Of a stretch of 64,000 nt of DNA, positions 1 through 64,000 are shown piece by piece; position 1 is the stretch's first letter, and each line of letters begins with the position of its first letter. Location of the stretch: positions 62,001 to 126,000 of the forward strand of contig CALZID010000001.1 of the NCBI GenBank assembly GCA_945787805.1, in the 5' to 3' direction. Origin of the DNA: an uncultured Clostridia bacterium (lineage in GTDB: Bacteria > Bacillota > Clostridia > Oscillospirales > Acutalibacteraceae). The notes below the pieces were generated by a model. It saw only the letters and a program-made list of their open reading frames with translations, searched no databases and was not told the origin of the DNA. The translations under genes were made by a program, and so were the position numbers.

Positions 1-1
1 G

Positions 2-364
2 AATATCGAAAAAAACTTAGATTATGTTTCCGCCGTTAAAAATCATTTTATTGAAAAAATAAAATCGGTTGACGGCATATATATAAATTCAACCGATGAC
101 AGCTTGCCGTATATAATCAATATTTCGGTTGAAGGCGTACCGTCACAGGTTATGCTCAACTCTCTCTCATCAATGGGAATTTATGTTTCTGCGGGCTCCG
201 CTTGTGCCAAAGGGCACAGAAGCGAAGTGTTGACATCAATGGGTGTTTCACCGAAACTTATTGACAGTGCAATCAGAATAAGTTTGGCAAAAACTACCAC
301 GGAAAATGATATGAATTTATTGTATAATGGAATAGTTGATACAATAAACAGAGTCAGGAGATAA
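2..364 (+). CDS. cysteine desulfurase, C-terminal part (gene enters from the left edge)
   Basis: This is the C-terminal 120 residues of a class V aminotransferase-fold cysteine desulfurase (NifS/IscS type), which removes sulfur from L-cysteine as a protein-bound persulfide using PLP. The frame is open back to base 2, so the gene is cut by the window edge and no start is visible. The active-site cysteine loop is visible as SAGSACAKG, the usual position of the persulfide-forming cysteine. The tail MNLLYNGIVDTI fits the family's terminal helix. It ends two bases before thiI, so the two are almost certainly cotranscribed, and this enzyme is the likely sulfur donor for ThiI. Confidence 0.9.
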   Translation, partial: NIEKNLDYVSAVKNHFIEKIKSVDGIYINSTDDSLPYIINISVEGVPSQVMLNSLSSMGIYVSAGSACAKGHRSEVLTSMGVSPKLIDSAIRISLAKTTTENDMNLLYNGIVDTINRVRR

Positions 365-366
365 AA

Positions 367-1539
367 ATGAAAGAAATTATACTCATAAAAAACGGCGAAT
401 TGGCGCTTAAAGGCTTAAACCGTTCTACTTTTGAAGATATTCTCATTAAAAATATCAGAAAGAGAATAAAACCTTTGGGCGATTTTGAATACAGAAAAGA
501 ACAGTCAACAGTATCGGTGGTGCCTATGGACGATTATGTTGATATGGACGAAGTAAGCGACAGAATCAGTCGGGTTTTCGGTATTGCCGCATTTTCAAGA
601 GCGTTGCAAGTGGAAAAAGATATTGATGTGATTTTAGAGCAAGCGCCGATTTATCTTGCCGAGCAGTTAAGAAATGCAAGGACATTTAAAGTCGAAGGCA
701 AACGCTCCGATAAGAAATTCCCGCTTAAATCACCTGAGCTTTCCGCAGAAGTGGGCGGCGCAATTCTATCAAAATTTCCGCACTTAAAAGTTGATGTGAG
801 AAATCCCGATATTCTTGTAACTATAGAAATCCGTGAAAAATTTGCATTTATTCGTGGCAATCAAACAAAGGGTGCAGGCGGAATGCCGACGGGTTCAGCG
901 GGTAAATCCGCAATTCTTATTTCAGGCGGAATTGACAGTCCCGTTGCAGCATATATGATGGCAAAGCGTGGCTTAGTGCTTAATGCAATTCATTTTGCTT
1001 CCCCACCGTATACTTCACCTCAGGCGGAAGAAAAGGTGCATAATCTTCTTCGCAAGGTTTCGAGATACAGCGGCAATATAACTCTTTTTACAGTCGGTTT
1101 TACGGAAATTCAAGAGGCAATCAGAGATAATTGCCCCGAAGAACTGTTTACGCTTGTAATGAGAAGATTTATGATGCGAATTTCACAAAGAATTGCCGAT
1201 AAAGAAGACTGCAAAGCCCTTATAACCGGCGAAAGCTTAGGTCAGGTTGCCAGTCAAACACTTAATGCTTTAGCTTGTACGGATGCGGTAGTTTCAATGC
1301 CCGTTTTCAGACCTGTTATCGGTCTTGATAAAGAAGAAATTATCAAAATTTCACGGCAGATTGATACTTTTGATATTTCGATTGAGCCTTTTGAAGACTG
1401 TTGTACAGTGTTTACACCTAAGCATCCGAAAACAAGACCGCAAATTTCTGTTTTAGAACAGGCGGAAGAGTCCCTTGATGTTGACGGACTTATTGACAGA
1501 GCACTTGAAAATACAAAAATCCAAAACATTTGCTTTTAA
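367..1539 (+). CDS. thiI: tRNA 4-thiouridine synthase ThiI
   Basis: ThiI adenylates U8 of tRNA and inserts sulfur to make 4-thiouridine; in some species it also serves thiazole synthesis. The 390-residue product has an N-terminal ferredoxin-like/THUMP region (roughly residues 1-165) and a PP-loop ATPase motif, SGGIDSP, at about residues 186-192. A conserved cysteine pair lies in EDCCTVFTPKHPKTRP near the C terminus. The C-terminal rhodanese domain of the E. coli protein is absent, as is usual in Firmicutes, where a dedicated cysteine desulfurase delivers sulfur directly. That desulfurase is the gene immediately upstream. A TPP-riboswitch thiamine transporter (thiT) lies 10 kb downstream. Confidence 0.95.
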   Translation: MKEIILIKNGELALKGLNRSTFEDILIKNIRKRIKPLGDFEYRKEQSTVSVVPMDDYVDMDEVSDRISRVFGIAAFSRALQVEKDIDVILEQAPIYLAEQLRNARTFKVEGKRSDKKFPLKSPELSAEVGGAILSKFPHLKVDVRNPDILVTIEIREKFAFIRGNQTKGAGGMPTGSAGKSAILISGGIDSPVAAYMMAKRGLVLNAIHFASPPYTSPQAEEKVHNLLRKVSRYSGNITLFTVGFTEIQEAIRDNCPEELFTLVMRRFMMRISQRIADKEDCKALITGESLGQVASQTLNALACTDAVVSMPVFRPVIGLDKEEIIKISRQIDTFDISIEPFEDCCTVFTPKHPKTRPQISVLEQAEESLDVDGLIDRALENTKIQNICF

Positions 1540-1548
1540 GGTGAAATA

Positions 1549-2028
1549 ATGACACTTGAAGAAAAAGTAGTTAAAATACTAAACGAAAAAGGACTTCTGC
1601 TCGCTTGCGCCGAGTCTTGTACGGGCGGGTTGATTGCAAAGCGCATTACCGATGTCAGCGGCTCTTCCGCAGTGTTTAATTGCGGAATAGTCAGTTACAG
1701 TAACGATATTAAAGAAAGTATTTTGGGCGTAAAACACGAAACACTTGAAAAATACGGTGCAGTCAGTGAACAAACGGTTCGTGAAATGGTGCAGGGTGTA
1801 CTGAGATTATCAAAGGCAGATATTGCCGTTTCGGTTTCGGGAATTGCAGGGCCTAACAGCGATAACACATTAAAACCCGTGGGTTTAATTTTTCTTGCAA
1901 TTGCTTATAATAACGAAATTAAGGTTGTTCGGCTTAACAACAGTTTTTCCGATGATATAAGAAATCAAAACAGGAAAAGTGCTGCCGATGAAGCGTTTAG
2001 AATGATACTGGATATGGTAGGTGAATAG
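1549..2028 (+). CDS. pncC: nicotinamide-nucleotide amidase PncC (stand-alone CinA C-terminal domain)
   Basis: The 159-residue protein is a single CinA C-terminal domain, the family that deamidates nicotinamide mononucleotide to recycle the pyridine ring of NAD. It shows the active-site motif CAESCTGGLIAKRI at about residues 20-33, the SYSNDIKESILGV stretch, GAVSEQTVREM, and the VSVSGIAGP loop. The N-terminal molybdopterin-like domain of full CinA is missing. It follows thiI by 9 bases and overlaps or abuts the next sortase gene, so it probably belongs to the same operon. Two genes downstream a second, degenerate CinA-like sequence appears fused to SpoIID. Confidence 0.9.
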   Translation: MTLEEKVVKILNEKGLLLACAESCTGGLIAKRITDVSGSSAVFNCGIVSYSNDIKESILGVKHETLEKYGAVSEQTVREMVQGVLRLSKADIAVSVSGIAGPNSDNTLKPVGLIFLAIAYNNEIKVVRLNNSFSDDIRNQNRKSAADEAFRMILDMVGE

Positions 2029-2029
2029 A

Positions 2030-2947
2030 TTGTCAGAAAATATGGGCAAGGGTAAAATCTTTATTATGGTTGTTTGTATAATTGTGTTTGTCTTGTCTTC
2101 TGCCGTATTGATAAAATATGTTGTTTCAGAATATAACAGTAATAAAATGTATGAAGAACTTGCAAATTCAGTTTCAACCGAAAATACGGACGATGAAGCT
2201 TCTGTGCCTGATTATTCTGCTCTCTATGAAAAAAATTCTGACTTTATCGGGTGGATTTCTGTTCCTAACACTTCAATAAACTATCCTGTTGTACAGTGTG
2301 ACAACAATGATTACTATTTGAGTAACAATTTTTTTAAAGCGAGAGACGCCCGGGGCGCAATTTTTATGGATTATCGGAATAACCCTGTAAATCTTGACTC
2401 AAATACGGTAATTTACGGTCATAACTGTTATAATACTAATATGTTTTCCGAACTTACAAAATTTCAAAATATTGATTTCTATAAATCAACTCCCGTGTTT
2501 GAATTTAACACTGTTGAAAAAGAGTACAAGTGGAAAATATACGGCGTATTTATTACAACGGCTAAGCCGGAAGAAGATAACGACTATATTTTCAATTATA
2601 CCTATCAACACATGGACGGCGAAAACTTTGACGGATTTATTGAAGAAATAAATAAACGCCGCTTATATGTAACCGATGTTGATATAAACGACGACGATAA
2701 AATGCTAATTCTTTCAACTTGCGTCAGAAGCCTTGATAAATATGAAAAGCTGAAAAAATATAAGGCTGATGCGAGACTTGTTGTGGTTGCCCGTGCCGTT
2801 AGAGACGGTGAGAGCGAAACCGTTGATGTGAGTAAAACATACAGTAATAAAAATGTAAAATATCCGCAAATTTATTATGATAATAAAAATATTGAAAATC
2901 CATATAAAAATGATGATAAATGGTATCCGAAGGAGGTTGTGCAATAA
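2030..2947 (+). CDS. class B sortase (first of a tandem pair)
   Basis: This is a membrane-anchored transpeptidase that cleaves a sorting signal in exported proteins and joins them to peptidoglycan or another acceptor. An N-terminal membrane segment (about residues 8-28) precedes a class B sortase domain of the usual type. The catalytic triad is visible: His in VIYGHNCYN (about residue 131), Cys in ILSTCVRS (about 231) and Arg in ADARLVVV (about 249). Starts at GTG 2021 and TTG 2030 are both possible; TTG 2030 has AGGTG six bases upstream, so I chose it. The gene overlaps the pncC end or nearly so, and its stop overlaps the start of the second sortase (TAATG), indicating translational coupling. 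Confidence 0.88.
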   Translation: MSENMGKGKIFIMVVCIIVFVLSSAVLIKYVVSEYNSNKMYEELANSVSTENTDDEASVPDYSALYEKNSDFIGWISVPNTSINYPVVQCDNNDYYLSNNFFKARDARGAIFMDYRNNPVNLDSNTVIYGHNCYNTNMFSELTKFQNIDFYKSTPVFEFNTVEKEYKWKIYGVFITTAKPEEDNDYIFNYTYQHMDGENFDGFIEEINKRRLYVTDVDINDDDKMLILSTCVRSLDKYEKLKKYKADARLVVVARAVRDGESETVDVSKTYSNKNVKYPQIYYDNKNIENPYKNDDKWYPKEVVQ

Positions 2948-4236
2948 TGAGTAATACTGAAAATAACGAAAGCGAAATTCTCACTTTTGAAGATTTGAGC
3001 AAAGAACTCGGTATAGCAGAAACTCCTAAAAAAGAAACCGTAACAAAAACAAATGATATTGCTGACGAGATTGAAAAGCAGCTTGACGCACAAGTTAATA
3101 GCGAGAGAGATAACGCTCAAAAGACTTTGATAGAAAACGGAAAAACTTTCGTAGATGTTACCGAACAATATGTTAAGTCGCCGGTTGTTCTTGAAACAAT
3201 TGAAGCTCCCATTGAAAAACCTGAACAGCAAAAGAAAAAGAGAAAAACTTTTAATCAAATTTTTTCTGATTTTTTCAGCGCAATTATCCCTTTGAAAAAA
3301 GACAGTACAAAAGAAAAAGTCAGAAAAATCATTATGGATATTTCAATAATCACCATAATCGGCTGCGTTGTTGCCTTTGGTGAGCTGTATAAGCAAAACC
3401 GCGAAGAGCTGAAGATGGAAGAAGAAATTAAAAATCAAATTGTTAATACCGATAATTTTGACGATAATCAATATGTCGAAGCGTGGCAGGAGCTTTTTGC
3501 ACAGTATCCTCAAATTGAATTTCCTGAGAATATGAATCTCAAATATTCATATCTCTATGCACTCAACCAAGATTTAGTGGGCTGGTTAAACATTCCGGGA
3601 ACAAATTTAGATGTTCAAGTTGTGCAAGGCTCCGATAATGACTATTATCTTCGCAGAGATTTTTACGGAAAATCAAATCGTTACGGCTGTCCGTATATGG
3701 ATTATAAAAATGACCCGAAATACCTTGATGACAATACAATCATTTACGGTCATCACATGACTGACGGCTTGATTTTTTCAAACCTTGATAAGTATAAAAC
3801 TTTAGAGGGCTACAAAGAATCTCCTATAATAGAGTACAATACTTTATACGATACATATTATTTTAAGGTTTTTGCGGCATTTTATATCAATGCAACACCT
3901 GCCGATGATAATAATTATTTCTTTAACTTTATGATTACCGATTTTTCAACTGATGAAAGATTTTTAAAGTTTGCAGATGAATTGAAAAAACGAAGCGTTA
4001 TTGATACAGGTGTCAGTGTGCAACCCGATGATAAACTCATTACATTGGTCACATGCACTTATGAATTTAACGATGCGAGATTTGTTGTGGTCGGAAGAAT
4101 GGTTCGTGAAAACGAAAATGTTGATGTTGACACGAGCAACGCAACTCTTAACACAAACCCGAAATTTCCGCAAGCATGGTATGATGTTAAAGGTTTGACA
4201 AATCCGTTTAAAGATGACAAAAAGTGGGATGAATAG
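2947..4236 (+). CDS. class B sortase with long cytoplasmic N-terminal extension (second of tandem pair)
   Basis: The 429-residue sortase has catalytic His in IIYGHHMTDG (about residue 269), Cys in LVTCTYEF (about 370) and Arg in DARFVVVGR (about 378). Unlike its neighbour it carries about 125 charged residues before its single membrane segment (about 128-148), ending in a lysine-rich patch. With the membrane segment placed this way, that extension would sit in the cytoplasm. The start ATG at 2947 is fixed by AAGGAGG at 2930-2936 and overlaps the previous stop codon. Both proteins share the IYGH and ARxVVVxRxVR blocks and a similar C-terminal NPxK-DDKW tail, so they probably arose by duplication. 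No obvious LPxTG or NPxTN substrate is encoded in the window. Confidence 0.88.
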   Translation: MSNTENNESEILTFEDLSKELGIAETPKKETVTKTNDIADEIEKQLDAQVNSERDNAQKTLIENGKTFVDVTEQYVKSPVVLETIEAPIEKPEQQKKKRKTFNQIFSDFFSAIIPLKKDSTKEKVRKIIMDISIITIIGCVVAFGELYKQNREELKMEEEIKNQIVNTDNFDDNQYVEAWQELFAQYPQIEFPENMNLKYSYLYALNQDLVGWLNIPGTNLDVQVVQGSDNDYYLRRDFYGKSNRYGCPYMDYKNDPKYLDDNTIIYGHHMTDGLIFSNLDKYKTLEGYKESPIIEYNTLYDTYYFKVFAAFYINATPADDNNYFFNFMITDFSTDERFLKFADELKKRSVIDTGVSVQPDDKLITLVTCTYEFNDARFVVVGRMVRENENVDVDTSNATLNTNPKFPQAWYDVKGLTNPFKDDKKWDE

Positions 4237-4286
4237 TTAGTTAAAATTTTAGATTTATATATGGGTAAAAGAGAGGTAGAATATTT

Positions 4287-6452
4287 ATGAAATTGAGATT
4301 GTTAGCGCTGAATGTTGACAAGAATATGCCTTTTGCAAGATTTCAGTCAAGAGTTGTCAGCAGTATCAGTATGTATTCTGATGAAAATGTATCTTTTGAA
4401 CATTTTGAAAGCTTGCAGGAAATTTTTGAAGCATTGCAGGACGCATTGGAAAATGATGAAATTATTATCACGGCTGTAGACACAAAGCATTACAATAAGC
4501 TGAAAACAGCTTTGATGCAGGCGCTTGAAACAGATGTTACATATAATCCGACAGTTCTCAATATGCTTGAGAGCGACGAAGAAATGGATGACAAAACCCG
4601 TAAAGCGTTTGCGGCTTTTCCCGAACCGGCAACTGTGTTCCTTTCAAAAGACGGTTTTTATTCCGGCTTCGGAATTGAAAACGGAGAGCAGTATTTGATA
4701 TTTATACCTATTGACAATGAAAGAATTAACTCCATTCTCAGAAACGGTGTTGTACCTTTCTTATCAAAAAATATTGAAGATGTTAACGGCGAAGAATTTT
4801 TAAGCGAAAATAAATACTATGATAACGAAAAAGTGGCAATAGCAGTAAAAAGACTCATTGACTCAGAGTCTATCGTTGCCGTTAACGGTACAAAAAATGC
4901 AGAAATCATCAAGAGCTGCGGCGACAGTGTTAAGGGCTTTGACAGTGTGTTTGTTTTCACTCCCCATGTTGAAGATAAAGGCGATGTGAACGCAACAGAA
5001 TATGCCGCACAGCTTGCCAAGGTCAGCTTGGACCTTTCGGCAGCAAATATCGGTGCATCAATCAGCGATATATACAATGCCGGTAATTCAAAATTTATAT
5101 GTATTGCAGTTGCAAATGATGAGTCTGCAATTGTTCGTAAAATATATATGTCGGAAGACGAAACAGAAGAAGCATTTATTGAAAGTGCGGCTATTGAACT
5201 TATTGAGCTTATAGGCGAAAAAGCCAGCGGTGTCAGAAGCGTTGGAATTGAAATAACGGACGGTCCTGAGTTTATTCCCGATGAAGATAAAAAACCGACT
5301 AATAAAAAGTCAATGATAATTTTTGCGGTTGTTCTCGGCGCCATCGTGATAATTTGTGTAGCATTGGGCATTGTCTATAAAGTTCAAGGTGAAAACGGAG
5401 CATTATCTAACGCACTTAATTCAATTTTCGGCAATGAGACAACAACTGAAACAACAACCGAGTCAACGACAGAATCAACAACAGAGCCTGTCACCGATGC
5501 AAAGCCGACTGCAATGAAGCTTTCAGATTATATGATGGCTGATATTATTGCTCTTGAAAAGAAGAAGAGTGAAGCACAAACTTCAACAACAGAACCTGTA
5601 ACCGCTACAGAAAACGAAAGCACAACAGGAGCGGAAATAGTTGAAGATAAGGGCGCTCCTGCAACAATGAAAATCAACGGTGTTGAAATCGATGCAAAAG
5701 AAGCACTTGCAAGACTCGTTATGACCGAAATGGGTGAAGGTTATAATATTGAAGCAGTTAAAGCGCAGACTGTTGTAATTTATACATATCTCAAATACAG
5801 AGATACAAATTTTGAAATCGACGGTGTTTTAATAAGCGAAACATATAACGATGAAATAAAGACCGCAGTTGATGAGGTTTTCGGCAGATATCTCAGTGTA
5901 AAGGATGAAGTTGCGCTCACACCGTATTTTGCAGTTGCCGCAGGAAAAACTGCAAACGGCGCCGATATTTTCTCAAAAGAATATGATTATCTTAAACCGG
6001 TTGCAATTAACGGAAACCCTGATTCAAAGGCAGAAACATACAAAATTGAAAGAAAAATTACCTTGGGCGAAATGAAAGGAATGCTTCTTAAATATAACAA
6101 TAAGCTAACACTTGACGAAGACCCGGCATTGTGGATAAGCGTTGCTGCTCATGATACTGCAGTTTCTTCAAGCATTGGCTATGTCACGAAGGTTTCAGTT
6201 GGCGGAACCGAAATTTCAGGTCTTGAATTTAAAAATGAAGTAATCGGTTCAGCAATTATGTCGTCTCATTGCTTCACCGTGTTCTATAACGAAAGTGACA
6301 GTTCATTTACAATTACAACTTACGGTAACGGCTTGGGTGTAGGTATGAGCCAAACAGGCGCAAATCACCTTGCAAATACAGGTATGAAATATGACAAAAT
6401 CCTTTCAACTTATTATAAAGGAACAACATTGACAAAGGAGAAAAATATATGA
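4287..6452 (+). CDS. membrane protein: degenerate CinA-like cytoplasmic region, TM helix, Thr-rich linker and extracellular SpoIID domain
   Basis: The 721-residue protein has four parts. Residues 1-165 resemble the molybdopterin-like half of Cin[18 protein letters not shown], then [28 protein letters not shown] and NGVVPFL. Residues 175-320 resemble its PncC half, with [18 protein letters not shown] at about 252, but the catalytic ESCTGG is replaced by NGTKNA (about 201-206). A membrane helix follows at about 343-364, then a Thr/Glu-rich linker (about 377-405). The C-terminal 260 residues are a SpoIID domain, with [17 protein letters not shown] and [11 protein letters not shown]. SpoIID is a peptidoglycan lytic transglycosylase of sporulation. 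The ribosome site AGAGGTAG fits the ATG. SpoIID assignment is firm; the CinA part is my reading by eye. Confidence 0.8.
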
Positions 6453-7471
6453 GTAAGATTTTGGTAACAGGCGGCGCAGGTTTTATTGGCTCACACACAT
6501 GTGTTGAGCTTCTCAATGCGGGATATGAAATTGTAGTGGTTGATAATCTCTACAATTCCAGCGAAAAATCTCTTGACAGAGTTCGTGAACTTACAGGAAA
6601 GGATTTCCCGTTTTATCCGTTTGATATCCGTGATAAAGAGAATATGCAAAAGATTTTTGATGACCATAAAATTGATGCTTGCATTCATTTTGCAGGTCTT
6701 AAAGCAGTGGGTGAGAGTTGTCAAAAACCCCTTGAATATTATGATAATAATATTGGCGGAACATTGGCTCTTTGCGAAGTTATGAAGAATAACGAATGCA
6801 AAAAAATTGTTTTCAGCTCATCTGCAACAGTTTACGGAATGGACAATATTTCGCCTCTTAAAGAAACAATGAAAACGGGTGGAACTACCAATCCTTACGG
6901 AACAACAAAATATATGATTGAAATCATTCTTGAAGATTTCCATAAAGCCGATAAAGAGTGGGGAGTAACATTACTTCGTTACTTTAATCCAATCGGTGCG
7001 CATAAAAGCGGCAGAATCGGAGAAAATCCAAATGGAATTCCAAACAATCTTATGCCATATATCACACAGGTTGCAATCGGAAAATTACCGCAACTTAATG
7101 TGTTTGGCGATGATTATAACACACATGACGGTACAGGCGTCAGAGACTACATTCATGTTGTTGATTTAGCGCTCGGTCATGTTAAAGCGGTTGAGAAAAT
7201 TCTTAGCAACACACCTGCAGTAAATATATATAATCTCGGCACAGGCAAAGGTTACAGTGTTCTTGATATTGTTAAAGCATTTGAACAGGCTTCGGGACAG
7301 AAGATAAACTATAAGATTGCTGACCGTCGTCCCGGTGACCTTGATATTTGCTATTCCGATGCGTCAAAGGCTCTTAATGAATTGGGCTGGAAAGCCGAAA
7401 GAGATCTCTTGGAAATGTGCGAAGACTCTTGGCGTTGGCAGAGCAACAATCCTAACGGATTTGACGAATAA
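6449..7471 (+). CDS. galE: UDP-glucose 4-epimerase GalE
   Basis: This short-chain dehydrogenase/reductase-family epimerase interconverts UDP-glucose and UDP-galactose, feeding the Leloir pathway and surface polysaccharide synthesis. The 340-residue length is standard. The N terminus has the Rossmann NAD motif [15 protein letters not shown]; the catalytic region shows SSSATVYG and the YxxxK pair in [11 protein letters not shown], followed by [17 protein letters not shown]. The ATG overlaps the stop of the SpoIID-like gene, with AAAGGAG just upstream, so the two are translationally coupled. The window also carries an alpha-galactosidase (41.7 kb) that could supply galactose. Confidence 0.95.
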
Positions 7472-7493
7472 TAATTTTTATGAGGATGTTAAA

Positions 7494-8096
7494 ATGAGAG
7501 TATTTGATTTTGATAATACTATTTATGATGGCGAAAGCGGAATGGATATCTTTCTTTACTACTTAAAGAAAGACCCAAAAGGTGTTGCGAAATTTGTTCC
7601 AAAATTTATGGAAGGCTTTTTGAAATATAAGCGCCATGTTATCACAATAGATGAAGTCAAGACAAAATACGCTTTGCATTTAAAGGAATATCTTGAAAAA
7701 ATCGAAAATATAAATGATGATTTTGAAAAGTTTTGGGATATTAACGAAAAAAACATTAAAGCCTTTTATTATAAAATAAAAAAAGTAGATGATATAATTC
7801 TTTCGGCTTGTCCGAAGTGCCTTTTAGAAGTTATGACAAACAGACTGGGCATTAAAAATGTAATTGCCACAGAATTAAATCCGAATACAGGTGAAATCGG
7901 TGAAATATGTTATAACAAAAATAAGGTGAAAATGTTCCGTGAAGTTTACGGCGATACAACTATTGATGAATTCTACACGGATTCAATCAGTGACAAGCCT
8001 ATTATGGATATATCGAGAAATGTTTTTCTTGTTAACGGAGATAAAATCATAAAAATTAAAAAGGACGGAATTTATCTCGATAAAAAATTTGAATAA
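7494..8096 (+). CDS. HAD-superfamily (subfamily IB-like) phosphatase
   Basis: The 200-residue protein begins with the HAD motif I, VFDFDNTIYDGES, in which the first Asp is the expected phospho-acceptor. SACPKCLLE supplies the motif II serine, and the Mg-binding motif III is YTDSISDKPIMD near residue 165. The predicted cap insertion and length fit the phosphoserine-phosphatase-like IB group, but substrate cannot be read from sequence. The ATG at 7494 has GAGGATG upstream; longer in-frame starts lie inside galE and are not supported. It follows galE by 22 bases. Its end abuts the RNase P RNA gene. Confidence 0.82.
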   Translation: MRVFDFDNTIYDGESGMDIFLYYLKKDPKGVAKFVPKFMEGFLKYKRHVITIDEVKTKYALHLKEYLEKIENINDDFEKFWDINEKNIKAFYYKIKKVDDIILSACPKCLLEVMTNRLGIKNVIATELNPNTGEIGEICYNKNKVKMFREVYGDTTIDEFYTDSISDKPIMDISRNVFLVNGDKIIKIKKDGIYLDKKFE

Positions 8097-8107
8097 TCAG
8101 AAATAAA

Positions 8108-8440
8108 AATGAGTTGGTTGGGCAGTTGCGCAAATTATATTTGTGAGGAAAGTCCGAGCATCACACAGCAGGGTAACGGCTAACGGCCGCCGAGGGTGAC
8201 CTTAGGGAAAGTGCATAGAAAATTACCGCCACATTTTGTGGTAAGGGTGGAAAGGCGAGGTAAGAGCTCACCGGCGTTACAGAGATGTAACGGCCGAGCA
8301 AACCCTACCCGATGCAACGTCGACAGAAGTTGTCAGCTGGGCAGATACTTCGAAAGACGGCTTCAGGCACATAGCAATATGTGTCGCAGATAGATAATTG
8401 CCTTAAAAGACAGAACTCGGCTTACAGACCGACTCATTTT
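8108..8440 (+). ncRNA. rnpB: RNase P RNA (bacterial, type A-like)
   Basis: The RNA component of RNase P, which trims tRNA 5' ends. The strand carries the hallmark conserved blocks: GAGGAAAGTCCGAGC at about 8140-8155, AGGGTGACCTTAGGGAAAGTGC, GGTAAGAGCTCACCGG, GTAAACCC-like GAGCAAACCCTACCCG, and the 3' universal block AGATAGATAATTGCC followed by ACAGAACTCGGCTTACAG. The ends ATGAGT (8111) and ACTCAT (8432-8437) pair to close helix P1. It lies between the HAD gene and a small membrane-protein gene and is followed by a terminator. A 65-codon open frame across it is spurious. Confidence 0.95.
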
Positions 8441-8451
8441 GAAAATTTAAC

Positions 8452-8480
8452 GGGCTTGTTTATTCAAGTCCTTTATTTTT
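8452..8480 (+). terminator. intrinsic terminator of rnpB
   Basis: GGGCTTG (8452-8458) pairs with CAAGTCC (8465-8471), with one G-U pair, followed by a T-rich run CTTTATTTTT. Its placement just 3' of RNase P RNA fits. Confidence 0.7.
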
Positions 8481-8524
8481 AACCAAAAAACATAATCACC
8501 GTATAATATGTTGAGGTGATTTTT

Positions 8525-8869
8525 ATGCTTGAAGCTTTGATAGGGTCCTTTTTCTTGTGCTCAACATTGCTGGGAATAGTTGCATTTTGTTATATAATTA
8601 TGTTAAAATTATTGATACCGAAAAGCAAAAAAGATTTTTTCGTATTTCTGCCTTGCAATATAACAAGCTGCGATGTGAGAAAAAGAGCGTATGCTTTGAG
8701 AATGAAACTGAATTTGATGGGTGAAGATGCTCACGGAAAAATAGTTGTTCTCGATTCGGGTATGAGCGAAACAGAAAAAGATGATATTCTTGAAATCTGT
8801 AAAGAAAGCAATGGAATATATTTTGTTGAAGAAGAACATTTAAAGGATTTTTTTCATGGAAGAGTTTGA
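8525..8869 (+). CDS. small membrane protein of unknown function
   Basis: The 114-residue product has one strong N-terminal membrane segment (about residues 4-28) followed by a soluble region of about 85 residues containing SGMSETEKDDILEICKE. I do not recognise a family. Starting at ATG 8525 is preferred because GAGGTGAT ends five bases upstream; an in-frame GTG at 8516 lies inside that ribosome site. Its last 14 bases overlap the start of recD2, so the two are translationally coupled. That arrangement suggests cotranscription, not a shared function. Confidence 0.7.
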   Translation: MLEALIGSFFLCSTLLGIVAFCYIIMLKLLIPKSKKDFFVFLPCNITSCDVRKRAYALRMKLNLMGEDAHGKIVVLDSGMSETEKDDILEICKESNGIYFVEEEHLKDFFHGRV

Positions 8870-11060
8870 AACAAAAACTAAACTTACGGGAACAGTAACC
8901 GATATCACATTTTATAACGATACAAACGGATATACTGTCTTTTGCGTTGATACAGGCGACGAAGAATTAACTGTTGTCGGCAATACGGCCGATGTCAGAA
9001 TAGGCGACCGTGTTGAGATTGTCGGCGAATATACATATCACTCAATTTACGGCCGACAGTTTAAAGCTGAAACTTGTAATGCAACCCTCCCGGAAACTGT
9101 TGATGATTTATATCATTATCTTGCAAGCGGCATAGTCAAAGGCATTCGTGAATCAACTGCTATGAAAATCATTGATAAATTCGGTGAAAAAACCTTTGAT
9201 ATATTGCAGTATGAACCTGAGCGCCTGGCTGAAATAAAGGGTATTTCCCTTGAAAAAGCAAAGAAAATCGGTAAAGAATATAACCGTCAATGCTCAACAA
9301 GAGCACTCATAATCAATCTGTCAAAATACGGGCTGAAGACCAATGAATGCCTTATGGCGTTTGATAAGCTTGGCAACGGAGCGGTGGAGCTTATTGAAGA
9401 AAATCCCTATATACTTTGCGAAGGAGAAAACAGATTTTCGTTTGAACGGGCAGAGCAAATTGCAAATATGCTGCCTAATAAGCCTAAGTCACAATACAGA
9501 GTTGAAGCCGGCATACTTTATGTAATAAGTTATAATTTCAGAAACGGTCATACTTGTATTCCCCTTGAAAAGCTTTTTTCGCCCTCTTGCGACTTGCTTG
9601 ATGAAACAAAAGAAAATATTGAAATAGCAATTGATAATTTACAAACAAACCGAAAAATCATTATTACTAAAATAAATGACAGGGATTTTGTGTTTCTTCC
9701 CGAAGCATATCACGCAGAAAAGGGGATTGCCAACAGAATTAAGGTGCTGTTAAAATTTCCGCCTGAAAATCCCATTGATGTGGAATCACATATTGATTAT
9801 CTCGAAAAAACCTGCGACATAAAATATGCAGAAAAACAAAAAGAAGCAATAGTAACAGCGGTTAATCGCGGAGTGCTTGTCTTAACGGGCGGACCGGGTA
9901 CGGGCAAAACAACTACTCTCAACGGTATTATCACAATGTTTGAAAAAGATAAGCTTGATATCGCTCTTTGTGCGCCGACCGGTCGTGCGGCACAAAGAAT
10001 GACGGAAGCAACGGGCAGAAAAGCAACAACTATTCACAGATTGCTTGAAGTTGAGTGGGATAGCAGCGATAAACCCGTATTCAAGCGAAATCTCAGAAAT
10101 CCGTTGGATTGTCAAGCGGTAATCGTGGACGAGATGTCTATGGTTGATATTTTCCTTTTTGAAAGCTTAATGAAGGCGTTGCCCTTCGGTTGCCGTCTTA
10201 TTATGGTTGGTGACAGCGACCAGTTGCCGTCGGTTAATGCAGGCAATGTGCTTAAAGATTTGATTGACTGTAAAATGTTACCCGTTGTGCAACTCAAAGA
10301 AATTTTCCGTCAGTCCCTTGAAAGCAATATTGTTAAAAACGCCCATTTAATTGTGAATGGCGAAAAAATTGCAACCGACTATAAAGACGGTGATTTCTAT
10401 ATGCTGCAGAGAAATTTTCCCCTTGATGCAGTCAGAACGGTTAAAGATTTATATACAAGAAGATTAAAAGATGCATATAATTTTGACCCGCTGACACAGA
10501 TTCAAGTGCTTTGTCCGTCAAAAAAAGGCGATACGGGAACAATGAATCTCAATAAAATATTGCAAGATGAAATAAATCCCGCTTCACCTGAAAAAAGTGA
10601 GTATAACACCGGCTTTCGTGTGTTCAGAACGGGCGATAAGGTAATGCAAACTAAGAATAATTATAATATTCATTGGGAGTCATACGACGAAGAAGGCGAC
10701 GGAATTTTCAACGGAGACATAGGCTTTATTGAGTCTATTGACCTGCGCCGTGATGCAATCGTTATTGATTTTTCGGGGCGCCGTGCTACATACACCAAAG
10801 AACAACTGACAGAAATTGAACTGGCTTATGCCGTAACCGTGCATAAGAGTCAGGGCAGCGAGTTTGATGCGGTAATTATCCCGGTAATTTCCGTGAACAG
10901 TCGCCTATGTTACAGAAATCTTTTGTATACCGCTGTTACAAGAGCGAAAAAGCTTTTAATTCTTGTGGGAACAACAGGATGCGTTTACAATATGATTGAT
11001 AATTGTAAAACTCAGCTTCGTTATTCTGCTTTGAGACATTTTATGCTTGACAATGATTAA
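8856..11060 (+). CDS. recD2: ATP-dependent 5'-3' DNA helicase RecD2
   Basis: This is the stand-alone RecD-like SF1B helicase of bacteria without RecBC (B. subtilis YrrC type), linked to recombination and mismatch repair. The 734 residues start with an OB-like N-terminal domain, then helix-hairpin-helix segments (VKGIRESTAMKIIDKFG, IKGISLEKAKKIG). The helicase core has Walker A GGPGTGKTTTLNG at about residue 345, motif II VDEMSMVD, motif III GDSDQLPSVNAG, and motif VI VTRAKKLL near the end preceded by AYAVTVHKSQGSEFD. All expected motifs are intact. Confidence 0.95.
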   Translation: MEEFETKTKLTGTVTDITFYNDTNGYTVFCVDTGDEELTVVGNTADVRIGDRVEIVGEYTYHSIYGRQFKAETCNATLPETVDDLYHYLASGIVKGIRESTAMKIIDKFGEKTFDILQYEPERLAEIKGISLEKAKKIGKEYNRQCSTRALIINLSKYGLKTNECLMAFDKLGNGAVELIEENPYILCEGENRFSFERAEQIANMLPNKPKSQYRVEAGILYVISYNFRNGHTCIPLEKLFSPSCDLLDETKENIEIAIDNLQTNRKIIITKINDRDFVFLPEAYHAEKGIANRIKVLLKFPPENPIDVESHIDYLEKTCDIKYAEKQKEAIVTAVNRGVLVLTGGPGTGKTTTLNGIITMFEKDKLDIALCAPTGRAAQRMTEATGRKATTIHRLLEVEWDSSDKPVFKRNLRNPLDCQAVIVDEMSMVDIFLFESLMKALPFGCRLIMVGDSDQLPSVNAGNVLKDLIDCKMLPVVQLKEIFRQSLESNIVKNAHLIVNGEKIATDYKDGDFYMLQRNFPLDAVRTVKDLYTRRLKDAYNFDPLTQIQVLCPSKKGDTGTMNLNKILQDEINPASPEKSEYNTGFRVFRTGDKVMQTKNNYNIHWESYDEEGDGIFNGDIGFIESIDLRRDAIVIDFSGRRATYTKEQLTEIELAYAVTVHKSQGSEFDAVIIPVISVNSRLCYRNLLYTAVTRAKKLLILVGTTGCVYNMIDNCKTQLRYSALRHFMLDND

Positions 11061-11095
11061 AATAATAGTATAATAATGTTGGTCAAGTTAATAAG

Positions 11096-11184
11096 TATAT
11101 GGGTGCTGACGGTATGTCGGCTGAGATAAAGGCTATTCCGCCTTTGACCATCGAACCTGATACGGATAATGCCGGCGTAGGAAT
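11096..11184 (+). promoter_or_regulatory. TPP riboswitch (THI element) upstream of thiT
   Basis: Conserved TPP-aptamer blocks are visible in order: GGGTGCTGAC, then GTCGGCTGAGATAAAGG, ACCTGATACGGATAATGCCG and GCGTAGGAA. It sits directly in front of a terminator hairpin and the thiamine-transporter gene, so TPP binding most likely promotes termination when thiamine pyrophosphate is plentiful. Confidence 0.93.
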
Positions 11185-11190
11185 TTTGTC

Positions 11191-11229
11191 ATTCAGCCTT
11201 GTTGGTATTACTTGGCTGAATTTTTTTTT
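11191..11229 (+). terminator. riboswitch-controlled terminator
   Basis: ATTCAGCC (11191-11198) pairs with GGCTGAAT (11214-11221), immediately followed by eight or more T. It lies between the TPP aptamer and the thiT ribosome site, the classical position of an expression-platform terminator. Confidence 0.85.
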
Positions 11230-11244
11230 GGAGGTAGAAAGAGA

Positions 11245-11904
11245 ATGAAAAACAAAAAAAATCTTTATTGGCTTGTTGAAAGTGCGGTTATGATAGCCCT
11301 TGCAGCAGTTCTTGAAATTGTTGCAAAAATGGTTATCCCTGAAATGCCTTTTGGCGGACAAGTTACAATCGTGAGCATGCTTCCCATTGTTCTTGTCGGC
11401 TGGAAATACGGTATCGGCAAAGGTCTTGTGACCGGCTTCGTTTATTCACTTGTACAAATGGCGCTTGGCGTGAAGACAATCAGTGCAATGGTTGTGCCTT
11501 CTTCCGAAGACTATCTCGGAAGCTTGGGAAATGTAATTCTTATGTTTTTATTTGACTACATACTTGCATATACAGTTTTAGGACTCGGTGCAATTTATAA
11601 GAAAGCAATTAAGAACAACTCGGCATCTTTGGCTCTCGGCGCATTCACGGCTTTGTTATTGCGTTATATCTGCCACATAATTTCCGGATATGTTCTTTTC
11701 GGCGCATGGGCAGAGTGGTTTTTCACACAAGAAGGCTTCTATTCTTGGGGACAGACAATTATGAATACATTCAGCGGTAACGCCCTGTCATTTGTTTATT
11801 CGGTTGTTTATAACGGATTCTATATGATTCCTGAAATCATAATCACAACAATCGTTGCGGTTGTTGTCGGAAAGATTCCGCAAATCACAAAAACAAAAGC
11901 ATAA
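11245..11904 (+). CDS. thiT: energy-coupled thiamine transporter substrate-specific component ThiT
   Basis: ThiT is the S-component that binds thiamine at the outer face and works with the ECF energizing module (EcfA, EcfA', EcfT), which is encoded elsewhere. The 219 residues form about six membrane helices. Family-like stretches are LEIVAKMVIPEMPFGGQVTIVSMLPIVLVGW and the later LRYICHIISGYVLFGAWAEW, matching the tryptophan/tyrosine-rich thiamine-binding loop. The ATG at 11245 follows GGAGGTAG; an in-frame start at 11212 lies inside the terminator stem and is rejected. The TPP riboswitch upstream independently supports the substrate. Confidence 0.93.
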   Translation: MKNKKNLYWLVESAVMIALAAVLEIVAKMVIPEMPFGGQVTIVSMLPIVLVGWKYGIGKGLVTGFVYSLVQMALGVKTISAMVVPSSEDYLGSLGNVILMFLFDYILAYTVLGLGAIYKKAIKNNSASLALGAFTALLLRYICHIISGYVLFGAWAEWFFTQEGFYSWGQTIMNTFSGNALSFVYSVVYNGFYMIPEIIITTIVAVVVGKIPQITKTKA

Positions 11905-11915
11905 ATTCAACAGAG

Positions 11916-11955
11916 AAATCCTTTACTTCATTTAACAGTAAAGGATTTTAATTTT
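11916..11955 (+). terminator. intrinsic terminator after thiT
   Basis: AAATCCTTTACT (11916-11927) pairs perfectly with AGTAAAGGATTT (11938-11949), then TAATTTT. Confidence 0.8.
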
Positions 11956-12072
11956 AAAACACCGGTTAATATAAATTTGATAATAAAGTTTTTTGATATG
12001 GCGCTTTATTATTGCTTTTTTTGTTTTTTTGTGATAAAGTATTAACATAATCATTGAAAAGGGTGTTAATTT

Positions 12073-13287
12073 ATGGATTTAAAGAAAATTATTGACAAAA
12101 AAGATGAAGCCGCTCAATATATGATTGATGAAATCACTCATATCTGTACAAAGTTTGAAAAAAGAGGCCCCGGCGATTACGGTGAGCAGCAGGCTTGCGA
12201 ATATGCGGCAGAGCAAATGAAAGAATACGGTTGTGACAATGTCTATGTGGAAGGCTTTAAAGAAAATCCCAATGCATTTTTAGGTTGGATTTACTTTACA
12301 ATAACATGTTGTTTCTTAGCGCTGATTTCATATTTCTTTGTTCCGATTCTTTCAATTGTTTTTATTGTATTTGGACTTACACTCTGCGTATTACAGTTCG
12401 GACTTTATAAAAAGACAGTTGACAGATTCTTCAAAGAGAAAATCGGGCACAATGCTGCGGGCTTTAAGAAGCCGACAGGCGAAGTTAAGCGCAGAATTAT
12501 CTTCAACGGTCACCCGGACGCTTCTTGGGAATGGCCTTTCAAATACAAGTTTACATATCTCGGATTTGATATTCATATGATTGTTTGCTTTATCGGTGCA
12601 TTCTATACACTCGGCATTGCAATTGCAAGCGTAGCCGGTATAAGCTCTGAGCTTGCAACAAAGCTCGGTCTCGGTGCTCTTGTATTCACTCCTTTCTGGT
12701 TTGCACTTTATTGGATGTGGAACGAAAAACGAATTGTTGACGGTGCAAACGATAACCTTTCAGGCTGTTATATGGGTATGGCAATTCTCAAATTGCTCAA
12801 AGACGAAGGCATTGAATTTGAAAATACGGAAATAGGCGTTGTTTTCTCAGGCTCTGAAGAAGCAGGACTTCGCGGTGCGAAAGCATGGTGCGAAGCTCAC
12901 GCAAATGAATTTAACGATGTTCCTACATTCGTTTATTCTTATGATACAATTACACAACCGGAATATTTACAGGTTAACTACCGTGACCTTAACGGTACCG
13001 TAAAAGTAGATAAAGATGTTTCAGACCTTTTCTATGAAGCATGCGAAGAGCTTAAAATTCCTTGCGGTAAAGGTATGGTTCCACCCCTTGGCGGTGCTAC
13101 CGACTCAGCAGCATTTGCTCAGGCAGGTATGCGTTCAACAGGCATTACTGCTCTTAACCACGCTCTTCCCGATTTCTATCACACAAGACTTGATACACCC
13201 GATGCACTTAATAAAGAGTGCCTTGCAGATTGCTTTGCGGCAAGTGTAAAAGTTCTTGAAATGTTTGATAACGGCGCAAAACAGTAA
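12073..13287 (+). CDS. membrane-spanning M28-family zinc metallopeptidase
   Basis: The 404-residue protein is an M28 aminopeptidase/carboxypeptidase-fold enzyme interrupted by two hydrophobic blocks (about residues 72-112 and 155-215) that would give roughly four membrane helices. Likely zinc ligands and catalytic acids are visible: His in FNGHPDASW, Asp in GANDNLSG, the Glu pair in GSEEAGLRGA, Asp in YSYDTI and His in FYHTRLDT. The start is fixed by AAAGGGTG upstream of ATG 12073. A second paralogue with the same plan lies at 55.5-56.8 kb. The natural substrate cannot be inferred. A good terminator follows, so the gene is probably monocistronic. Confidence 0.85.
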   Translation: MDLKKIIDKKDEAAQYMIDEITHICTKFEKRGPGDYGEQQACEYAAEQMKEYGCDNVYVEGFKENPNAFLGWIYFTITCCFLALISYFFVPILSIVFIVFGLTLCVLQFGLYKKTVDRFFKEKIGHNAAGFKKPTGEVKRRIIFNGHPDASWEWPFKYKFTYLGFDIHMIVCFIGAFYTLGIAIASVAGISSELATKLGLGALVFTPFWFALYWMWNEKRIVDGANDNLSGCYMGMAILKLLKDEGIEFENTEIGVVFSGSEEAGLRGAKAWCEAHANEFNDVPTFVYSYDTITQPEYLQVNYRDLNGTVKVDKDVSDLFYEACEELKIPCGKGMVPPLGGATDSAAFAQAGMRSTGITALNHALPDFYHTRLDTPDALNKECLADCFAASVKVLEMFDNGAKQ

Positions 13288-13296
13288 CTGAAGCAG

Positions 13297-13330
13297 ACTC
13301 CCTTGTTTAAAAGAACAGGGGAGTTATTTC
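13297..13330 (+). terminator. intrinsic terminator after the first M28 peptidase
   Basis: ACTCCCTTGTT (13297-13307) pairs with AACAGGGGAGT (13314-13324), followed by TATTTC. The U tract is weak but the stem is long. Confidence 0.7.
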
Positions 13331-13353
13331 ATTCATTTTTTATTAAAATTTTG

Positions 13354-13382
13354 TTGAAATAGGCATTTTGATATGTTATAAT
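13354..13382 (+). promoter_or_regulatory. sigma-A-type promoter for the GPH symporter gene
   Basis: TTGAAA (13354-13359) and TATAAT (13377-13382) are separated by 17 bases. Transcription would start near 13389, which leaves too little leader for the ATG at 13397 and supports the downstream TTG start. Confidence 0.75.
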
Positions 13383-13414
13383 TATACTAATATTTTATGA
13401 AAGAGGGATTTATA

Positions 13415-15004
13415 TTGAAAATCAATGACCTTTTGCATAAGGTTTACGGCACGAATCCTAATGAACCTGAAAGTCTTCAGCCAAAAGAAGCACTTGCTTA
13501 CGGTATTGCAGGTTTCGGTCAGAACTTTATTTGCACAATTATCGGTTCTTATTTGACAATTTTCCTTACCGACGCACTTCTTTTCGGTGCTGCTGATGTT
13601 ACTTTCGGCAGTGTTACCGGTGCAATGGCAGTTGCATATTTGATGCTCGGTACAAGAATTTTTGACGCATTCAATGACCCGATTATGGGCTCGATTGTTG
13701 ATAAGACGAGAACAAAATGGGGCAAATGCCGTCCTTATCTTAAATGGATGGCAATTCCGATTGCAATTATGACAATTGCTTGCTTCTTACCTGTATTCCA
13801 GGCAAAAGCAACATCTACCTTTATCATCGTTGCAGTAATTTATGTTGTTTGGTCAGTTGTTTATACTGTTGCCGATGTTCCGTATTGGGGACTTTCAACT
13901 TGTATGACCAATAACACCGTTGTACGCGGTAATCTTCTTACAATTACCCGTCTTCTTTGCACACTTGGTGCAGGTATCGTTACAGTTTTTGTTCCGATTA
14001 TCACAGGCGCAGTTACAGCAAAATACAGATATACTGAAGATATGCTCGCTCAGATTAAAATAGATAAAGCAGCTGAAATTGCAACACTTGTTAAAAATCA
14101 AGGACTCTCTGTTGACGATGCTGCCGCAACATTCTTTAATACTGTTATTGCAGGCCAGGAGATTGCAAATGCAAACACTCTTAAATGGACATATTTCATC
14201 TGCGCAGCAGTTCTTGTTATTGTGGCAATTCCAATGTTCTTCTATGGCTTTAATAATACAAAAGAACGCTTTACTGCTGACGATAACCCCCCAAGCTTCG
14301 GCCATAACCTTAAGCTTCTCTTTAAGAATAAAGAGCTTCTTCTTATCGTTATTTCAGGTATTTTCGGCGGCGCAAGAATGGTTTATACATACACAGGCGG
14401 TCTCTATTTTGCAAAATATGTTCTTCAAAACGAAGGTCTTTACAGCTTGATAACACTTCTTGTTGTTCCCGGCGGTCTTGTAGCGTCTATTCTTGTTCCG
14501 TGGATGTCAAAGAAATTCACAAAGAAATGGGCATACATTTTTGTTCATATCTTTGGCGGCATTGTAATGGGTGTTATGTATTTCGTCGGATACGACGCAA
14601 CATGGAAACTTATTGTTGCCGCAATCGGTCTTGTTCTTCTCGGTATTCCGCAGGGTGTTAACAATATCATCACTTATGCTATGATTGGCGATACAGTTGA
14701 CTATCTTGAATGGAAAACAGGCGAACGCGGTGAGGGAATTTGCTTTGCAATGCAGACTCTTATCAATAAAATCGGTATGGCATTCGGTGCTTTCATCGGT
14801 GTTATTTCTTTCGCAGCAGCAGGTATTGATGCTGAAACAGGTTATATCTCGGCAGAGGGTGCAAGAACTCTTTGGAATATGCTTGTTCTTTCAGGTGTAA
14901 TCAGTATGTTTGCTTGTGCAGTACCAATGTTCTTCTACACAATTACAGAAAAGCGTCAAGAAGAAATGGTTGCTGAAATTGAAGCAAGAAAGGTAACAAA
15001 ATAG
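13415..15004 (+). CDS. GPH-family (glycoside-pentoside-hexuronide) cation:sugar symporter
   Basis: The 529-residue, 12-helix transporter belongs to the MFS/GPH group (melibiose permease type), importing glycosides or related sugars with Na+ or H+. The N-terminal half shows AYGIAGFGQNFICTIIGSYL and the signature FDAFNDPIMGSIVDKTRTKWGKCRPYLKW; later GDTVDYLEWKTGERGEGICFA is also typical. I placed the start at TTG 13415 because AGAGGGA sits six bases before it, while ATG 13397 has no ribosome site and lies almost at the predicted transcription start. An insertion of about 50 residues (around 200-255) lies between helices 6 and 7. The sugar is unknown. A terminator follows. Confidence 0.88.
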   Translation: MKINDLLHKVYGTNPNEPESLQPKEALAYGIAGFGQNFICTIIGSYLTIFLTDALLFGAADVTFGSVTGAMAVAYLMLGTRIFDAFNDPIMGSIVDKTRTKWGKCRPYLKWMAIPIAIMTIACFLPVFQAKATSTFIIVAVIYVVWSVVYTVADVPYWGLSTCMTNNTVVRGNLLTITRLLCTLGAGIVTVFVPIITGAVTAKYRYTEDMLAQIKIDKAAEIATLVKNQGLSVDDAAATFFNTVIAGQEIANANTLKWTYFICAAVLVIVAIPMFFYGFNNTKERFTADDNPPSFGHNLKLLFKNKELLLIVISGIFGGARMVYTYTGGLYFAKYVLQNEGLYSLITLLVVPGGLVASILVPWMSKKFTKKWAYIFVHIFGGIVMGVMYFVGYDATWKLIVAAIGLVLLGIPQGVNNIITYAMIGDTVDYLEWKTGERGEGICFAMQTLINKIGMAFGAFIGVISFAAAGIDAETGYISAEGARTLWNMLVLSGVISMFACAVPMFFYTITEKRQEEMVAEIEARKVTK

Positions 15005-15023
15005 TTTTTAAATTGAAATACGG

Positions 15024-15055
15024 GCGGTGGTAGGCTTTACCACCGTCTTTTTTTG
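15024..15055 (+). terminator. intrinsic terminator after the GPH symporter
   Basis: GCGGTGGTA (15024-15032) pairs with TACCACCGT (15038-15046), with G-U pairs allowed, then CTTTTTTTGG. Confidence 0.85.
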
Positions 15056-15062
15056 GTGAATT

Positions 15063-15740
15063 ATGAAATATAATAATATTGTAAAAGGAATATTTTTAGA
15101 ACGGCCTAACCGTTTTATAGCCCATTGTTTGGTTGACGGAAAAGATGAGGTCTGTCATGTTAAGAATACCGGCAGATGCCGAGAATTGCTTCAAAAAGGC
15201 GTCGAGGTGTTTCTTGAGAAAAGTCCTAATCCGAACAGAAAAACGCAATATGACCTTGTTTCTGTCGTGAAAGACAATAAAATAATCAATATGGACAGTC
15301 AAATTCCGAATTATGTTGTTGAAGAATCGTTAGATAAGATTTTTGACAACATTGTTTTTATAAAACGGGAATACAAATACGGTAATTCAAGATTTGACAT
15401 TTTCGTTGAAACCGAAACAGAAAAAATCTTTGTGGAGGTCAAAGGCGTAACACTTGAAAATGACGGAGTTGTTCGTTTTCCAGATGCACCGACAGAACGG
15501 GGAATAAAGCACCTGAAAGAGCTTCAAAAAGCCGTTAAAGACGGTTATAGGGCATGTGTAGTATTCCTTATTCAAATGGAAGATGTTAAATACTTTGAAC
15601 CTAATTATGAAACTCACCGCGAGTTTGCGCTTGAATTAAAAAATGCTTATGAAAACGGTGTTGAGATTTATGCTTTTGACAGTGTTGTAACACCGGAAGA
15701 AATAGTAATGAATAAAAGAATAAAAATAAAAATGCCGTAG
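15063..15740 (+). CDS. sfsA: SfsA family protein (sugar fermentation stimulation protein homologue)
   Basis: The 225-residue length is typical. Landmarks are RPNRFIAHCLVDGKDEVCHVKNTGRC near the N terminus, then FDIFVETETEKIFVEVKGVTLEND and VRFPDAPTERGIKHLKEL. The second part matches the nuclease-like core of SfsA. E. coli SfsA was described as a DNA-binding regulator affecting maltose genes, but the biochemical role of the family is unsettled. GGTGA precedes ATG 15063. It sits alone between two terminators, and its stop codon lies inside the downstream terminator stem. Confidence 0.9.
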   Translation: MKYNNIVKGIFLERPNRFIAHCLVDGKDEVCHVKNTGRCRELLQKGVEVFLEKSPNPNRKTQYDLVSVVKDNKIINMDSQIPNYVVEESLDKIFDNIVFIKREYKYGNSRFDIFVETETEKIFVEVKGVTLENDGVVRFPDAPTERGIKHLKELQKAVKDGYRACVVFLIQMEDVKYFEPNYETHREFALELKNAYENGVEIYAFDSVVTPEEIVMNKRIKIKMP

Positions 15741-15767
15741 TATCAGTTGACTACGGCATTAAATATT
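15731..15767. terminator. bidirectional terminator between convergent sfsA and oadB
   Basis: AATGCCGTAG (15731-15740) pairs perfectly with CTACGGCATT (15751-15760); A-rich DNA on the left and T-rich on the right allow use from both strands. Confidence 0.85.
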
Positions 15768-15785
15768 TGTATTTGTGTTTGGATT

Positions 15786-16961
15786 TTATGAGAATTGCGA
15801 AAGCAAGAAACCTGCCGCAACAGCAGAGCCGATAACACCGGCAACGTTGGGACCCATCGCATGCATCAAAAGGAAGTTAGACGGGTTATATTTTCTGCCT
15901 TCGGTTTGTGAAACACGGGCAGCCATCGGAACTGCAGAAACACCGGCTGAACCGATAAGCGGGTTAACTCTGCCCTTTGTAACAACATTCATAAGCTTTG
16001 CGAAAAGAACACCGCCTGCGGTTGAAAAAGCAAATGCTATCAAACCAAGAGCAATAATGAGCAATGTTTTCGTTGCAAGGAAAGTTTTGCCTTCGGCAGT
16101 AGCACCGACTGTAACACCTAAAAGTATTGTGACGATGTTGCAAAGTGCATTTTGAGCTGTGTCCGAAAGTCTGTCCGTAACGCCTGACTCTTTGAAAAGG
16201 TTGCCAAGCATAAGGAAACCGAGAAGGGGAGCAACTGACGGAAGAATAAGAACGCAAATAACCGTAACAATAATCGGGAAAATAATCTTTTCTGTCTTGC
16301 TGACGGTTCTGAGCTGATTCATTTTGATTTGTCTTTCCTTCTTTGTTGTAAGAAGCTTCATAATAGGCGGTTGAATAAGCGGAATCAACGCCATATACGA
16401 ATATGCGGCAACTGCTATCGGGCCTAAAAGCTGGGGTGCAAGCTTACCTGTAAGGAAAATTGCAGTAGGACCGTCAGCACCGCCGATGATTGCGATAGAT
16501 GCGGCTTCTTCGGGAGTGAACTGACCTGAAATAATTGCAAGCAGGAATGCAATATAAATACCAAGCTGTGCTGCAGCGCCGAGCAAAAGGCTTGACGGAT
16601 TAGCAAGAAGGGGACCGAAGTCAGTCATCGCACCAACACCCATAAAGATAAGGCAGGGGAATATACTGGATTTTACACCGGCATATATAAGTCTTAAAAC
16701 ACCTGCATCGTACCAGTGAGCGCCTTCAACAACTTCACCCTCATAAGATGACATCATAAGCGGGTCATACATAATTTCGGGATAAATATTTACAAGAAGC
16801 ATACCAAATGCGATTGGCAATAAAAGTAATGGTTCAAATTTCTTTACAATAGCTAAGTAGAAAAGGACAAATGTCACAAGAATCATTACCCAATTTTGCC
16901 ACGCCAGGTTTAAAAAATTGGATTCGTTGAATAAATCAACGAGTGCATTGATTATTGACAT
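15786..16961 (-). CDS. oadB: Na+-transporting carboxylic-acid decarboxylase beta subunit (OadB/GcdB family)
   Basis: This integral membrane subunit decarboxylates carboxybiotin and couples it to Na+ export. The 391 residues contain many membrane helices plus family motifs: [17 protein letters not shown]-type stretch, [12 protein letters not shown] (the conserved Asp region), and [17 protein letters not shown] near the end. GGAGG lies upstream of ATG 16961. It is the last gene of the four-gene minus-strand operon (oadA, oadG-like, biotin carrier, oadB), and the biotin-carrier stop is only 14 bases away. Confidence 0.93.
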
Positions 16962-16975
16962 ATTTTTGCCTCCGA

Positions 16976-17371
16976 TTAGCCAATTACTGCAAGAACTTCA
17001 TCAGTAGCAACCGATGCGCCTTTTGCGGCAATAACTTGCTTGATAGTACCGGAACAGGGAGCAACGATTTCGTTTTCCATTTTCATAGCCTCAAGAATGA
17101 AAAGAACATCGCCTTCTTTTACTGCCTGACCGTTTGAAGCGTTAACCGAAAGAACTGTGCCGGGCATCGGAGCGGTAACCTTTGTTCCGTCACCGACAGC
17201 AACGGGAGCGGCAGGTGCAGGAGCAGGTGTGGCAGCAGCGGGTGCTGTAACAGGAGCAGCAGCTACTGCAACGGGAGCAGCAGTCGGTACAACAGAAGTA
17301 ACCACAGCTTCGCTGAGCTCGTTTACTTCAACTTCATAATCATTTCCGTTTAATGTAACAACATATTTCAT
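16976..17371 (-). CDS. biotin carboxyl carrier subunit of the Na+-pumping decarboxylase
   Basis: The 131-residue protein moves CO2 between the carboxyltransferase and the membrane beta subunit. The C-terminal 75 residues form a biotinyl domain, with the biotinylation motif EAMKMEN (Lys at about residue 97). A flexible Ala/Pro-rich linker of about 35 residues (about 30-60) connects it to a short N-terminal segment starting [16 protein letters not shown]. The separate carrier gene, rather than a fusion to the alpha subunit, is usual for clostridial forms. AAAGGAG precedes the ATG. Confidence 0.93.
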
Positions 17372-17385
17372 TTTAATTATCTCCT

Positions 17386-17853
17386 TTATTTCTCAATAAG
17401 CTTAATTGACTTGAATACAAGTCGCTGGAGCGGAATACCGCTTTGATGACTGACAATAGCCATAATTGTTGCAGCGGTTTTATCATCTGTTTTATAGAGC
17501 TCAAGATTATCTACAAGTTTGATTGAACTGAATGCGAGTCGTTGGAGCGGAATACCGCTTTCGTGACTGACAATAGCCATAATAGTTGCAGCTGTCTTTT
17601 CGCTTGTTTTATATAATTCTAATCCACCGGGTATTTGTGTAGTCTGAGCAGATGTTGAATCATTTTTATTTTCAACTTGTTCAGTAGCCGGTGCAGAAGC
17701 TTTCTTTACTTCTTTGTTTTTACTCTTTTTATCGCCGTCAAATAATCTGATTACCTTAGAAAGCACAACGATAATACAAGCAAGTAAAGCAAGAATAATA
17801 AGAACAACGATAAAGCCGGTTGCAGAAACATTAAGAGCTTCGCTAATGGTCAT
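17386..17853 (-). CDS. oadG: OadG-like subunit with tandemly duplicated C-terminal motif
   Basis: The 155-residue protein has one N-terminal membrane helix (about residues 12-33), a charged linker, then two near-identical 39-residue units starting [19 protein letters not shown] and [19 protein letters not shown] and each ending IKLV or IKLI. Small OadG subunits hold the alpha subunit onto the membrane beta subunit through their C-terminal tail. The IAAAIA-like helix followed by a basic SIK strand of each unit resembles the usual single OadG tail, here present twice. Position between oadA and the biotin carrier supports the role. GGAGAG lies upstream of ATG 17853. Confidence 0.75.
17398..17631 (-). 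repeat. tandem 117-bp duplication inside the OadG-like gene
   Basis: Two copies of a 117-bp unit lie head to tail with an exact 39-codon period. Shared stretches such as GGAGCGGAATACCGCTTT and TGACTGACAATAGCCATAAT recur 117 bases apart, with scattered synonymous changes. The reading frame is preserved. Confidence 0.9.
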
Positions 17854-17866
17854 ATTTCGTCTCTCC

Positions 17867-19249
17867 TTAATCTACTTTTTTAATTGTGTATTTGAATGTG
17901 TTCTTTTCTTTTTCAGCTCTTGCTTCAAAGAATTTCTCTGCCTGTGCGGGGAATGCGATATAAGAAAGAACATCTTCGTCACATTTAGCCATATCGCCGA
18001 GCTCAGCCTTTGTTTTTTCAAACATTGGTTCAAGTGTGTCGGCAAAACGGCAAGTTATGGGTTCTTCGTCACCGAGAACCTTCTTTTGAAGGTCAGCATT
18101 AACTTCACCCGGTGCTTTACCGTATTCGCCCTTGATATAAGCCTTGATTTCTTTTGAAATATTCTTGTATCTTTCGCCCACAAGAACATTTGTAACCGCC
18201 TGATTACCTACCATCTGGCTAAGCGGAGTAACAAGTGGGGGATAACCCATATCTTCACGAACCTTAGGAATTTCAAGAAGCGCTTCTTCCATTCTGTCAA
18301 GTGCGTTCATATCTTCAAGGTTCGCCATCATATTTGAAAGCATACCGCCGGGAACTTTATAAGTGAGAGCGTCAGTGTCGGTAACAAGAGCCTTTGGTTT
18401 GAGAAGTCCCGACTTAAGATATTCGTCACGAAGAGGCTTGAAGTGGTCGTTAACTGCTTTGAGCACACTTCTGTCAAGGTTTGTTTCATAGCCTAACTCG
18501 GTAAGAGCATCATAAATTGTTTCTGTTGCAGGCTGTGCTGTACCGCCTGAGAAACATGATGTTGCTGTATCAATAATATCGCAACCGCATTCAACTGCTT
18601 TGAGTATTGTCATATAAGCCATACCGGTTGTGCAGTGTGTATGAAGTACGAGCGGCATATCGGGAACTGCGTCTTTGATTGCGCTGACAAGGTCTTTTGC
18701 CTCGTTAGGAGTCATAACACCTGCCATATCTTTAATACAGATTGTTGAACAACCCATACTCTGCATTTCTTTAACAGTTTCAACATACTTTTTAAGTGTG
18801 TGAACAGGGCTTGTTGTGTAAGAAATAGCACCTGATGCAATTGCGCCGTTTTTAACGGTTTCGTCAACTGCGACCTGAATGTTGCGTGTGTCGTTAAGCG
18901 CATCGAAAATACGGATAATATCAATACCATTCTCAACACTCTTTTTAACAAACATTCTGACAACATCGTCGGGATAGTGCTTATAGCCTAAAAGGTTTTG
19001 ACCGCGAAGAAGCATTTGAAGCTTTGTATCAGGACATTTAGCTTTAATGTTTCTGAGTCTTTCCCAAGGGTCTTCGTTAAGATAGCGAAGACAAGAGTCA
19101 AATGTTGCACCGCCCCAGCATTCGATAGAGTAGTAGCCGGCCTTATTAAGCTTATCAAGAACGGGCTCAAAATCTGAGAACGGCATTCTTGTAGCAATAA
19201 GTGATTGGTTTGCATCTCTAAGGACGGTTTCAGTAAACTGAACTTTCAT
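17867..19249 (-). CDS. oadA: oxaloacetate decarboxylase alpha subunit / carboxyltransferase domain
   Basis: This cytosolic subunit transfers the carboxyl group of oxaloacetate to biotin. The 460 residues begin with QFTETVLRDANQSLIATRM and include MLLRGQNLLGYKHY, the metal and substrate region CIKDMAGVMTP, and LHTHCTTGMAYM. The C-terminal conserved domain is present but the biotinyl domain is not; it is encoded by the separate carrier gene. The start is the ATG at 19249 with GGAGGC eight bases upstream; a longer frame to 19399 runs through the promoter and is rejected. First gene of the operon. Pyruvate carboxylase subunit B is a related alternative, but the linked beta subunit favours decarboxylase. 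Confidence 0.92.
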   Translation of the reverse strand: MKVQFTETVLRDANQSLIATRMPFSDFEPVLDKLNKAGYYSIECWGGATFDSCLRYLNEDPWERLRNIKAKCPDTKLQMLLRGQNLLGYKHYPDDVVRMFVKKSVENGIDIIRIFDALNDTRNIQVAVDETVKNGAIASGAISYTTSPVHTLKKYVETVKEMQSMGCSTICIKDMAGVMTPNEAKDLVSAIKDAVPDMPLVLHTHCTTGMAYMTILKAVECGCDIIDTATSCFSGGTAQPATETIYDALTELGYETNLDRSVLKAVNDHFKPLRDEYLKSGLLKPKALVTDTDALTYKVPGGMLSNMMANLEDMNALDRMEEALLEIPKVREDMGYPPLVTPLSQMVGNQAVTNVLVGERYKNISKEIKAYIKGEYGKAPGEVNADLQKKVLGDEEPITCRFADTLEPMFEKTKAELGDMAKCDEDVLSYIAFPAQAEKFFEARAEKEKNTFKYTIKKVD

Positions 19250-19330
19250 TTTTTTTGCCTCCAAACACAAATTTAAAATATAAAACAATACAAATAATAC
19301 AAATTTACCCAGTATAATTGTATTGTGATA

Positions 19331-19359
19331 ATTATACCTTATAAGATTAGTATTATCAA
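19331..19359 (-). promoter_or_regulatory. sigma-A-type promoter of the oad operon
   Basis: Read on the minus strand, TTGATA (19359-19354) and TATAAT (19336-19331) are 17 bases apart, about 80 bases before the oadA ATG. Confidence 0.7.
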
Positions 19360-19397
19360 TAGAAATAGAATAATAAAATAATTTTTGTCGTAATAAC

Positions 19398-19430
19398 AAA
19401 AAAAGACACCGAAAAGCGCCTTTTTTTGTT
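19398..19430 (-). terminator. possible terminator downstream of the TauE/SafE pair
   Basis: On the minus strand GGCGCT-TTTC-GGTGTC can pair with several G-U pairs, then a run of seven T. The stem is weak; the flanking A and T runs are the better evidence. Confidence 0.4.
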
Positions 19431-19455
19431 AATTATTTGTCATAGTGATATTATT

Positions 19456-19593
19456 TTAAAACTTATTTTCATCTTCGTCAAATGATGCGGTACCGATAAA
19501 ACCTTTGTTAAAAAGTGGGTATTTTCCTTTAAGCCAGTTGCCTATATTACTGTGGAATAAAATCCTACCCCAAAAATATAAGATGAAATAATT
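19456..19593 (-). pseudogene. possible decayed 3' end of a protein gene
   Basis: On the minus strand a 45-codon frame with no ATG, GTG or TTG reads ...YFWGRILFHSNIGNWLKG, KYPLFNKGFIGTASFDEDE and NKF before a stop. It has balanced protein-like composition, with aromatic residues then an acidic tail. It lies in the 370-base gap between oadA and the TauE/SafE genes, which otherwise holds only the oad promoter and a weak terminator. I do not recognise the family; it may be chance. Confidence 0.3.
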
Positions 19594-19621
19594 TTAGCAT
19601 AGAAAGTATTTTGTTACAATA

Positions 19622-19981
19622 TTATTTTTTGATTTTGATAATTGAAATTACACCCATAAGAATTAAAAATACTGCAAATATTTTTGAAAGATATGTTGTG
19701 TCAATTAAGTTCAAGATATAGCTTGCAGGAAGCGTCGCCGCAATACCGCCGAGAATAACCGGTATAATTTCTTTGAATTTTATCTGCTTTTTAAATGCAT
19801 AAATTATAACCGAAATAATGGCGCAGGGGATAAAAAAGATAAGATTTATTCCCTGTGCGGTAATTTGAGAAACATTTGCAAATACCACTAAGAATATTAT
19901 TAAAATTCCACCGCCGCCGAAGCCCATTGACCCTATAAGCCCGGCTAAAAATCCTGCAATAATTGATATAGTAGCGCTCAT
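19622..19981 (-). CDS. half-length TauE/SafE (TSUP) family membrane protein, second half
   Basis: The 119-residue protein has about four membrane helices and the glycine-rich motif LAGLIGSMGFGGGGILI near its N terminus, typical of one repeat of TSUP anion exporters. Full TSUP proteins are about 250 residues with two such repeats. Its ATG (19981) overlaps the stop of the upstream half-length gene as ATGA, implying coupled translation and probably a heterodimer. Substrate is unknown; family members move sulfite, sulfoacetate or other organic anions. Confidence 0.8.
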   Translation of the reverse strand: MSATISIIAGFLAGLIGSMGFGGGGILIIFLVVFANVSQITAQGINLIFFIPCAIISVIIYAFKKQIKFKEIIPVILGGIAATLPASYILNLIDTTYLSKIFAVFLILMGVISIIKIKK

Positions 19982-20328
19982 TTTATAAAAAGTCTCACTC
20001 CGGCCCAAATCATAAATAAAGAGAATATAAACGAAAGTGCATTATTTGAAATTTTTTTTATTAAAAAAGTGCCCAAAATACTGCCTAATAATCCGGGTAA
20101 TAAAAATATATAAGAATCCGATAAGTTGACATTACCATTAAGAAGATATATAATTGAGCTGATAAATGTAATGGGCAGAATTGTGGCGACGGCATTGATT
20201 TGCGCTTCCTTTTGTTCCATTCCCATTTTTCGGTAAAGGGGAACGGTGAGCATTCCTCCGCCGGCACCGAGAATAATATTTGTCGCACCGATTAAAGTGC
20301 CGATAAAAAACTTTTTGATATTCTTCAA
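19978..20328 (-). CDS. half-length TauE/SafE (TSUP) family membrane protein, first half
   Basis: The 116-residue protein carries the partner repeat, FIGTLIGATNIILGAGGGML, and about four membrane helices. The start TTG 20328 has GGAGG nine bases upstream (20338-20342); an in-frame ATG at 20364 lies upstream of that site and inside the divergent gene. It overlaps its partner by four bases. Together they reconstitute a normal TSUP two-repeat protein. The ribosome sites of this gene and of the divergent PH-like gene lie within about 5 bases of one another. Confidence 0.8.
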   Translation of the reverse strand: MKNIKKFFIGTLIGATNIILGAGGGMLTVPLYRKMGMEQKEAQINAVATILPITFISSIIYLLNGNVNLSDSYIFLLPGLLGSILGTFLIKKISNNALSFIFSLFMIWAGVRLFIK

Positions 20329-20354
20329 AAACAAAACCTCCGGGAGTGATGTGT

Positions 20355-20999
20355 GTGAAAACAAAATTCAAAAGTAAGATTAGCCCCGCAATTTATGTGG
20401 CTTTGGTAATTTACCATCTTTTAATTGTAGGTATCTTTGTTTCATCGTATTTTCTTTATTATAAGGGGCTGACAAACTCTTTAGGAGCTTTTCTCATTGT
20501 AGTAGATGTTGTCTTTTTATTACCGCTTATTTTCAAAACTTATTATGTCCTTGAAGACAAGACATTATTTATTCATCAGTGGCCGTTTATAAGAATAAGA
20601 ATAGGTTACGGCAATATTTTTGAAATTGACAACAAGCCGGTTGAAAAAAATAAAAAGGTTAAACGAGCAACACTTTCAAATGAAAAGTTAGTTATCGGGT
20701 ATTATAAATACTCTGCCGAAGATAAAACTAAAGAGGAGAGATATGTTGAAATTTCTCCCGCAGAAATGGACTTGTTCTTAATAAAAATGGGCGGTCATTT
20801 CAAACGCGCCCGTGAAATTGCAGCAAAGCTTGAAGAAGAGCATAAACAGAGAAATGAAGAACATTTCAGAAAAAAAGCTCTTGCAGATAAAGCACGCCAA
20901 GAAAAAGAAGAACAGAATAAACCTGTTGATGTTGTTGTAAAAGCAGTGAAAAAAGGCGAAGTCAAAACATCGGTTGAGGATGAAAATACAGAAGAATGA
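20355..20999 (+). CDS. membrane protein with bacterial PH-like domain and charged C-terminal tail
   Basis: The 214-residue product has two membrane helices (about residues 10-32 and 40-60), then a short beta-rich region, VLEDKTLFIHQWPFIRIRIGYGNIFEI, resembling bacterial PH-like (bPH) domains of YdbT/YyaB-type proteins. The last 65 residues are a Lys/Glu-rich probable coiled coil. GTG 20355 has GGGAG eight bases upstream; earlier in-frame GTG and ATG codons lie in the ribosome site. It is divergent from the TSUP pair. Function unknown. Confidence 0.65.
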   Translation: MKTKFKSKISPAIYVALVIYHLLIVGIFVSSYFLYYKGLTNSLGAFLIVVDVVFLLPLIFKTYYVLEDKTLFIHQWPFIRIRIGYGNIFEIDNKPVEKNKKVKRATLSNEKLVIGYYKYSAEDKTKEERYVEISPAEMDLFLIKMGGHFKRAREIAAKLEEEHKQRNEEHFRKKALADKARQEKEEQNKPVDVVVKAVKKGEVKTSVEDENTEE

Positions 21000-21001
21000 A
21001 T

Positions 21002-21046
21002 AAAACGCTTAGCAAATTTCAAATCGTTGCTAAGCGTTTTGTTTAT
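21002..21046. terminator. bidirectional terminator between convergent genes
   Basis: AAAACGCTTAGCA (21002-21014) pairs perfectly with TGCTAAGCGTTTT (21028-21040), flanked by A and T runs. Confidence 0.88.
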
Positions 21047-21057
21047 ACGGTTATTTT

Positions 21058-21696
21058 TCAATCAATTGCTTTCGGCATATTCCATTTGAATGTCATCGCA
21101 AGAATTCTCAATGTAAAAGTAATAAGCGTACCCGCTATAATTGCCAAGTTGTCATTTATATTTAAAAGGTACAGTATGTAGTATGTAAGTGCGCCGGCGA
21201 TTGCAGCGACAGCATATATTCTTTTTTCAAGCACAAAGGGCATCGAATTTGTAAGAACATCTCTGAGCATACCCCCGCAAATGCAGGTGATAGCGCCACA
21301 GCTTACCGCAATTAAGCCGCTGTCGGCATAACCGTGCTGTATAGCCGCTTGAACACCGATAACAGCAAAAATGCCAAGACCCAAGGCGTCGAAAACATCG
21401 TTAATATGCTCAATTTTTGCCTCGTTTTCGAGATAAAACTTTTTGAATGCCTTTGCACATAAAAAAACCAACAATGCAACAAATAAACATAATATAATCT
21501 GTTCTTTGCTTTTAAAAATGGCAGGGGGTGAGAAACTAAAAATAACATCTCTTGTCAGTCCGCCACCGCATGCAGTAATAATTGCAAGAAGCAAAACGCC
21601 AAAAAGGTCGGTTTTTCGTCTAATTGCAATCATAGCGCCTGAAATTGCGAAAGCGATAATACCGATATATTCAAATACAACCGAAAAAGTATTCAT
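21058..21696 (-). CDS. TRIC / UPF0126 (YadS-like) channel family membrane protein
   Basis: The 212-residue protein has two similar three-helix repeats. The first contains ISGAMIAIRRKTDLFGVLLL followed by ACGGGLTRDV; the second has GVQAAIQHG and ITCICGGMLRDVLT. These two GGG-xx-RDV motifs are the signature of the family, whose members are trimeric cation channels or, in one E. coli case, glycine transport. ATG 21696 has AGGAG at the right distance; the upstream in-frame ATG (21720) lies inside the tRNA terminator. Function of this member not known. Confidence 0.85.
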   Translation of the reverse strand: MNTFSVVFEYIGIIAFAISGAMIAIRRKTDLFGVLLLAIITACGGGLTRDVIFSFSPPAIFKSKEQIILCLFVALLVFLCAKAFKKFYLENEAKIEHINDVFDALGLGIFAVIGVQAAIQHGYADSGLIAVSCGAITCICGGMLRDVLTNSMPFVLEKRIYAVAAIAGALTYYILYLLNINDNLAIIAGTLITFTLRILAMTFKWNMPKAID

Positions 21697-21705
21697 AAAA
21701 ACTCC

Positions 21706-21738
21706 TAAAACAACATCCACCGCAAAAGCGATGGATGT
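21706..21738 (-). terminator. terminator after tRNA-Val
   Basis: ACATCCACCGC (21713-21723) pairs with GCGATGGATGT (21728-21738) on the minus strand, followed by TGTTTTA. It lies a few bases from the 3' end of the tRNA and immediately before the YadS-like ribosome site. Confidence 0.75.
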
Positions 21739-21742
21739 ATTT

Positions 21743-21818
21743 TGGTGGACGTTAACGGACTTGAACCGCTGACCCTTCGCACGTCAAGCGAATGCTCTAC
21801 CAACTGAGCTAAACGTCC
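21743..21818 (-). tRNA. tRNA-Val(GAC)
   Basis: A 76-base cloverleaf on the minus strand: acceptor GGACGTT with AACGTCC, D arm GCTC-AGTTGGTA-GAGC, anticodon arm TTCGC-TTGACGT-GCGAA with anticodon GAC, T arm GCGG-TTCAAGT-CCGT, and encoded CCA. GAC reads valine codons. Confidence 0.95.
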
Positions 21819-21829
21819 GATGTACAATT

Positions 21830-21858
21830 ATTTTACCATTCTCTTTAAAAACTGTCAA
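21830..21858 (-). promoter_or_regulatory. strong promoter of tRNA-Val, overlapping an upstream stop codon
   Basis: On the minus strand TTGACA (21858-21853) and TAAAAT (21835-21830) are 17 bases apart, about 12 bases before the tRNA. The TGA in TTGACA is the stop codon of the BofA-like gene. Confidence 0.8.
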
Positions 21859-22118
21859 CACATAAATATATCGCACAAAAGCAACAGAATTACTCCCGAC
21901 ACTCCGCCGACAGATGAAAGCCCCAATGTATAATAGTTCACAGGAATATGCACCTCAATAAATTTACCTATAAAATTTACTGCAAAAAGTGCGCATACGC
22001 CTTGCATTGCCGTTAAAATAAGCGCTGTAAAAAACCTTTTTGATTTAATATAAGAAATAAAAATTATAATTGTATATACAGAAAAAAGAATACCTAGAAA
22101 AACATTTGCCGATTGCAT
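21855..22118 (-). CDS. BofA-like small membrane protein
   Basis: The 87-residue protein has three hydrophobic segments and ends with NYYTLGLSSVGGVSGVILLLL. That ending resembles the IPxN/xTxxxxGxxGxPGVxLLxxL C-terminal pattern of BofA, the inhibitor of pro-sigma-K processing in sporulating Firmicutes. GAGGTGA precedes the ATG. Resemblance is by pattern only, so BofA function is tentative; spoIIR and a SpoIID-domain gene elsewhere in the window fit a sporulation-lineage genome. Its stop codon doubles as part of the tRNA-Val promoter. Confidence 0.5.
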   Translation of the reverse strand: MQSANVFLGILFSVYTIIIFISYIKSKRFFTALILTAMQGVCALFAVNFIGKFIEVHIPVNYYTLGLSSVGGVSGVILLLLCDIFMC

Positions 22119-22205
22119 TTTTTCACCTCAAAGCATATTTTTTGGACATAATATTTTTATTATTTTAATAATGTTTTTATGCATAGAAATTACAGAGGTG
22201 ATTTT

Positions 22206-22373
22206 ATGACTGAAGTTAGAAAAGAGTATGAGCAGTTTTGCACACATATCGGTGAAAATGCAGTGTTTGAAGAAATTTGTAATTCTAACGGAGAGAGAAA
22301 GGTTGTTTGTACCTGTAAAGAATGTCTGTTTAAAGACGAAAAGTGTAAAAATAAATTAAGACAAAATTGTTAA
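22206..22373 (+). CDS. small cysteine-rich protein, unknown
   Basis: The 55-residue product contains six cysteines, clustered at the C terminus as CTCKECLFKDEKCKNKLRQNC. Spacing suggests metal binding or disulfides, but no family is recognised. ATG 22206 is preferred because GAGGTGAT ends just before it; an upstream in-frame start (22179) lacks a ribosome site. It has its own downstream promoter neighbour at 22384. Confidence 0.55.
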   Translation: MTEVRKEYEQFCTHIGENAVFEEICNSNGERKVVCTCKECLFKDEKCKNKLRQNC

Positions 22374-22383
22374 CTTTATCATA

Positions 22384-22412
22384 TTGACCGATTGAGAAAA
22401 ACATAGTACAAT
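22384..22412 (+). promoter_or_regulatory. promoter for the beta-propeller-like gene
   Basis: TTGACC (22384-22389) and TACAAT (22407-22412) are separated by 17 bases, about 50 bases before the ATG at 22461. Confidence 0.6.
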
Positions 22413-22460
22413 ATATACACATTGAATATTTCTGTAAAATTTATATATAGCGGTGAGTTT

Positions 22461-23129
22461 ATGCAAAAAATTGTTGATTCGGTTTATGACATCATCGCAT
22501 TCTCAAACGGTATCATTTATACTCGAAATAAAACTCTTGAAAACGGTTCGGCAAGAGTCAGCTTTTATGGTTATGATATAAAAAGAATGCAAAACACTCC
22601 GGTTACTAAAAGTGTTTATCTTTTAAATAAATACGGTCCGGAATATAAAAAAATAGCAGAACAGCTTGGCGATTATGTTTCTTGTGACGCCGATATTTTA
22701 CCGACAAAGCAAGTTGTAGTGGTTTATCCAAGCGGAGAAACAGGACTTTTTTCACCAAACGGCGATATGGTCTGGTCAAGTGATTTGCTTTATCACGATT
22801 GTGAAATCTGCGGTGCAGTTTACGATAACCGTCAAATTTGGAGCGTTATACCCGATTTGAATTGCGTGGTAAGTTATTCGGTTTCACACAAAAAATTCAG
22901 TATGAGAATCGGCTCTGAAAGTTCAAACACATTTGAGCATCCCGTTTCAATCTCAAAATATGATAATGAATTATTCATTTGCAACAGAGATTCAAACAAG
23001 GTCAGAACAGTAAGTCTTAACGATTATTCCGTTAATGATTTCAGAATTTTTGACGAGCCGGTTTATAAATATTTGCGTTCCTGCGGAAAAGAAATTGTTG
23101 TTCTTGAATCAGGTGTGTATATTTTATAA
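22461..23129 (+). CDS. hypothetical protein, beta-rich (possibly propeller-like)
   Basis: The 222-residue protein has no membrane segment or signal peptide. It consists of short alternating beta-strand-like stretches, for example IIAFSNGIIYTRNK, VVVVYPSGETGLFSPNG, WSVIPDLNCVVSYS and ELFICNRDSNKVRTVSL, reminiscent of repeated blades of a beta-propeller but with no clear repeat motif. No family recognised. ATG 22461 has GGTGA upstream; a TTG at 22422 lies close to the predicted transcription start and is unlikely. It is 17 bases upstream of the DUF1292 gene and likely cotranscribed with it. Confidence 0.6.
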   Translation: MQKIVDSVYDIIAFSNGIIYTRNKTLENGSARVSFYGYDIKRMQNTPVTKSVYLLNKYGPEYKKIAEQLGDYVSCDADILPTKQVVVVYPSGETGLFSPNGDMVWSSDLLYHDCEICGAVYDNRQIWSVIPDLNCVVSYSVSHKKFSMRIGSESSNTFEHPVSISKYDNELFICNRDSNKVRTVSLNDYSVNDFRIFDEPVYKYLRSCGKEIVVLESGVYIL

Positions 23130-23146
23130 GATAAAGGAGAATAAAT

Positions 23147-23446
23147 ATGAGTGAAGAATACAATCCCGACCTTGTTTCAGTTATAGATGAAAACGGTGTC
23201 GAACATGTTTTTGAAGAACTCGACAGAATTGAAACAGATACGGCAAAATATGTGGCGCTTCTTCCCGTGTATGATGATGCGGAAGAAATTCTGGATGATG
23301 ACGGTGAGCTCATCATTCTGAAGGTTAGCGAAGAAGACGGCGAAACATATCTTGAACCCATTGAAGATGACAACGAATTCAATGAAATCGGTAAGATTTT
23401 TGAAGAAAGACTTGCGGACCTTTTTGATTTTGAAGACGAAGAATAA
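23147..23446 (+). CDS. DUF1292 (UPF0473, YrzB-like) family protein
   Basis: The 99-residue, strongly acidic protein shows the family pattern: VSVIDENGVEHVFEELDRIE, then KYVALLPVYDDAEE, ELIILKVSEEDGE and YLEPIEDDNEFNEIGKIFEER. Its role is unknown; in Bacillus the homologue lies next to yrrK and yrzL. AAAGGAG precedes the ATG. A probable 6S RNA gene starts right after the stop. Confidence 0.88.
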   Translation: MSEEYNPDLVSVIDENGVEHVFEELDRIETDTAKYVALLPVYDDAEEILDDDGELIILKVSEEDGETYLEPIEDDNEFNEIGKIFEERLADLFDFEDEE

Positions 23447-23460
23447 TCTTTAACGAATAA

Positions 23461-23650
23461 TACCCTGCGAAGCCCGATAACTGCAGATGATATTAACCCA
23501 ACACTCACTTTTAGGGAGCTTATGTTCGATTTGTTGGGAGCAGACCTCCCGCCATATTCGACGGAAGAAGGGAGCACAGATACAAATCGGCAAGCACCCA
23601 CCTGCTTAACATGCAGGTTAGTATTCACTGCAACCGACTTTGCGGGGGAA
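23461..23650 (+). ncRNA. ssrS: probable 6S RNA (SsrS)
   Basis: A 190-base non-coding stretch is bounded by CCCTGCGAAG (23463-23472) pairing over ten bases with CTTTGCGGGG (23638-23647), with wobbles. Inside are a terminal-stem half GGGAGCAGACCTCCCG and an ACCTGCTTAACATGCAGGT hairpin, arranged as a long rod with a central bubble. Length, closing stem and the position between two protein genes with its own terminator match 6S RNA, which binds sigma-A RNA polymerase in stationary phase. SRP RNA and tmRNA motifs are absent. Assignment is by recognition, not by covariance search. Confidence 0.6.
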
Positions 23651-23657
23651 CCGAAAG

Positions 23658-23686
23658 ATGCACGGAATGTGCGTCTTTTTCTTTTG
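23658..23686 (+). terminator. terminator of the probable 6S RNA
   Basis: GATGCAC (23658-23664) pairs with GTGCGTC (23669-23675), then TTTTTCTTTT. Confidence 0.8.
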
Positions 23687-23733
23687 TTTAAATTTAGGAA
23701 TTTATGCCAACACTCCAACTAAGGAGTGATAAA

Positions 23734-24342
23734 ATGAAAAAAACAATTGTTAGAATAGAAATATCAGTTTTAATATCGGTGTTGCTGTGCTGTTTAATAA
23801 ATATCAATGCTTTTTCAGAAAAATGTGACAGTATAAGAGATAAAATGCTCAGAATGCATGTTATAGCAAACTCCGACAGTGAAGAAGACCAAGCCTTGAA
23901 ACTAAAAGTCCGTGATGCGGTTTTGAGTGAAGGCAAAGAACTGTTTGACGGTTCAGTATCAAGCAAGGATGCCGAAAAAATACTTGTTCCACACATAAAA
24001 GCACTCGAAAAGGTTGCGTTAGAAACAATAAAAAATGAAGGCTATGACTACAATGTTAAAATCACTGTACAAGAAGAATTTTTCAATACAAGAGTATATG
24101 ATAATGCCATAACACTTCCTGCGGGAAATTATATGGCGGTTAAAGTAATAATAGGGGATGGGTTAGGACAAAACTGGTGGTGTGTTATGTTCCCGCCGAT
24201 GTGTCTGCCTGCCGCAAACGCCGAAAGCGAATTGTCAAATGTATTAACCGATGAAGAAACCGAAATCGTCACCGATAGCGATAAATTTGAATTCAGGTTT
24301 AAAATTATAGAATTATTAGAAGATTTTATGAATAGAAAATAA
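23734..24342 (+). CDS. spoIIR: stage II sporulation protein R (SpoIIR)
   Basis: SpoIIR is made in the forespore and triggers SpoIIGA to process pro-sigma-E in the mother cell. The 202-residue protein has an N-terminal membrane or signal segment (about residues 8-24), then the family block KMLRMHVIANSDSEEDQALK, LKVRDAVL, FFNTRVYDN and the C-terminal LPAGNYMAVKVIIGDG followed by NWWCVMFPPMCLP. AAGGAG lies upstream of ATG 23734. Its presence suggests a spore-forming lineage, though not proof of sporulation. Confidence 0.92.
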   Translation: MKKTIVRIEISVLISVLLCCLININAFSEKCDSIRDKMLRMHVIANSDSEEDQALKLKVRDAVLSEGKELFDGSVSSKDAEKILVPHIKALEKVALETIKNEGYDYNVKITVQEEFFNTRVYDNAITLPAGNYMAVKVIIGDGLGQNWWCVMFPPMCLPAANAESELSNVLTDEETEIVTDSDKFEFRFKIIELLEDFMNRK

Positions 24343-24345
24343 CTC

Positions 24346-24375
24346 TTTACAAACGGTATTGCTTTTTGATAGAAT
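24346..24375 (+). promoter_or_regulatory. possible promoter of the GDPD operon
   Basis: TTTACA (24346-24351) and TAGAAT (24370-24375) are 18 bases apart, about 55 bases before the GDPD start. Confidence 0.45.
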
Positions 24376-24432
24376 ATATCTGTGGTAGTTTGTTTTTAAT
24401 TATCATAGTATTCATTCAAGGAGCGAAAAATT

Positions 24433-25176
24433 ATGCCGCTTGTGTTATCACATCGTGGAGCAAATAAAAGAGCGCCACAAAATACTTTGCCTGCTTTTAA
24501 AAAAGCAATTGAATTTAATGCGGACGGAATTGAAACCGATGTTCATTTGAGCAAGGACGGCGAAATTGTCATTTGTCATAACTATACTGTTGATGCTACA
24601 TCAAACGGTACAGGCTCTATTGATGAAATGACATTCGCCCAACTTCGCCGATTGGACTTCGGTTCTTATTTTTCTCAAGATTTCAAAGGCGTCACATTAC
24701 CGACTCTTTCGGAAGTTCTTGAATTGGTTAAGAATATGAATTTAATCAATATTGAAATCAAACCTCCCCAAAAAGACAATGACCTTGTTAAAAGAGTTGT
24801 GGAAGAGATTTATAAATTCGGAATAGAGAAAAATTCTATTATTTCTTGCTTTAATCCCGAATGTATTCGTCAAGTGAAAGAAATTGACAGCGGTTTAAAA
24901 ACAGGACTTCTTTATGAACGCGGCGAATTAGGCGACGAGATTATGAGCTTCGGTGTCGCAAAATACTGTAAACAGTTGAATGCCGATGCCGCACACCCCG
25001 AGCATGTACTTTTGAGTCAAGAAGTCATAGATGATTTACATAAAAACAACATAAAAGTTAATCCTTGGACAGTAAATTCCCGTGAAGATATAATTAAATA
25101 TACTTCATGGGGCTGCGACGCATTGATAAGCGATGTCCCTGATTTCTGTCTTCAAGTGTTAAAGGAGATTAAATAA
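24433..25176 (+). CDS. glycerophosphodiester phosphodiesterase
   Basis: This cytoplasmic GDPD hydrolyses glycerophosphodiesters from phospholipids to glycerol-3-phosphate and an alcohol. The 247 residues contain the catalytic start SHRGANKRAPQNTLPAFKKA, the metal motif IETDVHLSKDGEIVICHN with both catalytic Glu/Asp and His, and later NIEIKPPQKDN. No signal peptide is visible. AAGGAG precedes the ATG. It is followed by the hexosaminidase gene with overlapping stop and start (TAATG), forming an operon with the Na/Pi symporter-type gene downstream; phosphate release may be the link. Confidence 0.92.
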   Translation: MPLVLSHRGANKRAPQNTLPAFKKAIEFNADGIETDVHLSKDGEIVICHNYTVDATSNGTGSIDEMTFAQLRRLDFGSYFSQDFKGVTLPTLSEVLELVKNMNLINIEIKPPQKDNDLVKRVVEEIYKFGIEKNSIISCFNPECIRQVKEIDSGLKTGLLYERGELGDEIMSFGVAKYCKQLNADAAHPEHVLLSQEVIDDLHKNNIKVNPWTVNSREDIIKYTSWGCDALISDVPDFCLQVLKEIK

Positions 25177-26771
25177 TGAAAGCTCCTAAATACAGTATTA
25201 TTCCGAAGCCTTTGAAATATGAGGTTTCAGAAGGCAGTTTTACGGTAACGCCTGAAACAGCAATTCTTTGTAATCCTGAATTTGTTAAAGCAGGTAACTA
25301 TCTTTCTCAGTTCTTGCAGACAAAGAAGGATGCACAAAAGGGTGCAATCAAATTTAATAAGGATGACAGCATTAAGAAGGAAGGCTATAAGCTGAAAATT
25401 AACGGTGACGGTGTTGTTATAACGGCGTCGGATGTCAACGGTGCTTTTTACGGTGCGGTTACATTAAAAATAATGATTATGCAGGCGAAAAAATCCGATG
25501 GCATTGCTGAACTCAACGGTGCTGAAATTTATGATTATCCTAAATACGCTTATCGTGGCGCTATGATGGATGAGAGCCGTCATTTCTTAGGGATTGACGC
25601 AGTAAAACGGGCTCTCGACAATATGGCTCTTTTAAAAATGAATAAATTTCATTGGCATTTAAGCGACGACCAAGGCTATAGAATTGAAAGTGAAGTCTTT
25701 CCGCTTCTCAATGAAATTAGCAGTAAGAGAAGATATGAGCTGCTCGGCGGAGAAAATAAGATAGCGTTTCCGGGAATGGAAAAAGGCGGAAACGAGTATT
25801 TTCATTACTACAAAAAAGACGAAATACGGGAAATTGTTGAATACGCAAACAAATTGTGTATTGATATAATTCCCGAAATTGATTTGCCGGGACATACAGT
25901 TGCAATGCTTGCCGCATATCCCGAGCTGTCATGCCTTAAGGGTGAATATGAAGTCTTTTGCGAAAACGGAATCACAAAAGATATTCTTTGCGCCGGTCAA
26001 GACGAAACTTATATTTTCGTTGAAAAACTTCTTGCCGAAGTTTGCGAATTGTTTCCTTATAAGTATTTTCATATGGGCGGAGACGAAGCATCAAAAGGTC
26101 ATAAAATTTGGGAAAATGACTGTCCCGTTTGTCAAAAGAAAATGCAAGAATTAGGGCTCACAAAAGGCAAGGACCTTCAAGTATATTTTAATAATAAGGT
26201 CAATGCAATCCTTAAAAATCTCGGTAAAACCGGCATTGAGTGGAATGACGGTATAGGAGAAAACTCAAACAGCGATATTGTGTGTCAGTATTGGATAAAT
26301 CGCAGTCCTGCTTGGGTGAAACGGGAAAACAACAAGCGAAAATTCATTGTTTCGCCTTGCCCGGCATTATATTTTGATTTTTCTTATGCAAAAGTACCCC
26401 TTAAAAAAGTTTATAAATATAATGTAGCAAAATCGGGCTTTGTAAATGAAAATAACATTCTGGGCGTTGAGTTTGAATCCTGGTCAGAGTGGATTGATGA
26501 TGAAAGTGCATGGCAGTTTGCGGTTTATCCGAGAATTTTTGCACTTGCTGAAGTCGCCTGGACAAAAGACGAGCTTAAAAACTATAAGGATTTTTATAAA
26601 CGACTTGAATTTTTCAAAGCATATATGCGTTCCAAAAATATAAATTATTCAAGAATTGAAAAGAAAAAGTTTGGCCTTAAAAACCGTTCTGCTTATCTTT
26701 TCGGTAATAGAGGCGTTGAGTATAAATATAATGAAAATATCAAGTCGAAAAATGTAGGAGAAGGAAAATGA
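25176..26771 (+). CDS. GH20 beta-N-acetylhexosaminidase
   Basis: The 531-residue enzyme removes terminal N-acetylglucosamine or N-acetylgalactosamine through substrate-assisted catalysis. An N-terminal GH20b-like domain (about residues 1-120) precedes the barrel. Key motifs are MMDESRHFLG, KFHWHLSDDQGYRIES, PEIDLPGHTVAML and the catalytic Asp-Glu pair in FHMGGDEASKG (about residue 305). No signal peptide is visible, so it appears cytoplasmic and may act on imported chitooligosaccharide, glycan or cell-wall sugars. Start overlaps the GDPD stop; its end overlaps the next gene by 4 bases. Confidence 0.93.
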   Translation: MKAPKYSIIPKPLKYEVSEGSFTVTPETAILCNPEFVKAGNYLSQFLQTKKDAQKGAIKFNKDDSIKKEGYKLKINGDGVVITASDVNGAFYGAVTLKIMIMQAKKSDGIAELNGAEIYDYPKYAYRGAMMDESRHFLGIDAVKRALDNMALLKMNKFHWHLSDDQGYRIESEVFPLLNEISSKRRYELLGGENKIAFPGMEKGGNEYFHYYKKDEIREIVEYANKLCIDIIPEIDLPGHTVAMLAAYPELSCLKGEYEVFCENGITKDILCAGQDETYIFVEKLLAEVCELFPYKYFHMGGDEASKGHKIWENDCPVCQKKMQELGLTKGKDLQVYFNNKVNAILKNLGKTGIEWNDGIGENSNSDIVCQYWINRSPAWVKRENNKRKFIVSPCPALYFDFSYAKVPLKKVYKYNVAKSGFVNENNILGVEFESWSEWIDDESAWQFAVYPRIFALAEVAWTKDELKNYKDFYKRLEFFKAYMRSKNINYSRIEKKKFGLKNRSAYLFGNRGVEYKYNENIKSKNVGEGK

Positions 26772-28426
26772 CTTTAGAACATTTCTTGTCGTTCTTTGCC
26801 GGTATCGGATTGTTCCTTTACGGAATCAGTGCTATGGGTGAAGGACTTGAATACGCCGCGGGCTCTAAAATGAAAAAAATTTTAGGAGCACTTACAAAGA
26901 ACAAGTATTTAGCTGTTATAATGGGTGCAATCGTTACCGCACTTATACAGAGTTCATCTGCAACAACGGTTATGGTTGTTGGTTTTGTTAATGCAGGACT
27001 TATGAATCTTTCTCAGGCTGTCGGAGTAATTATGGGTGCCAATATCGGTACAACCGTTACAAGTGTGCTCATAGCCCTTGATTTAAGTTCTATTGCCCCC
27101 ATAGCAATTTTTTGCGGCGTTTTCTTAATGCTGTTTGTAAAGAAAGATATAATTAAGCATCTGGGAAAAACCATTGCCGGTTTCGGTATGCTTTTCTGGG
27201 GCCTTGATACAATGTCTGCGGCTATGGTACCACTAAGGGATTCTGAATTTTTCGTATATTTTATGACCAATTTCAGTAATCCTGTTGTAGGAATAATTAT
27301 CGGTATTCTCTTGACTGCAATAATTCAAAGTTCATCTGCGAGTATCGGTATTTTACAAGCTCTTGCCGCACAGGGACTTGTACCTATAAACTTTGCAATT
27401 TATATTCTTTTAGGACAAAACATCGGTACTTGCGTTACCGCGCTTTTATCGACTGCAGGGGCTAAAACCAATTCAAAAAGAACCGCTATAGTGCATTTGC
27501 TGTTTAATGTTATCGGCACATTTATTTTCCTGTTAATTACCGCATTTACACCATATACAAGTTTACTCGAAAGTATAAGCGACAATGTATCTGTTCAGAT
27601 TTCAACTGCACATATTATTTTCAATGTGGTAAGTACTCTCGTTATGTTGCCGTTTTCAAATTGGATTATCAAAATGGCGTGTATTCTTGTGCCTGATAAA
27701 GAACCGGAAGAAACCAAACTTGAATTCAAATTCTATGACAGCCATCTTCTCAGTACGCCGCCTGTTGCAGTTGAGCAAATCGGTAAAGAAACTGTCAGAA
27801 TGGCCTATCTTGCCCGTGATAATTTTAACAGAGCGGCTACAGCACTTATAAATAACGATATATCAAAAACCGAAAAAATTGAATCGGTTGAAGAAGTGAT
27901 AAACTTTTTAAATCACGAAATTACAAGAAACCTTGTAAAAATCAACGCCCTTGATTTGGACTATTCCGACGCAAAATATATCGGTAGGCTTTTCCATGTT
28001 ATTAACGATATTGAGCGTATCGGCGACCATGCTATTAACCTGAGTGAAGCGGCAGTTGTCCGTTATAACGAAAAACTCGCCATATCCGATGAAGCCGTTG
28101 CTGAGCTTGAAACCATGCGAAAATGTGTTTTGGATTTGCTTGATGCGTCAATTACCGCTTTTGAAAAGCAAGAATTAACAGTTGAAGAAGCAAGACGGAT
28201 AGAAACACTTGAAACCGTGTCCGATAATCTTAAAGTCAGATATCAAGATGCACACCTTTACAGGTTAAATAAAGAGCATTGTGAAACAAGAGCGGGCATA
28301 ATGTTCGTCAATACTCTTGTTGACTTTGAGCGTGTTGGCGACCACTCAAAAAATATAGCCTTTGCGGTTCGCAAAAAGCCGGGCGAAAAGATAGGCGTTG
28401 ATGAAGAGATAGTAAATTCTTATTAA
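26768..28426 (+). CDS. Na/Pi cotransporter family protein with C-terminal PhoU-like domain
   Basis: The 552-residue protein joins a PF02690-type transporter to a PhoU-like helical domain. The transporter half contains the paired QSSSA motifs, ALIQSSSATTVMVVGF and AIIQSSSASIGILQAL, typical of type II Na+-phosphate symporters. After about residue 330 two PhoU-type three-helix repeats occur, with VINDIERIGDHAINLSE and LVDFERVGDHSKN. The PhoU part usually senses or regulates phosphate. ATG overlaps the hexosaminidase stop (ATGA). Substrate is likely phosphate, not proved. Confidence 0.9.
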   Translation: MTLEHFLSFFAGIGLFLYGISAMGEGLEYAAGSKMKKILGALTKNKYLAVIMGAIVTALIQSSSATTVMVVGFVNAGLMNLSQAVGVIMGANIGTTVTSVLIALDLSSIAPIAIFCGVFLMLFVKKDIIKHLGKTIAGFGMLFWGLDTMSAAMVPLRDSEFFVYFMTNFSNPVVGIIIGILLTAIIQSSSASIGILQALAAQGLVPINFAIYILLGQNIGTCVTALLSTAGAKTNSKRTAIVHLLFNVIGTFIFLLITAFTPYTSLLESISDNVSVQISTAHIIFNVVSTLVMLPFSNWIIKMACILVPDKEPEETKLEFKFYDSHLLSTPPVAVEQIGKETVRMAYLARDNFNRAATALINNDISKTEKIESVEEVINFLNHEITRNLVKINALDLDYSDAKYIGRLFHVINDIERIGDHAINLSEAAVVRYNEKLAISDEAVAELETMRKCVLDLLDASITAFEKQELTVEEARRIETLETVSDNLKVRYQDAHLYRLNKEHCETRAGIMFVNTLVDFERVGDHSKNIAFAVRKKPGEKIGVDEEIVNSY

Positions 28427-28467
28427 ACCGCTTTATTCATTAAAATGTGCAACGCATAAAAAATTAA

Positions 28468-28493
28468 AAGTCCCTTTTTAGGGGCTTTTTTTA
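28468..28493 (+). terminator. terminator after the Na/Pi gene
   Basis: AAGTCCC (28468-28474) pairs with GGGGCTT (28481-28487, one G-U), then TTTTTTT. Confidence 0.8.
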
Positions 28494-28495
28494 TG

Positions 28496-28509
28496 TGACA
28501 AAACTGTAA
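28496..28509. promoter_or_regulatory. operator-like motif upstream of the two-component genes
   Basis: TGACAAAACTGTAA, an interrupted inverted repeat (TGACA-AAAC-TGTAA). The same 14-mer with one change occurs before the ABC transporter genes at 30220-30233. It is the likely binding site of the encoded OmpR-type regulator. Confidence 0.5.
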
Positions 28510-28556
28510 TGGAAAATGGTGCTCGTTTGTGTTAAAATTTAAAAAGAGGTGGTATT

Positions 28557-29225
28557 ATGACTATTTTCGTATTAGAAGATGACGAGGCTATCGGTATCGG
28601 TCTAAACTATATTTTAGAAAATGAAAATTTCTGTGTAACCCTTGCAAAAACCGTTAAAGAAGCCAATGAAATAATATCGGCAAAAGAGTTTGAATTATAT
28701 ATTCTCGATTTGTCCTTGCCGGACGGTCAGGGGTATGATGTCTGTAAACTAATTAAATCAAAAGGGGATTTCCCCGTTATTTTTCTGACCGCCTTTGATG
28801 ACGAAGTCAATGTTGTAACCGGATTTGAACTGGGTGCGGACGATTACATTTCAAAGCCTTTCAGGGTAAAAGAGCTTATTGCCCGAATTCGTTCGGTATT
28901 AAGACGCTATTCAAGGGAAGAAGAAACAAAAATAAAAATCGGCGACCTTACCGTGAATACCGCAGAGGCAAAGGTCTATGTAAAAAATGAAGAAATAATT
29001 CTGACTGCTATGGAATATCGTCTACTTTTATCATTTTTAAATAACAGAGGAAAAATACTTACACGCCAGAAATTGCTTGAAGAAATATGGGATGTCGACG
29101 GGGATTTTGTAAATGACAACACATTAACCGTTTACATTAAAAGGCTGCGTGATAAAATCGAGAAAAATTCTGAAGAGCCCGAACTAATCAAAACAGTCAG
29201 GGGAATGGGGTACATATTGAAATGA
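28557..29225 (+). CDS. OmpR/PhoB-family response regulator
   Basis: The 222-residue regulator has a receiver domain with acidic pocket EDDE at residues 7-10, phospho-accepting Asp 51 in ILDLSLPDGQG, the Thr in FLTAFDD and Lys in DYISKPF. The C-terminal winged-helix DNA-binding domain (about 125-220) has MEYRLLLSFLNNRGKILTR and VDGDFVNDNTLTVYIKRLR. GAGGTGG precedes ATG 28557. Its end overlaps the histidine kinase by 4 bases. The pairing with a short membrane kinase and an FtsX-type ABC exporter resembles BceR-type regulators of antimicrobial-peptide resistance. Confidence 0.92.
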   Translation: MTIFVLEDDEAIGIGLNYILENENFCVTLAKTVKEANEIISAKEFELYILDLSLPDGQGYDVCKLIKSKGDFPVIFLTAFDDEVNVVTGFELGADDYISKPFRVKELIARIRSVLRRYSREEETKIKIGDLTVNTAEAKVYVKNEEIILTAMEYRLLLSFLNNRGKILTRQKLLEEIWDVDGDFVNDNTLTVYIKRLRDKIEKNSEEPELIKTVRGMGYILK

Positions 29226-30214
29226 AAAGATTAGATTATAAATCCGTTTTAATTGCTTTAATTGCCGTGTCGGTTGTAATATCGGCCTTGCTTTTCTTTG
29301 TCAATATCTTATGCGGAGCGGTCTGTCTGTGCCTGTCACTGTTTCTCTGCGTATCTTTCGGCATTTTTGAAAAGAGAAAATTCGATACAATTAAAAATAT
29401 CAACAATTATCTGTCACGGGTTTGTGCGGGTGAATATTCTCTCGAAATTAACGAGAATACCGAAGGTGAATTTTCAATACTAAAAAATAATATCTACAAA
29501 GTAGTTGTAATGCTGAACACCACAAACAGCGAGCTCATAAAAGAGAAAATGTCCCTTGCCTCATCACTTGCGGATATTACCCATCAGTTAAAAACTCCCT
29601 TGACTTCAATTACCGTTATGACTGATTTATTGAAAGTCGAAACAGATGAAAATAAAAGAAAAGAATTTGTAAATATCATTGAAAATCAGGTTGATAAAAT
29701 GAATTGGCTGACAGGAACGCTTCTAAAGCTTTCAAAACTTGATGCAGGCGCGATTGCTTTTAACAAAGATTCAGTGAAAATCTCCGAAGTGGTTGATGCG
29801 TCATTAAAGCCGTTCCTTTTGAGTCTTGACTTGAAAAATATTGCACTTACAACCGATATTTCTGATTTTTCTTTTATTGGTGACTTGACATGGACTACGG
29901 AAGCGGTAAAAAACATAATAAAAAATTGTATCGAACACACTCCTGACGGCGGCGGACTTTTTCTCTGTACCGATAAAACCAACCTTTATGACGAGCTGAT
30001 TATTGAAGATACGGGCAAAGGCATTGAAAAAGAAGATTTGCCCCATATTTTTGAACGCTTTTATCACGGAAAAAACGCTTCTTCCGATTCTGTGGGCATA
30101 GGTCTTAACCTTTCAAAAGAAATTCTTTCAAAAGAACGGGCAACAGTTGAAGTGCAAAGTGAAATAGGTGTCGGTTCAACATTCAGCATTAAGTTTTATA
30201 AGACAATAGTTTAG
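29222..30214 (+). CDS. sensor histidine kinase, intramembrane-sensing type
   Basis: The 330-residue kinase has two closely spaced N-terminal helices (about residues 8-27 and 30-48) with almost no extracellular loop, the layout of BceS-like sensors that receive their signal through an ABC transporter. The dimerisation/phospho-acceptor box is ADITHQLKTPLTS (His 121); ATP-binding boxes follow: N box NCIEHTPDGGG, G1 EDTGKGI, F box IFERFYHG and G2 GIGLNLSKEIL. The start codon overlaps the regulator stop. The function as peptide-stress sensor is inferred from architecture and neighbours. Confidence 0.9.
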   Translation: MKRLDYKSVLIALIAVSVVISALLFFVNILCGAVCLCLSLFLCVSFGIFEKRKFDTIKNINNYLSRVCAGEYSLEINENTEGEFSILKNNIYKVVVMLNTTNSELIKEKMSLASSLADITHQLKTPLTSITVMTDLLKVETDENKRKEFVNIIENQVDKMNWLTGTLLKLSKLDAGAIAFNKDSVKISEVVDASLKPFLLSLDLKNIALTTDISDFSFIGDLTWTTEAVKNIIKNCIEHTPDGGGLFLCTDKTNLYDELIIEDTGKGIEKEDLPHIFERFYHGKNASSDSVGIGLNLSKEILSKERATVEVQSEIGVGSTFSIKFYKTIV

Positions 30215-30219
30215 AAACA

Positions 30220-30233
30220 TTACAAAACTGTAA
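30220..30233. promoter_or_regulatory. operator-like motif upstream of the ABC exporter genes
   Basis: TTACAAAACTGTAA, a perfect interrupted palindrome (TTACA-AAAC-TGTAA). It differs by one base from the motif at 28496-28509. Confidence 0.55.
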
Positions 30234-30256
30234 TAAAAGTTGTCACCGTAGAGTCA

Positions 30257-30282
30257 CAATTGCACATTATAATGTGTAATTG
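30257..30282. promoter_or_regulatory. 26-bp near-perfect palindrome over the ABC operon -10 region
   Basis: CAATTGCACATTA (30257-30269) is followed directly by TAATGTGTAATTG (30270-30282); the arms match at 12 of 13 pairs. A TATAAT hexamer (30268-30273) spans its centre, with no good -35 at 17 bases, so it could be a second operator or an activator-dependent promoter. Confidence 0.5.
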
Positions 30283-30297
30283 AAAGGAGCGAGTATA

Positions 30298-30975
30298 ATG
30301 AATATTCTCGAAATCAATAATCTTACAAAAATATACGGCAAAGGCGAAACAGAAGTCAGAGCACTTGACGGTGTTTCGTTTTCGGTAGAACAGGGGGAGT
30401 TTATAGCAATTGTAGGTCCTTCGGGCAGCGGAAAATCCACACTTCTTCATATACTCGGCGGTGTTGATGTGGCAACAAGCGGCAGTGTGATAATCAACGG
30501 AACCGACATAAGCAAGCTTGACGAAACGGCACTTGCTATTTTCAGAAGACGGCAAATAGGACTTATTTATCAGTTTTATAACCTAATTCCCATCTTAACG
30601 GTAGAAGAAAACTTAACATTACCGCTTTTGCTTGACGGCAGAAAACCCGATAAGGAACAAATTGATGTGTTGGCACAAAAACTCGGGCTTTCAAAAAGGC
30701 TCTCTCATCTTCCGTCGGAACTTTCAGGCGGTCAGCAGCAAAGAGTTTCAATCGGCAGAGCGCTTATCAACAATCCCGCACTTTTACTTGCAGACGAGCC
30801 AACGGGCAACCTTGACTCAGAAAACAGCCGTGAAATTGTTGAGTTGCTTCGTAAACTAAATAAAGAATACAAACAAACTGTAATCATTATTACCCATGAC
30901 GAGCGAATTGCTCTTTCTGCCGACAGAGTCATTGCAATTCAGGACGGAAAAATCACCAGGGATGAGGTGAGATAA
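30298..30975 (+). CDS. ABC transporter ATP-binding protein (MacB/BceA type)
   Basis: The 225-residue ATPase has Walker A VGPSGSGKSTLLH, Q loop IYQFYNLIP, signature LSGGQQQRVSIGRAL, Walker B LLLADEPTGNLDSE and the H loop IITHDERIA. The LADEPTGNLD sequence is typical of the MacB/LolD/BceA branch, which powers FtsX-type permeases rather than substrate import. AAAGGAG precedes ATG 30298; an upstream TTG lies in the palindrome. The permease gene starts immediately after its stop. Likely part of a peptide-antibiotic detoxification exporter. Confidence 0.93.
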   Translation: MNILEINNLTKIYGKGETEVRALDGVSFSVEQGEFIAIVGPSGSGKSTLLHILGGVDVATSGSVIINGTDISKLDETALAIFRRRQIGLIYQFYNLIPILTVEENLTLPLLLDGRKPDKEQIDVLAQKLGLSKRLSHLPSELSGGQQQRVSIGRALINNPALLLADEPTGNLDSENSREIVELLRKLNKEYKQTVIIITHDERIALSADRVIAIQDGKITRDEVR

Positions 30976-33465
30976 GTGAATATTATAAGCACTCTCACAC
31001 TTCGTCACATAAAAACTCATAAGAAAAGAAGCATACTCACAGTCCTTGCGATTATTGTTTCCGTTGCGATGGTAACGGCGGTTTTCACAAGTTCAATTTC
31101 ATTTATTAAGTACTTCCAAAATGTCACTCTTGCCATCGACGGTAATTGGTACGGACAATTTAATGACACAAATTATATACAAAACAAACAGATTTTTGCA
31201 GCCGATGAAAACATTGAAGAATTTTCTGCCAGAGCATTTCTGGGTATGTCAACATTAGATAAGGACTCAAACGAATTTTCCGATAATCTTTTCTGTGCCG
31301 AAAAAAATTGGTTTTCAATGCGAAATGTTGTAGCCCACGAAGGCAGACTTCCCGAAAACTCAAAAGAAGTAATTCTAACCCGTGATTACATTGAAAAATC
31401 AGAAAGACCCATTAAATTGGGCGATAAAATTACCGCACATATTCTTTTCGCAAACGACAGGGAAGACTTAAAAGACTTCACGGTTGTGGGTATTACCGAC
31501 AGTAAGGTTTCGGCAACCGATTTCAACCCGATTTTCTGCGGCTTGGATGACGAAGCACTTTCAATGACCGACGAAACACTTGTTATTGCCCGTTACAACA
31601 GTCTTGATAACGAAATATGGGAAAAACTCGATTCAACTTCAAAAGCAACAGGATGTGAAGATTATTCATATAATATGGAGTTGTTTCTGTATTCCGGCAT
31701 AATGCGTGATAACCATGTACTTATTTCTCTGGGTACATTTGTAGGAATTCTGCTTGTGATTATTGCGGTTGTTTCAATTTTTATGATTTATGACAGCTTT
31801 GCGGTATCATATCAGGAGAGAGCAAGATATCTCGGTATGCTTGCGTCGGTGGGTGCTACAAAACGGCAAAAGCGTTTTTCGATTTATTTTGAAGGTTTAA
31901 TTCTGGGACTTATCGGTATTCCTTTGGGCGTTATTTCGGGTATCGGTGGAATTGCGGTAACCTTCAAATGCATTGAAGGCGTGTTTATGGACACTCTTGC
32001 AGTGGAATATGACGAAACATTAAAGGTTTATATAAATGCCCTTGTTATTATAGGCTCTGTCCTTGCAAGTGCAATAACAATTTTCATTTCTTCATATATT
32101 CCCGCAAGAAAAGCCTCAAAAACCACTGCGATTGAAGCAATAAGACAAAGCAATACCGCTAAAATTAAAAAGCCTAAAAAACTGCGCACCTCCCGTTTGA
32201 CAGCAAAACTTTTCGGCTGCGAAGGAGTACTTGCCGTCAAAAACTTTAAGCGCAACGGCAGACGAAGCAGAAATATTGTTTTTTCACTGTTTTTAAGCGT
32301 GGTTGTCTTTTTAACCGTTACAAATTTCAGCTCAATGTTTGCAGACCTTATGAACGCTTCTTATGATGAAATGCCTGACGGCAGAGTAAGTGTATTTTAC
32401 AATAATTGGGAAGAGCTTGAAAAAGAAGTCGAGAACAACAGTAAAATTGACCGCTATTATATAACTGCCGGTGAATTCGGTAAACTGCCCGAGTCGGTTT
32501 TCAAAGACGGAAAAGAACAGGATTTGCTCATAGGAGAATCAAATGTTTTCATAGTTTTCCTTGATAACGATTCTTTTGACGGATATCTGAAACAGTTGGG
32601 AGAAAATCCGGCAAAATATCACGATAAAAACAATCCGACTGCTATCCTTCAAAACATTTCATTTACTAATGCAGGTAAGAAAAAGGTTATGGAAGAACCC
32701 GTAAAAAATATTGAGGGACAAAGCATTAACGCCGGAATTGAAGTGCTTCAAGATAATCAGGGTGTTTCCACATATAAGGACATAACCTTTACCGTAGGCA
32801 AACAAACAAATAAACTGTGGGACGAAACAACTTTCGTAAATCAATATTCAAAATGGCCGGTTGTTATTTTATCAATGGACTTTGCAGTGGATTTCTTAAA
32901 AAACGATGTAAACAATAATCTCACAGCTCAAGCAAACATTATCTCAAAAGACGCAAAAGAAATAGTCAATGATATTGCAGAGACTCTCGAGGACCGTAAC
33001 ATAACTTCTTATGTCTATGAATCATCTTCGACGCTGAGTTCTATCAATAATGTTCTGAAAATTGCAAGAGTGTTTATATACGGCTTTATCACCCTGATAA
33101 CAATAATCTCAATAATGAATATCATTAACACAATTTCAAACTCAATGAACGAGAGAAGACGGGAATTTGCAATGATTCGTTCCGTGGGTATGACACCGAA
33201 ATCTTTCAGGAAAATGATTTATTTAGAGGCTCTGCGATATGGTTCAAAATCACTCGTGTTCTCAATACCGATGAGTATTCTTATTCACTTGGGTATGTAT
33301 ATAGCCCTTTCGGGCAGCTTCGATTACGGATTTTCAATAAATATTGTTCCTTATTTAATTTCCGTTGCAGCGGTTTTCATAATAATCGGTATTTCGCTTC
33401 TTTATTCAATTGATAAGATTCGTGACGATAATATTATTGAAACGCTCAAATCCGATATAGACTAA
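30976..33465 (+). CDS. FtsX-family ABC transporter permease (Bce-like exporter)
   Basis: The 829-residue permease has an N-terminal membrane helix, a first extracytoplasmic domain (about residues 45-245), three helices around 250-375 containing YQERARYLGMLASVGATKRQ, then a second half with a helix near 435, another extracellular domain (about 450-690) and three final helices with NERRREFAMIRSVGMTPKS. Each half thus ends in an FtsX core. Bce-type permeases of this size use the extracellular domains to sense or remove peptide antibiotics such as bacitracin or lantibiotics. GTG start follows GAGGTGA. The actual ligand is unknown. Confidence 0.88.
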   Translation: MNIISTLTLRHIKTHKKRSILTVLAIIVSVAMVTAVFTSSISFIKYFQNVTLAIDGNWYGQFNDTNYIQNKQIFAADENIEEFSARAFLGMSTLDKDSNEFSDNLFCAEKNWFSMRNVVAHEGRLPENSKEVILTRDYIEKSERPIKLGDKITAHILFANDREDLKDFTVVGITDSKVSATDFNPIFCGLDDEALSMTDETLVIARYNSLDNEIWEKLDSTSKATGCEDYSYNMELFLYSGIMRDNHVLISLGTFVGILLVIIAVVSIFMIYDSFAVSYQERARYLGMLASVGATKRQKRFSIYFEGLILGLIGIPLGVISGIGGIAVTFKCIEGVFMDTLAVEYDETLKVYINALVIIGSVLASAITIFISSYIPARKASKTTAIEAIRQSNTAKIKKPKKLRTSRLTAKLFGCEGVLAVKNFKRNGRRSRNIVFSLFLSVVVFLTVTNFSSMFADLMNASYDEMPDGRVSVFYNNWEELEKEVENNSKIDRYYITAGEFGKLPESVFKDGKEQDLLIGESNVFIVFLDNDSFDGYLKQLGENPAKYHDKNNPTAILQNISFTNAGKKKVMEEPVKNIEGQSINAGIEVLQDNQGVSTYKDITFTVGKQTNKLWDETTFVNQYSKWPVVILSMDFAVDFLKNDVNNNLTAQANIISKDAKEIVNDIAETLEDRNITSYVYESSSTLSSINNVLKIARVFIYGFITLITIISIMNIINTISNSMNERRREFAMIRSVGMTPKSFRKMIYLEALRYGSKSLVFSIPMSILIHLGMYIALSGSFDYGFSINIVPYLISVAAVFIIIGISLLYSIDKIRDDNIIETLKSDID

Positions 33466-33477
33466 ACACACAAAAAT

Positions 33478-33512
33478 AAGCCGTGCTTTTCAGCACGGCT
33501 TAAAATTTTGAG
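33478..33512. terminator. bidirectional terminator between the ABC permease and ackA
   Basis: AAGCCGTGCT (33478-33487) and AGCACGGCTT (33492-33501) pair perfectly around TTTC, with A- and T-rich flanks. Confidence 0.88.
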
Positions 33513-33520
33513 TTACAAAA

Positions 33521-34747
33521 TTATTTGTTAAGAGAATTAACGATATCTCTTGTATCTCTTGCGATAACAAGCTCTTCGTTTGTAGGCAGAACAAATACTT
33601 TAACTTTTGAATTCGGTGTTGAGAGTTCACCCTCGGCGCCCTTAATAAGGGTCTTGCCGTATTCTTCGTCAATTTCAATACCAAGGAAAGTGAGCTCTTT
33701 ACAAACTTTTGCACGGATATCATCAGCATTTTCACCGATACCGCCTGTAAATACGATTGCATCAATACCGTCCATAGCGGCAGTATAAGCGCCGATGTAT
33801 CTCTTAATTTGATATGCAAGAATATTTCTTGCAAGTGTGCAGCGTTCACCGAGTCCTTTTTCGTTTTTGGCAGCTTCTTTCTTAACATCACGGTCATCGG
33901 AGCTGAGTCCAGAAATGCCGAGAATACCGGATTTCTTGTTAAGAAGTGTATCCATTTCTTCAACAGAAAGCTTTTCTTTATCCATAATATAAAGAATTGC
34001 AGACGGGTCAACTGCACCGCAGCGAGTACCCATAATAAGACCGTCAAGGGGAGTAAGTCCCATTGTAGTGTCAATTACCTTTCCGCCTTTAACAGCCGTA
34101 ATTGATGAACCGTTGCCAAGGTGGCAAGTAACGATTTTAAGGTCTTCAATGTTCTTGCCCATAACTTCTGCACATCTTGCACTTACAAAGCGGTGTGAAG
34201 TACCGTGGAAGCCATATTTACGAACCTGATATTTTTCATAGAATTCATAAGGAACAGGGAAAGTATATGCTTCAGGGGGCATTGTGCTGTGGAAAGCATT
34301 ATCAAATACCGTAACCTGCGGAACATCCTTGCCGAAAAGCTCTATACTTGCATTGATACCCTGAATATGAGCAGGGTTGTGAAGCGGGGCAAGTGCGCAC
34401 AAATCTTCTATACCTTTGATAACTTCGTCGGTAACAAGCACACTCCTGTTGAAAAGCGAACCACCCTGAACAACACGGTGACCGACCGCCGTAATTTCGC
34501 TGATGTCATCAATAACCTTGTAATCGCCCTCAGTGAGAACTTTCTTAACTTCTGCAAAAGCGGCTGTATGGTTCTTCATGGGAACTTCATACTCAATCTT
34601 TTGCCCGTCGGGAGTTTTGAAGCTGATACAAGCGTTATCAGAACCAACTCTTTCGCAAATACCTTTTGCGATAACTTTTTCATCAGTCATATCAATAAGC
34701 TGATATTTAAGTGATGAGCTACCTGCGTTAATAACGAGAATTTTCAT
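33521..34747 (-). CDS. ackA: acetate kinase
   Basis: AckA makes ATP and acetate from acetyl phosphate in fermentation, and can run in reverse to activate acetate. The 408-residue protein shows all family signatures: VINAGSSSLKYQLID at the N terminus, GHRVVQGGSLF, YGFHGTSHRFVSA, TCHLGNGSSI and FTGGIGENADDIRAK. GGAGG lies upstream of the ATG. No phosphotransacetylase gene is in the window. It is divergent from tmcAL, an enzyme that uses acetate, and separated from it by 112 bases. Confidence 0.96.
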   Translation of the reverse strand: MKILVINAGSSSLKYQLIDMTDEKVIAKGICERVGSDNACISFKTPDGQKIEYEVPMKNHTAAFAEVKKVLTEGDYKVIDDISEITAVGHRVVQGGSLFNRSVLVTDEVIKGIEDLCALAPLHNPAHIQGINASIELFGKDVPQVTVFDNAFHSTMPPEAYTFPVPYEFYEKYQVRKYGFHGTSHRFVSARCAEVMGKNIEDLKIVTCHLGNGSSITAVKGGKVIDTTMGLTPLDGLIMGTRCGAVDPSAILYIMDKEKLSVEEMDTLLNKKSGILGISGLSSDDRDVKKEAAKNEKGLGERCTLARNILAYQIKRYIGAYTAAMDGIDAIVFTGGIGENADDIRAKVCKELTFLGIEIDEEYGKTLIKGAEGELSTPNSKVKVFVLPTNEELVIARDTRDIVNSLNK

Positions 34748-34859
34748 TATTCATTTCCTCCGTTTTTTTACTTTTTTCTTGAAGTAAAATCAAATCTATA
34801 TTATTATATACTTGTATTTTTTGATTTTCAAGTAATTTTCTTCAATTAGTGAGGTTATT

Positions 34860-36035
34860 ATGTCAGTAATAGGTATTGTTTGCGAGTTTAATCCTTTTCA
34901 TAACGGACATAAATATCTGATTGACTCCGTAAAAGGAAAAGACGATATTGTTGTTGCAGTGATGAGCGGCAATTTCGTGCAAAGGGGAGAACCTGCGATT
35001 TTTCCGAAAGAAATAAGAGTTAAAGCCGCTTTGAAGTGTGGTATTGATATTGTGCTTGAATTACCTTTTGTTTATGCAACGGCATCTGCGGAGTTTTTTG
35101 CATATAATGCCGTGAAAATTCTTTCGGATTTCGGATGCGATAAAATTGCTTTCGGAACAGAAAACACAAGCGCCGAAATGCTAAACAGCGCAGTCGATGT
35201 TTTGCTGAATGACGGTTTTAAAAACGAAGTCTTAAAATATTATGAAAACGGCGTCAGCTTTCCTGTTGCACGGCAAACGGCATTTGACAGATATAATATA
35301 AATTGTGATATTTCAACGCCGAACAATATTCTCGCAATTGAATATATAAAGGCAATCCGTAAGCTTAATGCAAAAATTGAGATAATCACCGTGAGCCGCA
35401 AAGGTGCGGGGTATAATGATTATAACGCTATCGAAAACTTTGCATCTGCAACTTATATTCGTCAGCTGATTTATAATAACGAACCGTATAAAGACTTTAT
35501 TCCCGAATGTTTATTAAAGTTATATAACGATACTATAAAAGATGGAAAATATGTTTCATTAGACAAGTACAATTTAGCAGCACTCAGTGTTCTGCGTTCA
35601 AAATTAAATGATGATTTAAGCGGTATTGCAAATATGAGTGAAGGTCTTGACAACAGAGTTAAATCGGCAATTAAAACCAATTCACAGTTAGCAGAGCTTT
35701 ATGATGAAGCAAAAACAAAAAGATATACTCATTCAAGAATAAAGAGAGCAATATTGTCAACAATTTTTAATGTTGAAAGCAAAGATTTAGAAATCGCACC
35801 GCCTTATTGCAGAGTTCTCGGCTTTAATACAAAAATCAGCGACAAAATGGGTGAGCTGGCTAAAAACAGTAAATTACCCTTTGTTGCGGTGTATTCCGAT
35901 ATAGTTAATCTGTCGTCGGACGGTGCAAACAAAATATTTGAATCAGAAAACAAATCGACCGATTTTTATAATCTTATATTGCATAATTCTGCACCGTGTT
36001 CAACCGAAATGACCTTTTCACCCATAAAAATATAG
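34860..36035 (+). CDS. tmcAL: tRNA(Met) cytidine acetate ligase TmcAL
   Basis: TmcAL (YlbM) installs N4-acetylcytidine at the wobble base of elongator tRNA-Met using acetate and ATP through an acetyl-adenylate. The 391 residues start with the nucleotidyltransferase motif GIVCEFNPFHNGHKYLID, followed by MSGNFVQRGEPAIFPKE and DIVLELPFVYATASAEFFA, all characteristic. GAGG lies upstream of ATG 34860. It neighbours ackA, an acetate-producing gene, which fits shared use of acetate but could be chance. Confidence 0.93.
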   Translation: MSVIGIVCEFNPFHNGHKYLIDSVKGKDDIVVAVMSGNFVQRGEPAIFPKEIRVKAALKCGIDIVLELPFVYATASAEFFAYNAVKILSDFGCDKIAFGTENTSAEMLNSAVDVLLNDGFKNEVLKYYENGVSFPVARQTAFDRYNINCDISTPNNILAIEYIKAIRKLNAKIEIITVSRKGAGYNDYNAIENFASATYIRQLIYNNEPYKDFIPECLLKLYNDTIKDGKYVSLDKYNLAALSVLRSKLNDDLSGIANMSEGLDNRVKSAIKTNSQLAELYDEAKTKRYTHSRIKRAILSTIFNVESKDLEIAPPYCRVLGFNTKISDKMGELAKNSKLPFVAVYSDIVNLSSDGANKIFESENKSTDFYNLILHNSAPCSTEMTFSPIKI

Positions 36036-36062
36036 AAAATGCAGGAAAACTTGCAAAATTGC

Positions 36063-36091
36063 TTGATTTTTTCTTGTAAAAAAGGTATAGT
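36063..36091 (+). promoter_or_regulatory. promoter of the rpiR-baiN-cmk-plsC-ispH/rpsA operon
   Basis: TTGATT (36063-36068) and TATAGT (36086-36091) are 17 bases apart, about 40 bases before the RpiR start. Confidence 0.65.
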
Positions 36092-36129
36092 TGTCATTGT
36101 GAATGTTTCAATATTCGGGGTGAAAAGAA

Positions 36130-36993
36130 ATGAAAAATTTTGTTTTGTCAAAGATAGATTTGACAGATAAAAAACTTTCAAAAGGACACAAAAAGCTTGT
36201 TAATTATATAACCGAAAACTACGATAAAGCAGCTTTTATGACTGCGTCAAAGCTGGGCGAAACAGTCGGTGTCAGTGAATCGACTGTTGTTCGTTTTGCT
36301 ACGGAAATCGGCTTTAAAGGATATCCCGAGCTTCAAAAAGAATTACAAAGAATGATAAAATCAAAGCTCACCGCAGTTCAGCGAATGGAGGTTTCCAGCA
36401 ATCTGATAGGCGAGCAGGACGCTATTAAAAAAGTTCTTAACGGTGATATTGAGCTGATAAGAAAAACTTTGGACAGCGTATCAAATACCGAATTTGCAAA
36501 GGCTGTCGATACAATCAACAATGCAAAAAGAATATATATTTTAGGTGTTCGTAGCTCGGCTTCCCTTGCAAGTTTTTTATATTTTTATCTTAACCCCGTT
36601 TTTGAAAATGTAGTTTTGGTTGACACCGCAAGCGCCAGCGAAATGTTTGAACAGATGTTCAGAATAGGTGAAAACGATGTGTGCGTTGCAATCAGCTTCC
36701 CGAGATATTCAAAGCAAACAATCAACGCTTTGCGTTTTATAAATGACCGCGGAACAAAAATAATTGCGATAACAGATTCAGACGATTCCCCGATTGCAGA
36801 ATATGCCGATACGCTTCTTGTTGCAAAAAGCGATATGGTTTCTGTTGTGGATTCCTTGGTTGCACCGTTAAGCCTTATAAATGCGCTTGTTGTTGCAGTT
36901 ACTTTCAGTCGCCGAGAAGAAGTGTATAATAACTTTAATAAGCTTGAAAGCATTTGGGACGAATATCAGGTTTATGATAAACAAACGGAGTAA
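36130..36993 (+). CDS. RpiR/MurR-family transcription regulator with SIS domain
   Basis: The 287-residue regulator has an N-terminal helix-turn-helix domain (about 1-77), including VSESTVVRFATEIGFKGYPELQKELQ, followed by a sugar-isomerase (SIS) domain (about 115-275) with GVRSSASLASFLYF and AISFPRYSKQT. RpiR proteins sense phosphosugars and control sugar or cell-wall metabolism genes. Effector unknown. It heads a tight cluster; the flavoprotein gene starts three bases after its stop. Confidence 0.9.
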   Translation: MKNFVLSKIDLTDKKLSKGHKKLVNYITENYDKAAFMTASKLGETVGVSESTVVRFATEIGFKGYPELQKELQRMIKSKLTAVQRMEVSSNLIGEQDAIKKVLNGDIELIRKTLDSVSNTEFAKAVDTINNAKRIYILGVRSSASLASFLYFYLNPVFENVVLVDTASASEMFEQMFRIGENDVCVAISFPRYSKQTINALRFINDRGTKIIAITDSDDSPIAEYADTLLVAKSDMVSVVDSLVAPLSLINALVVAVTFSRREEVYNNFNKLESIWDEYQVYDKQTE

Positions 36994-36996
36994 AAA

Positions 36997-38238
36997 ATGA
37001 GCAAAGTAATAGTAATAGGCGCAGGTGCGGCAGGCTGTATGGCGGCGGGAGTTGCCGCACAAAACGGAGCAGAAGTTCTTCTTTTTGAACGAAACGAGAA
37101 AATTGCACGAAAAGTTTTGATTACCGGTAAGGGAAGATGTAATGTAACAAATAATGTTGCCGATACGCAAGAGTTTATTTCAAACATTCCCGGTAACGGC
37201 CGATTTTTATACAGTGCATTTTCCGCCTTTAATTCACAAGATGCAATTGACTTTTTTGAAAGTTTGGGTGTGCCCCTCAAGGTTGAGCGCGGAAACCGAG
37301 TTTTTCCCGAAAGCGACAGGGCTGTCGATATAGTTGATGCTTTAAATAGGTTTATTACTAAAAATAAAGTTCAAAGAAAAACCGAGAGGGTTGTAAAACT
37401 TTTAACCGAGAATAACGAAATTTGCGGCGTTGAAACTGAATTAGGCAATGAATATTATGCCGACTCCGTGATAGTAGCAACAGGCGGCTTGTCATATCCA
37501 AAAACGGGCTCCGACGGAGACGGATACGAATTTGCAAAAAGCGCAGGACATACAGTGACGCCTTTAAGACCGTCACTTTCGGCGCTTGTCTGCCGTGAAG
37601 GCTTGTGCAGTGAATGTATGGGGCTGTCTTTAAAAAATGTTGCAATCCGTGTGGTTGATACTCAAAAGAATAAAGAAATTTATGATGATTTCGGTGAAAT
37701 GCTTTTCACACATTTCGGTGTTTCGGGCCCCATGATTTTATCTGCAAGCGCACATATGAGGAACATGGAAAAAGGCAGATACGAAATATATATTGATTTG
37801 AAACCGGCATTGGATTATGAGAAATTAGATGCGAGAATTTTAAGAGATTTTGCAGATAACAGTAATAAGTCAATTTCAAATATTCTTGCTTTGCTTGTGC
37901 CGAAGTCTTTGATTGTGCCGATACTTAAAACGGCTCATATAAAGCCTTCCGAAAAAGCAAATCAAATTACTAAGGATATGCGAAAAAATTTGATTGATGT
38001 GATAAAGGGAATAAAGCTTACGGTTACGGATTTTAATGACATATCCGAAGCGATTGTTACATCCGGCGGTGTCAAAATCAGCGAAATCAACCCTAAAACT
38101 ATGGAGAGTAAAATCTGTAAAGGACTTTATTTTGCCGGTGAAGTAATAGACTGTGACGGATATACAGGCGGATTTAATCTGCAAATTGCCTTTTCAACGG
38201 GGCATTTGGCGGGTGCAAGTGCATCAAAAAAATTATAA
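36997..38238 (+). CDS. BaiN/HI0933-like NAD(P)/FAD-dependent oxidoreductase
   Basis: The 413-residue flavoprotein has an N-terminal FAD-binding Rossmann motif, VIGAGAAGCMAAGVAAQNG, the family block GKGRCNVTNN, a second dinucleotide region ATGGLSYPKTGSDGDGYEFA and the C-terminal GEVIDCDGYTGGFNLQIAFSTG. Members are reductases of uncertain substrate; BaiN proteins of gut clostridia have been linked to bile-acid dehydroxylation, but HI0933-like proteins are widespread and that role should not be assumed here. It directly precedes cmk, an arrangement seen in many Clostridia. Confidence 0.88.
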   Translation: MSKVIVIGAGAAGCMAAGVAAQNGAEVLLFERNEKIARKVLITGKGRCNVTNNVADTQEFISNIPGNGRFLYSAFSAFNSQDAIDFFESLGVPLKVERGNRVFPESDRAVDIVDALNRFITKNKVQRKTERVVKLLTENNEICGVETELGNEYYADSVIVATGGLSYPKTGSDGDGYEFAKSAGHTVTPLRPSLSALVCREGLCSECMGLSLKNVAIRVVDTQKNKEIYDDFGEMLFTHFGVSGPMILSASAHMRNMEKGRYEIYIDLKPALDYEKLDARILRDFADNSNKSISNILALLVPKSLIVPILKTAHIKPSEKANQITKDMRKNLIDVIKGIKLTVTDFNDISEAIVTSGGVKISEINPKTMESKICKGLYFAGEVIDCDGYTGGFNLQIAFSTGHLAGASASKKL

Positions 38239-38265
38239 ATGAATTAAATAAGGGAGTAATATTTT

Positions 38266-38937
38266 ATGATTAATGTAGCCATCGACGGACCTGCAGGTGC
38301 AGGCAAAAGTACAGTTGCTCGTGCAGCAGCTCAAAAATTAGGATATATCTATGTTGACACCGGTGCTCTTTACAGAGCAGTCGGAGTTTACTGCTTGAAA
38401 AACTCAGTTGTTACAAATGATGCCGAAGCCGTAGGAAACGCTTTGAATAATATTACGGTTGAGCTTAAATTTATTGACGGCGTTCAGCATGTATTTTTAA
38501 ACGGCGATGATGTTTCGACAGAAATCAGATTACCCGAGGCATCAATGGCGGCGTCAAATGTTTCTGCCATTCCGTCGGTCAGAGCATTTTTATTTGACCT
38601 TCAAAGAGATATTGCCGCAAAAAACAATTGCCTTATGGACGGCAGAGATATCGGCACAGTTGTTCTTCCGAACGCTCAGGTGAAAATTTTCCTTACAGCC
38701 GACCCGGAAGAAAGAGCAATGAGAAGATATAAGGAGCTCATTGAAAAGGGTAGCGAAGTAACTTATGAAGAAGTGCTCGAAGACTTAAAGGCTCGTGATT
38801 ACAACGATTCTCACCGTGAAATTGCGCCTCTTAAACCGGCAGAAGATTCAGTTACGGTCAATACAACGGGAATGACTCTTGAAGAATCGGTTGACACAAT
38901 TGTGAAAACAGTGGGGGAGAAAATAAAAAATGTCTGA
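38266..38937 (+). CDS. cmk: cytidylate kinase
   Basis: Cmk phosphorylates CMP and dCMP to the diphosphates. The 223-residue protein has the P-loop IDGPAGAGKSTVARAAAQKLG, the YVDTGALYRAVG nucleoside-binding block and the LMDGRDIGTVVLP lid region. AAGGGAG precedes ATG 38266. It overlaps plsC by 8 bases. In Clostridia cmk-plsC-ispH clusters are common, joining nucleotide, lipid and isoprenoid synthesis. Confidence 0.95.
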   Translation: MINVAIDGPAGAGKSTVARAAAQKLGYIYVDTGALYRAVGVYCLKNSVVTNDAEAVGNALNNITVELKFIDGVQHVFLNGDDVSTEIRLPEASMAASNVSAIPSVRAFLFDLQRDIAAKNNCLMDGRDIGTVVLPNAQVKIFLTADPEERAMRRYKELIEKGSEVTYEEVLEDLKARDYNDSHREIAPLKPAEDSVTVNTTGMTLEESVDTIVKTVGEKIKNV

Positions 38938-39577
38938 AACTGTAAAATTTGATTATACCGATTTTAAAAAACATAATATGATGAATATCATCAGACCCGT
39001 CGGCAATTTGTTTTGTAAAACTTATTATAAAGTCCAATTTGAAGGACTTGAAAATATCGACAGAACGGACGGATTTATCATTGCGCCGAATCATGTAACA
39101 GAGTTTGACCCACTGTTTATAGCAATGGCTTCAAAAAGACTTTTTTATTACATCGCAAAAGTAGAATTATTTAAAAACCCAATTCTTAATAAAGCGATTA
39201 GAAGCTTGAATGGTTTTCCGATTGTGCGCGGTATCGGTGATAAAACCGCGCTGAACTTTGCCATTGAGATAGTTAAGCGCGGCGAAGTTCTCTGCATATT
39301 CCCCGAAGGTACCCGTTCACCTGACGGAACACCTCAAAAAGAAAAGTCAGGCGTAGGCTATATAGCCAGAAGAACAGGCGCCGATATAATACCTACTGCA
39401 ATTTATATGGAAGATAAAGATAAAAAGGGCTCAAAGGTAATTGTGAAATTCGGCGAGGCATACAAATATTCCGATATGGGATTTACCGATGACGGCAAAT
39501 CGTCTGAAAATAAAGCAGTTGCAAAAAGAACAATGGAAAAAATCACTGCTCTTTGGGAGGAATGTAAGTGCAGATAA
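38930..39577 (+). CDS. plsC: 1-acyl-sn-glycerol-3-phosphate acyltransferase
   Basis: PlsC adds the second acyl chain to lysophosphatidic acid at the membrane. The 215-residue protein shows the HX4D catalytic motif PNHVTEFDPL (about residues 52-57) and the substrate-binding block FPEGTRSPDG, followed by IPTAIY. A weak amphipathic or membrane segment lies near residues 15-30. ATG 38930 follows GGGGGAG and overlaps the cmk stop; its own end overlaps the ispH start by 10 bases. Confidence 0.93.
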   Translation: MSETVKFDYTDFKKHNMMNIIRPVGNLFCKTYYKVQFEGLENIDRTDGFIIAPNHVTEFDPLFIAMASKRLFYYIAKVELFKNPILNKAIRSLNGFPIVRGIGDKTALNFAIEIVKRGEVLCIFPEGTRSPDGTPQKEKSGVGYIARRTGADIIPTAIYMEDKDKKGSKVIVKFGEAYKYSDMGFTDDGKSSENKAVAKRTMEKITALWEECKCR

Positions 39578-41601
39578 CTCTTGCAAAAACAGCGGGATTT
39601 TGCTTCGGTGTGAACCGTGCCGTAAATATGCTCTATGACCTTGTTGAAAAGGGAGTTGATGTTTGCACCCTCGGACCGATTATACATAATCCTCAGGTTA
39701 TAGATGACCTTGAGCGAAAGGGAGTCAATATTTTGGCTTCAATTGAAGACGCCAGAAAAGACAAAAAGGTTGTAATCAGAACTCACGGCGTTGAACGCAG
39801 TGTGCTGGAATATTGCGAAAGCAATGCTTTAAATTTTATTGACGCTACTTGTCCCTTTGTAAAAAAAATACATAAAATTGTCCGTGAAAACTCAAGTGCG
39901 GATTTACCCGTATTGATTGCAGGCGACAAAAAACACCCTGAGGTTGTCGGCATAAAAAGTTATTGCGCAGGTAAGTGCTTTGTATTTAATTCCTGTGAAG
40001 AATTGGATGAAATTTTCAAAAACAACGATTTTAACCCCGAAAAACCGTTTATTGTTGTTTCTCAAACAACTTTTAGTACAAAAGAATGGAAAAAATGTGT
40101 AAAAAATATAAATTTGCACTATACAAATGCCATTATTTTTGATACAATATGTAATGCGACCGAAGAAAGACAGGCAGAGGCGCTGTTGTTATCGAAAAAA
40201 AACGATATGATGATAATAATAGGCGGCCGAACGAGTTCCAATACCGCAAAGCTTAAAGCGGTTTGTGAACCCAATTGCCCGACTTATTTGATTGAAACAG
40301 CAGAAGAGCTTTTGGACATAGCCTTTTGTGATGTTCAGTCAATAGGCGTTACTGCCGGTGCGTCAACACCTGACAGTATAATTAAGGAGGTAATAAAAAC
40401 TATGTCCGAGAAATTTGAAAACGCAAACACAATAAATATGGAGGAGACAGGCTTTGAGCAGATGCTTGAAGAATCACTCAACAATATGAGTTCTGACCAA
40501 AATGTTGTCGGTACGGTTGTCGGCTTCACGGCAACTGAAATTCAGGTTGAGATTGCAGGCAGAAAGCATACAGGCTATGTGTCTTTTGATGAATATAGTG
40601 ATGACCCATCAGCTGACCCAAAAGCAGAGCTCAAAGTCGGCGATGAAATCAAGCTTCGCATTATGAAGACAAATGATGTTGAAGGTACAATCAAGCTTTC
40701 AAAGCGTCTGTATGACCGCGGCGCCATCTGGGAGAGCATTGAAGCTGACGACACAATCCATACAGGTATGGTAACAGGCATCGTCGGCGACAATAAGGGC
40801 GTATTTGTTCAGAGCGGAGCAATTAAAGTGTTCATTCCCGCTTCTCTTGCAAAAATGAGAAGAAGTGATTCTCTTGAAGATCTTCTCAAAACAGAGGTTG
40901 AATACAAAATAATTGAAGTAAACAAGCAGAGAAGAAAGGTAGTCGGCTCAATCCGTGAGGTTGCGGCAGCAAAGAGACAGGAGATTGTTGACGCATTCTG
41001 GGCAAATATTACAGAAGGAGCAGTTTACACAGGCACAGTCAGAAGTCTCACAAACTACGGCGCATTTGTTGACCTTGGCGGCGTTGACGGTATGGTACAT
41101 ATCTCTGAGCTTTCATGGCAGAGAATTAAGCACCCGTCAGAAGTTGTTAAAGTTGGCGACACAATTGAAGTTTATGTAAAAGAGCTTGACAGAGAAAACA
41201 AAAAGATTTCACTTGGCTATAAAAAGATTGAAGACAATCCGTGGGAAATCCTTAAGCGTGATTATCCCGTTGACAGTGAAGTTGAATGCAAGATTGTAAG
41301 CCTTACATCATTCGGTGCATTCGCACAGATTATCCCCGGTGTTGACGGCCTTATCCATATTTCACAGATTGCTTATAAGCACATCGGCACACCCGCCGAA
41401 GTGCTCAAAGTCGGCGAAATTGTTAAGGCAAAGATTATGGAAATTGACTTTGATAAGAAGAGAGTAAGTCTTTCAATTAAGGCGCTTCTTGAACCGCCTG
41501 TAATCGAAGAAGAAACAGTAGAAGAAGTTGCTGAATCTCCGGTTGAAGAAGTAGTAGAAGAAGCAGCTTCTGAAGAAACGGCAGAAGCTCCCGTTGAATA
41601 A
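39568..41601 (+). CDS. ispH: fusion of IspH (HMBPP reductase) with S1 ribosomal protein domains
   Basis: The 677-residue protein joins two functions. Residues 1-277 are IspH, a 4Fe-4S enzyme making isopentenyl and dimethylallyl diphosphate; its cluster cysteines are in AGFCFGVNRAV (12-15), DATCPFVKKI and DTICNATEERQ. From about residue 310 there are four S1 RNA-binding domains, the last two most typical (NYGAFVDLGGVDGMVHISELS; SFGAFAQIIPGVDGLIHISQ), followed by a Val/Glu-rich tail. The fusion is known in Clostridia. The GTG start has GGGAGG eight bases upstream. An in-frame ATG with a perfect ribosome site lies at the junction (40402), and an in-frame tail continues past the stop. Confidence 0.9.
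   Translation: MQITLAKTAGFCFGVNRAVNMLYDLVEKGVDVCTLGPIIHNPQVIDDLERKGVNILASIEDARKDKKVVIRTHGVERSVLEYCESNALNFIDATCPFVKKIHKIVRENSSADLPVLIAGDKKHPEVVGIKSYCAGKCFVFNSCEELDEIFKNNDFNPEKPFIVVSQTTFSTKEWKKCVKNINLHYTNAIIFDTICNATEERQAEALLLSKKNDMMIIIGGRTSSNTAKLKAVCEPNCPTYLIETAEELLDIAFCDVQSIGVTAGASTPDSIIKEVIKTMSEKFENANTINMEETGFEQMLEESLNNMSSDQNVVGTVVGFTATEIQVEIAGRKHTGYVSFDEYSDDPSADPKAELKVGDEIKLRIMKTNDVEGTIKLSKRLYDRGAIWESIEADDTIHTGMVTGIVGDNKGVFVQSGAIKVFIPASLAKMRRSDSLEDLLKTEVEYKIIEVNKQRRKVVGSIREVAAAKRQEIVDAFWANITEGAVYTGTVRSLTNYGAFVDLGGVDGMVHISELSWQRIKHPSEVVKVGDTIEVYVKELDRENKKISLGYKKIEDNPWEILKRDYPVDSEVECKIVSLTSFGAFAQIIPGVDGLIHISQIAYKHIGTPAEVLKVGEIVKAKIMEIDFDKKRVSLSIKALLEPPVIEEETVEEVAESPVEEVVEEAASEETAEAPVE
40384..40404 (+). 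promoter_or_regulatory. internal Shine-Dalgarno and ATG at the IspH-S1 junction
   Basis: AAGGAGGTAATAAAAACTATG: a consensus Shine-Dalgarno AAGGAGG (40384-40390), continued by T, precedes an in-frame ATG (40402) by 11 bases. Initiation here would yield a free S1-domain protein of about 399 residues. Confidence 0.6.
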
Positions 41602-41656
41602 ACAGTTGAAGCTCCTGTTGAAGAATAATTAAATCGGCATTAAGGCCGTAAATAAT

Positions 41657-41697
41657 CAGGTCAGATGATGCTAAACACCGTCTGACCTATTTTTTAT
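41657..41697 (+). terminator. terminator of the ispH-rpsA operon
   Basis: AGGTCAGA (41658-41665) pairs perfectly with TCTGACCT (41681-41688), then ATTTTTTAT. Confidence 0.8.
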
Positions 41698-41711
41698 ATG
41701 AGGTGTTATTT

Positions 41712-43430
41712 ATGAAAAAAGGACTCGCAATTGTATCCGGTATTGCTGCCGCAGTTGGCAGCGGTGTTGTCTACTTAAAAAAGAAAGACATTTGTCCAAA
41801 ATGTGAGATTAAAAAAGTACTCGAAAAGACAAAAATTCATTATACAAGAGATGAAATGTATAACAACGGTGCCGCATTAACTCCACCGATGGGTTGGTCG
41901 AGCTGGAATTTGTTTAGACATCGAATTGATGAAAATGTTTTTCTCACTATGGCAAAGGCTATGAAAGACAGCGGACTTTTAGACGCAGGTTATGTCTATG
42001 TGAATATTGACGACTGTTGGCAATCTTCAATGCGTGACGAAAACGGTAGAATGCAAGGGGATTTAACTACATTTCCGCACGGTATCAAATGGCTTGTTGA
42101 TGAAGTTAATAAGCTCGGTTTAAAACTCGGCATATATTCATCAAACGGAACACTCACCTGTGAAGATTTGCCCGCATCTCTTTATAACGAGAGAATAGAT
42201 GCAGAAACTTTCGCAGAGTGGGGAGTAGAATATTTTAAATATGACTACTGCCACCATGTTGAAATACCGACAGATGCGCCCTATATTGACAGTATTACAA
42301 TCGGCGGCAACTCTCTTAAAAATGAACTTGTGTTCCAAGCAAAAGATGCAGTGCTTACGGGAGAGGCAAAGGTTATAAACGAAGAAGACGGAAAAAGCTA
42401 TGTTAAAGGTCTTTGCAGCGGACTTGGTATAATTGAATTTAATAATATTGAAGTTACAGAAGACGGTGAATATGTATTAACTCTCGTTATGCGTAAAAAT
42501 ACCTGTAAAGGTCAGTTCTGCGTTATTACCGTGAACGGAACAGATGAATATGATTTCTTAATAGCGGAACAAAAAGCATTTTCCCGTGAAGGCAGACGAC
42601 AGATAAAGATTACACTTAAAGCAGGCGTCAACACAATTTCAATTTCCAATCCTGTCGGCTCTGCTATGGACAGTGCGGCAAGACAGTATGAAAAAATGGG
42701 CAGAGAACTTGTCCGTGCAACAAAGAAATACGCAGAAGAGAATAATTGCGAAGAAAAGAAAATTCTTTATTCAATTTGTGAATGGGGTTGGAATCAGCCT
42801 TGGAAATGGGGCGGCAAAGCAGGTAATATCTGGAGAACAACACCCGATATTCAAGCAAACTGGGCTTCGGTTGTGGGTATTTATGAAAGAAATGTCAGAC
42901 TCGATAAATATGCAAGGCCGGGTGCTTTTAATGACCCCGATATGCTTGAAGTAGGCAACGGAAATTTGACTTTTGAAGAGAACAAATCACATTTTACACT
43001 TTGGGCAATGATGGCGGCTCCGCTTATTCTCGGCAACGATATCAGAAGCTTTATTAAAGATGACGGAACAGTTGACAGTGACAATAAAGTTCTTCAAATA
43101 CTTACAAATAAAGATGTAATTGCCATTGACCAGGATGAGCTGGGGATTCAGTGTAAGAGAATTAAAACAAACCTCATTCAAGATGTTTTGGTTAAACCGC
43201 TTCAGAATAATGAAGTTGCAGTTTGCTTCTTTAATAAAGGAAGGTCAAATGCTTATATGACTTGCAATATGGCAGATATTCATAATGTAATTGATGTTAC
43301 ATTACCGAAAGCGCCGTCATATAAATGCGTTGAGCTCTGGAACAATACCGAAGAGATTTTCACAGATAAAATCTGCACAACAGTTGCACCTCACGGCGTA
43401 AAAGTGTTTAGAATTTCTGCAAATCAATAA
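41712..43430 (+). CDS. GH27 alpha-galactosidase with an inserted beta-sandwich-like domain
   Basis: The 572-residue enzyme hydrolyses terminal alpha-galactosides. An N-terminal membrane-like segment (about 2-22) suggests membrane attachment or export. The GH27 barrel begins at ALTPPMGWSSWNLF; NIDDCWQSS and the nucleophile in EYFKYDYCHH (Asp 178) follow, and the acid/base region is GAFNDPDMLEVG (about 405-415). Between these, about residues 190-310 form an extra beta-rich domain with LVFQAKDAVLTGEA and FNNIEVTEDGEYVLTLVM, reminiscent of carbohydrate-binding CBM6/35-like modules. ATG 41712 follows GAGGTG. GalE (6.4 kb) could process the galactose. Confidence 0.88.
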   Translation: MKKGLAIVSGIAAAVGSGVVYLKKKDICPKCEIKKVLEKTKIHYTRDEMYNNGAALTPPMGWSSWNLFRHRIDENVFLTMAKAMKDSGLLDAGYVYVNIDDCWQSSMRDENGRMQGDLTTFPHGIKWLVDEVNKLGLKLGIYSSNGTLTCEDLPASLYNERIDAETFAEWGVEYFKYDYCHHVEIPTDAPYIDSITIGGNSLKNELVFQAKDAVLTGEAKVINEEDGKSYVKGLCSGLGIIEFNNIEVTEDGEYVLTLVMRKNTCKGQFCVITVNGTDEYDFLIAEQKAFSREGRRQIKITLKAGVNTISISNPVGSAMDSAARQYEKMGRELVRATKKYAEENNCEEKKILYSICEWGWNQPWKWGGKAGNIWRTTPDIQANWASVVGIYERNVRLDKYARPGAFNDPDMLEVGNGNLTFEENKSHFTLWAMMAAPLILGNDIRSFIKDDGTVDSDNKVLQILTNKDVIAIDQDELGIQCKRIKTNLIQDVLVKPLQNNEVAVCFFNKGRSNAYMTCNMADIHNVIDVTLPKAPSYKCVELWNNTEEIFTDKICTTVAPHGVKVFRISANQ

Positions 43431-43812
43431 GCGGCTTTATGTTATCTAAAAGGTAAAAGGCACAGATTGACAAAAGATACCAGCAAGCAGAAAACGGCAA
43501 GGATATTTGTCCTAAAAAATTGTACGGTAAACCGCTGTAATCCCATACATTAAGCAAGAATATTCGATTGACAATTATTCCTACAGTCAATTCGAGCACA
43601 GTAATAACCAGCATTCCCAAAAGTGCTTTAATGAAAATTGAAGCGTTTGGGAGTGCTCTGTGTATTAAATATAGTGACAAAAACGCTGAGCCGCCCGTCA
43701 AAACCATTGACCAATGGGTGTAACCTCGAAAGGCGACTTCTATTGTGCCATATCCGATTCCGCCTACAAAGAACAGAATTATATAAACAAAATAATTTTT
43801 CAAAATATTCAC
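43408..43812 (-). CDS. putative ABC-transporter type IV (CmpB-like) membrane protein
   Basis: The 134-residue protein has four membrane helices and the family features GYGTIEVAFRGYTHWSMVLTGG, VLELTVGIIVNRIFLLNVWDYS and LPYNFLGQISLPFSACWYL. The WDYSxxPxNxxGQI block is characteristic of the PF06541 group, annotated as putative ABC-transporter type IV; no function is established. GGTGA precedes the ATG. Its 3' end overlaps the alpha-galactosidase end by 23 bases in convergent orientation. Confidence 0.78.
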   Translation of the reverse strand: MNILKNYFVYIILFFVGGIGYGTIEVAFRGYTHWSMVLTGGSAFLSLYLIHRALPNASIFIKALLGMLVITVLELTVGIIVNRIFLLNVWDYSGLPYNFLGQISLPFSACWYLLSICAFYLLDNIKPLIDLQKF

Positions 43813-43898
43813 CCTGATACATTATCCCCGATTATTGTCAAATAATTATTAACAGAGTGAATTACCAAAATATATTTTTATCACATAAGGTGAAATAA

Positions 43899-45881
<1,983 letters not shown>

Positions 45882-45935
45882 TAATAACATTTTGTAGGGC
45901 GCTGTCTGCTCCCGCCGTTAACAAGACAATACAAT

Positions 45936-45976
45936 GCAAAAGAGACAGAAAGCATTTAACTCTCTGTCTCTTTTGC
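45936..45976. terminator. bidirectional terminator between ligA and the rluA-type gene
   Basis: GCAAAAGAGACAGA (45936-45949) pairs perfectly with TCTGTCTCTTTTGC (45963-45976). Confidence 0.88.
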
Positions 45977-45981
45977 TACTT

Positions 45982-46944
45982 TTAAAGTCCCTTATTATAA
46001 AACTCATTCTTAAACCATACATCACTAACTTCAAACTCTTTATGATTCAAGTATTCAAGTATTCCCGCATCTGTTGTGAAATCAAATACAAGTTTGTATG
46101 AATATAAGAACTGCTTTTTATAGCCGTATTTCTTATTTTGAGCATTTGTGCCGTATTTACCGTCGCCTAAAAGCGGATGACCGATTGACGCAAAGTGCGC
46201 ACGGATTTGGTGCGTTCTACCTGTCAGTAATTCTACTTCAACAAGACTTAATTCACCGTCAGTGTCAATAACACTGTATTTTGTGCGGATTTCTTTTGAA
46301 TTTTCGGTTTTCTTCTTTGAAACCGAAACTTTGTTTTTACTCTCATCCTTAACAAGATAACCTTCAAGCAATCCGCTTTTTGCCTTAATTTCACCGTGAA
46401 CTATGCAAAGATAAAATTTATGAAGTTCTCGGTCTTTCATTTTTTGATTAAGAATACGAAGAGTTTCCGCATTTTTTGCCGCAATTACAATTCCGCCGGT
46501 GTTTCTGTCGATTCGATTGACAAGTGACGGAACAAATGAATGCTCGTCATCGGGCAGGTATTCGCCTTTTTCATATAAATAACGCTTTATTCTGCCGATT
46601 AAAGTGTCAACATATTCGTTATCGTCGGGGTGGGAGAGTATGCCAGCTTTTTTATCGCAAAGAATAATATTTTCATCTTCATAAATTATATCGAGATTTT
46701 TTGACGCTTTAATAAAGTCGTACTTTTCGGGTGCTTTTTGAAAAAATTCATCGTTAATATACATATCAACAACATCACCGAGATTAAGCCTTGTAGAAAT
46801 CTCAGCCCGTTTACCGTTCACTTTAATTCGTTTAATTCTTATGTACTTATACATAAGCGCTTTCGGAAGAAGCGGAACGGATTTATTTATAAACTTGTCA
46901 AGACGCTGATTAGCGTCATTTTTATTGATAGTAAAGCTTTTCAT
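45982..46944 (-). CDS. RluA-family pseudouridine synthase
   Basis: The 320-residue enzyme converts uridine to pseudouridine in rRNA or tRNA. An N-terminal S4-like RNA-binding domain (about 12-70: RLDKFINKSVPLLPKALMYKYIRIKRIKVNG) precedes the catalytic domain with motif I RIDRNTGGIVIAAKN (catalytic Asp), then YLCIVHG, VELLTGRTHQIRAHFASIGHPLLGD. RluC/RluD-type specificity cannot be decided. AGAGGTG precedes the ATG. Confidence 0.92.
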   Translation of the reverse strand: MKSFTINKNDANQRLDKFINKSVPLLPKALMYKYIRIKRIKVNGKRAEISTRLNLGDVVDMYINDEFFQKAPEKYDFIKASKNLDIIYEDENIILCDKKAGILSHPDDNEYVDTLIGRIKRYLYEKGEYLPDDEHSFVPSLVNRIDRNTGGIVIAAKNAETLRILNQKMKDRELHKFYLCIVHGEIKAKSGLLEGYLVKDESKNKVSVSKKKTENSKEIRTKYSVIDTDGELSLVEVELLTGRTHQIRAHFASIGHPLLGDGKYGTNAQNKKYGYKKQFLYSYKLVFDFTTDAGILEYLNHKEFEVSDVWFKNEFYNKGL

Positions 46945-47047
46945 TATTGCACCTCTTAATTGTCAGGTTTAATATACCACATCTTAAAACTCTTTTCAAC
47001 TTGAAACTTGTAATAATTTAGTATAGAATTATATAAGGTGATAGAAT

Positions 47048-47581
47048 ATGGAAATAAATAAACTTCACTATAAAAAACTTAGTGAGTCAAAAAAGATTTA
47101 TATAGATGCAACAACTCTTAAAATCCGTGAGAAATTAAATTCTGCTTTCAGAAAACCGACGGCAGAAGATGATTTGACGGGCATTTTCGGAAAATACAGT
47201 AAACTCGATAAAATGTATAAGGTTAAATATATCTATAACCGCAATAAACAGCTTCAACCGATGACATTTGAAAGATATCATTATTTTTTAGATGTGGGTG
47301 AAGACGAAAACGGCTCTTATATTGAATATGCAATGGTTTATAACAGACTGTACGACCCGTTGATAAGGCTCGTCTATATTCTTGCTGTTTGCGCAGTGCT
47401 CGGCTATCTTTTTTATGCTTATAAAATCGGTGCAATGAATATTCTGTCAGCCGGTGTATTGGGTGTAGCAGTGCTTGCGTCAGTCTTTTTGGTGTTAAAA
47501 AAATCAAAAGAAACACAACAAGAGTGCAATAAGGCGGAAATATTACTTAAAAGACTGATAGATGAAACAGATTTTAGTTGA
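47048..47581 (+). CDS. hypothetical membrane protein
   Basis: The 177-residue product has a basic, hydrophilic N-terminal region of about 110 residues, two membrane helices (about 113-130 and 135-157) and a short charged tail. No motif is recognised. AAGGTGAT precedes ATG 47048. Its TGA stop falls inside the -35 hexamer of the downstream amino-acid transporter promoter, so it is transcribed separately from that operon. Confidence 0.6.
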   Translation: MEINKLHYKKLSESKKIYIDATTLKIREKLNSAFRKPTAEDDLTGIFGKYSKLDKMYKVKYIYNRNKQLQPMTFERYHYFLDVGEDENGSYIEYAMVYNRLYDPLIRLVYILAVCAVLGYLFYAYKIGAMNILSAGVLGVAVLASVFLVLKKSKETQQECNKAEILLKRLIDETDFS

Positions 47582-47606
47582 CAAAAATGTCTTATTGTAG
47601 TATTAT
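47578..47606 (+). promoter_or_regulatory. strong promoter of the amino-acid ABC importer operon
   Basis: TTGACA (47578-47583) and TATTAT (47601-47606) are 17 bases apart; the TGA of the upstream gene lies in the -35 hexamer. Confidence 0.8.
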
Positions 47607-47650
47607 ACTACCGTATTAACACTTTAATATACTAAAAAGGAGTTTAATTT

Positions 47651-48454
47651 ATGAAAATGAAAAAAATTATTGCTGTCCTTATGGCAGTGCTTATGATTGC
47701 AGCTTGTTTCGCAGGTTGTGGCAAAACAAGTAATAATGACAATGCGACTGTAACCGATATGCAGTATGTTAAGGACAAAGGTGTTCTTGTTGTAGGTATT
47801 ACCGATTTTAAACCTATGGACTATCAGGATGCTGACGGCAACTGGATTGGCTTTGACGCTGACCTTGCAAAAGAATTTGCAAAATATATCGGCGTTGATA
47901 TTAAGTTTGTTGAAATCGATTGGGATAACAAGGTTATGGAGCTTGACGGTAAAACAATCGACTGCGTTTGGAACGGTATGACTCTCAGAGATGAAGTTAA
48001 GAACAGTATGGCTTGTTCTGTTCCTTATTGTACAAATGCTCAGGTTATAGTTGTTCCCGCTGACAAGGCAGAGCAGTATAAAACTCCCGAAGCATGTAAG
48101 GACTTGCAGTTTGCTGTTGAAGCAGGCTCAGCCGGTAAAGACGAGGCTGAGGCAAACGGATTTAAATATACTGAAGTTAAAGACCAGGCAACAGCTCTTC
48201 AAGAAGTTGCAAGCGGTACTTGTGATGCTGCAATTATCGACTTGCTTATGGCAGGTGCAATGATAGGCGAAGGCACAGGCTATAAGAACCTTACATATAC
48301 AGTTTCTCTTAACAGTGAATCATATGGTGTTGGATTCCGCAAGGGCTCCGATTTGGTTGAACAGTTCAATACTTTCTTTGCAGAGAAGGTTGCAAACGGA
48401 GATGTTCAGAAAATTGCCGAAACTTACGGAGTACAGGAAGCTCTTGTAAAATAG
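47651..48454 (+). CDS. amino-acid ABC transporter substrate-binding lipoprotein
   Basis: The 267-residue lipoprotein has a signal peptide ending at Cys 23 in ACFAGCGK, then a type 3 periplasmic-binding fold (SBP_bac_3): VKDKGVLVVGITDFKPMDYQD, WIGFDADLAKEFAKYIGV, VEIDWDNKVMELDGKTIDCVWNGMT and LTYTVSLNSESYGVGFRKG. It captures polar amino acids or a related ligand at the cell surface for the permease and ATPase downstream. Ligand not determined. AAGGAG precedes the ATG. Confidence 0.93.
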   Translation: MKMKKIIAVLMAVLMIAACFAGCGKTSNNDNATVTDMQYVKDKGVLVVGITDFKPMDYQDADGNWIGFDADLAKEFAKYIGVDIKFVEIDWDNKVMELDGKTIDCVWNGMTLRDEVKNSMACSVPYCTNAQVIVVPADKAEQYKTPEACKDLQFAVEAGSAGKDEAEANGFKYTEVKDQATALQEVASGTCDAAIIDLLMAGAMIGEGTGYKNLTYTVSLNSESYGVGFRKGSDLVEQFNTFFAEKVANGDVQKIAETYGVQEALVK

Positions 48455-48477
48455 TTCGTCTGATTTTTCAATAACCG

Positions 48478-48507
48478 ACAGAGAGTGCGAAAGCGCTCTC
48501 TGTTTTG
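48478..48507 (+). terminator. intercistronic hairpin between binding protein and permease genes
   Basis: ACAGAGAGTGC (48478-48488) pairs with GCGCTCTCTGT (48493-48503, one G-U) around GAAA, then TTTGGCG. The weak U tract suggests partial termination or mRNA stabilisation so that the binding protein is made in excess, as is common in such operons. Confidence 0.65.
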
Positions 48508-48539
48508 GCGTTTATAATTTTTAAAAGGATGTTTTTATA

Positions 48540-49229
48540 TTGTTATCTTTCAGTGAACAGTTACCGATAGTTTTTAATTCATTGAATGTCGGTTTTCTGC
48601 AAACCCTCAAACTTTTCTTGGTTACTTTGGCGGGTTCAATACCGTTGGGTCTTATTATATCTTTCGGTTCAATGTCACGCTTTAAGCCAATAAGCGCATT
48701 TTCAAAAACACTTGTGTGGGTAGTAAGGGGTACACCCCTTATGATTCAATTGCTTATCGTGTATTATTTCCCCGGACTTGTTCTTCACAATCCTATATGG
48801 GGCGGTGACGAAAGCGGAAGATTTTTTGCGGCGGCAGTGGCTTTTATATTGAATTATGCTTGCTATTTTTCAGAGATATACCGTGGCGGTATTCAGGGAG
48901 TTCCCCTTGGTCAGCAAGAGGCGGGGCAGGTTTTGGGATTGTCTAAAACACAGATATTCTTTAAAATCACTTTGCTTCAAATGATTAAAAGAATTGTACC
49001 TCCCATGTCAAATGAAATAATTACCCTTGTAAAAGATACCTCTCTTGCAAGAATTATTGCTTTGCAGGAGATTATTTGGGCAGGCCAGTCATTTATGAAG
49101 GGTTCTCAGGGCATTTCGGGGCAGATATGGCCTTTGTTCTTCACAGGCGTTTACTATCTTGTATTTAGCGGCATTTTGACAGTGCTTTTCAATAAGGTTG
49201 AAAAGAAGCTTGACTATTTTAAGACATAA
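48540..49229 (+). CDS. amino-acid ABC transporter permease
   Basis: The 229-residue HisM/GlnP-type permease has about five helices. Its coupling loop is present as YRGGIQGVPLGQQEAGQVLGLSKTQ (EAA-like: Q-E-A-G-x8-G). Residues LPIVFNSLNVGFLQTLKLFLVTLAG start the fold. TTG 48540 is the start, with AAAGGA about 10 bases upstream. It forms one importer with the binding protein upstream and the ATPase downstream, separated by 12 bases. Confidence 0.92.
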   Translation: MLSFSEQLPIVFNSLNVGFLQTLKLFLVTLAGSIPLGLIISFGSMSRFKPISAFSKTLVWVVRGTPLMIQLLIVYYFPGLVLHNPIWGGDESGRFFAAAVAFILNYACYFSEIYRGGIQGVPLGQQEAGQVLGLSKTQIFFKITLLQMIKRIVPPMSNEIITLVKDTSLARIIALQEIIWAGQSFMKGSQGISGQIWPLFFTGVYYLVFSGILTVLFNKVEKKLDYFKT

Positions 49230-49241
49230 GGAGGTGTTGTA

Positions 49242-49997
49242 ATGGCTTTACTTGAAGTTAAAAATATATGTAAAAGTTTTGGCAAAACCGAAGTTTTAAA
49301 AGGGATAGATTTCAGCATTGAAAAAGGCGAGGCGCTGTCTATTATCGGTTCTTCGGGAAGCGGCAAAACAACGCTTTTGAGATGCTTGAATTTTCTTGAA
49401 ACATCTGATTCCGGAACAATAACAGTTGACGGTGAAATATTGTTTGACGGTGCTGAAAATATCAAGCTGAGTGACGATAAAATCAGAAAAAACCGATTAA
49501 ACTTCGGTCTTGTTTTTCAAAACTTTAATCTATTCCCACAATACACAGTGCTAAAAAATCTCACACTTGCTCCAACTTTGCTTAAAAAGGGTGACAGTGC
49601 AACTATTGAAGCAAAGGCAAAAGAAATTATTAAAAAGGTTGGGCTTGAAGATAAAGTGGATTTTTATCCTTGTCAGCTTTCCGGCGGTCAGCAGCAAAGG
49701 GTTGCAATTGCCCGTGCTTTGATGCTTTCACCGAAAATTCTTTGTTTTGATGAGCCTACAAGTGCCCTTGACCCGGAGCTTACCGGTGAAGTTCTTCGTG
49801 TTATTCGCGAGTTGAAGGACGAAAACACAACGATGATTATTGTTACACACGAAATGAATTTCGCAAAGAATGTATCGGATAAAGTAATATTTATGGCTGA
49901 CGGTGTTATTGAAGAAATGGGACCTCCCGAACAGATTTTTGACAATCCTCAAAGCAAACGGCTTCAAGAATTTTTATATTCATCTTTAAATAAATAA
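49242..49997 (+). CDS. amino-acid ABC transporter ATP-binding protein (GlnQ type)
   Basis: The 251-residue ATPase has Walker A SIIGSSGSGKTTLLRCLN, Q loop VFQNFNLFP, signature LSGGQQQRVAIARAL, Walker B ILCFDEPTSALDPEL and H loop IVTHEMNFAK, the GlnQ/HisP pattern. AAGGAGGT precedes ATG 49242 at good distance. Completes the importer with the two genes upstream; a terminator with a UUCG loop follows. Confidence 0.94.
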   Translation: MALLEVKNICKSFGKTEVLKGIDFSIEKGEALSIIGSSGSGKTTLLRCLNFLETSDSGTITVDGEILFDGAENIKLSDDKIRKNRLNFGLVFQNFNLFPQYTVLKNLTLAPTLLKKGDSATIEAKAKEIIKKVGLEDKVDFYPCQLSGGQQQRVAIARALMLSPKILCFDEPTSALDPELTGEVLRVIRELKDENTTMIIVTHEMNFAKNVSDKVIFMADGVIEEMGPPEQIFDNPQSKRLQEFLYSSLNK

Positions 49998-50023
49998 AAA
50001 ATCCGTCTTCGGGCGAATTTTTC
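49996..50023 (+). terminator. terminator of the amino-acid importer operon
   Basis: AAAAATCCGTC and GGCGAATTTTT pair around a TTCG tetraloop with one mismatch, then TCTTG. Confidence 0.7.
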
Positions 50024-50068
50024 TTGTGTTAAGCGCAATTTTATGATAAAATATAGTCGGTGATAATT

Positions 50069-50794
50069 ATGAAAAAACTTTTATCATTTTTTCTAACATT
50101 GATTTTAATATTTTCTGTATTAAGTATTTCCTGTTTTGCAGATAATCCTGTAAAATTAACACTTGACAGCGAAACGGATACTGTTTATGCAGGGGATGAA
50201 TTTGTTGTTAAACTTATGATTAGCGATAATTCTAAAATGAGCGGTGCCGCAATTGATATCAATTACGATAAAAATCAACTTGAGTATGTTTCAGGTACAT
50301 TCGGCGGAATTTTAGATTCATCCGCAACGAAGAGCTTGAAAAATCTCAACGGTGATAAATCAAAAGTCAGATTTACTTATCTTGCCCCGTCTTCTGCGGT
50401 AACTTCACAAGGCGTTTTGATTACGCTTAAATTCAAAGCACTTGAAAATGCACACGGAGAAAGTGAATTAACAATATCAATTCCCAATCCGGGTGATTTT
50501 GTTTCGCAAGATTTGTCAAGATTGAGTTATACTGTTGAGAATACAAGAATCAGCATAAAGAATAATACTGTCGAGACTGAGTCGGTTACCGAAGCAGAGA
50601 CAGAGTCACAGAGCGTTGAAATTACAACCGAAATCGCATCAACTGTTGAAAATGTTCAGAATGTTGATGACGGTGATTCTGAAAATACAAACAAAATAAT
50701 ATTTGCTGTTGTAATTTTTGGTGCGGCAATACTTGTGATTGTGGTGTTATTGGTCAGACAACCAACATCAAAGAAGAAAAAGGGGAAAAAATAA
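50069..50794 (+). CDS. cell-surface cohesin-domain protein with C-terminal membrane anchor
   Basis: The 241-residue protein has a signal peptide (about 1-24, ending in CFADN), then one domain of about 135 residues like cohesins: VKLTLDSETDTVYAGDEFVVKL, GAAIDINYDKNQLEYVSG, then VLITLKFKALENAHGESELT. A Glu/Thr-rich spacer follows, and a membrane helix (about 210-230) with a lysine-rich tail, so it would display the domain on the cell surface. Cohesins bind dockerin modules in cellulosomes, but isolated cohesin-like domains also occur elsewhere. GGTGA precedes ATG 50069; it is coupled to the zinc-ribbon gene. Confidence 0.75.
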   Translation: MKKLLSFFLTLILIFSVLSISCFADNPVKLTLDSETDTVYAGDEFVVKLMISDNSKMSGAAIDINYDKNQLEYVSGTFGGILDSSATKSLKNLNGDKSKVRFTYLAPSSAVTSQGVLITLKFKALENAHGESELTISIPNPGDFVSQDLSRLSYTVENTRISIKNNTVETESVTEAETESQSVEITTEIASTVENVQNVDDGDSENTNKIIFAVVIFGAAILVIVVLLVRQPTSKKKKGKK

Positions 50795-50985
50795 TGAAAA
50801 ACATTATTATTGAAGAATGTCCGTATTGCGGTTCAAATAATCTTACAAAAGGTTATCAGATAAATGACGGAATGGTTTATCGCGACAAAATTCCGTCGTT
50901 CGGAACTCTAATAGAACACACAATTTGCAAAGAATGTGCAAGTGTTATTTACAGTAAGGTGGACAAACCTGAAATTCTTAAATAA
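50794..50985 (+). CDS. small zinc-ribbon protein, unknown
   Basis: The 63-residue protein has two CxxC knuckles, CPYCGSNNLTKGY and CKECASVIYSK, about 35 residues apart, which suggests a structural zinc site. No further family identity. The ATG overlaps the stop of the cohesin-protein gene (TAATG), so it is coupled to it. Confidence 0.65.
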   Translation: MKNIIIEECPYCGSNNLTKGYQINDGMVYRDKIPSFGTLIEHTICKECASVIYSKVDKPEILK

Positions 50986-51032
50986 ATGACATATCATTTT
51001 TCGTCGCAGCATATTATTAAGCGGTGATGAAA

Positions 51033-51155
51033 ATGAATGTCGAAACAAGGCGTATTACCTATGATGAAAAAGTGGAGATTATTGTTCACTTGATTGTTAA
51101 CGGATATCTTACTGAAAATCAAATCAGAGCCATAATAAAACGGGGTGTCGTGTGA
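51033..51155 (+). CDS. 40-residue ORF ending inside a terminator
   Basis: GGTGA lies five bases before ATG 51033. The translation contains NVETRRITYDEKVEIIVHLI and NGYLTENQIRAIIKRGVV, a small amphipathic, possibly helix-turn-helix-sized protein with balanced composition. The TGA stop (51153-51155) lies in the loop of a perfect terminator hairpin. An earlier in-frame ATG at 51027 overlaps the ribosome site. No family recognised; it is too short to be certain. Confidence 0.45.
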   Translation: MNVETRRITYDEKVEIIVHLIVNGYLTENQIRAIIKRGVV

Positions 51156-51171
51156 CATCCCGTTATTTTTC
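51138..51171. terminator. bidirectional terminator between the small ORF and the rubredoxin gene
   Basis: AACGGGGTGTC (51139-51149) pairs with GACATCCCGTT (51154-51164), one G-U, then ATTTTT; A-rich sequence on the other side serves the minus strand. Confidence 0.8.
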
Positions 51172-51783
51172 TTATTTAATCGGCTCAAAATCTTCTGCAC
51201 CGTGTTTGCAAATCGGACAAATAAAGTCTTCGGGCAACTCATCGCCTTCATAGACATATCCGCAGATTTTGCAAACATATCCCTTTTTCTTTTTGGTTTC
51301 ATTGTTTTTTGGTTTGATGTGGTCAAAGTAATACTGATATGTTGCAGACGGTACATCCGATAATGTTTCTGCTTCGGTAACATCGGATATGAACAAAAGG
51401 TGAGTGCCGCAATCAACAATTTCAGAAACAGTGCAGGATATATATGCGTTTGTACCTTTACAAACAAAATATGTTCCGTTTTCAGTTCTGTAATGGTCAT
51501 TATAACCTGCAAATTTATCTGTATCACGGCCGCTTGCAAAGCCAAAACGCTTTATCAAATCAAAATCAGCGTCTTGAGAAAGAACTGATACAGTAAATTT
51601 TTTTGTTCTTTCTATCATCTCACAAGTTAGATTATTTTTGTTCACCGCAACCGTAATTCTTTTAGGCGAATCGGTAACCTGAGATGCGGTATTGATAATA
51701 CAAGCATTGTCTTTTCCGTTTTCATGGGCGCTTAAAATGAATAACCCGTAACTCAATTTGAACATTGCTTCATTTCTAATCAA
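51172..51783 (-). CDS. flavin reductase-like domain fused to rubredoxin (high-molecular-weight rubredoxin)
   Basis: The 203-residue protein has an N-terminal FMN-binding flavin reductase-like domain (about 1-155), with FKLSYGLFILSAH, NTASQVTDSPKRITVAVNKNN and FTVSVLSQDADFDLIKRFGF, and a C-terminal rubredoxin (about 165-203) with CKICGYVYEGDELPEDFICPIC. Such Hrb proteins in anaerobes pass electrons from NAD(P)H to flavo-diiron oxygen or NO reductases. The start TTG 51783 has GGAG nine bases upstream; the longer start is less likely. Confidence 0.88.
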   Translation of the reverse strand: MIRNEAMFKLSYGLFILSAHENGKDNACIINTASQVTDSPKRITVAVNKNNLTCEMIERTKKFTVSVLSQDADFDLIKRFGFASGRDTDKFAGYNDHYRTENGTYFVCKGTNAYISCTVSEIVDCGTHLLFISDVTEAETLSDVPSATYQYYFDHIKPKNNETKKKKGYVCKICGYVYEGDELPEDFICPICKHGAEDFEPIK

Positions 51784-51946
51784 TGTTATCAACTCCAATC
51801 ATTTTTATTTATTATAACACAAAATCAGATTTGTGTATACATTTTTTTAGTTTCGACAAATATATTTTTCAATTGACAAAAAGTTACAAATATGATATTT
51901 TATTTTTATAGTTTAATGTATTAAATTATAAAAGGAGATTTAAAAA

Positions 51947-53731
51947 ATGAAACGAAAAATTAACACAAAAGTTGCAATGACTTTTGCGATTTTATTAGTT
52001 CTCATTTCACTAATGAGCGTTATGGCATTTGCCGGTAACGGTACTGCTAATAAAACTAAAATGATTGACTGTTCAACTTGTGAAGGCAGCGGAGTTGCTG
52101 TAACTTGCAGTACTTGCGAAGGAAGTAACATCACTTGTGCTGATTGCGACGGTACTAACAAATGTGCCGATTGTGACGGTACTGGTATGGTTGAAGCTCC
52201 AACAAGATTTTATTCTTCAGCTTGGGCATTGCTTCCGCCGATAATTGCCATTGCATTGGCGCTCATCACAAAAGAAGTTTATTCTTCACTTTTTGTGGGT
52301 ATCGTTGTTGGCGGTTTGCTATACGCCGAAGGCAATTTTGTAGGTACAATCACTCATGTTTTCTCTGACGGATTTGTAGCTAATGTTGCCGATTCCTACA
52401 ATATGGGTATTATTATCTTCCTTATTGTTCTCGGTTCTATGGTATCAATGATGAATAAGGCGGGCGGCTCGGCAGCGTTTGGCCGTTGGGCGTCAAAGCA
52501 CATTAAATCAAGAGTCGGGGCACAGCTTGCCACCGTATTCTTCGGTTGTTTGATTTTTATTGACGACTATTTTAACTGCCTTACAGTAGGCTCGGTTATG
52601 CGCCCGGTTACAGATGCACATAAGGTTTCTCGCGCAAAGCTTGCATATCTTATTGATGCTACCGCAGCTCCGATTTGTATTATTGCTCCGGTTTCATCAT
52701 GGGCGGCAGCTGTTGCAGGATTTGTAGCTGAAGAAGAGGTTAGCGGATTCCATCTTTTCTTAAGTGCTATTCCGTACAATTTCTATGCAATTCTCACTAT
52801 TGTAATGATGATAACAATTACAGTTATGAATTTTGACTACGGCAAGATGAAGCTCCATGAAGAAAATGCCGCTAACGGTGACCTTTTCACAAGTGACGCC
52901 AACACCTTTACCGAGTCAACTGATATTAAGGATGCAAACTCCAAGGGTAAGGTTATCGACCTTATCGCACCCGTTTTAGTTCTTATTGTTTCTTGCGTTA
53001 TCGGGCTGATTTATTCAGGCGGATTCTTTGATGCAGAAGGCGATACATACCACAATATTATTGATGCATTCTCAAGTGCAGATGCTTCTGTGGGACTTCT
53101 TTACGGCTCGTTCTGTACACTTATTCTCGCAATATTATATTTCATGCTCCGCCGTGTAATCTCTTTCAAAGAGTGTATGGCATCCATCCCGGACGGATTT
53201 AAAGCAATGGTTCCCGCTATTATGATTCTTGCTTGTGCTTGGACTCTTAAAGCTATGACGGACAGTCTTGGCGCAAAGCAATTTATCGCAGGTATTGTTG
53301 AAACAACAGCAGGCTCATTTGCAAACTTATTGCCGGCAGTAATCTTCCTTATTGCAATCGGTCTTTCATTTGCAACAGGTACATCATGGGGCACATTTGG
53401 TATTCTTATTCCGCTTGTACTTAGTGTATTCCCGTATGAGAGCGGTTCAATCTCAATTATCGCTATTTCCGCTTGTATGGCGGGTGCCGTTTGCGGTGAC
53501 CACTGTTCACCAATTTCCGATACAACAATTATGGCAAGTGCCGGCAGCCAAAGCAATCACCTGAACCATGTTTCAACACAGCTGCCTTATGCAATGACAG
53601 TTGCTGCCGTTTCATTTGTAACATACATTATTGCAGGCTTTGTTCAATCTGTAATTGCACTCCCAATTGGTATTGCACTTATGCTCGGAACACTTTTTGT
53701 AATAAAAAACATAACAAAGAAAAAAGCATAA
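51947..53731 (+). CDS. NhaC-family Na+/H+ antiporter with extracellular four-CxxC zinc-ribbon-like domain
   Basis: The 594-residue protein joins an exported cysteine-rich module to an NhaC-type transporter. Residues 8-28 form a signal peptide or membrane helix with a cleavage-like MAFAG. Residues 40-80 contain four CxxC pairs (Cys 42/45, 54/57, 64/67, 73/76) in CSTCEGSG, CSTCEGSN, CADCDGTN and CADCDGTG, like the CxxCxGxG repeats of DnaJ. From about 90 a polytopic transporter follows, with LITKEVYSSLFVGIVVGGLLYAE, GRWASKHIKSRVGAQLATVF, FIDDYFNCLTVGSVMRPV, SWAAAVAGF and DHCSPISDTTIMAS. AAAGGAG precedes the ATG. The fusion is unusual to me; substrate is uncertain. Confidence 0.85.
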   Translation: MKRKINTKVAMTFAILLVLISLMSVMAFAGNGTANKTKMIDCSTCEGSGVAVTCSTCEGSNITCADCDGTNKCADCDGTGMVEAPTRFYSSAWALLPPIIAIALALITKEVYSSLFVGIVVGGLLYAEGNFVGTITHVFSDGFVANVADSYNMGIIIFLIVLGSMVSMMNKAGGSAAFGRWASKHIKSRVGAQLATVFFGCLIFIDDYFNCLTVGSVMRPVTDAHKVSRAKLAYLIDATAAPICIIAPVSSWAAAVAGFVAEEEVSGFHLFLSAIPYNFYAILTIVMMITITVMNFDYGKMKLHEENAANGDLFTSDANTFTESTDIKDANSKGKVIDLIAPVLVLIVSCVIGLIYSGGFFDAEGDTYHNIIDAFSSADASVGLLYGSFCTLILAILYFMLRRVISFKECMASIPDGFKAMVPAIMILACAWTLKAMTDSLGAKQFIAGIVETTAGSFANLLPAVIFLIAIGLSFATGTSWGTFGILIPLVLSVFPYESGSISIIAISACMAGAVCGDHCSPISDTTIMASAGSQSNHLNHVSTQLPYAMTVAAVSFVTYIIAGFVQSVIALPIGIALMLGTLFVIKNITKKKA

Positions 53732-53756
53732 ACTAAATTATACACATAACAAACAC

Positions 53757-53790
53757 AAAAGCACCTTGTCAGACGATAAGGTGCTTTTAG
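53757..53790. terminator. bidirectional terminator between the NhaC gene and the lipoprotein gene
   Basis: AAAAGCACCTTGTC (53757-53770) pairs with GATAAGGTGCTTTT (53775-53788, one wobble), T-rich on both sides. Confidence 0.85.
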
Positions 53791-53792
53791 TG

Positions 53793-55361
53793 TTAATATG
53801 CGAAGGAATAGGAGTATTGTTCTGTAAAGCTAAATTCAGCTTCAACAATTTCATCTTTTTCATAGAATTTACAATCACTCACTCCGTCTATGTTGTATTG
53901 CATTTTAGATAAAAGTCCGTTATTGTTTACAACAAACATTACAGAACAAGGGGAGTAGTATGTTTTAAAATCTTCGACCGTGCTGACATTATCAAACTTA
54001 AATCCGTTTGCAATAGTGTTTACCGAAGCGCTCGGACTTGCTTTACTTGTTTCGGTGGCTTTAAGATTAAATACTATTATGTATCCGCCGCTGCCTTTTG
54101 TAACAGTGTAACTTTCAACATCGCTCTCATTAAGAGCGGCAGAATTGCTCTGTGGCGGAATAAAATCATAAAGCAGTGTATTATCATCTGATATTCCGTT
54201 AGAGAAAGATTTAATTAGCTGACGGTTTCCGTTAGCCCGGTCAAGTGTTTGATTGACTTTCGACTTTGTTATTTCATTGGCACTGTTGATTTTGGTGTCG
54301 GATTTAAAATCTGTCATATCAATATTGATATTTTGTATTACTGTAACAGTAACACTATTTTTATATTGCTTTGTTTTATTGACAGCGCTTATAACAGTGC
54401 TTATTGCGTCTTTTAACGGTATTTCGGGTTTAGCGGTATCAGTTGTATTCGGCGTATCGGAATTGTCAATAAAGTCGCTTTTTTCTTCATTAAACAGATA
54501 TTCAAAATTAAATTCTGAATTTACATTATATTTACTGTCCGTCAATATGATTTCTGTATCGAATTTTTTAGTAATATTCTTTTCTTCAAATAATGTATTG
54601 AATATTTCAATTTGATTTGCACGGATAGATTTAAGTGTATTGGTGAGATTTAGTATAACAGACATTGAATCGTATACGCCATTGATTGAAGAAGCAACTA
54701 CAGATGTGTTACCGGTGGCAAAACCGTTGCACAAGGAATGTAACGCTTTTAGTAATCTGTCGTGCGCATTTCTGAAATCTTCAATTTGATATTCCCGAGG
54801 GTTAAACTCACTGTAATCAAAATTCTTGGCCTTTGCGTAAATGCTTTCAAATTTTGAATAATCACCGTTAGAGTTATATTCAATCAAATGCTTATGCAAA
54901 TCACTTATATATCCATTATTGTAAACGCTGTATATTAAAGCATATAACTCTCGAAATCTCATAAAATTATTCGACTCGGCAAAATAACGCATAAAAGCGA
55001 AGTCTGTATAGTTTTCATTTTCGCTTGTGATAGTAAGTAACGAAGCAATATTCCAAAGCTTTCTGCAAGTTTCTGTATAGTCACTGTTATACTTTGTGAG
55101 AGTGTAGGGTTTTGAAAAATCAACTTTGGCATTTTCCGATATGGCAGTAAACTCTGCAATAAGAACATCTTCAATGTCTTTTTCTATTTTAGAAAGTTTT
55201 TTATCATTTAGTTCTGATATGAATTCATAGCACTCGTTATATTGTTTTTCTGTAAGATACTGTTTAATTCTATCAAGTGATTTATCTGATGATTTGGCAC
55301 AAGCTGTAAACAAAAAAACAATGCAAAGAACCAACGACAATATTTTATTAAAATTTTTCAT
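53793..55361 (-). CDS. large lipoprotein of unknown function
   Basis: The 522-residue product has a lipoprotein signal with lipobox LFTAC (Cys 21), then a mostly alpha-helical, charged N-terminal half (about 25-280) and a second half with AISTVISAVNKTKQYKNSVTVTVIQ and a beta-rich C terminus ending FSFTEQYSYSFAY. I recognise no family. The start at ATG 55361 has GGTGA upstream; an earlier in-frame start (55424) lacks a ribosome site and lies in the terminator region of the neighbouring peptidase. Confidence 0.7.
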   Translation of the reverse strand: MKNFNKILSLVLCIVFLFTACAKSSDKSLDRIKQYLTEKQYNECYEFISELNDKKLSKIEKDIEDVLIAEFTAISENAKVDFSKPYTLTKYNSDYTETCRKLWNIASLLTITSENENYTDFAFMRYFAESNNFMRFRELYALIYSVYNNGYISDLHKHLIEYNSNGDYSKFESIYAKAKNFDYSEFNPREYQIEDFRNAHDRLLKALHSLCNGFATGNTSVVASSINGVYDSMSVILNLTNTLKSIRANQIEIFNTLFEEKNITKKFDTEIILTDSKYNVNSEFNFEYLFNEEKSDFIDNSDTPNTTDTAKPEIPLKDAISTVISAVNKTKQYKNSVTVTVIQNINIDMTDFKSDTKINSANEITKSKVNQTLDRANGNRQLIKSFSNGISDDNTLLYDFIPPQSNSAALNESDVESYTVTKGSGGYIIVFNLKATETSKASPSASVNTIANGFKFDNVSTVEDFKTYYSPCSVMFVVNNNGLLSKMQYNIDGVSDCKFYEKDEIVEAEFSFTEQYSYSFAY

Positions 55362-55427
55362 TTTATCACCAATACGACAATTATTTATCATATTAAATTT
55401 ACCATAAACAATAGTCTGTGTCAAATA

Positions 55428-55456
55428 AAAAGGGGCATGAAAACCATACCCCTTAA
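55428..55456 (-). terminator. terminator after the second M28 peptidase
   Basis: On the minus strand AAGGGGTATG pairs with CATGCCCCTT (55454-55445 and 55439-55430), then TTTTA. Confidence 0.75.
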
Positions 55457-55469
55457 ATTTTAATTGAAA

Positions 55470-56804
55470 TTACTTTTTCTGCGGTCCGTTAAATCCGTTT
55501 TCTTCTTGGAAAGCGGCAATCTTGTCAATAACACTGAGAATAACATCAAAACCTGTTCCGACAGTTTCCGCTTCAAAGCGTTCTGCTTTGTCGTGGAATG
55601 TATGATAATACCAAGTGAGCATTGGATTTTGTGCTGCAAGTGTAACCGACTTAATTCCCGCTCTTGTCATAGGCGTACTGTCACAACCGCCGACAGGATT
55701 ATGAATACAACCATTTGTTTTGCTTTCAATTCCCATTTCTGCAAAAGTATCCTTGAACATTTTTTCAAGGTCGGTATCAAAGCGGCAGCCTTGCCAGTCA
55801 TCTTTAATAACAACTTCAAAATATTCTTTGTCGGCAACAGAGTCAATATTGATGTTCCAAGCGTTTTTAGTCAAGTCATCATTTCTGTGCATGTGCGTAA
55901 AAGCCATTGAGCCGCGAAGACCTGCTTCTTCCGAACCGCAGTTGCAATCAACGATACGGCAGTTTTTAGGCATCTTATCGGGATTTTCTTTGAAATATTT
56001 AATAACTGCATAGCTAAGCGCACAACCGGTTGCATTGTCCATAGCGCCCTTAGATGCTGTTTCTTCGTCAGAGTCATTCCACATTGCTACGAATGAACTG
56101 CCGATAGCGGTAATTACGGGAATAAAGTTTAATAAAACGGCGAAAACATTCATTGAATTTGATGAAACAGCTGTATAAGCCCATTTTGCATTAAACATAA
56201 GACCGCCGTAAATTATAGCCATGGCAACTGAAATCCCAACCATAAGGAATACGCAAACAGCACCGAAGCCAACCTTGCCATAGGTTGTAATAAGACCGTA
56301 AACAGGTTTTTCAGGATACTTTGACGCATTTTCCGAATGCTTCCAGTTCCAGCTTGTATCAGTGTGACCTGAAAGAATTATAGTATAGTCATAGTTGCCG
56401 TCTTCGGGAACTAATTCACCGTAAACATTTTGTGAAATCTTTTGTTTGAAGAACATATCAAACCATTTTTTATAAAGGAAACAGCTTGCAACAAGCCAAA
56501 TAACCATTGCAATACCGATAAATGCCATTGCAAACCATATATGGAAATTATTAAGTGCAAAATATGTAAGAGCACTCAAAATAATACCAACCCAACCGGC
56601 GTAGGGAATTCCGCCAATGCTCGAACGCGGAGAAACACCGAATTCCTCTTTCTTTGCTTTAATGCCGATTTCTTCAAGCTTTGCTCCCATATAATCGGCA
56701 AATTTTCTTTCGCCAACTGAACCGGGAAGGCGAGAGCCGATATTCTCAGCGTCTTTAACTATTTCCCAAGCAGTTTCGCCATATTTTTTGTTTTCATCTT
56801 TCAT
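55470..56804 (-). CDS. second membrane-spanning M28-family zinc metallopeptidase
   Basis: The 444-residue paralogue of the 12.1 kb gene shares its plan: an aminopeptidase-fold with hydrophobic blocks at about 75-110 and 180-250. Likely ligands and catalytic acids are His in LSGHTDTSW, Asp in GAMDNATGC, the Glu pair in GSEEAGLRGS, Asp in INIDSVAD and His in WYYHTFHD. ATG 56804 has GGAGG eight bases upstream; the ATG at 56810 is too close. The substrate is unknown. Similar two-gene families occur in gut Clostridia. Confidence 0.85.
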   Translation of the reverse strand: MKDENKKYGETAWEIVKDAENIGSRLPGSVGERKFADYMGAKLEEIGIKAKKEEFGVSPRSSIGGIPYAGWVGIILSALTYFALNNFHIWFAMAFIGIAMVIWLVASCFLYKKWFDMFFKQKISQNVYGELVPEDGNYDYTIILSGHTDTSWNWKHSENASKYPEKPVYGLITTYGKVGFGAVCVFLMVGISVAMAIIYGGLMFNAKWAYTAVSSNSMNVFAVLLNFIPVITAIGSSFVAMWNDSDEETASKGAMDNATGCALSYAVIKYFKENPDKMPKNCRIVDCNCGSEEAGLRGSMAFTHMHRNDDLTKNAWNINIDSVADKEYFEVVIKDDWQGCRFDTDLEKMFKDTFAEMGIESKTNGCIHNPVGGCDSTPMTRAGIKSVTLAAQNPMLTWYYHTFHDKAERFEAETVGTGFDVILSVIDKIAAFQEENGFNGPQKK

Positions 56805-56920
56805 TTTCATAACCTCCGACTACAAAATAAATACTATATAATAATATTGCATTTTCACAAAAAAATCAAGTAAAAATAACATTTTTATTCAATATTTATA
56901 AATAATTGTATAAAAAACAA

Positions 56921-56956
56921 AAAATAGCAGACAGCATATTTGCCATCTGCTATTTT
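56921..56956 (-). terminator. terminator after tRNA-Pro
   Basis: AAAATAGCAGA (56921-56931) pairs perfectly with TCTGCTATTTT (56946-56956); on the minus strand the T run is the end of the arm plus TTGTTTTTT. Confidence 0.8.
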
Positions 56957-57031
56957 GGTCGGAGTGACAGGACTTGAACCTGCGGCCTCTTGACCCCCAG
57001 TCAAGCGCGCTACCAGCTGCGCCACACCCCG
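56956..57031 (-). tRNA. tRNA-Pro(GGG)
   Basis: A 76-base cloverleaf on the minus strand: acceptor CGGGGTG with CACTCCG, D arm GCGC-AGCTGGTA-GCGC, anticodon arm CTTGA-CTGGGGG-TCAAG with anticodon GGG, T arm GCAGG-TTCAAGT-CCTGT, encoded CCA. GGG reads proline codons. Confidence 0.94.
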
Positions 57032-57049
57032 TAATATTTTTGCCAAATA

Positions 57050-57078
57050 ATAATAACACATAATTTATAGATTTGCAA
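57050..57078 (-). promoter_or_regulatory. promoter of tRNA-Pro
   Basis: On the minus strand TTGCAA (57078-57073) and TATTAT (57055-57050) are 17 bases apart, about 19 bases before the tRNA. Confidence 0.65.
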
Positions 57079-57114
57079 GTACTTTTATTATATTTATCAT
57101 AATTATTATTACTT

Positions 57115-57143
57115 TTGCTTTTTTTAGAAAATTATGATATAAT
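57115..57143 (+). promoter_or_regulatory. promoter of the EEP-family gene
   Basis: TTGCTT (57115-57120) and TATAAT (57138-57143) are separated by 17 bases; a G at 57136 gives a partial extended -10. Confidence 0.65.
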
Positions 57144-57163
57144 TAAATAAAGGAGTGTTACAT

Positions 57164-58072
57164 ATGAAAAAGTCTTTAAAGGTTCTATTGTCCGTCATTT
57201 CAGCATTATTGGTCTTGGCTATCATTTTTTCTGTTTCTTTTTATTGGTATTATCCGCATTATAAAAAAATGAAAAATGAAATTGCAATTCAAGATATATA
57301 TTATGAAAATCAGTTAAAGGTTATGAGCTGCAATGTCCGTTGCATTTCGCCGACAGATTTAGGCAAAAAAAGTTGGTTTTACCGTGCCGACCTTATAATG
57401 AAAAATATTGAAAAAGAACAACCGGGCGTTATCGGCTTTCAAGAAGTCACCAAATGGCATTATTCATATCTTTGCGATACATTAGGTGTTTACGATTCGG
57501 TGATTACATATCGTGACGATTCTTTTAATTCGGAAGGTTGTCCTATTTTTTATCGTTCGGATATTTATACTCTCATTGATAAAGGTTCTTTTTGGTTATC
57601 GGAAACACCGGATGTAATGAGCAAATCTTGGGGTGCGCAGTATAACAGAGTGTGCAGCTATGTTATTCTTAAAGATAATGCCACAGAAACGGAGTTTGTG
57701 GTTTTTAATACCCATTTAAGCCATGTTAGCGATGAAGCCCGTATAAACGGAATCGGGGTGGTTCTTGATAAAATTCAGGAATTCGGTTCGCTCCCCGCAG
57801 TATTGATGGGGGATTTGAATGCAGAGGAAAGTTCCGAAACATACAGAAGTGCAACTGCTGATTTTTTAGATACAAAATATCAAACTGAAAATACTATGAC
57901 AAGCTGTACATATCAGGCGTGGGGCGAACAGCTTGACAGAAATTGCATAGACTATATCTTGATTTCAAAAACCGGATTTATAACTAACTCATATAGAGTA
58001 GTGAATGATACATACGACGGTGTTTATCCAAGCGACCATTTTCCTGTTTCGGTCAGTCTTTCCTTTGAATAA
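57164..58072 (+). CDS. membrane-anchored endonuclease/exonuclease/phosphatase (EEP) family protein
   Basis: The 302-residue protein has one N-terminal membrane helix (about 6-27) and an EEP domain: VMSCNVRCISPTDLGK, FQEVTKWHYS, FNTHLSHVSDEARING, MGDLNAEESSE, CIDYILIS and YPSDHFPVSVSL. The Asn, Glu, Asp, Asn, Asp and His residues of the metal-dependent hydrolase are all present. Family members act on nucleic acids, sphingomyelin or phosphoinositides; this one would work outside the membrane, so a phospholipid or extracellular phosphodiester is plausible but not shown. AGGAG precedes ATG 57164. Confidence 0.88.
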   Translation: MKKSLKVLLSVISALLVLAIIFSVSFYWYYPHYKKMKNEIAIQDIYYENQLKVMSCNVRCISPTDLGKKSWFYRADLIMKNIEKEQPGVIGFQEVTKWHYSYLCDTLGVYDSVITYRDDSFNSEGCPIFYRSDIYTLIDKGSFWLSETPDVMSKSWGAQYNRVCSYVILKDNATETEFVVFNTHLSHVSDEARINGIGVVLDKIQEFGSLPAVLMGDLNAEESSETYRSATADFLDTKYQTENTMTSCTYQAWGEQLDRNCIDYILISKTGFITNSYRVVNDTYDGVYPSDHFPVSVSLSFE

Positions 58073-58078
58073 TATGTT

Positions 58079-58107
58079 TTTAGGGATACCCTTTGGTATC
58101 CCTATTT
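58079..58107. terminator. bidirectional terminator between the EEP gene and the ZIP gene
   Basis: TAGGGATACC (58081-58090) pairs perfectly with GGTATCCCTA (58095-58104), then TTTTTT. Confidence 0.88.
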
Positions 58108-58108
58108 T

Positions 58109-58909
58109 TTATCCCAACATAACATCTAATAGCATCATAACAGCAAATCCTGAAACAATACCCATTGTTGAAAAATATGACTGTGATTTTTGATTTTTCT
58201 GACATTCGGGAATCAGTTCATGTACTGCTACCAAAATCATAGCGCCTGCCGCAAAAGAAAGGGCATAGGGGAGAATTGACTCAACATAAACAGTTGCCAT
58301 TGCACCGATTAGACCTGCTATCGGCTCTACCATACCGGACGCTTGACCTAATAAAAAGCTCTTTTTTCTGGAATATCCTTCACGCCTTAATGGTACGGAA
58401 ACTGCCGCCCCTTCGGGAAAATTCTGCAAGCCTATTCCCACTGCTACCGATATAGCACACAATAAATTTTCTGTAGAAAAATTATTGTGAAGTGCGCCGA
58501 ATGCAACTCCTACCGCTAATCCTTCGGGTATATTGTGCAAAGTGATTGAAAGAACCAACATAATTATTCTTTGAAGCTTTTCGTTGGGCTGAAATTTTTG
58601 ATTGTTTGCTTTTGCTCTTGCGAATGTAACAAATTTATCGGAAATCCACATAAATGTTGCGCCAAACATAAATCCGAATGTAACGACAAAATATGCGGGT
58701 GTATCTAACATAGATTCGGCTCGTTCAATTGCGGGTTGTAATAATGACCAAAAGCTTGCCGCAATCATAACACCTGACGCAAACCCGAGCATAATATTCA
58801 ATGCTTTTTTATTTGGCGTTTTGAAAAAAACTACTGTAGCGGCGCCTAACGCTGTTACAAACCAAGTTCCAACGGTTGCTATCAGAGCCATAATGATATA
58901 ATTATTCAT
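58109..58909 (-). CDS. ZIP-family metal transporter
   Basis: The 266-residue transporter has eight helices and the metal-binding helix motifs HNIPEGLAVGVAFG and NFPEGAAVSVPLRREGYSR, plus VHELIPECQ. These are hallmarks of GufA/ZupT-type ZIP importers of zinc or related divalent metals. ATG 58909 has GGAGGTG upstream; longer in-frame starts reach into the dinB promoter and are rejected. It is divergent from dinB. Confidence 0.92.
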   Translation of the reverse strand: MNNYIIMALIATVGTWFVTALGAATVVFFKTPNKKALNIMLGFASGVMIAASFWSLLQPAIERAESMLDTPAYFVVTFGFMFGATFMWISDKFVTFARAKANNQKFQPNEKLQRIIMLVLSITLHNIPEGLAVGVAFGALHNNFSTENLLCAISVAVGIGLQNFPEGAAVSVPLRREGYSRKKSFLLGQASGMVEPIAGLIGAMATVYVESILPYALSFAAGAMILVAVHELIPECQKNQKSQSYFSTMGIVSGFAVMMLLDVMLG

Positions 58910-58984
58910 ATTGCACCTCCTGTATTCATTATATTTTTTTGATACTAAAAGGTGTATATTTTTTTTCTTTATTTTCAAATTACA

Positions 58985-59013
58985 TTGACAACAGAACAAA
59001 TGTTCGGTATAAT
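58985..59013 (+). promoter_or_regulatory. dinB promoter with embedded LexA (SOS) box
   Basis: TTGACA (58985-58990) and TATAAT (59008-59013) are 17 bases apart. Between them AGAACAAATGTTCG (58993-59006) fits the Gram-positive LexA box CGAAC-N4-GTTCG, with the exact GAAC-N4-GTTC palindrome, so LexA would block the promoter. Confidence 0.9.
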
Positions 59014-59038
59014 ATCATTGATAAACGGAGTGATATTT

Positions 59039-60277
59039 TTGGACAGAATAATTCTTCATTGTGATTTAAATAATTTTTATGCATCTGTTGAATGTGTGAA
59101 AAATCCGAAGCTGCAAGGCAAACCGGTCGCAGTATGCGGTAATCAGGAGGACCGTCACGGCATTGTTTTGGCAAAATCTCAAACAGCAAAATTATGCGGT
59201 GTGAAAACGGGCGACACAGTTTCGGAGGCTCGAAAAAAATGCGGAAATATAATTATTGTAAATACAGATTTTGATGCTTATTATCATTATTCTCAAATAG
59301 TCAAGAAAATTTACGGCCGTTACACCGATTTGATTGAACCTTTCGGTATGGATGAATGTTGGCTTGATGTGAGCGGAAGCACAATTCTGTTTGGTGACGG
59401 TAAAAAAATTGCCGATACAATACGAGAACAGGTTAAAAAAGAAACAGGACTTACCATATCTGTCGGAGTTTCATTTAATAAGATTTTTGCCAAGCTTGGC
59501 AGTGATATGAAAAAACCCGATGCGACAACAGTAATATCCCGTGAAAATTTTAAAGAAAAAATATGGGGGCTTTCAGCTTCGGAGCTTTTATTTGTAGGTA
59601 GGCGCACAACTAAAGCCTTGCAGAAATACGGGGTTTACACAATAGGCGACATTGCCTCTCTTGAACCGTCTTTTATGCGAAGAATTTTAGGTAAAAACGG
59701 GTTTGACCTTTGGCTTTATGCTAACGGAATGGATAATTCTCCCGTATCCCATATAGATACGGCAGTCACAGCGAAAAGTGTCAGCAGGGGAATAACTTGT
59801 GTTCAAAGTTTAATATCCGCAGAAGAAGCGCAACGGGTGATTGCGGAGCTATGTGTAAATGTGTCAAAAGGATTAAGGCTTGAGCATTTGCTTGCCACGG
59901 GCATTCAATTGATAGTCAAAGATGATAATCTTAATATTCAGCAATATTCTTCTGTGTTACAGTTTTCAACGCATAGTGCAAAAGAGATTTTTAATGCGGC
60001 AAGCAGCCTGATAAAAAATCATAAATGGAACAGAAAAATCCGCTCTTTGACAGTGAGAACATATAATCTTATTCCGGAGAATTCCGTTCAGCAATTAACT
60101 ATTGATTATGACATTGAAAAGCACGAAAGAATTGAAAAAGAAGACAGCGCAATAATGCTGATAAAAGGGGAATATGGGAAAAATATAATATTTAACGGCT
60201 GCCGTCTTTTAGGCACAAAAATACCGGCAGGCAAGAGCGAACATTCAACCCTGCCGCCGGCGAGCGCTAATTTTTGA
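59039..60277 (+). CDS. dinB: Y-family DNA polymerase (Pol IV, DinB type)
   Basis: This translesion polymerase copies damaged templates. The 412-residue protein begins DRIILHCDLNNFYASVECV (palm Asp), has the catalytic block PFGMDECWLDVSG, ISVGVSFNKIFAKLGSDMKKPDATTV and a thumb/little-finger part to the end. TTG 59039 has GGAG eight bases upstream and follows the SOS promoter; a longer in-frame start at 58952 lies upstream of that promoter and is rejected. SOS control predicted from the LexA box. It ends one base from the convergent ABC-F gene. Confidence 0.92.
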   Translation: MDRIILHCDLNNFYASVECVKNPKLQGKPVAVCGNQEDRHGIVLAKSQTAKLCGVKTGDTVSEARKKCGNIIIVNTDFDAYYHYSQIVKKIYGRYTDLIEPFGMDECWLDVSGSTILFGDGKKIADTIREQVKKETGLTISVGVSFNKIFAKLGSDMKKPDATTVISRENFKEKIWGLSASELLFVGRRTTKALQKYGVYTIGDIASLEPSFMRRILGKNGFDLWLYANGMDNSPVSHIDTAVTAKSVSRGITCVQSLISAEEAQRVIAELCVNVSKGLRLEHLLATGIQLIVKDDNLNIQQYSSVLQFSTHSAKEIFNAASSLIKNHKWNRKIRSLTVRTYNLIPENSVQQLTIDYDIEKHERIEKEDSAIMLIKGEYGKNIIFNGCRLLGTKIPAGKSEHSTLPPASANF

Positions 60278-62164
60278 TTATGCTAATTCCAACCAGATAT
60301 TTTCAAGTTCTTCTAACTGCGCTTCTTTCTCTTTAATACATTCGAGAATTTCAGAAAGTTTTTGATAATCACTTGAAACATCGGAGTCTTCGCATTGTGC
60401 CCTTAAAGAAATAATATCGTTTTGCAAGGCTTCAATATCTTTTTCAACATTCATAAGCTTTGCCCGTCTTTTGCGGTCTTCTGCCTTGTTCTTTCGAGAT
60501 TCGTTATATGCCGATTGATTAGATGCTTTTTCTTTTACGGCTTCTTTAACAATATCGTTTCCTGAATGAGCTTTATAATAGTCGTAATTTCCGTTAAAAA
60601 TTGTGATTTTATCACTTGACATTTCAATAATTTTATCGGGTACGGAATTCAAAAGATACCTATCGTGAGAAACCATAATTACAGTACCGTCATATTCTCT
60701 CAAAGCCTTGTCCAAAGCCTCTTTTGCCTTATAGTCAAGGTGATTGGTAGGTTCGTCCAAAACCAGCACATTTGAGCGCTCAAAGGCAATAATACAAAGT
60801 GCAACCTTAGCCCTGTTTGCACCGCTCATTTCACGAATTCGCTTAAATACATCTTCACCCTCAATTAAGAAGCGTGCAAGCATACTGCGAATTTCATATT
60901 CTGTTTTTGTGGGAAATTTGCGATGAACAGATTCCAAAACCGTCATATTAAGGTCAAGAGATGATAATTCTTGGTCAAAATATGAAACTTTAACATTCCC
61001 GCCCCAACGGACAATACCTTCGCAAGGCAATTTTTTTAATACGGCTTTCAAAAAAGAAGATTTACCGACACCGTTTTTACCTACAAAAGCAATTTTCTCT
61101 CCGCGAGAAACCGATAAGTCAAAATTTTCAAATAATGTGCGCTTAGCTTCACCTTTACCGACAGAAACCTTAAGTCCTTTACATTCGAGAATAGTTTTAT
61201 GGGGTTCAATGTCAAAAGGAAAAGATATATGTAAATCTTTAACTTGCGGATTAGGTTTAGCGGCAAGCTCCATCTTTTCAAGAGCCTTTACACGAGAGCC
61301 GACGCTGTTTGTACTGCTTGATTTTGCAAGGTTTCGACGAACATAATCTCTTAAATCTTCAATCTCTCGCTGCTGCTTTTCATATTCTTTATTGAGCGTT
61401 TTAACACGCTCTTCTTTTTGCGTCAAAAAAGCAGAATATCCACCCTTATAGCGGACTAATTCGCCGTTTTCAATCTCACATATATCAGAAGCAACCGCAT
61501 CTAAAAAATATCTGTCGTGAGATACAATTATCACAGCGCCCTTATAATTTTTCAAATATTCTTCTAACCAGTTGAGCATTGAAAAATCAAGGTGATTAGT
61601 CGGCTCGTCAAGAATGAGCAAATTAGGATTTTCAACAAGAATTTTTGCAAGAGCAAACCTTGTTTTTTCTCCGCCCGAAAGCACCGAGACAGAAGTGTTC
61701 ATATCGAAGTTACCGAAACCCATACCGTTAAGCACGGTGTTTATTCTGACTTCTGCGTTGTGACCGTCTGCGGCGTTATAAATATTGGTATATTTCTCAT
61801 ATTCGGCAGATAGTTTTTCATATTCTTCTTCGCTTGTCATTGACATTTTTGATGAAATTTCTTCAATCTTTTTTCTCGTTTCAAAAACAAGCTTTAAAGA
61901 GTCTTGAATTTCTTCCTGTAAACTGTTTGAAGTATTCAGCGCTTCGTTTTGTTTCAAATAACCGATTCTTAAATCGTTTTTCGTAGATAAAGTGCCTTCA
62001 TCATAGGGCAGAGCACCTGAAATAATGTTGAGCAGGGTGGATTTTCCCACACCGTTAATCCCCAAAAGACCTATTCTGTCTTTATCGTTAACAGATAGAG
62101 TAATATCTTTTAATATGCTTTTGTCAAGAAAACTTTTTGAAATATTGTTAAGTGATACAAGCAT
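60278..62164 (-). CDS. ABC-F family ATPase
   Basis: The 628-residue protein has two ABC ATPase domains with no membrane part, joined by the linker expected of ABC-F factors that act on the ribosome, some giving antibiotic resistance. Domain 1: LLGINGVGKSTLLNI, LSGGEKTRFALAK, LILDEPTNHLD. Domain 2: FVGKNGVGKSSFLKA, MSGANRAKVALCI, LVLDEPTNHLD. A coiled-coil C-terminal domain follows (about 540-628). The second signature, MSGANRAK, departs from the usual LSGGExxR. AAAGGA precedes the ATG. Confidence 0.9.
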   Translation of the reverse strand: MLVSLNNISKSFLDKSILKDITLSVNDKDRIGLLGINGVGKSTLLNIISGALPYDEGTLSTKNDLRIGYLKQNEALNTSNSLQEEIQDSLKLVFETRKKIEEISSKMSMTSEEEYEKLSAEYEKYTNIYNAADGHNAEVRINTVLNGMGFGNFDMNTSVSVLSGGEKTRFALAKILVENPNLLILDEPTNHLDFSMLNWLEEYLKNYKGAVIIVSHDRYFLDAVASDICEIENGELVRYKGGYSAFLTQKEERVKTLNKEYEKQQREIEDLRDYVRRNLAKSSSTNSVGSRVKALEKMELAAKPNPQVKDLHISFPFDIEPHKTILECKGLKVSVGKGEAKRTLFENFDLSVSRGEKIAFVGKNGVGKSSFLKAVLKKLPCEGIVRWGGNVKVSYFDQELSSLDLNMTVLESVHRKFPTKTEYEIRSMLARFLIEGEDVFKRIREMSGANRAKVALCIIAFERSNVLVLDEPTNHLDYKAKEALDKALREYDGTVIMVSHDRYLLNSVPDKIIEMSSDKITIFNGNYDYYKAHSGNDIVKEAVKEKASNQSAYNESRKNKAEDRKRRAKLMNVEKDIEALQNDIISLRAQCEDSDVSSDYQKLSEILECIKEKEAQLEELENIWLELA

Positions 62165-62181
62165 AATAATTTTCCTTTATA

Positions 62182-63525
62182 TCAGTTTTGAGCGAGATTA
62201 TGTATATTTTTCTTCCACATTCCGGTAAAGTAGAATACTGATGAGATAACAGTTGCCAAGAGCCAACCGACAGGCCATGAATACCAAATTCCCAATTCAT
62301 TGAAAAACGGTGTAAGCAAATATGAGAGTGCAACTCTTAACAATAAGTCAGAGAATGTAGAAACCATAAACATTTTCATTTTACCGCAGCCGCGAAGCAC
62401 ACCGTCAATAATGAGCTTAATTGCTATGAATAAATAGAAAGGAGACACAATTTTCAAGAATTGTTTGCCAACTTCAATTATCTCGGTATCATTGGCAGAT
62501 ACAAAAATCTGCATCATATTTTCAGGAAAGAAAAAGAACAGAATGAACAGGGGTAATGTTATGATATATGACATAGTGTAAAGTGACTTAACACCTTGTT
62601 TAATTCGGTCAATTCTATTAGCGCCGACATTTTGAGCAGTATAGCTTGACATACTGTTGCCAAGAGCACAAAGAGTTGTAATAGTAAATGTATTTAGTTT
62701 ACCTGCTGCCGAAAATCCCGCAACTACAATGGCGCCGAATTTGTTTACAAGTCCCTGAATAAATATGTTGCCTATTGATACAAAGCTCTGTTGCAAAATG
62801 CTTGGAACAGCAACATATAAAATCTTTTTTAACATTTCATAAGAAAACAGTTTGAATTTAGGCGTTTCAATTTTCTTAATTCGAGTTATCAATACAACGA
62901 GTGAAAATACGGAAGAAACACCTTGTGCAATAAATGTTGCCCACGCAACACCCGATACACCCATCGTAGTATATTTTACCAATATGTAATCGAGAAAAAC
63001 ATTGAAAACTGAAGATAAAATTAAGAAATACAGGGGAGTTTTAGAGTCACCCAAAGCGGTGAAAATGCCCGTGCAAATATTATAGAGAAACAGGAATATA
63101 AGCCCGGCTGTATATATGTTTAAATATAAAGATGAGTCTTCAAAAAGATTTTGCGGAGTATTAAGAACCGTCAGTAAAGGATTTGAAAATAACAATCCCG
63201 CAACGGTTAAAAAAGCGCTCAATCCGATTACGGAAATCAGAGAGGTGCTTATACAGGTTTTAAGCTTTGTATAATTCTTATTGCCGAAAAACTGCGATAT
63301 AACCACGCAGCAACCGATATTTGAACCGTTTGCAATAGCCATGTATATCATTGTAATTGTATATGAAATTCCTATGGATGCCAGTGCGTCGCCACCTAAA
63401 AATTTGCCTGCAATTATGCTGTCTGCAATATTATATAACTGCTGAAAGCAAACGCTTATTAGCAATGGAACGGTAAATTTTATCAGTATTTTTGCGGGAT
63501 TACCCTGAGTCATATCTTTGACCAT
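62182..63525 (-). CDS. MATE-family efflux transporter
   Basis: The 447-residue, 12-helix protein begins MVKDMTQGNPAKILIKFTVPLLISVCFQQLYNIADS, the classic MATE N terminus, and contains GNSMSSYTAQNVGANR and a second-repeat PFYLFIAIKLIIDGVLRGCGK. MATE transporters export drugs or metabolites in exchange for Na+ or H+; substrate unknown. ATG 63525 follows AGGTGG; the longer in-frame ATG (63555) sits inside the terminator stem upstream. Confidence 0.92.
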   Translation of the reverse strand: MVKDMTQGNPAKILIKFTVPLLISVCFQQLYNIADSIIAGKFLGGDALASIGISYTITMIYMAIANGSNIGCCVVISQFFGNKNYTKLKTCISTSLISVIGLSAFLTVAGLLFSNPLLTVLNTPQNLFEDSSLYLNIYTAGLIFLFLYNICTGIFTALGDSKTPLYFLILSSVFNVFLDYILVKYTTMGVSGVAWATFIAQGVSSVFSLVVLITRIKKIETPKFKLFSYEMLKKILYVAVPSILQQSFVSIGNIFIQGLVNKFGAIVVAGFSAAGKLNTFTITTLCALGNSMSSYTAQNVGANRIDRIKQGVKSLYTMSYIITLPLFILFFFFPENMMQIFVSANDTEIIEVGKQFLKIVSPFYLFIAIKLIIDGVLRGCGKMKMFMVSTFSDLLLRVALSYLLTPFFNELGIWYSWPVGWLLATVISSVFYFTGMWKKNIHNLAQN

Positions 63526-63536
63526 AATACCACCTA

Positions 63537-63566
63537 AAAATAAGGGACTGAACATCAGCCCCTTAA
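63537..63566 (-). terminator. terminator after the FAD oxidoreductase gene
   Basis: On the minus strand TAAGGGGCTGA (63565-63555) pairs with TCAGTCCCTTA (63551-63541), one G-U, then TTTTTAGG. Confidence 0.8.
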
Positions 63567-63570
63567 AATC

Positions 63571-64000
63571 TTATAAAACTTCAAGAATACTTCTTGCGAC
63601 ACTGATACCGTTTGAAGATGCTTGCATAAGACCGCGGGTAACAGATGCACCGTCACCGATAGCATGAAGACCTTTAACACTTGTTTCAAAGTTAGTGTCA
63701 ACAACAACTTTGTTTGAATAGAATTTAACTTCTACACCGTAGAGCAGTGTTTCATCACTGGCAATGCCGGGTGTAACTTTATCAAGAGCCTCAAGCATTT
63801 CTGCAATATCCACCATTATTCTGTGGGGGAAAACAAGAGATAAGTCGCCCGGTACGGCATCTTTAAGTGTGGGAATAAGATTATTTCTGCAAAGTCTTTC
63901 GGCAGTAGTTCTTCTTCCGCGTTTAAAATCACCGTAGGTCTGAACGAGAATTTTACCGTCACAGAGCATATTGCTTAACTGTGCGATATGTTTACCGTAT
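63571..64000 (-). CDS. FAD-dependent oxidoreductase, C-terminal part (gene leaves through the right edge)
   Basis: The frame is open to the window edge on the minus strand, giving 142 residues; the start lies beyond 64000. The end reads VDTNFETSVKGLHAIGDGAS followed by VTRGLMQASSNGISVARSI, the terminal FAD-binding GDG motif of COG2509-type NAD(FAD)-dependent dehydrogenases. A GRRTTAERLCRN segment precedes it. Specific function cannot be told from this fragment. Confidence 0.75.
   Translation of the reverse strand, partial: YGKHIAQLSNMLCDGKILVQTYGDFKRGRRTTAERLCRNNLIPTLKDAVPGDLSLVFPHRIMVDIAEMLEALDKVTPGIASDETLLYGVEVKFYSNKVVVDTNFETSVKGLHAIGDGASVTRGLMQASSNGISVARSILEVL

Follow-up and report, generated by a model that had tools for sequence, protein, structure and literature searches.

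The window, meaning the whole analyzed stretch of 64,000 nucleotides from an uncultured Clostridia bacterium, carries on its forward strand an operon with the gene order thiI-pncC-srtB-srtB-[dCinA-SpoIID]-galE, where dCinA denotes a degenerate CinA. Neighboring genes overlap or almost touch each other, with pncC and the first sortase gene sharing 8 bases and the fusion gene and galE sharing 4. The fusion gene (4287-6452, forward strand) starts with ATG, is open throughout, and encodes a protein of 721 residues. The features of the operon, including the individual parts of the fusion gene, are the following:

367-1539, forward strand: thiI-like gene, presumably thiI, the first of the conserved run
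1549-2028, forward strand: pncC, NMN deamidase with ESCTGG and GIAGP intact (TIGR00199, 152.9 bits, cut-off 68.9)
2021-2947, forward strand: class B sortase 1 (TIGR03064, 170.8 bits, above the cut-off of 153.75)
2920-4236, forward strand: class B sortase 2 (TIGR03064, 162.5 bits, above the cut-off of 153.75; PF04203, 1.9e-14)
4287-4784, forward strand: COG1058/MoaB-like half of dCinA (approximately aa 1-166), GGLGPTxDD lost (hhalign and residue mapping)
4830-5276, forward strand: PncC-like half of dCinA (approximately aa 182-330), catalytic Ser/Lys dyad lost (hhalign and residue mapping)
5316-5372, forward strand: transmembrane helix, aa 344-362 (hydropathy scan, mean 3.23)
5442-5576, forward strand: Thr/Glu-rich extracytoplasmic linker, approximately aa 386-430 (sequence)
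5685-6437, forward strand: SpoIID/LytB domain, aa 467-717 (TIGR02669 and PDB profile matches)
6449-7471, forward strand: galE-like gene, which we take to be galE

In the initial annotation, an intact pncC had been placed two genes upstream of the fusion; it is indeed intact as judged by TIGR00199, with the correction that two class B sortase genes intervene. The second of these sortases possesses a long N-terminal extension ahead of its transmembrane segment. Scans for promoters and terminators gave nothing above shuffled controls.

The 721-residue protein is composed of dCinA (aa 1-330), a transmembrane helix, a Thr-rich linker, and a SpoIID domain, in this order. All four elements had been proposed beforehand; the helix is recovered by hydropathy at aa 344-362, and the SpoIID domain exceeds the cut-offs of both NCBIfam TIGR02669 (E 5.6e-29, 101.9 bits, cut-off 83.3) and Pfam PF08486 (E 9.2e-5, 23.4 bits, cut-off 23). 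Its solved relatives are 5i1t, 5txu, and 4rwr (E 1.2e-17 to 4.6e-14). The Glu aligned to position 101 of 5txu, presumably the catalytic Glu of SpoIID, is retained as E481 (5727-5729), and lytic transglycosylase activity is predicted for the domain. Because the Lys-rich stretch KKPTNKKSM directly precedes helix 344-362 and puts positive residues on its N-terminal side, the protein would adopt an N-in/C-out orientation with dCinA in the cytoplasm and SpoIID outside the cell. Elsewhere in the window, a LytB domain that we take to be IspH-type is fused to four S1 RNA-binding repeats (39568-41601, forward strand), an arrangement known in Clostridia.

As a single sequence, the window protein gives weak CinA-type matches against NCBIfam—PRK01215 (E 3.6e-5) and PRK00549 CinA (E 0.022), with a V-ATPase subunit F model (E 0.0055) ranking between the two. 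The whole protein scores 13.8 bits against the CinA model NF001813 and does not reach the cut-off of 379, and a Pfam search of the protein returns neither PF00994 nor PF02464. Among the individual dCinA members, 12 of 28 match the NCBIfam CinA model and 6 of 28 match PRK01215 (E up to 0.1, best approximately 1e-5); PF02464 is found in 3 of 28 (best E 0.0026) and ten other Pfam families in 1 of 28 each. The only PF00994 signal in the genome search is accounted for by an acetate kinase gene of the window (33521-34747, reverse strand; PF00871), since this carries a sub-threshold MoCF_biosynth match. Searched with the single sequence, the PDB returned solely beta-lactamases (E 0.21 and worse), an assignment that was rejected.

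A dCinA profile of 28 rows, without L015 and L029, was compared by hhalign with 24 CinA proteins of the same order. The profiles match at 99.3% (E 4e-20) over 323 columns and are colinear from start to end; the controls are silent, with 0.84% for the best of 20 column-shuffled CinA profiles, 0.07% for reversed CinA, and 0.17% for SpoIID. Each half returns to its own CinA domain: the first to the CinA N-domain (97.7%, E 1.5e-12, versus 0.38% for KH and 0.14% for PncC) and the second to the PncC domain (97.2%, E 3.4e-11, versus 0.24% for the N-domain and 6.6% for KH). In a PDB profile search, CinA 6mr3 ranks on top with a whole-sequence E of 7e-4 (best single segment 0.29), and the T. thermophilus CinA structures rank third (E 0.058) behind a designed minibinder (0.045). 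With these comparisons and the relatives, it is near certain that aa 1-330 are a degenerate CinA, as originally annotated. The proposal that this part tracks full-length CinA holds for both end domains and their order and fails for the KH domain between them, which is missing; a pairing of one peptide with the TGIAGP region of PncC is reproduced in the hhalign alignment.

Catalytic positions were mapped over 28 dCinA rows. In the window protein, neither Gly of GGLGPT is matched by any residue, and the remainder of the motif is replaced; the Asp position that comes first after the motif holds Tyr/Phe in 27 of the 28 rows. ESCTGG is replaced in dCinA, with the nucleophile Ser changed to Thr in 24/28 rows. 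The general base Lys63 of PncC is without a counterpart in the window protein, in which other residues occupy the Arg145 region and the segment following the Lys63 position is shorter; at the Tyr58 position, Tyr is retained in 9/28 rows. The absence of both motifs, already recorded in the initial annotation, extends to all 44 dCinA-module ORFs listed (six being weak matches), none of which shows either pattern. For A. tumefaciens PncC, the consulted sections of PMC5384747 report undetectable activity of S31, K63, and R145 mutants. The KH domain is absent from dCinA, its GIGES loop being without a counterpart and neither half matching the KH stretch; in T. thermophilus CinA, this loop helps close the ADP-ribose site (PMC4246079, sections consulted). 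Retained in dCinA are G123 (24/28 rows), G127 (26/28), and P141 (27/28). K73 and F128 are invariant across the 28 rows, and the stretch FTPHVEDKG is conserved in the genus. Mean column identity of dCinA across the family is 29%.

In the 12 closest pairs, dN/dS ranges from 0.05 to 0.22 for dCinA and from 0.01 to 0.14 for the SpoIID domain, where the pairs share members and those with the window protein are dS-saturated for dCinA. Relative to dS, dCinA evolves two to seven times faster than SpoIID in some pairs. Since dN/dS is low in 12/12 pairs, dCinA is under purifying selection and is not decaying. This selection, together with the catalytic loss, agrees with the earlier description of a dead enzyme retained for sensing or scaffolding.

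dCinA is present in all 27 good genus genomes (≥90% complete, ≤5% contaminated) and in 38/39 genus genomes in all; all 36 named genus contigs join it to SpoIID, one being cut by the contig end. Within the same family, homologues occur in 57/200 genomes in a single-sequence search at E≤0.001 and, by hand count, in at least 46/200 at E≤1e-20. The search across the order that had been suggested for this protein does find dCinA (5/295 genomes at E≤1e-20), solely within the window's own family f1; hence, as far as this sample goes, dCinA appears to be an innovation of that family. A rapidly built, midpoint-rooted tree, in which branches are long, covers the dCinA proteins of at least 200 bits and, from the 24 clean CinAs of the order, every other one. 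A branch with an SH-aLRT of 100 separates 39/39 dCinA proteins tested from 56 CinAs. This grouping fits a single origin of dCinA.

The 36 strong family cases comprise 11 dCinA-TM-SpoIID proteins, 17 dCinA-TM proteins (one cut), and 8 without a transmembrane segment, a split obtained by greedy ORF picking that missed some genes. One of these eight, L197, shows a segment at a looser hydropathy cut-off; 7/36 lack one at both cut-offs. Two adjacent dCinA genes are found in L178 (4853-8736, forward strand), one with a transmembrane segment only and the other fused to SpoIID. Mutual exclusion of dCinA and full CinA was considered and rejected as the two co-occur: full CinA lies at most four genes upstream in 13/36 strong-dCinA stretches, and PncC alone in 11/36.

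The most constant element around dCinA is the sortase. The nearest recognized gene 5′ of dCinA encodes a class B sortase in 76/77 stretches (37 of the genus and 40 of the family), and SpoIID is fused to or downstream of dCinA in 61/77. The genus set consists of the window and 36 named loci, with some stretches ending early; herein, a sortase is the nearest labeled upstream gene in 37/37 (median gap 37 bases), CinA/PncC lies upstream in 32/37, thiI upstream on the same strand in 34/37, and galE next downstream in 35/37. In the family stretches, the nearest labeled upstream gene is a sortase in 39/40 (median sortase gap 30.5 bases) and another dCinA in 1/40; CinA/PncC lies upstream in 33/40, thiI upstream in 25/40, and galE downstream in 14/40. 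Here, SpoIID is fused to dCinA in 12/40 and unfused in 28/40, one of the latter being cut by the contig end. Because SpoIID is fused or downstream in only 24/40 family stretches, it is not a universal partner. The 60 family stretches were selected (40 for dCinA and 20 primarily for long frames with CinA), and proportions among them do not estimate frequencies in the population. Sortase thus accompanies dCinA constantly and SpoIID frequently.

Sorting-signal substrates with the motif were found by a simple tail scan neither in the window nor in 35/36 named loci. At 50057-50791 (forward strand), the window encodes a protein that combines a cohesin domain (PF00963, E 3.6e-18), a C-terminal transmembrane helix, and a Lys-rich tail, without an LPXTG-type motif; it is possibly a membrane-held cellulosome-type anchor.

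Sortases are also fused directly to CinA/PncC. In 26 of 40 further stretches, CinA/PncC and a class B sortase are encoded in one ORF (L149-L165, L167, L168, L221-L224, and L234-L236), and 6 of the 26 also contain SpoIID. A CinA match in a frame of at least 660 aa occurs in at least 50/200 family genomes by hand count, and all 22 stretches fetched from these genomes combine CinA/PncC and class B sortase in one frame. Against NCBIfam, PncC is above cut-off in 5/5 fusions (L151, L160, L222, L223, and L224) and the sortase in 3/5, with L160 and L223 below. Of 25 CinA/PncC-sortase fusions listed, all keep the ESCTxG-type motif and 17 keep GGLGPT. The stretch preceding the transmembrane segment of the window's sortase 2 (IIPLKKDSTKEKVRK) resembles, by eye, the fused proteins of L224 (LIPFKGDERSEIIRK) and L149 (IIPWKGDPPLEVVRK). 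The sortase domains of some fusions look degenerate by eye, as in L160 and the second gene of L149. This second gene encodes a weak dCinA half (profile E 4e-13; no CinA model match at 0.001), a transmembrane segment, a sortase that scores under its cut-off and whose His and Cys are, by eye, no longer there, and a SpoIID domain above cut-off; it is plausibly an intermediate towards the form seen in the window.

The surroundings of cinA/pncC were sampled with one stretch from one genome each in 20 other families, and with more for f1, f4, f10, f15, and f26. At least five families of the order have a sortase fused to or located beside cinA/pncC. This sortase is fused or adjacent in f1; fused in 3/3 genomes fetched of f4, in 2/2 of f15 (with SpoIID next), and in 1/1 of f23; and beside pncC in 8/8 of f26, where SpoIID occurs in 7/8 stretches. 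One case in f9 has a sortase 80 bases from cinA/pncC. No sortase was seen in the stretch around cinA/pncC in the other 18 families sampled, nor near it in the f1 genomes G127, G020, and G021 or in two more f10 genomes. A class-wide search of 291 genomes with a PncC-sortase fusion at E≤1e-40 (21 matched) gave no further single-frame fusion. The sortase link to cinA/pncC is wider than dCinA itself. In L226 of family f2 (3347-4987, reverse strand), thiI and pncC form one open frame of 547 aa.

We consider it probable, judging from sequence, that dCinA is a repurposed dead CinA serving as the cytoplasmic scaffold of a sortase/SpoIID surface complex. A CinA paralogue, presumably arisen by duplication, would have lost its KH domain and both active sites, retained its two-domain body, and been drawn into a membrane complex with class B sortases, of which it forms the cytoplasmic component; in the window's genus, it would then have become fused via one transmembrane helix to the SpoIID lytic domain. 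The body may act as an assembly platform that pairs with itself or, as a hetero-oligomer, with the PncC of the same operon, since CinA and PncC domains dimerize: pairing in the CinA dimer involves the COG1058 as well as the NMN deamidase domains (PMC4246079), and in the PncC dimer a phosphate-binding residue is supplied by the other subunit (PMC5384747; sections consulted of both). Such a platform would keep SpoIID close to both sortases; glycans may then be cut at the very site at which proteins are attached, with the wall edited where anchoring occurs. A scaffold or pseudo-enzyme partner would be the simplest reading because the body is kept, an intact-looking PncC is co-encoded, and a sortase is nearly always adjacent. 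Against this reading stand the empty scan for sorting-signal substrates in the window, the lack of a transmembrane segment in 7/36 strong cases, the family stretches that have SpoIID neither fused nor downstream, and the faster change of dCinA than of SpoIID in some pairs.

dCinA could instead be a ligand sensor, altering the activity of SpoIID or the sortases across the membrane upon binding of ADP-ribose, a pyridine nucleotide, or some other nucleotide; we regard this as rather unlikely. A precedent is provided by SteA, a homodimer with a nucleotide-type pocket that regulates the hydrolase RipA jointly with SteB (PMC12977500, sections consulted), and an NMN deamidase with intact motifs in the same operon as well as purifying selection on dCinA would agree with sensing. 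The window protein, however, keeps neither Lys63 nor the Arg145 region, with the stretch after Lys63 shortened; it has no KH domain to close the ADP-ribose site; and a single short transmembrane segment is, in our judgment, a poor conduit for a conformational signal. Nucleotide gating of wall cleavage by dCinA, which the initial annotation rightly offered as no more than an idea, is conceivable, though the residues known to act in catalysis and to bind phosphate are lost.

Improbable, too, is that dCinA catalyzes a different reaction. An altered activity is conceivable because the nucleophile Ser became Thr, which calls for caution; in addition to this change in 24/28 rows and the Tyr kept at position 58 in 9/28, new conserved positions have appeared (K73 and F128 in 28 rows, FTPHVEDKG in the genus). 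Yet the window protein no longer has the general base Lys, the Arg145 region, or the MoaB catalytic loop, and 29% mean column identity is low conservation across the family. Less probable still is a role as a sporulation device with the fusion as a second SpoIID for engulfment: the labeled neighbors are sortases, pncC, thiI, and galE, and a separate 335-aa SpoIID in the genome scores far better (E 1.2e-61 vs 6.0e-30), although Spo0A is above cut-off in the genome and the solved relatives of the domain are all named stage II sporulation protein D. With this better-scoring SpoIID and Spo0A present, the fusion cannot simply be assumed to be the SpoIID of sporulation. An inert leftover of a decayed CinA-sortase or CinA-SpoIID fusion, in which only the anchor matters, is hardly credible and already disfavored, as the degenerate-looking sortase domains that would suit it stand against a low dN/dS in 12/12 pairs and against the 28/40 family stretches keeping dCinA without a fused SpoIID.

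The proposed scaffold can be compared with several known systems. CinA is associated with competence, and a role in NAD recycling has been proposed for it (PMC4246079, sections consulted). CinA with its COG1058-KH-PncC architecture (T. thermophilus 4CT8/4UOC; 6MR3) shares both end domains and their order with dCinA, whereas the window protein is without KH and active sites, membrane-anchored, and fused to SpoIID. Compared with SpoIID/LytB proteins (5I1T, 5TXU, and 4RWR), the domain is above the curated cut-off and keeps the aligned Glu; the window protein differs by its N-terminal dCinA, its Thr-rich stalk, and its sortase and pncC neighbors.

SteAB and Glp are likened here by mode of working, from their descriptions, and no family membership is claimed. 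In SteAB-RipA of Mycobacteriales, a cytoplasmic nucleotide-enzyme-like domain is linked across the membrane to a wall hydrolase, and dCinA would work alike. steA-steB fusions occur, steAB adjoins spo0A in some Clostridia, and CgSteA is stabilized by GDP/UDP, with inconclusive results for MtSteA. In contrast to dCinA, which resembles CinA, SteA resembles thiamine pyrophosphokinase; the hydrolase is a separate endopeptidase, and sortase is not mentioned in the sections consulted (PMC12977500 for all statements on SteAB). Glp/GlpR of Corynebacteriales is a duplicated MoeA-type enzyme that has been repurposed as a membrane-linked envelope scaffold; unlike dCinA, Glp derives from MoeA and not CinA, binds FtsZ, and is without a fused lytic domain (PMC10522489, sections consulted). 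CinA N-domains match the Glp model weakly.

PMC3855486 remarks, without taking the point further, that CinA domains are occasionally fused to other domains, with sortase unmentioned in the consulted main text. For a link of CinA with SpoIID, CinA with sortase, SpoIID with sortase, or PncC with sortase, no description was found in the literature library searched, as far as its texts were available; the earlier statement that no CinA-SpoIID protein is described agrees with this library.

As a tentative extension, whose truth we rather doubt, the window protein would be the most derived form of an undescribed transmembrane system of several Clostridia families, in which active-looking CinA/PncC or dCinA controls class B sortase and SpoIID, and NMN/NAD turnover sets anchoring and local wall cleavage. 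The gene cluster and the natural fusions offer a direct, testable lead that surface-protein anchoring involves an NAD-salvage enzyme in several Clostridia families. The repurposed dCinA suggests that a metabolic enzyme has been recycled into part of a cell-surface machine and would, beside SteA and Glp, add another case in which the fold of a metabolic enzyme came to organize the cell wall from a membrane-linked position.
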